Shown here: piece by piece, positions 1 through 11,151 of the stretch | Numbering within the stretch: position 1 is the stretch's first letter | Layout: each line of letters begins with the position of its first letter | From: Candidatus Bathyarchaeota archaeon | GTDB taxonomy: Archaea; Thermoproteota; Bathyarchaeia; TCS64 | Assembly: GCA_030593155.1 (NCBI GenBank) | Contig: JAUVHT010000013.1 | Span: 1 to 11,151 of the forward strand | DNA length: 11,151 bases | Reading direction: 5' to 3' | Notes under the pieces: model-generated | The model's input: only the letters and a program-made list of their open reading frames with translations | Told to the model about the DNA's origin: nothing | Databases searched by the model: none | Position numbers and translations under genes: made by a program

Positions 1-36
1 CCACCAATTCTTATCCTTCGCGAGGAATAAACTCGC
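1..36. other. Edge sequence without recognisable feature
   Basis: These bases follow the stop of the metallopeptidase gene on the minus strand. No coding frame, tRNA end or terminator can be supported. Confidence 0.3.
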
Positions 37-426
37 CTACGGTCTCGACCCTTCGTCCTTCTTCTGCTGGTATCTCCTGTACCACGTCTCCACGGTCTCG
101 GCGTTGACGTAGTTCCTGTGGTGCCTGAAGCCCCCCTTGAAGCCGTGGGGGATGTGGAGGAGCTCGTGGATCAGGGTCCTGTCTTGATCGTCGTATGTGA
201 GTTTGTCAAACCTCTCCGCGATGATCTCGATGACGTACGATGGCTCCAAGCCCACAGCCTGCCAGATCCTGCTCCGCCCGTGGATCCGGGCTATGGTCCT
301 CTTCGCCTGGGAGCCCCTGCTCCTGACGCAGTGGAGGTTCTCGAGGTTGACGTGCTCGAACCGGAGAAGGTTGATGATATGATCCACACGCTCCTTGATA
401 TCGGGCGCGGGAAAGTACTCGATCAT
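37..426 (-). CDS. Small putative zinc metallopeptidase (COG4900-like)
   Basis: The 129-residue product carries a clear HExxH zinc-protease signature, HELLH at residues 87-91 (zinc-binding His87 and His91, catalytic Glu88). It is followed by a glycine-rich segment and a His-His pair at 102-103 that could give the third ligand. The central part (33-60) has the Cys, Arg-Ser-x-Gly-Ser and Ala-Arg-Ile pattern I associate with small predicted archaeal metallopeptidases of the COG4900 type, whose substrate is unknown. There is no signal peptide or membrane segment, so it is probably cytoplasmic. The ATG at 426 has a GGTGAG Shine-Dalgarno-like motif 2 nt upstream and a possible TATA element (CCTAAAAACA, minus strand) about 40 nt upstream. 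It is divergent from the transporter-like gene starting at 522, with about 95 bp between starts. The family assignment rests on the motif and length only. Confidence 0.75.
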   Translation of the reverse strand: MIEYFPAPDIKERVDHIINLLRFEHVNLENLHCVRSRGSQAKRTIARIHGRSRIWQAVGLEPSYVIEIIAERFDKLTYDDQDRTLIHELLHIPHGFKGGFRHHRNYVNAETVETWYRRYQQKKDEGSRP

Positions 427-463
427 CTCTCACCACATGAAGGTATGGGTATGTAGGTTCGAT

Positions 464-473
464 GTGTTTTTAG
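464..473 (-). promoter_or_regulatory. Possible TATA element of the metallopeptidase gene
   Basis: Minus-strand CCTAAAAACA lies about 42 nt upstream of the ATG at 426. The expected transcript start near 442 would leave a leader of about 16 nt that contains the GGTGAG ribosome-binding motif. It is a weak match, supported mainly by position. Confidence 0.3.
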
Positions 474-490
474 GATTATCGAGTCCGGAA

Positions 491-502
491 AATCTTAAAA
501 GG
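491..502 (+). promoter_or_regulatory. Archaeal TATA-box candidate for the S-component operon
   Basis: AATCTTAAAAGG is an A/T-rich box centred near 497 in otherwise GC-rich DNA. The usual archaeal spacing of about 25 nt puts the transcript start at about 522-525, on top of the ATG at 522. A leaderless first gene is therefore likely, and the ATG at 507 would fall outside the transcript. Confidence 0.5.
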
Positions 503-523
503 ATGGATGGATGATCCATCCAT
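503..523 (+). promoter_or_regulatory. Perfect 21-nt palindrome, candidate operator
   Basis: Two exact 10-nt arms (left arm ATGGATGGAT) flank a single central G at 513. The repeat fills the space between the TATA box and the ATG at 522, where a bound repressor would block the archaeal polymerase. It could instead form a very tight RNA stem, but a 1-nt loop cannot close, so a dimeric protein site is more plausible. The wHTH gene two cistrons downstream is an obvious candidate ligand; that link is inference. Confidence 0.55.
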
Positions 524-1088
524 GCGAGCGGTGGATTTGGTAGCTCTGAACCAGACGAAGAGGATCAGCATCATCGTCGTGATGGCGGCTGCCTGCATCG
601 GCAGCAACTACGCCATGCTGGGCGTCATCAACGTGAAGTTCATGGACGTCTTGGTCTTCATCACGGGTCTCGCCTTCGGGAGCAGAATGGGGATGGCTGT
701 TGGCTTCCTCTCGTGGGCGATCTACGGCCTGATAAACCCCTACGGCTTCGTGTTGCCTATACTGGTCGCAACCGCGACCATGGAATCTGTGTATGGCCTC
801 GTAGGCGGGCTTATAGGGCGAGAAAGCAGAAGCGTGATCCACGGGAACTCGATAGTCGCCGGAGTTCAGTATGCCATTGTAGGGCTGGTTTTGACCCTTG
901 TATACGATCTAGTCACGAACGTTGTCTTCGCTGTCACCTTCGGCATTAACCTGAGTGTCGCACTGATTGGAGGGATTCCCTTCACTATGGTCCATGCACT
1001 CTCAAACATGGGTCTCTTCTTCGTCGGAGTCCTACCCGCTATCAAAGGGATACACCGCTTGATGCCGGAGTTGAATGTAAATGTCTGA
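522..1088 (+). CDS. ECF-type transporter S component-like membrane protein
   Basis: This is a hydrophobic protein of 188 residues from the ATG at 522 (193 from the ATG at 507). About six membrane segments can be read: the IIVVMAAACIGS region near the start, two around LVFITGLAFG and GMAVGFLSWAIYGL, one at ILVATAT..YGLVGGLIG, and two in the C-terminal third. The size, segment number, alanine-rich first helix and the NPYG turn after helix 3 fit S components (substrate-binding subunits) of energy-coupling-factor vitamin transporters. S components need an ECF ATPase pair and T subunit, none of which lies in this window. The stop overlaps the next start by 8 nt, so co-translation with the DUF4430 protein is likely. 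Substrate is not readable from the sequence; the neighbour suggests a corrinoid-like ligand. The start at 522 is preferred because it fits the TATA spacing. Confidence 0.72.
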   Translation: MRAVDLVALNQTKRISIIVVMAAACIGSNYAMLGVINVKFMDVLVFITGLAFGSRMGMAVGFLSWAIYGLINPYGFVLPILVATATMESVYGLVGGLIGRESRSVIHGNSIVAGVQYAIVGLVLTLVYDLVTNVVFAVTFGINLSVALIGGIPFTMVHALSNMGLFFVGVLPAIKGIHRLMPELNVNV

Positions 1089-1560
1089 AAGAAATAGTAT
1101 CTGGATGTGGGCCTCGGCGGCCCTGTTATGCACCACGATCTTAGCGGGCTACATGGCCCTGAACTCGCAGAGCAAGCTCGCAGGCCTGCAGGCTGACTAT
1201 GACGCCCTCATGGAGGGGGTTGAGTCGATGCAGGGGAGCCTCGATGACCTCACGATACTCATAGATATGAGGATCGACTACGGCGAGGAGAACATAGTCT
1301 GGTACAACTCCACCCGGGTCCCCTTGAACGCTAAGCTCCTAGAGGCCACCGAGATTATAGCGCCCGTGGACTACACCCTCGGCGATTACGGCGCTATCGT
1401 TAATGAGATCGGCGAAGTCAGCGGAGACGAAGGCTTCTTCTGGCTCTGGTACACCTACGAGGAAGGCGGCTGGCAGCTGGGGATGGCTGGCGCCGACACA
1501 AGGAGCCTAAAAGATGGAGACATCGTAGCTTGGGAGTACACGAACGTGTTCCCTTTTTAA
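1081..1560 (+). CDS. Membrane-anchored DUF4430 (transcobalamin C-terminal-like) protein
   Basis: The 159-residue product has an N-terminal hydrophobic anchor (about 8-27, with Cys17 but no clear lipobox). A short heptad-like stretch rich in Leu, Gln and Glu (about 28-58) follows, and then a compact domain (about 58-159). That domain shows the DUF4430 pattern: a tryptophan before Asn-Ser-Thr (W74), a leading amphipathic helix, a conserved Gly-Tyr-type strand ending in FFWLWYTYEEGGW (119-131), a GAD turn, and a final L-K-D-G-D-I-V-A-W-E-Y strand (143-153). DUF4430 resembles the C-terminal domain of transcobalamin and intrinsic factor, which contacts cobalamin. The domain should lie outside the membrane as a capture or presentation module. 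Its 8-nt overlap with the S component and a GGAG motif 10 nt before the ATG argue for co-translation. The alpha-barrel half of transcobalamin is absent. Confidence 0.75.
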   Translation: MSERNSIWMWASAALLCTTILAGYMALNSQSKLAGLQADYDALMEGVESMQGSLDDLTILIDMRIDYGEENIVWYNSTRVPLNAKLLEATEIIAPVDYTLGDYGAIVNEIGEVSGDEGFFWLWYTYEEGGWQLGMAGADTRSLKDGDIVAWEYTNVFPF

Positions 1561-1585
1561 CGTGAATGGAGAAATCTGTACTCGA

Positions 1586-2197
1586 ATGGAACCCCTAAGC
1601 GTACTAAGGCAGGTGGTGGCGAAGCTCGCCCCGGGGAGGCCCCCAGCCTACTCCCTGGCCCACGCCCTCATGGGGCTGGAGCTGATAGGGACCGGTCTGG
1701 GAGTGGGCAGGCAGCAGCTGGCCAGGGAGCTGAGGCTCGGGGAGGGGACGATCAGGACCATGGTGAGCCGGATGAGGGGCCTGGGGCTGGTTAACGCCTC
1801 CCGAGGGGGGATGAGCCTCACGGAGAAGGGACGGAAGGTTCTGGCCGAGCTCGCCGATGTGATGTCGACGTCCGAGATCCCCGAGACATCCCTGACCGTC
1901 GGATCGGAGAACTACGCCGTCCTGGTCAAATGCGCCTCGGCGAAGGTCAGACTGGGCATCGAGCAGAGGGACTCGGCTCTCATATCGGGAGCCCTGGGGG
2001 CGACGACCCTGGTCTACGAAGGGGGAAATCTTCGCATGCCGGGGACGGCGGAGGATCTCGACCCCGAGACGAGTCAACTGGTCCTCGGCGACCTCGGTCC
2101 GGGGGAGGGGGATGTGATCATCATAGGCTCATCCGTCGACGCCTTCCTCGCAGAGCTGGGGGCCAAGGCGGCGGCCCTTGAGCTCCTCCAAGACTAA
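1586..2197 (+). CDS. Winged-helix protein resembling DUF4443, probable transcriptional regulator
   Basis: The product is about 203 residues from the ATG at 1586. A GTG at 1562, one base after the previous stop, would add eight residues. Counted from the GTG, residues 45-95 form a winged helix-turn-helix: LGVGRQQLARELRLGEGTIR is the helix-turn-helix, then MVSRMRGLGLV and a wing ending in LTEKGRKVL. The C-terminal half (about 105-211) is a glycine-rich alpha/beta domain with Gly-Ala-Leu-Gly-Ala and DVIIIGSS stretches that could sense a ligand. The arrangement matches archaeal DUF4443 proteins, whose function is not established as far as I know. Position as the last gene of the S-component/DUF4430 run suggests a local ligand-responsive regulator, and the palindrome at 503-523 is its most natural target. 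No strong ribosome-binding site decides the start; GGAG at 1568-1571 lies 14 nt before the ATG. Confidence 0.65.
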   Translation: MEPLSVLRQVVAKLAPGRPPAYSLAHALMGLELIGTGLGVGRQQLARELRLGEGTIRTMVSRMRGLGLVNASRGGMSLTEKGRKVLAELADVMSTSEIPETSLTVGSENYAVLVKCASAKVRLGIEQRDSALISGALGATTLVYEGGNLRMPGTAEDLDPETSQLVLGDLGPGEGDVIIIGSSVDAFLAELGAKAAALELLQD

Positions 2198-2201
2198 GGG
2201 T

Positions 2202-2219
2202 CGATAAGTTCTTTTATCG
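2202..2219 (+). promoter_or_regulatory. TATA-box region with short inverted repeat before the GGCT-like gene
   Basis: CTTTTATC (2211-2218) sits about 29 nt upstream of the ATG at 2244, so a nearly leaderless transcript is expected. The box overlaps an exact 6-nt inverted repeat, CGATAA (2202-2207) and TTATCG (2214-2219), with a 6-nt spacer. The repeat may be a regulator site or chance. Confidence 0.4.
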
Positions 2220-2243
2220 TACGCGGACGACTCCAGTAATACT

Positions 2244-2693
2244 ATGTTGCATTTCGCATACGGCTCGAACCTCTCGCCAAAGTTCCTCAGGAGCCATTGC
2301 CCCAGCGCCCGCTCCGTGATGAAAGCCTACCTCCCAAACTTCAGGGTGGAGTTCAGGTACTACTCCAAGAAGAGGCGAGGCGGCATCAGCACCATCATTC
2401 CCCATCCGGGGAGCCTCATAAGGGGCGTCATCTACGACGTCCCACCGGGGGAGATGCTGGACCTCGACGAGGTGGAGAGCGTCCCCCAGGGCCTCTACAC
2501 CCGGGAGACCTTCCTAGTCCTTGGGAAGGACGGAGGATGGCACGAGGCGGACCTCTACAGGGTGGCGAAGCCGGAGGGCCCCTTCGCCCCCGCCCGCAGC
2601 TACGTGGAGCTCATGCTGGAAGGGGCTCAGGAGCATGGCCTAGACCCTGAGTACGTCAAGGAGCTCCGGAATCTCCTCGACTCCCTGGAGTAA
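2244..2693 (+). CDS. Gamma-glutamylcyclotransferase-like protein (GGCT/AIG2 fold)
   Basis: The 149-residue product starts with the family's substrate-binding signature YGSNL (6-10). It has the LDEVE stretch (74-78), in which Glu78 aligns with the catalytic glutamate of human GGCT (from the DEQE motif as I remember it). The C-terminal part, with an SYVELMLEGAQEHGLDPEYVKEL-like run (about 118-142), also resembles the human enzyme's tail helix better than the shorter plant AIG2-type proteins. GGCT enzymes release 5-oxoproline from gamma-glutamyl amino acids or peptides. In archaea lacking glutathione, the substrate may be another gamma-glutamyl compound, so the reaction is inferred only. It is cytoplasmic, with no signal peptide. 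It has its own TATA box and ends 2 nt from the convergent amidohydrolase stop. Confidence 0.8.
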   Translation: MLHFAYGSNLSPKFLRSHCPSARSVMKAYLPNFRVEFRYYSKKRRGGISTIIPHPGSLIRGVIYDVPPGEMLDLDEVESVPQGLYTRETFLVLGKDGGWHEADLYRVAKPEGPFAPARSYVELMLEGAQEHGLDPEYVKELRNLLDSLE

Positions 2694-2695
2694 AC

Positions 2696-4348
2696 TCACT
2701 CCCTCTCGTAGACTACTTCCCCGCCAACGATGGTCATCAGGACCCTGGTCTCGACGATCTCCGATGGGTCCACAGCGAAGATGTCCCGGTCGAGGACGAC
2801 AAAGTCCGCCAGCTTCCCAGCCTCGATGGATCCCTTCTCGCCCTCCTTGCCCTCCAGGTAGGCGCCGTTGATGGTGTAAGCCCTCACGGCGTCCAGGACG
2901 GAGATACTCTGCCCCGCAGCCAACACCTGCCCCTCCATGGAGGTCCTCGTGACGCAGCCGGCGATGCCCGTGATCGCCCAGTTCCGGCCGAAGCCGTCAC
3001 TGTTCCCCCCAGCGACGATGCCGTGCTCCTTGAAGCTGCGCATCGGGTAGTATCCCTTCAGCCTCTCCTGGCCCAGGGCGTCGATGTGGCTGTCACCGAT
3101 GGGGTGACAGAAGCCGATGGAGGCGGAGACGGCTACTCCGAGCCTCGCCATCCTCTCCAGCTGGTCGGGCCTGACGTAACCTGCGTGCTCGATCCTGTGG
3201 CGGTGGTCCTCCCACTCACTGGATTTCACGGCCTCCTCGACGGCGTTTAGGGCGATGTCGATGGCCCAGTCGCCGATGGCGTGGATGCAAGCCCTGTTGC
3301 CTGCCCGGTGCAGGCGGACGGTCTCCTCGGTGAGCTCCTCCTGGGTCACCCTGTTGATCCCGTAGTTTCCCGGGTCGTTGGCGTAGGGCTCCGTGAGGGA
3401 GGCGGTGAGGGAGCCCATCGCGCCGTCGACGCCGATCTTGACGCCGATGACATAGAGCTTGTCCCCCCAACCGAAGCCGGTCCTGAGCCCCTGCCTCGAG
3501 AGGTCGCTGGTCGCGTGGCCCATGTAGGGGGCCATCCCGTCCAGCATGAGGCCCGCCCTGAGGCGGAGCCTTCCATCCTTCAACAGCTTCTGGTAGGCGA
3601 GGGCCTCGGGGGCCTTGATGTGGGCCTCGTGGATGGTGGTGAGCCCCCAGCTGAGGAGCTCCTCCTCGACCCTGGGCCAGTTCTCCACCATGACCTCCAC
3701 GGCCTCCTCTTCGGTGGGCGCGGGGATTCTGGCCCTGACCATGTTCATCGCGGCGACCTCGTCGAGCCTGCCCGTCGGCTCCCCTGCCTGGTCCTTCTCG
3801 ATGTTCCCCCCTGGAGGCTGGGGGGTTTCCTTGGTGATGCCGGCGATCCCCAGGGCGATGCTGTTGGCCACTGCGTTGTGGCCGCCCGCCCGGCCGAGGT
3901 AGATAGGGTTCCTAGAGGAGGCCTGGTCAAGGTCGTGCCTGGTCGGCCAGCGCCGATCCGTGAGCTTGGTCTCGTCGAAGCCATAGCCGACGACCCACTC
4001 GCCGCCCTCTTTCTCCGAGACCTTGGCAGCCAGGGCCGCGACCAGCTGGTCGATGGTGGTCATCGGGGGCGAGGTGCAGTCGACCCAGTCGCCTCTCATC
4101 CCCTTCCGGATGCAGTGCTCGTGGCTGTCTATGAAGCCGGGGAGAAGCAGTCTCCCCTTCAGGTTGATTATTCGGGCCGACTCCGACGCCAGCAGCAGAA
4201 TCTCATCGTTGGTCCCTGCCTTGACTGTCCTTCCGTCTTTCACGGCCACAGCCTGCGCGACTGAGCCTGAAGGGTCAACGGTCACTACCTTCCCGTTAAC
4301 AAGGACTAGGTCCGCTCCGATCTCCTCAGGTGGATGACTAAGCATCAT
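2696..4348 (-). CDS. Amidohydrolase family 3 metal-dependent hydrolase (YtcJ-like)
   Basis: The 550-residue product has the full Amidohydro_3 layout. An N-terminal beta-sandwich strand pair (ADLVLVNGKVVTVD, 12-25) comes first. Then follow the metal motif GFIDSHEH (His76, His78), a VKIGVDGAMGS segment with Lys304, IHAIGD (His356), RIEHAG (His388) and GGNSDGF (Asp451). A closing sandwich segment reads GSIEAGKLADFVVLDRDIF. All expected metal ligands are present, so it should be active. The family includes N-substituted formamide deformylases and many cyclic-amide or imine hydrolases; the substrate cannot be told here. It is cytoplasmic, at the family's usual length (about 530-550). The start is at ATG 4348, with a second Met directly after; a minus-strand TATA candidate (TGTTAAATAT) lies 33-42 nt upstream. 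It is divergent from the SGNH hydrolase gene and shows no operon partner. Confidence 0.88.
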   Translation of the reverse strand: MMLSHPPEEIGADLVLVNGKVVTVDPSGSVAQAVAVKDGRTVKAGTNDEILLLASESARIINLKGRLLLPGFIDSHEHCIRKGMRGDWVDCTSPPMTTIDQLVAALAAKVSEKEGGEWVVGYGFDETKLTDRRWPTRHDLDQASSRNPIYLGRAGGHNAVANSIALGIAGITKETPQPPGGNIEKDQAGEPTGRLDEVAAMNMVRARIPAPTEEEAVEVMVENWPRVEEELLSWGLTTIHEAHIKAPEALAYQKLLKDGRLRLRAGLMLDGMAPYMGHATSDLSRQGLRTGFGWGDKLYVIGVKIGVDGAMGSLTASLTEPYANDPGNYGINRVTQEELTEETVRLHRAGNRACIHAIGDWAIDIALNAVEEAVKSSEWEDHRHRIEHAGYVRPDQLERMARLGVAVSASIGFCHPIGDSHIDALGQERLKGYYPMRSFKEHGIVAGGNSDGFGRNWAITGIAGCVTRTSMEGQVLAAGQSISVLDAVRAYTINGAYLEGKEGEKGSIEAGKLADFVVLDRDIFAVDPSEIVETRVLMTIVGGEVVYERE

Positions 4349-4380
4349 TTGAGAACACTGCGATCGGTTTTACTCTGAGG

Positions 4381-4390
4381 ATATTTAACA
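4381..4390 (-). promoter_or_regulatory. TATA-box candidate for the amidohydrolase gene
   Basis: Minus-strand TGTTAAATAT is the strongest A/T box in the 143-bp divergent spacer. It predicts a transcript start near 4358 and a leader of about 10 nt without a ribosome-binding site. Confidence 0.4.
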
Positions 4391-4442
4391 CCCTCGGCAA
4401 CACAACAGAAGTAATAAAATGTGAAAGAGACGTCCCTAACGA

Positions 4443-4468
4443 CTATTCTCTCCGCAAAAGAGTAATAG
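4443..4468 (+). promoter_or_regulatory. Promoter region of the SGNH hydrolase with imperfect inverted repeat
   Basis: AGAGTAATAG (4459-4468) is an A/T-rich box about 25-30 nt before the ATG at 4492, consistent with leaderless transcription. It is nearly the reverse complement of CTATTCTCT (4443-4451), with one bulged base and a 7-nt spacer. This could be an operator or weak hairpin, but the support is thin. Confidence 0.3.
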
Positions 4469-4491
4469 CGGAATGGCATCGTGAATCAACC

Positions 4492-5127
4492 ATGGACAAA
4501 AGCCGCAGACTGGTCTTCGTAGCACTGGGGGACAGCCTCACCAGGGGCTTTCAACCCTACGACCCCTCCAGTTCCTTTGTATACGGTATTCCATACACAG
4601 ATTTCTTGGACAATTTGATCATCACCGAGCTCTCGAGGAGAGGCATGGACGATGTGGACATCTACGTCATCAACCTCGGTATAAACGGGGACACGACCAG
4701 GGGCATGCTCGGGAGGTTCGACCGTCAGGTCGCTCCTGAGGAGCCAGGCTATGTGATCATCCTCGGGGGGATAAACGACTTGTTCATGGGCGTACCACCC
4801 GAGAGCATCATGGAGAACCTGAGGGGAATCTACGAGAAAACACTCCAGATCGGAGCGACGCCCATAGCATGCACCCTCACCTCGGTCCTCGGCTTCGAAA
4901 CTGTGATCTCCCTAATCCAAGAGCTGAACGACATGATCGAGGCCAGCTGCAGGAGAGAAGGCATACCACTGGCGGATCTCTACTCGGGCACATCTGACGA
5001 GGAGGGAAGGTTGTTGGAGGCCTATTCGAGCGACGGGGCACACCTCAACGGGGAGGGCTACGAGAGGATGGCCTCCATCATATTCGAAGACGCCGTCGGG
5101 GAGATCATCGACGGTCTGACGAAATAG
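4492..5127 (+). CDS. SGNH/GDSL-family esterase-like hydrolase
   Basis: The 211-residue product has all four SGNH blocks in order: GDSLTRGF (13-20) with nucleophile Ser15, NLGINGDTT (61-69) with oxyanion Gly66, GGIND (92-96) with oxyanion Asn95, and DGAHLN (181-186) with catalytic Asp181 and His184. The catalytic set is complete. Family members hydrolyse esters of lipids, carbohydrates or acyl groups, and the sequence does not point to a particular substrate. There is no signal peptide or membrane segment, so it probably acts in the cytoplasm, and the length is usual for stand-alone SGNH enzymes. The ATG at 4492 is preceded by a TATA-like box at leaderless spacing. The gene stands alone on its strand before eS26, with an 87-bp gap. 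Confidence 0.87.
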   Translation: MDKSRRLVFVALGDSLTRGFQPYDPSSSFVYGIPYTDFLDNLIITELSRRGMDDVDIYVINLGINGDTTRGMLGRFDRQVAPEEPGYVIILGGINDLFMGVPPESIMENLRGIYEKTLQIGATPIACTLTSVLGFETVISLIQELNDMIEASCRREGIPLADLYSGTSDEEGRLLEAYSSDGAHLNGEGYERMASIIFEDAVGEIIDGLTK

Positions 5128-5173
5128 GAGCCTTTAACATCCCTCGGGTTACCTTTCGGGCCTCGGTTCATAG

Positions 5174-5182
5174 CATTTATAG
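5174..5182 (+). promoter_or_regulatory. TATA-box candidate for the eS26 gene
   Basis: CATTTATAG (5174-5182) lies about 37 nt before the ATG at 5215 and predicts a leader of about 10 nt. A second A/T patch near 5131-5138 is too far upstream to serve this start. Confidence 0.4.
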
Positions 5183-5214
5183 GTAGGCTCCGTACTAAAG
5201 TCACGAGATTCCAA

Positions 5215-5514
5215 ATGCCCAAGAAGAGAAGCAGCGGGGGACGCTCCAAGGGAGGAAAGGGCCGCTCGGGCACGGTGCAGTGCAGCTTCTGCGGGGCCCA
5301 GGTCCCCAAAGACAAGGCGAAAAGGACCACCAGGTACACGTCCCTCGTCGACTCGAGGCTGCTCAAGGAGCTCCAGCAGCAGGGCGCCCAGATAGCACGG
5401 TACAGGACCACAAAGTACCTGTGCATAAGCTGCGCCGTCAAACGGGGCGTCGTCAAGGTCCGGAGCAAGATCGAGCGGAAGACAGCTCCGAAACGGCGGA
5501 GGAGACGCACCTAG
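5215..5514 (+). CDS. rps26e: Small ribosomal subunit protein eS26
   Basis: The 99-residue basic protein opens with MPKKRSSGGR and has the zinc-binding pairs CSFC (Cys23, Cys26) and CISC (Cys70, Cys73). Between them is the conserved AKRTTRYTSLVDSRLLKEL-type stretch, and the C-terminal tail is Arg-rich. This is the eukaryote/archaeal eS26 of the 30S subunit, located near the mRNA exit channel. It is shorter than eukaryotic forms, as expected for archaea. The protein is known from TACK and Asgard lineages and missing from Euryarchaeota as far as I recall, so it is the best lineage marker here. It has its own promoter candidate. Its TAG stop (5512-5514) overlaps the TAG stop of the convergent phosphatidyltransferase (5511-5513 on the other strand). 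Confidence 0.96.
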   Translation: MPKKRSSGGRSKGGKGRSGTVQCSFCGAQVPKDKAKRTTRYTSLVDSRLLKELQQQGAQIARYRTTKYLCISCAVKRGVVKVRSKIERKTAPKRRRRRT

Positions 5515-6116
5515 CGCTTTTTAGTCTCCTCGTAAAAGTGGGCAGCCCTCTGGAGAACCGTCAGGTTCGAGATCAGCGCTAATAAAATCACACCGTAACC
5601 CAATAGCTCCAGCCTGAAATAGGCCCCATACGAGACAGCTATCAGGAGGATCATCCTCTCGGCCCTCTCGGCCAAACCCACCGCGGCCATGGAGATCCCC
5701 GCCGCCTCGGCCCTGGCCCTCGCGTAGCTAACCATCATCGACCCTATCAACGCGGCCATCCCCCAGACGGGGTGGCACAGCCCAGAGACGGTTATCGCGG
5801 CGAGGACGACGGCGTCGGAGTACCTGTCCGCCACAGAGTCGAGGAAACCCCCGAAGGCGGACGCCTTCCTGGTCTTCCTCGCCAATACGCCGTCGAGGGC
5901 GTCCAAGAGCCCCGAGAGCAGTACGAGGGTGGCCGCCGCCGGCAGCAGCAGCGGGTTGGAGCTCCAGTTAAGGTAGCACCAAGCCGCCGCTCCGGAGGCT
6001 GCGAGGCCCATCACGGTGAGAGTGTTGGGCGTCAAACCGAGAGAAACTAGGGGGGCGACGCTAGACGCTACCTTCTCCTCGAACATCTTCTTGAACTTGC
6101 TGGAGACCAACGCCAC
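5511..6116 (-). CDS. CDP-alcohol phosphatidyltransferase, probably archaetidylinositol-phosphate synthase-like
   Basis: The 201-residue membrane enzyme has the exact family signature D-x2-D-G-x2-A-R-x8-G-x3-D-x3-D: Asp72, Asp75, Gly76, Ala79, Arg80, Gly89, Asp93 and Asp97. About six membrane helices are visible (for example near 34-50, 58-75, 103-125 and 150-190). It transfers a polar alcohol onto CDP-archaeol to make a phospholipid head group. The length and the archaeal LGLTPNTLTVMG start suggest the archaetidylinositol-phosphate synthase group, but the acceptor is inferred. The start is uncertain: a GTG at 6116 lies only 2 nt after GGGAGG, whereas a TTG two codons later (6110) sits 8 nt from it, the better spacing. 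There is no ATG upstream in frame. It is convergent with eS26, sharing a CTAG at the stops. Confidence 0.88.
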   Translation of the reverse strand: MALVSSKFKKMFEEKVASSVAPLVSLGLTPNTLTVMGLAASGAAAWCYLNWSSNPLLLPAAATLVLLSGLLDALDGVLARKTRKASAFGGFLDSVADRYSDAVVLAAITVSGLCHPVWGMAALIGSMMVSYARARAEAAGISMAAVGLAERAERMILLIAVSYGAYFRLELLGYGVILLALISNLTVLQRAAHFYEETKKR

Positions 6117-6140
6117 CGCCTCCCATATGGGCGAGAAGAC

Positions 6141-6150
6141 TGTTTAAACT
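6141..6150 (-). promoter_or_regulatory. TATA-box candidate for the phosphatidyltransferase gene
   Basis: Minus-strand AGTTTAAACA contains the palindrome GTTTAAAC, centred about 29 nt before the GTG at 6116. It predicts a transcript start close to the ribosome-binding motif, so a very short leader is implied. Confidence 0.4.
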
Positions 6151-6181
6151 TTCATGCTCTAGGTTTACAATACATTACAGA

Positions 6182-6211
6182 ATCAGACTTGAGGAATCTG
6201 ATAGAATTTTT
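6182..6211 (+). other. Hairpin with following T run in the purC upstream region
   Basis: ATCAGA (6182-6187) and TCTGAT (6197-6202) pair with a 9-nt loop, followed by GAATTTTT ending at 6211. The shape recalls a terminator, but no plus-strand gene precedes it because the upstream gene is divergent. The lengthy A/T-rich spacer (6117-6306, 190 nt) otherwise shows no gene; it holds both divergent promoters. Confidence 0.3.
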
Positions 6212-6267
6212 GCTGCTTAGATGCAATATTTCGCCTCCATGTTAAAAAAAACTTGAAATAGTCCAAC

Positions 6268-6297
6268 ATATAACATAAAACGTTCAATTAGAGGAGA
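6268..6297 (+). promoter_or_regulatory. purC promoter candidate and ribosome-binding site
   Basis: CATATAACATAAAAC (from 6268) is a TATA-like stretch. GAGGAGA (6291-6297) is a clear Shine-Dalgarno motif 9 nt before the ATG at 6307 and fixes that start. The TATA-to-RBS distance is tight, so the true promoter may lie slightly upstream in the A tract at 6243-6250. Confidence 0.45.
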
Positions 6298-6306
6298 TAA
6301 ACCAGC

Positions 6307-7290
6307 ATGAATAACGGCGGAACCCCCGAAAAAGAGGCGTTCCTCGTCCCGGATCCCCTCGGCCCGGGGGATATCGAAGTCCTTCAGGCCTCCAACGTCT
6401 ACGGGGCCAACAACCCCCCGCGCAGGGGTAAGATCAGGGACGTCTACAACCTCGGAGACAAGATGCTCATCGTGACCACGGACAGGATCTCGGCTTTCGA
6501 CGTCGTCTACCCAACCCTCATACCCCACAAGGGGGAGAGCCTCCACGCCCTGTCGGTCCACTGGTTCGAGAGGACCAGGGGGGTCTTCCCCAATCACTTC
6601 GAGGAGTCCGTAGACTCCCGGTCGATGCGGGTGACCAAGGCGGAGCGCATCGATATCGAGTGGGTTTGCAGGGCCTATCTTTACGGTTCGGCTTGGAGAG
6701 CTTACCGGGATGGCGCCCGGACGATAAGCGGCGTGGAAGTCCCCGACGACCTGTTGATGGCGGAGGAACTGCCCGAAGTCATCCTCACTCCCACCACGAA
6801 GAGCGATGTGGGTCATGACATGGAGATCAGTAAGGCTCAAGCCATCGAGGAAGGCCTAGTGACCCTAGATGAGTGGGTCGAGCTAGAGGAGGCCACTCAC
6901 AAGCTGTTCGGTTTCTACAGGGCCAAGGCGAGGAAGAGGGGCTTAATCATCCCCGACTTCAAGCTGGAGTTCGGCAGGCTCGACGGCGGCCTCATCCAGA
7001 TCGACGAGCCCCCCACCCACGACTCCGCCAGGTACTGGGCTGAGGAGTTCTACGAGGCCGGCAGGGGCCAAGAGGCGACATGCCTCGACAAGGAGTTCCT
7101 CAGGGAGTGCCTCAGAAGACTCGGATACACCGGCAACGGGCCGCCCCCGTCGATCCCGACCCCCGTGGTCCGGGAGGTCTCCAAGCGCTGCGTCGCCTCC
7201 TACAAGGTCATAAGCGGGAGGAAGACCCTGGCAGACTTCGACTTGAAGACCGTCGACGAGGTCATGGAGGAGCTCGGCCTGCACGCGTGA
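6307..7290 (+). CDS. purC: Phosphoribosylaminoimidazole-succinocarboxamide synthase (SAICAR synthetase)
   Basis: PurC joins CAIR with L-aspartate using ATP, a late step of IMP synthesis. The 327-residue protein shows the ATP-binding GKIRDVY (41-47), TTDRISAFD (57-65), the YLYGSAW segment (124-130), TPTTKSDVGHD (161-171), IIPDFKLEFG (214-223) and DEPP.HDSARYW (233-244), where DSxR binds substrate. It is the long, yeast Ade1-like form (about 300 residues) rather than the 240-residue bacterial form. The N-terminal 25 or so residues precede the recognisable core and may be a lineage extension. The start is fixed by GAGGAGA 9 nt upstream. It is followed after 23 nt by the TrpF-like gene in the same direction, so the two are probably co-transcribed. 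Confidence 0.95.
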   Translation: MNNGGTPEKEAFLVPDPLGPGDIEVLQASNVYGANNPPRRGKIRDVYNLGDKMLIVTTDRISAFDVVYPTLIPHKGESLHALSVHWFERTRGVFPNHFEESVDSRSMRVTKAERIDIEWVCRAYLYGSAWRAYRDGARTISGVEVPDDLLMAEELPEVILTPTTKSDVGHDMEISKAQAIEEGLVTLDEWVELEEATHKLFGFYRAKARKRGLIIPDFKLEFGRLDGGLIQIDEPPTHDSARYWAEEFYEAGRGQEATCLDKEFLRECLRRLGYTGNGPPPSIPTPVVREVSKRCVASYKVISGRKTLADFDLKTVDEVMEELGLHA

Positions 7291-7313
7291 TCCAAGGATA
7301 ACTATGAAGAAGA

Positions 7314-7982
7314 ATGGGATCCACTGTGGCGCCGAAGGTGAAGATCTGCTGCATAGGCAGCATAGAGGAGGCACGGCTCGCCATCAGACATGGGGCCTCT
7401 GCCCTGGGCCTGGTCTCGGAGATGCCCAGCGGCCCCGGTGTCATCCCGGAGGAGTCCATCGCGGAGATCGCCTCCTCCATCCCGCCCTTCGTCACATCCG
7501 TCCTCCTGACGTCCAAGAGGGACGCCGCCTCCATCCTCGAGCAGCACAGACGATGCGGGACCAACGCAATCCAGATCTGCGACGAGATAGGGATCCCCAG
7601 CCTCGACGAGCTCAGGAGAAGCCTACCAGTGGTGAAGATCATACAGGTCATCCACGTGAGAGGCGAAGAGTCAGTCGAGGAGGCGGCTTCCGTCGCCCCT
7701 CATGTTGACGCCGTTCTTTTGGATTCGGGGGACCCATCCCTCAGGGTGAGGGAGCTGGGGGGGACGGGCCGGATCCACGACTGGAGCGTCAGCGGGAGGA
7801 TCAGGGAAACAGTCGGAATTCCTGTGATACTGGCCGGGGGGTTGGACCCGGAGAACGTCGCTGAGGCCATCAGGGTGGTCAGGCCCTACGCCATCGACGT
7901 CTGCAGCGGCGTGAGGACCGATAGCAGGCTGGACGAGTCCAAGCTCCAAGAGTTCTTCAAACAGGTATCGCGCAGTATTTGA
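7314..7982 (+). CDS. TrpF-like (beta/alpha)8 protein of the KICCIGS type
   Basis: The 222-residue product has the TrpF (phosphoribosylanthranilate isomerase) frame. VKICCIGS (9-16) carries Cys12 in the position of the catalytic Cys, DAVLLDSG (132-139) has Asp137 in the position of the catalytic acid, and GGTGRIHDW (149-157), AGGL.PENV (174-182) and DVCSGVR (195-201) form the phosphate-binding end. Both catalytic residues are kept, but the usual KICG glycine is Cys13 and the protein shares the MPSGPGVI (37-44) motif of a paralogous group I remember from diverse bacteria. No other trp gene is in the window and purC precedes it by 23 nt. It could be a real Amadori-type isomerase for tryptophan or a paralog acting on another phosphoribosyl amine, perhaps linked to purines. 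ATG 7314 is the first in-frame start; GTG 7338 is a possible shorter one. Confidence 0.8.
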   Translation: MGSTVAPKVKICCIGSIEEARLAIRHGASALGLVSEMPSGPGVIPEESIAEIASSIPPFVTSVLLTSKRDAASILEQHRRCGTNAIQICDEIGIPSLDELRRSLPVVKIIQVIHVRGEESVEEAASVAPHVDAVLLDSGDPSLRVRELGGTGRIHDWSVSGRIRETVGIPVILAGGLDPENVAEAIRVVRPYAIDVCSGVRTDSRLDESKLQEFFKQVSRSI

Positions 7983-8008
7983 CATTGCGTAAATGCGTGT
8001 CTACCCGC

Positions 8009-8281
8009 TCAGGCGAGTTCATTGTACGTCGCCAGTGTGGCCTCGGCGATCCGGAATGCGAATCGCATCCTGTGGAGCCACCTAGCCGGGTCCTCATCCT
8101 TCGCCCTCTTCCAGTTCTCCATGTGCGGCACCAACTCCCAGATGGAGTGCCTCGCCTTCAGCGGGCGAGACGCCACCTCCTTCGCATTGATCTCCGAAAG
8201 GAACTCCATCACAGAGCCGCCGTGCCACGCGTCGCTGTAGAAGGTCTTCCGCATCTGATACTTGATCCTCTCTATCGACAT
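8009..8281 (-). pseudogene. DinB-like protein, N-terminal half only (possible remnant)
   Basis: The 90-residue reading frame (ATG 8281; a GTG at 8284 would add one residue) matches the start of DinB/YfiT-type four-helix proteins: DAWHGGSVMEFL (18-29), an A-x-x-x-P segment and HSIWELVPHMENW (45-57), with His53 in the first metal-ligand position. Family members are usually about 150-170 residues and carry a second and third metal histidine in the C-terminal half. Here the frame stops soon after a charged linker and one helix, so that half is missing. The other two minus-strand frames downstream show no lost C-terminus, pointing to deletion rather than a simple frameshift. A short functional form cannot be excluded. 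It lies 48 nt downstream of the P-loop gene on the same strand and is convergent with the TrpF-like gene. Confidence 0.6.
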
Positions 8282-8329
8282 CACGAACCCGATCTAGAAT
8301 GGAATCATGACTAAAAATGTAGTTGGAAC

Positions 8330-9667
8330 CTATAGGGCCTTGGAGAGGAGGTCAAAGATCGCTTCCTCGATCTCCCCTGGGACGATCTCCTCCAACTCGT
8401 ACCTCACCCTTACGACGGGCTTCTCCACCTTCAGGTATCTCCGGATGTCCGTGGGAGTCCCCAGAAGGACCAGGTCGCACGGGGTGTCGTTGATGGCCTT
8501 GCTTAGCTCGTCCATCTGGTTCTCGCTGTAGCCCACCGCTGGCAACACCTTCTCCAGATGGGGATAGAGCTCGTAGAGCTCCTTGATGGACCCTGTCGCG
8601 TAGGGCCTCGGGTCGACGATGACCGCCCCCAGCTCCTTCGCCTTGATGGTGGCGGCGCCGTAGCTCATCCCTCCGTGGGTGACGGTGGGCCCGTCCTCCA
8701 CCACAAGGACCCGTTTGCCCTCCAACTCCTCTTCCCGTTCAGCCGTGATCAAGATGTCGGCCTTGAAGACACGAGCCGACGGGTTCAATCCCTTCACGTT
8801 CTCGATGGTCCTCTCCACATCCTCAGGCTTGGCGGTGTTCACCTTGCTGACGATTACGATGTCCGCCATCCTAACATTCGTGGTCCCAGGATAGTAGTTG
8901 AGCTCGTCTCCGACCCTGTGAGGGTCTACCAATACTATGTGAACCGTGGGCTCGTAGAAAGGGAAGTCGTTGTTCCCCCCGTCCCAGACCACCACGTCGG
9001 CCTCCTTCTCCGCCGCCTCTAGTATCTCCTTGTAGTCGACCCCAGCGAAGACTATCGCCCCGTTCTCAATGTGGGGCTCATAGTCCTCCCTCTCCTCTAT
9101 GGTGCACTCGTGCCTGTCCAGGTCATCCAGGGTCTCGAACCGCTGGACCCTCTGCTTGGCCAGGTTCCCGTAGGGCATCGGGTGGCGGATGACCACCACC
9201 CTGTATCCCTTCTCCCTGAGCCTGGGGAGGAGCCAGCGGGAGGTGGGGCTCTTGCCGCTCCCCGTCCGGGAGGCGCAGACCGACACCAAGGGCTTCGAGG
9301 GCTTGATCATCGTCGCCTCCGGCCCGAGGAGGACGAAGGTAGCCCCGGCGGCCAGAGCCCGGGACGCCTCGTTCATGACGTAGCTATGGGAGACGTCGCT
9401 GTAGGAGAAGACGACCTCGTCCACGTCCAGCTCCTCTATGAGCCTCTCCAGCATGGACTCGGGGTAGATCCTGATCCCACTGGGGTACCCGATCCCGGCC
9501 AGCTCCGGGGGGTAGACCCTCTTCTCTACGCCCGACTCTGCGTCCAAGTCGGAGATCTGGGCTGCGGTGAAGGCTACGACCTCGTAGTCCGGGTTGCTCC
9601 TGTAGAAGGTGTTGAAGTTGTGGAAGTCCCGGCCCGCCGCCCCCATGATGATGACTTTTTTAACCAT
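8330..9667 (-). CDS. P-loop protein related to cyclic 2,3-diphosphoglycerate synthetase (COG2403-like)
   Basis: The 445-residue product has an N-terminal Rossmann-like domain (VKKVIIMGAAGRDFHNFN, 2-19; a YSD..HSYVM segment 89-98). A central P-loop NTPase domain follows, with Walker A ASRTGSGKS (132-140; Lys139, Ser140) and a Walker-B-like VVVWDGGNND. This architecture is shared by CpgS, which closes 2,3-diphosphoglycerate into the cyclic form in some methanogens, and by a wider group of predicted GTPases of unknown role. Given the organism type, the wider group is more likely and the cyclic-DPG reaction should not be assumed. It is probably cytoplasmic. ATG 9667 has GTGAG 5 nt upstream and a TATA candidate near 9699-9708. 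It is divergent from purE, with 113 bp between starts containing a 12-nt palindrome. Confidence 0.78.
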   Translation of the reverse strand: MVKKVIIMGAAGRDFHNFNTFYRSNPDYEVVAFTAAQISDLDAESGVEKRVYPPELAGIGYPSGIRIYPESMLERLIEELDVDEVVFSYSDVSHSYVMNEASRALAAGATFVLLGPEATMIKPSKPLVSVCASRTGSGKSPTSRWLLPRLREKGYRVVVIRHPMPYGNLAKQRVQRFETLDDLDRHECTIEEREDYEPHIENGAIVFAGVDYKEILEAAEKEADVVVWDGGNNDFPFYEPTVHIVLVDPHRVGDELNYYPGTTNVRMADIVIVSKVNTAKPEDVERTIENVKGLNPSARVFKADILITAEREEELEGKRVLVVEDGPTVTHGGMSYGAATIKAKELGAVIVDPRPYATGSIKELYELYPHLEKVLPAVGYSENQMDELSKAINDTPCDLVLLGTPTDIRRYLKVEKPVVRVRYELEEIVPGEIEEAIFDLLSKAL

Positions 9668-9698
9668 TAGGTCTCACTGGAATCAATTTAGGTTAATA

Positions 9699-9708
9699 CT
9701 AAATAAGC
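9699..9708 (-). promoter_or_regulatory. TATA-box candidate for the CpgS-like gene
   Basis: Minus-strand GCTTATTTAG is centred about 36 nt before the ATG at 9667, predicting a leader of about 10 nt that includes the GTGAG motif. Confidence 0.4.
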
Positions 9709-9723
9709 TTAACAACCCTCGAA

Positions 9724-9735
9724 ACGCCGCGGCGT
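9724..9735 (+). promoter_or_regulatory. 12-nt perfect palindrome between divergent cpgS-like and purE promoters
   Basis: ACGCCGCGGCGT is an exact palindrome located between the two TATA candidates. It is followed by GTTTC (9741-9745), which is the reverse complement of GAAAC (9721-9725) overlapping its left edge. Its midpoint position would let one dimeric regulator affect both genes. Confidence 0.4.
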
Positions 9736-9742
9736 GGCTAGT

Positions 9743-9752
9743 TTCTTAAAAC
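9743..9752 (+). promoter_or_regulatory. TATA-box candidate for purE
   Basis: TTCTTAAAAC is centred about 34 nt before the ATG at 9781 and predicts a leader of about 8 nt. No ribosome-binding site is evident, consistent with a short or absent leader. Confidence 0.4.
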
Positions 9753-9780
9753 CATAGGGCTATACTCTAGGTGTGGGACC

Positions 9781-10224
9781 ATGGCGCGTGTTTCGTTGAT
9801 CATCGGGAGCGAGTCAGACCGGGAGCTAGGGGAGAAGGCGGAAGCCATTCTGAAGGATTTCGGCGTCGATCACGATTTCGAGGTGTTCTCCGCCCATCGG
9901 AATCCTCAGGCCCTTAAGGATTTTGTCGAGGCCTCAGACTCGGAGGTCTTCATAGCCATCGCGGGCCTCTCCGCCGCCCTGCCGGGGTTCATAGCGGCCC
10001 ACACGCTGAAACCCGTTATCGGGGTCCCCAAGGACGTCAAGCTCGGGGGTCTGGACTCGCTGCTCTCCATCGTCCAGATGCCCACCGGCGTGCCCGTGGC
10101 CTGCGTGGGGATCGACAACGCCCGGAACGCCGCCCTCCTGGCGATTGAGATCCTCGCCCTCGCTGATGAGGGGTTGAAGGAGAAACTGGGGGAGTATCGG
10201 CGCAAGAGGGCCTCTAGAAATTAG
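9781..10224 (+). CDS. purE: PurE: AIR carboxylase / N5-CAIR mutase
   Basis: The 147-residue product shows the PurE pattern: GSESD (9-13), SAHRNP (37-42) with catalytic His39, [11 protein letters not shown] (60-70), [25 protein letters not shown] and a closing [12 protein letters not shown]. It provides CAIR, the substrate of PurC, in the cytoplasm as an octamer in known family members. SAHR is the bacterial/archaeal class I form, yet the usual AAHLPG reads SAALPG, so its histidine is replaced by alanine. No purK lies nearby; the class I N5-CAIR route would need one elsewhere, otherwise PurE may use AIR and CO2 directly. It has its own promoter candidate. It is convergent with purQ, and the coding ends overlap by 11 nt (10214-10224). 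Confidence 0.95.
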
Positions 10225-11029
10225 CCTCCACGAACCGTACGACGGACTCGAAGAAGAGCCTGCCGTCCCCGTACTCCTCAGGCTTCCCCTTCTTGGTCCA
10301 CTCTGGCATCAGGTATCCGAAGTAGGCCCTCTCGGGGTGGGGCATGAACCCCAGGACGTTCCCCTCGGGGTTGCAGATGCCTGCGATATCATGGAAGGCA
10401 CCGTTGGGGTTCTCGGGCCAATCCCCCTCGGCGTAGGAGCCGTCGGCTTTCACGTACCTGAAGACGAGCTGGTCGTTCTCATGCAGCCTCTGCAGATACT
10501 CCTCCTGGCGGTCGGTGGGCAGCATGAACCTGCCCTCGCCGTGGGCCACGGGGCACTTGGTGACATATCCCTTGGGTAGGTCCCCGAGCATTGCGCAGTT
10601 GCCCCTGCCGACGTTCTTCATCCGGATCCACCGGTTCTGGTAGCCGTGGGTGCTATTCCCGAGAGCCGCCTGGGGGGTGGGGGAGCGCCCCTCGAAGCCG
10701 GGGAGGAAGCCGGTCTCCACAAGCACCTGGAAGCCGTTGCAGATGCCGATCACCGGCCGACCGGTCTCGACGAACTCCACCATCTCCCTCCCGATGCGGG
10801 ACTCGCACTCCTTGGCCCAGATGGCTCCGCTCCTCACGTAGTCCCCATAGCTGAATCCCCCTGGGAAGACGAGGATGTCGTAGTCCAGGAGGTTCTTCTC
10901 CCTGAAGACATTCTGGGAGTGGACCAGGTGGGTCTGGACCCCCAGGTCGTTGAAGGCCCTCACCGTCTCCAGATCGCAGTTCGTCCCAGGGGCCCTCATC
11001 ATCAGGACCCTGATGTCCTCGCGCCTCAT
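10214..11029 (-). CDS. purQ: Phosphoribosylformylglycinamidine synthase glutaminase subunit
   Basis: PurQ supplies ammonia from glutamine to PurL in FGAM synthesis. The 271-residue class I glutamine amidotransferase has [12 protein letters not shown] (11-22), the [15 protein letters not shown] block (56-70), the nucleophile elbow GICNGFQ (95-101) with Cys97, and FMPHPER (228-234) with His231 and Glu233, so the catalytic triad is complete. It is longer than typical bacterial PurQ (about 225) and matches the archaeal form with an extended centre. ATG 11029 has GGAGG 7 nt upstream and overlaps the purL stop by ATGA, so it is translated with purL. The 3' end overlaps purE. Confidence 0.96.
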
Positions 11030-11151
11030 CTCGCCGCCTCCAGGGGGGTCTTCCAGGCCCCGATGAGATCGTCCAAGGGGATCTCGAACAGTACCTCCGC
11101 TCCCTTCCTGACCGTCATGGCCTTCCCCTCTTTCAAAACGCCAATCTTCGC
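11026..11151 (-). CDS. purL: PurL C-terminus (partial; runs off the window)
   Basis: Reading minus strand from the window edge gives about 41 residues. They begin AKIGVLKEGKAMTVRKG and end in a PLDDLIGAWKTPLEAA-like tail before TGA (11028-11026). The pattern, beta strands with Gly turns followed by L-x-x-L-x-x-A-W, matches the C-terminal domain of FGAM synthase PurL. The gene lies upstream of purQ and overlaps it by 4 nt (ATGA), an arrangement that supports the call. Most of the protein, including ATP- and substrate-binding regions, is outside the window, so nothing can be said about its integrity or about purS. Confidence 0.8.
   Translation of the reverse strand, partial: AKIGVLKEGKAMTVRKGAEVLFEIPLDDLIGAWKTPLEAAR

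Follow-up and report, generated by a model that had tools for sequence, protein, structure and literature searches.

Our analysis of an 11,151-nucleotide stretch of DNA from a Candidatus Bathyarchaeota archaeon (assembly GCA_030593155.1, contig JAUVHT010000013.1; hereafter the window) identified a three-gene module that is very probably an operon for the uptake of cobamides (vitamin B12-type corrinoids), made up of a tethered beta domain, a CbrT-like S component that would draw on shared EcfA/EcfT, and a DUF4443 protein as the putative repressor. As a cobamide uptake operon it has a new, archaeal layout of parts of known kinds. The evidence that carries this reading consists of the gene order and its conservation, the gene families, the predicted fold of the beta domain, the complementarity of the module with corrin synthesis, and the co-occurrence of its operator with B12 genes. 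An initial annotation had proposed an uptake unit with a tethered capture domain, an S component and a regulator, and that interpretation stands as a whole.

In the mechanism we envisage, the tethered beta domain, a stand-alone counterpart of the C-terminal half of transcobalamin, would be held at the outside of the membrane by a helical stalk and catch the cobamide, in some relatives perhaps jointly with a transcobalamin-like protein that has both an alpha barrel and a beta domain. It would then deliver the cobamide to the CbrT-like S component, and the cell's shared EcfA/EcfT module would energise import. The DUF4443 wHTH protein would bind a palindrome in the promoter and repress the operon when cobamide is plentiful. 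We know of no ECF transporter for which a direct hand-over from a capture domain to the S component has been shown. If correct, the module ties the fold of an animal B12 carrier to ECF vitamin transport in archaea.

The features of the window are as follows.

494..500, + strand: TATA-like box CTTAAAA (from the sequence), three bases 5' of the operator core
503..523, no strand assigned: candidate operator ATGGATGGATGATCCATCCAT, a palindrome except for the central base
504-522: 19-bp operator core TGGWTGGATNATCCAWCCA, zero mismatches
522..1088, + strand: CbrT-like ECF S component (PF07155; family profile match to CbrT)
1081..1560, + strand: membrane-tethered DUF4430/transcobalamin beta-domain protein, overlapping the S gene by 8 nt
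1096..1167, + strand: N-terminal hydrophobic anchor, residues 6-29 of the DUF4430 protein (hydropathy; predicted helix 4-57)
1249..1551, + strand: transcobalamin beta-domain-like beta-grasp domain, residues 57-157, with a beta-hairpin insert after the helix (predicted model)
1562..2197, + strand: wHTH-DUF4443 regulator, candidate cobamide repressor (PF14544; PDB relative PH0730; operator proximity)

Gene order and parts of the module

An ORF check of the window found all three genes of 522..2197 exactly where the initial annotation had placed them, and the reported 8-nt overlap between the S and DUF4430 genes is exact (ATGTCTGA). The S gene begins at ATG 522, with an alternative ATG at 507 inside the operator, and stops at 1088. 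The wHTH gene had been put a few bases 3' of the DUF4430 gene; this holds for the mechanically assigned GTG at 1562, but an in-frame ATG at 1586 seems likelier in view of the N-termini of orthologues and would leave a gap of about 25 nt. The window gave no Rfam match at gathering thresholds, the cobalamin riboswitch element included. Divergent from the S gene, at 37-426 on the minus strand, lies a gene resembling the PF18894 "phage metallopeptidase" family, which is also present in 8 of 130 compared loci; in one of the named relatives (L002) it adjoins the S gene.

Among named genomes, a profile of the DUF4430 protein retrieved 10 loci (L001-L010), the nearest relatives being Candidatus Bathyarchaeota MAGs. 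Eight of the 10, all archaeal (L001-L008), carry S, DUF4430 and wHTH genes in the order of the window. L001 has an additional, divergent S gene (L001:8516-9163, minus strand) inverted between the DUF4430 and wHTH genes, with a 1-mismatch copy of the operator at its start. L009 is korarchaeal; its DUF4430 gene is divergent from the wHTH gene, and the locus holds no S gene. L010 is bacterial, from a 0.8-Mb genome, and reads B12-dependent ribonucleotide reductase, S, DUF4430, toroid protein. We then surveyed 256 genomes of the class to which G002, a Bathyarchaeota MAG, belongs; 126 had a DUF4430 match, and one locus was taken from each. The S gene lies directly upstream of DUF4430 on the same strand in 117 of these 126 genomes; in the other nine it is directly downstream (four), further off (one) or not seen (three, two of them at contig ends), and in one no DUF4430 ORF was recovered. 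Given this same-strand adjacency and a median S-DUF4430 gap of -8 nt (120 loci), the pairing is not a matter of chance. The wHTH gene falls within the fetched locus (flanks of 1.5-8 kb) in 32 of the 126 genomes, downstream as in the window in 20, divergent just upstream of S in 9 and otherwise placed in 3. The gene order is thus not peculiar to one genome, and DUF4430 and the S component do co-occur, two points on which the initial annotation had staked the module.

By hydropathy, the S protein is a polytopic membrane protein; the claim that it is of this type is upheld, whereas the exact number of six segments was not resolved by a simple hydropathy plot. Pfam places it just above the cut-off of PF07155 (E 2.8e-6; 27.9 bits, cut-off 26.7), with PF12822 (E 3.1e-5) below that family's cut-off. 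Among 48 family members, PF12822 matches 41 and PF07155 matches 35 at E <= 0.01. Against PDB, the sole significant match of the family profile was CbrT (6fnp_A, E 2.6e-9). ECF-CbrT of Lactobacillus delbrueckii (cobalamin/cobinamide; PDB 6FNP) is among the closest known systems, sharing with the archaeal protein the S family and probably also reliance on an ECF module supplied in common. A tethered transcobalamin-type domain is not mentioned in those parts of the ECF-CbrT literature that we consulted, whereas the archaeal S gene overlaps the gene for one and a wHTH gene follows. The S gene can exist without the tether, since one genome (G054, locus L186) has an S gene of the same kind, with operator and DUF4443, and no DUF4430 match. 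Another locus (L175:6181-7903, minus strand) places S and then CobT under an exact operator; this S might transport the lower-ligand base or the riboside of that base.

The DUF4430 protein has a single N-terminal hydrophobic segment, at about residues 6-29. It gave no PF14478 match above threshold itself; such matches are found, however, for 13 of the 23 aligned sequences, and the predicted fold was decisive in bearing out the anchored DUF4430 domain of the initial annotation. The model has the beta-grasp fold of the transcobalamin beta domain, with a predicted beta-hairpin insert (strands 96-101 and 104-110) following helix 86-93; such an insert after the helix is given by Burroughs et al. 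2007 (PMC1796856) as the definition of the transcobalamin-like clade of SLBB. The initial annotation had also staked the module on conserved ligand-pocket residues; this point was addressed at the level of family conservation, and across 52 sequences of the DUF4430 family W121 is invariant and Y67, W74, N76, I110, W131 and W151 are at least 90% conserved. The likeness to the beta domains of transcobalamin, intrinsic factor and haptocorrin, and to the bacterial DUF4430 protein 3U7Z, thus lies in the fold and hairpin insert of a predicted model. Identity is 8-19%, DUF4430 profiles run against PDB found 3u7z at an insignificant score, and the window protein, unlike these, is a lone beta domain on an N-terminal helix tether. 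The alpha/alpha barrel half of transcobalamin is absent from it, as had been noted.

Related loci do encode such barrels. One alpha/alpha-toroid protein family occurs in 12 of 130 compared loci; 11 of these 12 also contain S. Two members were scanned against Pfam: L148:2746-4905 has toroid and DUF4430 domains, both above cut-off, and L072:1397-3187 has a toroid above and a DUF4430 below. The top PDB matches of a model of the latter (pLDDT 71.7) were 14 transcobalamin-type structures over 440-472 aligned columns, although the poor global superposition (rmsd about 23) makes its domain arrangement unreliable. A second toroid family is found in 12 loci and a PF01497 (BtuF-like) gene in 7, S being present in all of them. 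In five loci (L077:6802-8616 on the minus strand, L072, L080, L082 and L084), large proteins with repeated DUF4430-like domains are followed by a transcobalamin-like toroid gene; S and DUF4430 come next in all but L084. The L077 protein, the only one scanned, also has PKD domains.

Ligand and energy source

B12-binding domains were found in 252 of the 256 class genomes and CbiD in 49, so the module bears on how the other genomes obtain cobamides. CbiD is present in 3 of the 126 DUF4430-bearing genomes and in 46 of the 130 others (p 1.2e-12, kinship ignored); CobS (15 against 72) and FecCD at E < 1e-20 (19 against 72) are distributed in the same manner, kinship being ignored here also. The FecCD threshold was our own choice, the family's own cut-off giving 117 genomes. 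In the order in which the genomes are listed, the basis of which is not given, runs of CbiD and of DUF4430 alternate several times. DUF4430 occurs without CbiD and without a strong FecCD match in 107 genomes; as these mostly lack CobS, most of them would need complete cobamides. The initial annotation had spoken of a corrinoid-like ligand and of cobalamin and precursors as ligands to test. Homology to CbrT, the transcobalamin fold, the complementarity with CbiD, CobS and FecCD, and the common site argue for a corrinoid; a complete cobamide is likelier than a precursor because CobS is found in just 15 of the 126. None of CbiD, FecCD (E < 1e-20) and DUF4430 was found in 52 of the 256 genomes, 51 of which have a B12-binding match.

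A role of this kind is not without precedent. Burroughs et al. 2007 (PMC1796856) predicted scavenging of B12 or its precursors for bacterial SLBB operons with CbiO/CbiQ-like genes, whose hosts usually lack key enzymes of B12 synthesis. Compared with those operons as described there, the unit in the window is archaeal, has a CbrT-like S partner, holds no EcfT among its three genes and has its own regulator and operator. For archaea, the same authors thought another metabolite possible, the archaea with such domains often having a B12 synthesis pathway. That the module scavenges a distinct tetrapyrrole, or some metabolite of another kind, is to our mind the least probable explanation for the class studied here: DUF4430 and CbiD are nearly mutually exclusive, and about half of the operator sites examined lie near corrinoid genes. 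Hardly more probable is that S carries another vitamin, with the DUF4430 protein as a surface domain of a general kind. The candidate would be riboflavin, the Pfam label of the S protein, PF07155 (riboflavin transporter) being its top match, and RibH, the riboflavin marker, was found in only 5 of the 256 genomes, so that riboflavin must generally be imported or made otherwise. That need would be equal with or without DUF4430 and does not distinguish the two groups, whereas DUF4430 avoids CbiD, CobS and FecCD; the S profile matches CbrT at E 2.6e-9 but RibU at E 3.4, and the operator also marks B12 genes. For this archaeal class, the evidence points to corrinoids, and the question left in 2007, whether the transcobalamin-type domains of archaea serve B12 or something else, is now directly testable.

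A shared energising module had also been postulated. EcfT was found in 240 of the 256 class genomes and in 116 of the 126 that bear DUF4430, and at all four loci inspected it adjoins an ABC-ATPase-type ORF with Walker A and LSGG motifs. To this extent the postulate is supported, but EcfT was not found in 10 of the 126, G002 among them, nor in the bacterial genome of locus L010 (G010), and it may be that S takes up the same cobamide on its own, with no ECF module, a mode of transport for which BtuM and some BioY proteins are reported precedents (PMC6072759). We consider this rather improbable in view of how widely EcfT accompanies DUF4430 and the ABC-ATPase-type ORFs beside it; some of the absences are explicable by genome gaps. 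G002 itself (CP070640) is a single chromosome of 1.5 Mb in which the three-gene module is present and PF02361 (EcfT) finds no match.

A palindromic operator and its regulon

The sequence ATGGATGGATGATCCATCCAT at 503-523, in front of the S gene and three bases 3' of CTTAAAA, is palindromic save for its central base. A search for its core TGGWTGGATNATCCAWCCA that allowed 3 mismatches or fewer, over 145 non-duplicate loci totalling 1.09 Mb, gave 78 sites (47 exact) within 160 nt of an S start and 13 elsewhere; the reversed and complemented control sequences gave 1 match each. Six of the 13 precede a tandem-DUF4430 or toroid gene that opens a longer operon, and for five of these six the fetched locus includes S; a seventh, with 3 mismatches, lies between the divergent DUF4443 and DUF4430 genes of korarchaeal L009. 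No site was found within 160 nt of 48 of the 126 S ORFs, some of which are truncated or not first in their operon and others neither. A TATA-like hexamer, from a lenient set of six applied with no control, stands within 14 nt upstream of 66 of the 78 aligned sites and within 28 nt of 73; a protein bound to the site would therefore sit at the start of transcription. This palindrome behind a TATA-like box is new, and it is common to the S genes of many relatives and to other B12 genes.

At the scale of whole genomes, 80 that bear DUF4430 (79 from the class plus korarchaeal G009) were searched with at most 2 mismatches, and 72 had the site, against 4 sites for a reversed-pattern control; of 80 genomes selected because they lack DUF4430, 66 had it, against 7 control sites. 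Of 75 sites listed for the DUF4430-less genomes, 29 have a CbiD, CobS, FecCD or CbiQ gene (counted among the matches listed) no more than 3 kb away, and 39 have one no more than 8 kb away; uniform placement would give 1.2 and 3.1, related genomes not being independent. The remaining 36 are more than 8 kb from any listed B12 gene. Sites away from S were also explored: 43 additional loci were collected around them, and 23 of these loci contributed the 39 genes that were scanned. Among the B12-linked genes, those for PF01497 (BtuF-like) proteins stand at ten loci; when three PF01497 proteins, two of them from beside sites and the third from L133, were compared with NCBIfam, its BtuF model ranked among the best matches without reaching its cut-off. 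Also beside sites are CbiB (L162), a CobQ/CbiA-type protein and a glutamyl-tRNA reductase (L179), CobT (L175; TIGR00303 above cut-off), CobD (L195; TIGR01140 above cut-off, but hisC also passes its own), a ChlI-type chelatase (L188) and further S components (L166, L182, L183 and L186). In korarchaeal G009, an exact site overlaps the start of the gene for the B12-independent reductase NrdD (L160:3974-6016, minus strand), and sites with 2 mismatches each precede a corrinoid protein (L161:4258-4905, minus strand) and MtaB (L161:13310-14692, minus strand). A B12-independent isozyme and corrinoid methyltransferases are what the logic of B12 control would lead one to expect. At other sites, the neighbouring genes show no obvious connection with B12: DUF763, Fe-ADH_2, radical SAM, PfkB, PgpA, asparagine synthase-like and phosphoglycerate mutase-like.

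The DUF4443 protein as candidate repressor

The wHTH protein of the window matches DUF4443 (PF14544, E 1.5e-26) along with CggR_N and PH0730-like_N, so the wHTH/DUF4443-like label of the initial annotation, N-terminal wHTH included, was correct. Its PDB relative is PH0730 of Pyrococcus horikoshii (2p8t, E 6.2e-9), a relative in sequence that was deposited as a hypothetical protein. That the module has its own regulator is supported by position: in 32 of 37 non-duplicate loci with a DUF4443 relative, four of which (L162, L176, L186 and L188) had been chosen by operator, the DUF4443 start lies within 1.5 kb of a site (up to 3 mismatches), the site standing before the operon that DUF4443 ends or in a divergent promoter. 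By this criterion of position, DUF4443 wHTH is the best candidate repressor for the palindrome.

It is nevertheless conceivable, if unlikely, that another regulator binds the palindrome, the DUF4443 protein having a different signal or a different place of action. When loci were chosen by DUF4430 alone, the site was present in 29 of 33 with DUF4443 and in 59 of 99 without, a moderate excess, so that the association is in good part that of the whole module. DUF4443 was, moreover, found in the fetched locus of just 32 of 126 genomes, and G059 has two copies of the operator with an unrelated HTH-DUF7839 gene immediately downstream. Against this, the proximity holds in two gene arrangements, DUF4443 has a BtuF-like gene as neighbour in G147 and follows the HTH-DUF7839 gene in G059 (both loci operator-chosen), and in korarchaeal L009 it diverges from DUF4430 across the 3-mismatch copy. 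The two arrangements and the korarchaeal case weigh more than the raw association of DUF4443 with the site.

We make a broader proposal that we hold to be about as probable as its opposite: that the DUF4443 wHTH proteins of archaea form a family of repressors which sense cobamide and act via TGGWTGGATNATCCAWCCA, that Bathyarchaeia and Korarchaeia have in common a regulon covering two routes of B12 import, the synthesis and salvage of corrins, corrinoid methyltransferases and the B12-independent ribonucleotide reductase, and that within it an ECF S component receives cobamide directly from a tethered lone transcobalamin beta domain. In the open-access literature that we searched, no description of the operator or of the candidate DUF4443 repressor was found; a defined site and a candidate repressor are now on offer for the study of B12 control in archaea. 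At L188:2500-4040 (plus strand), the HTH-DUF7839 and DUF4443 genes stand in tandem behind two operator copies, facing the gene for the ChlI-type chelatase.
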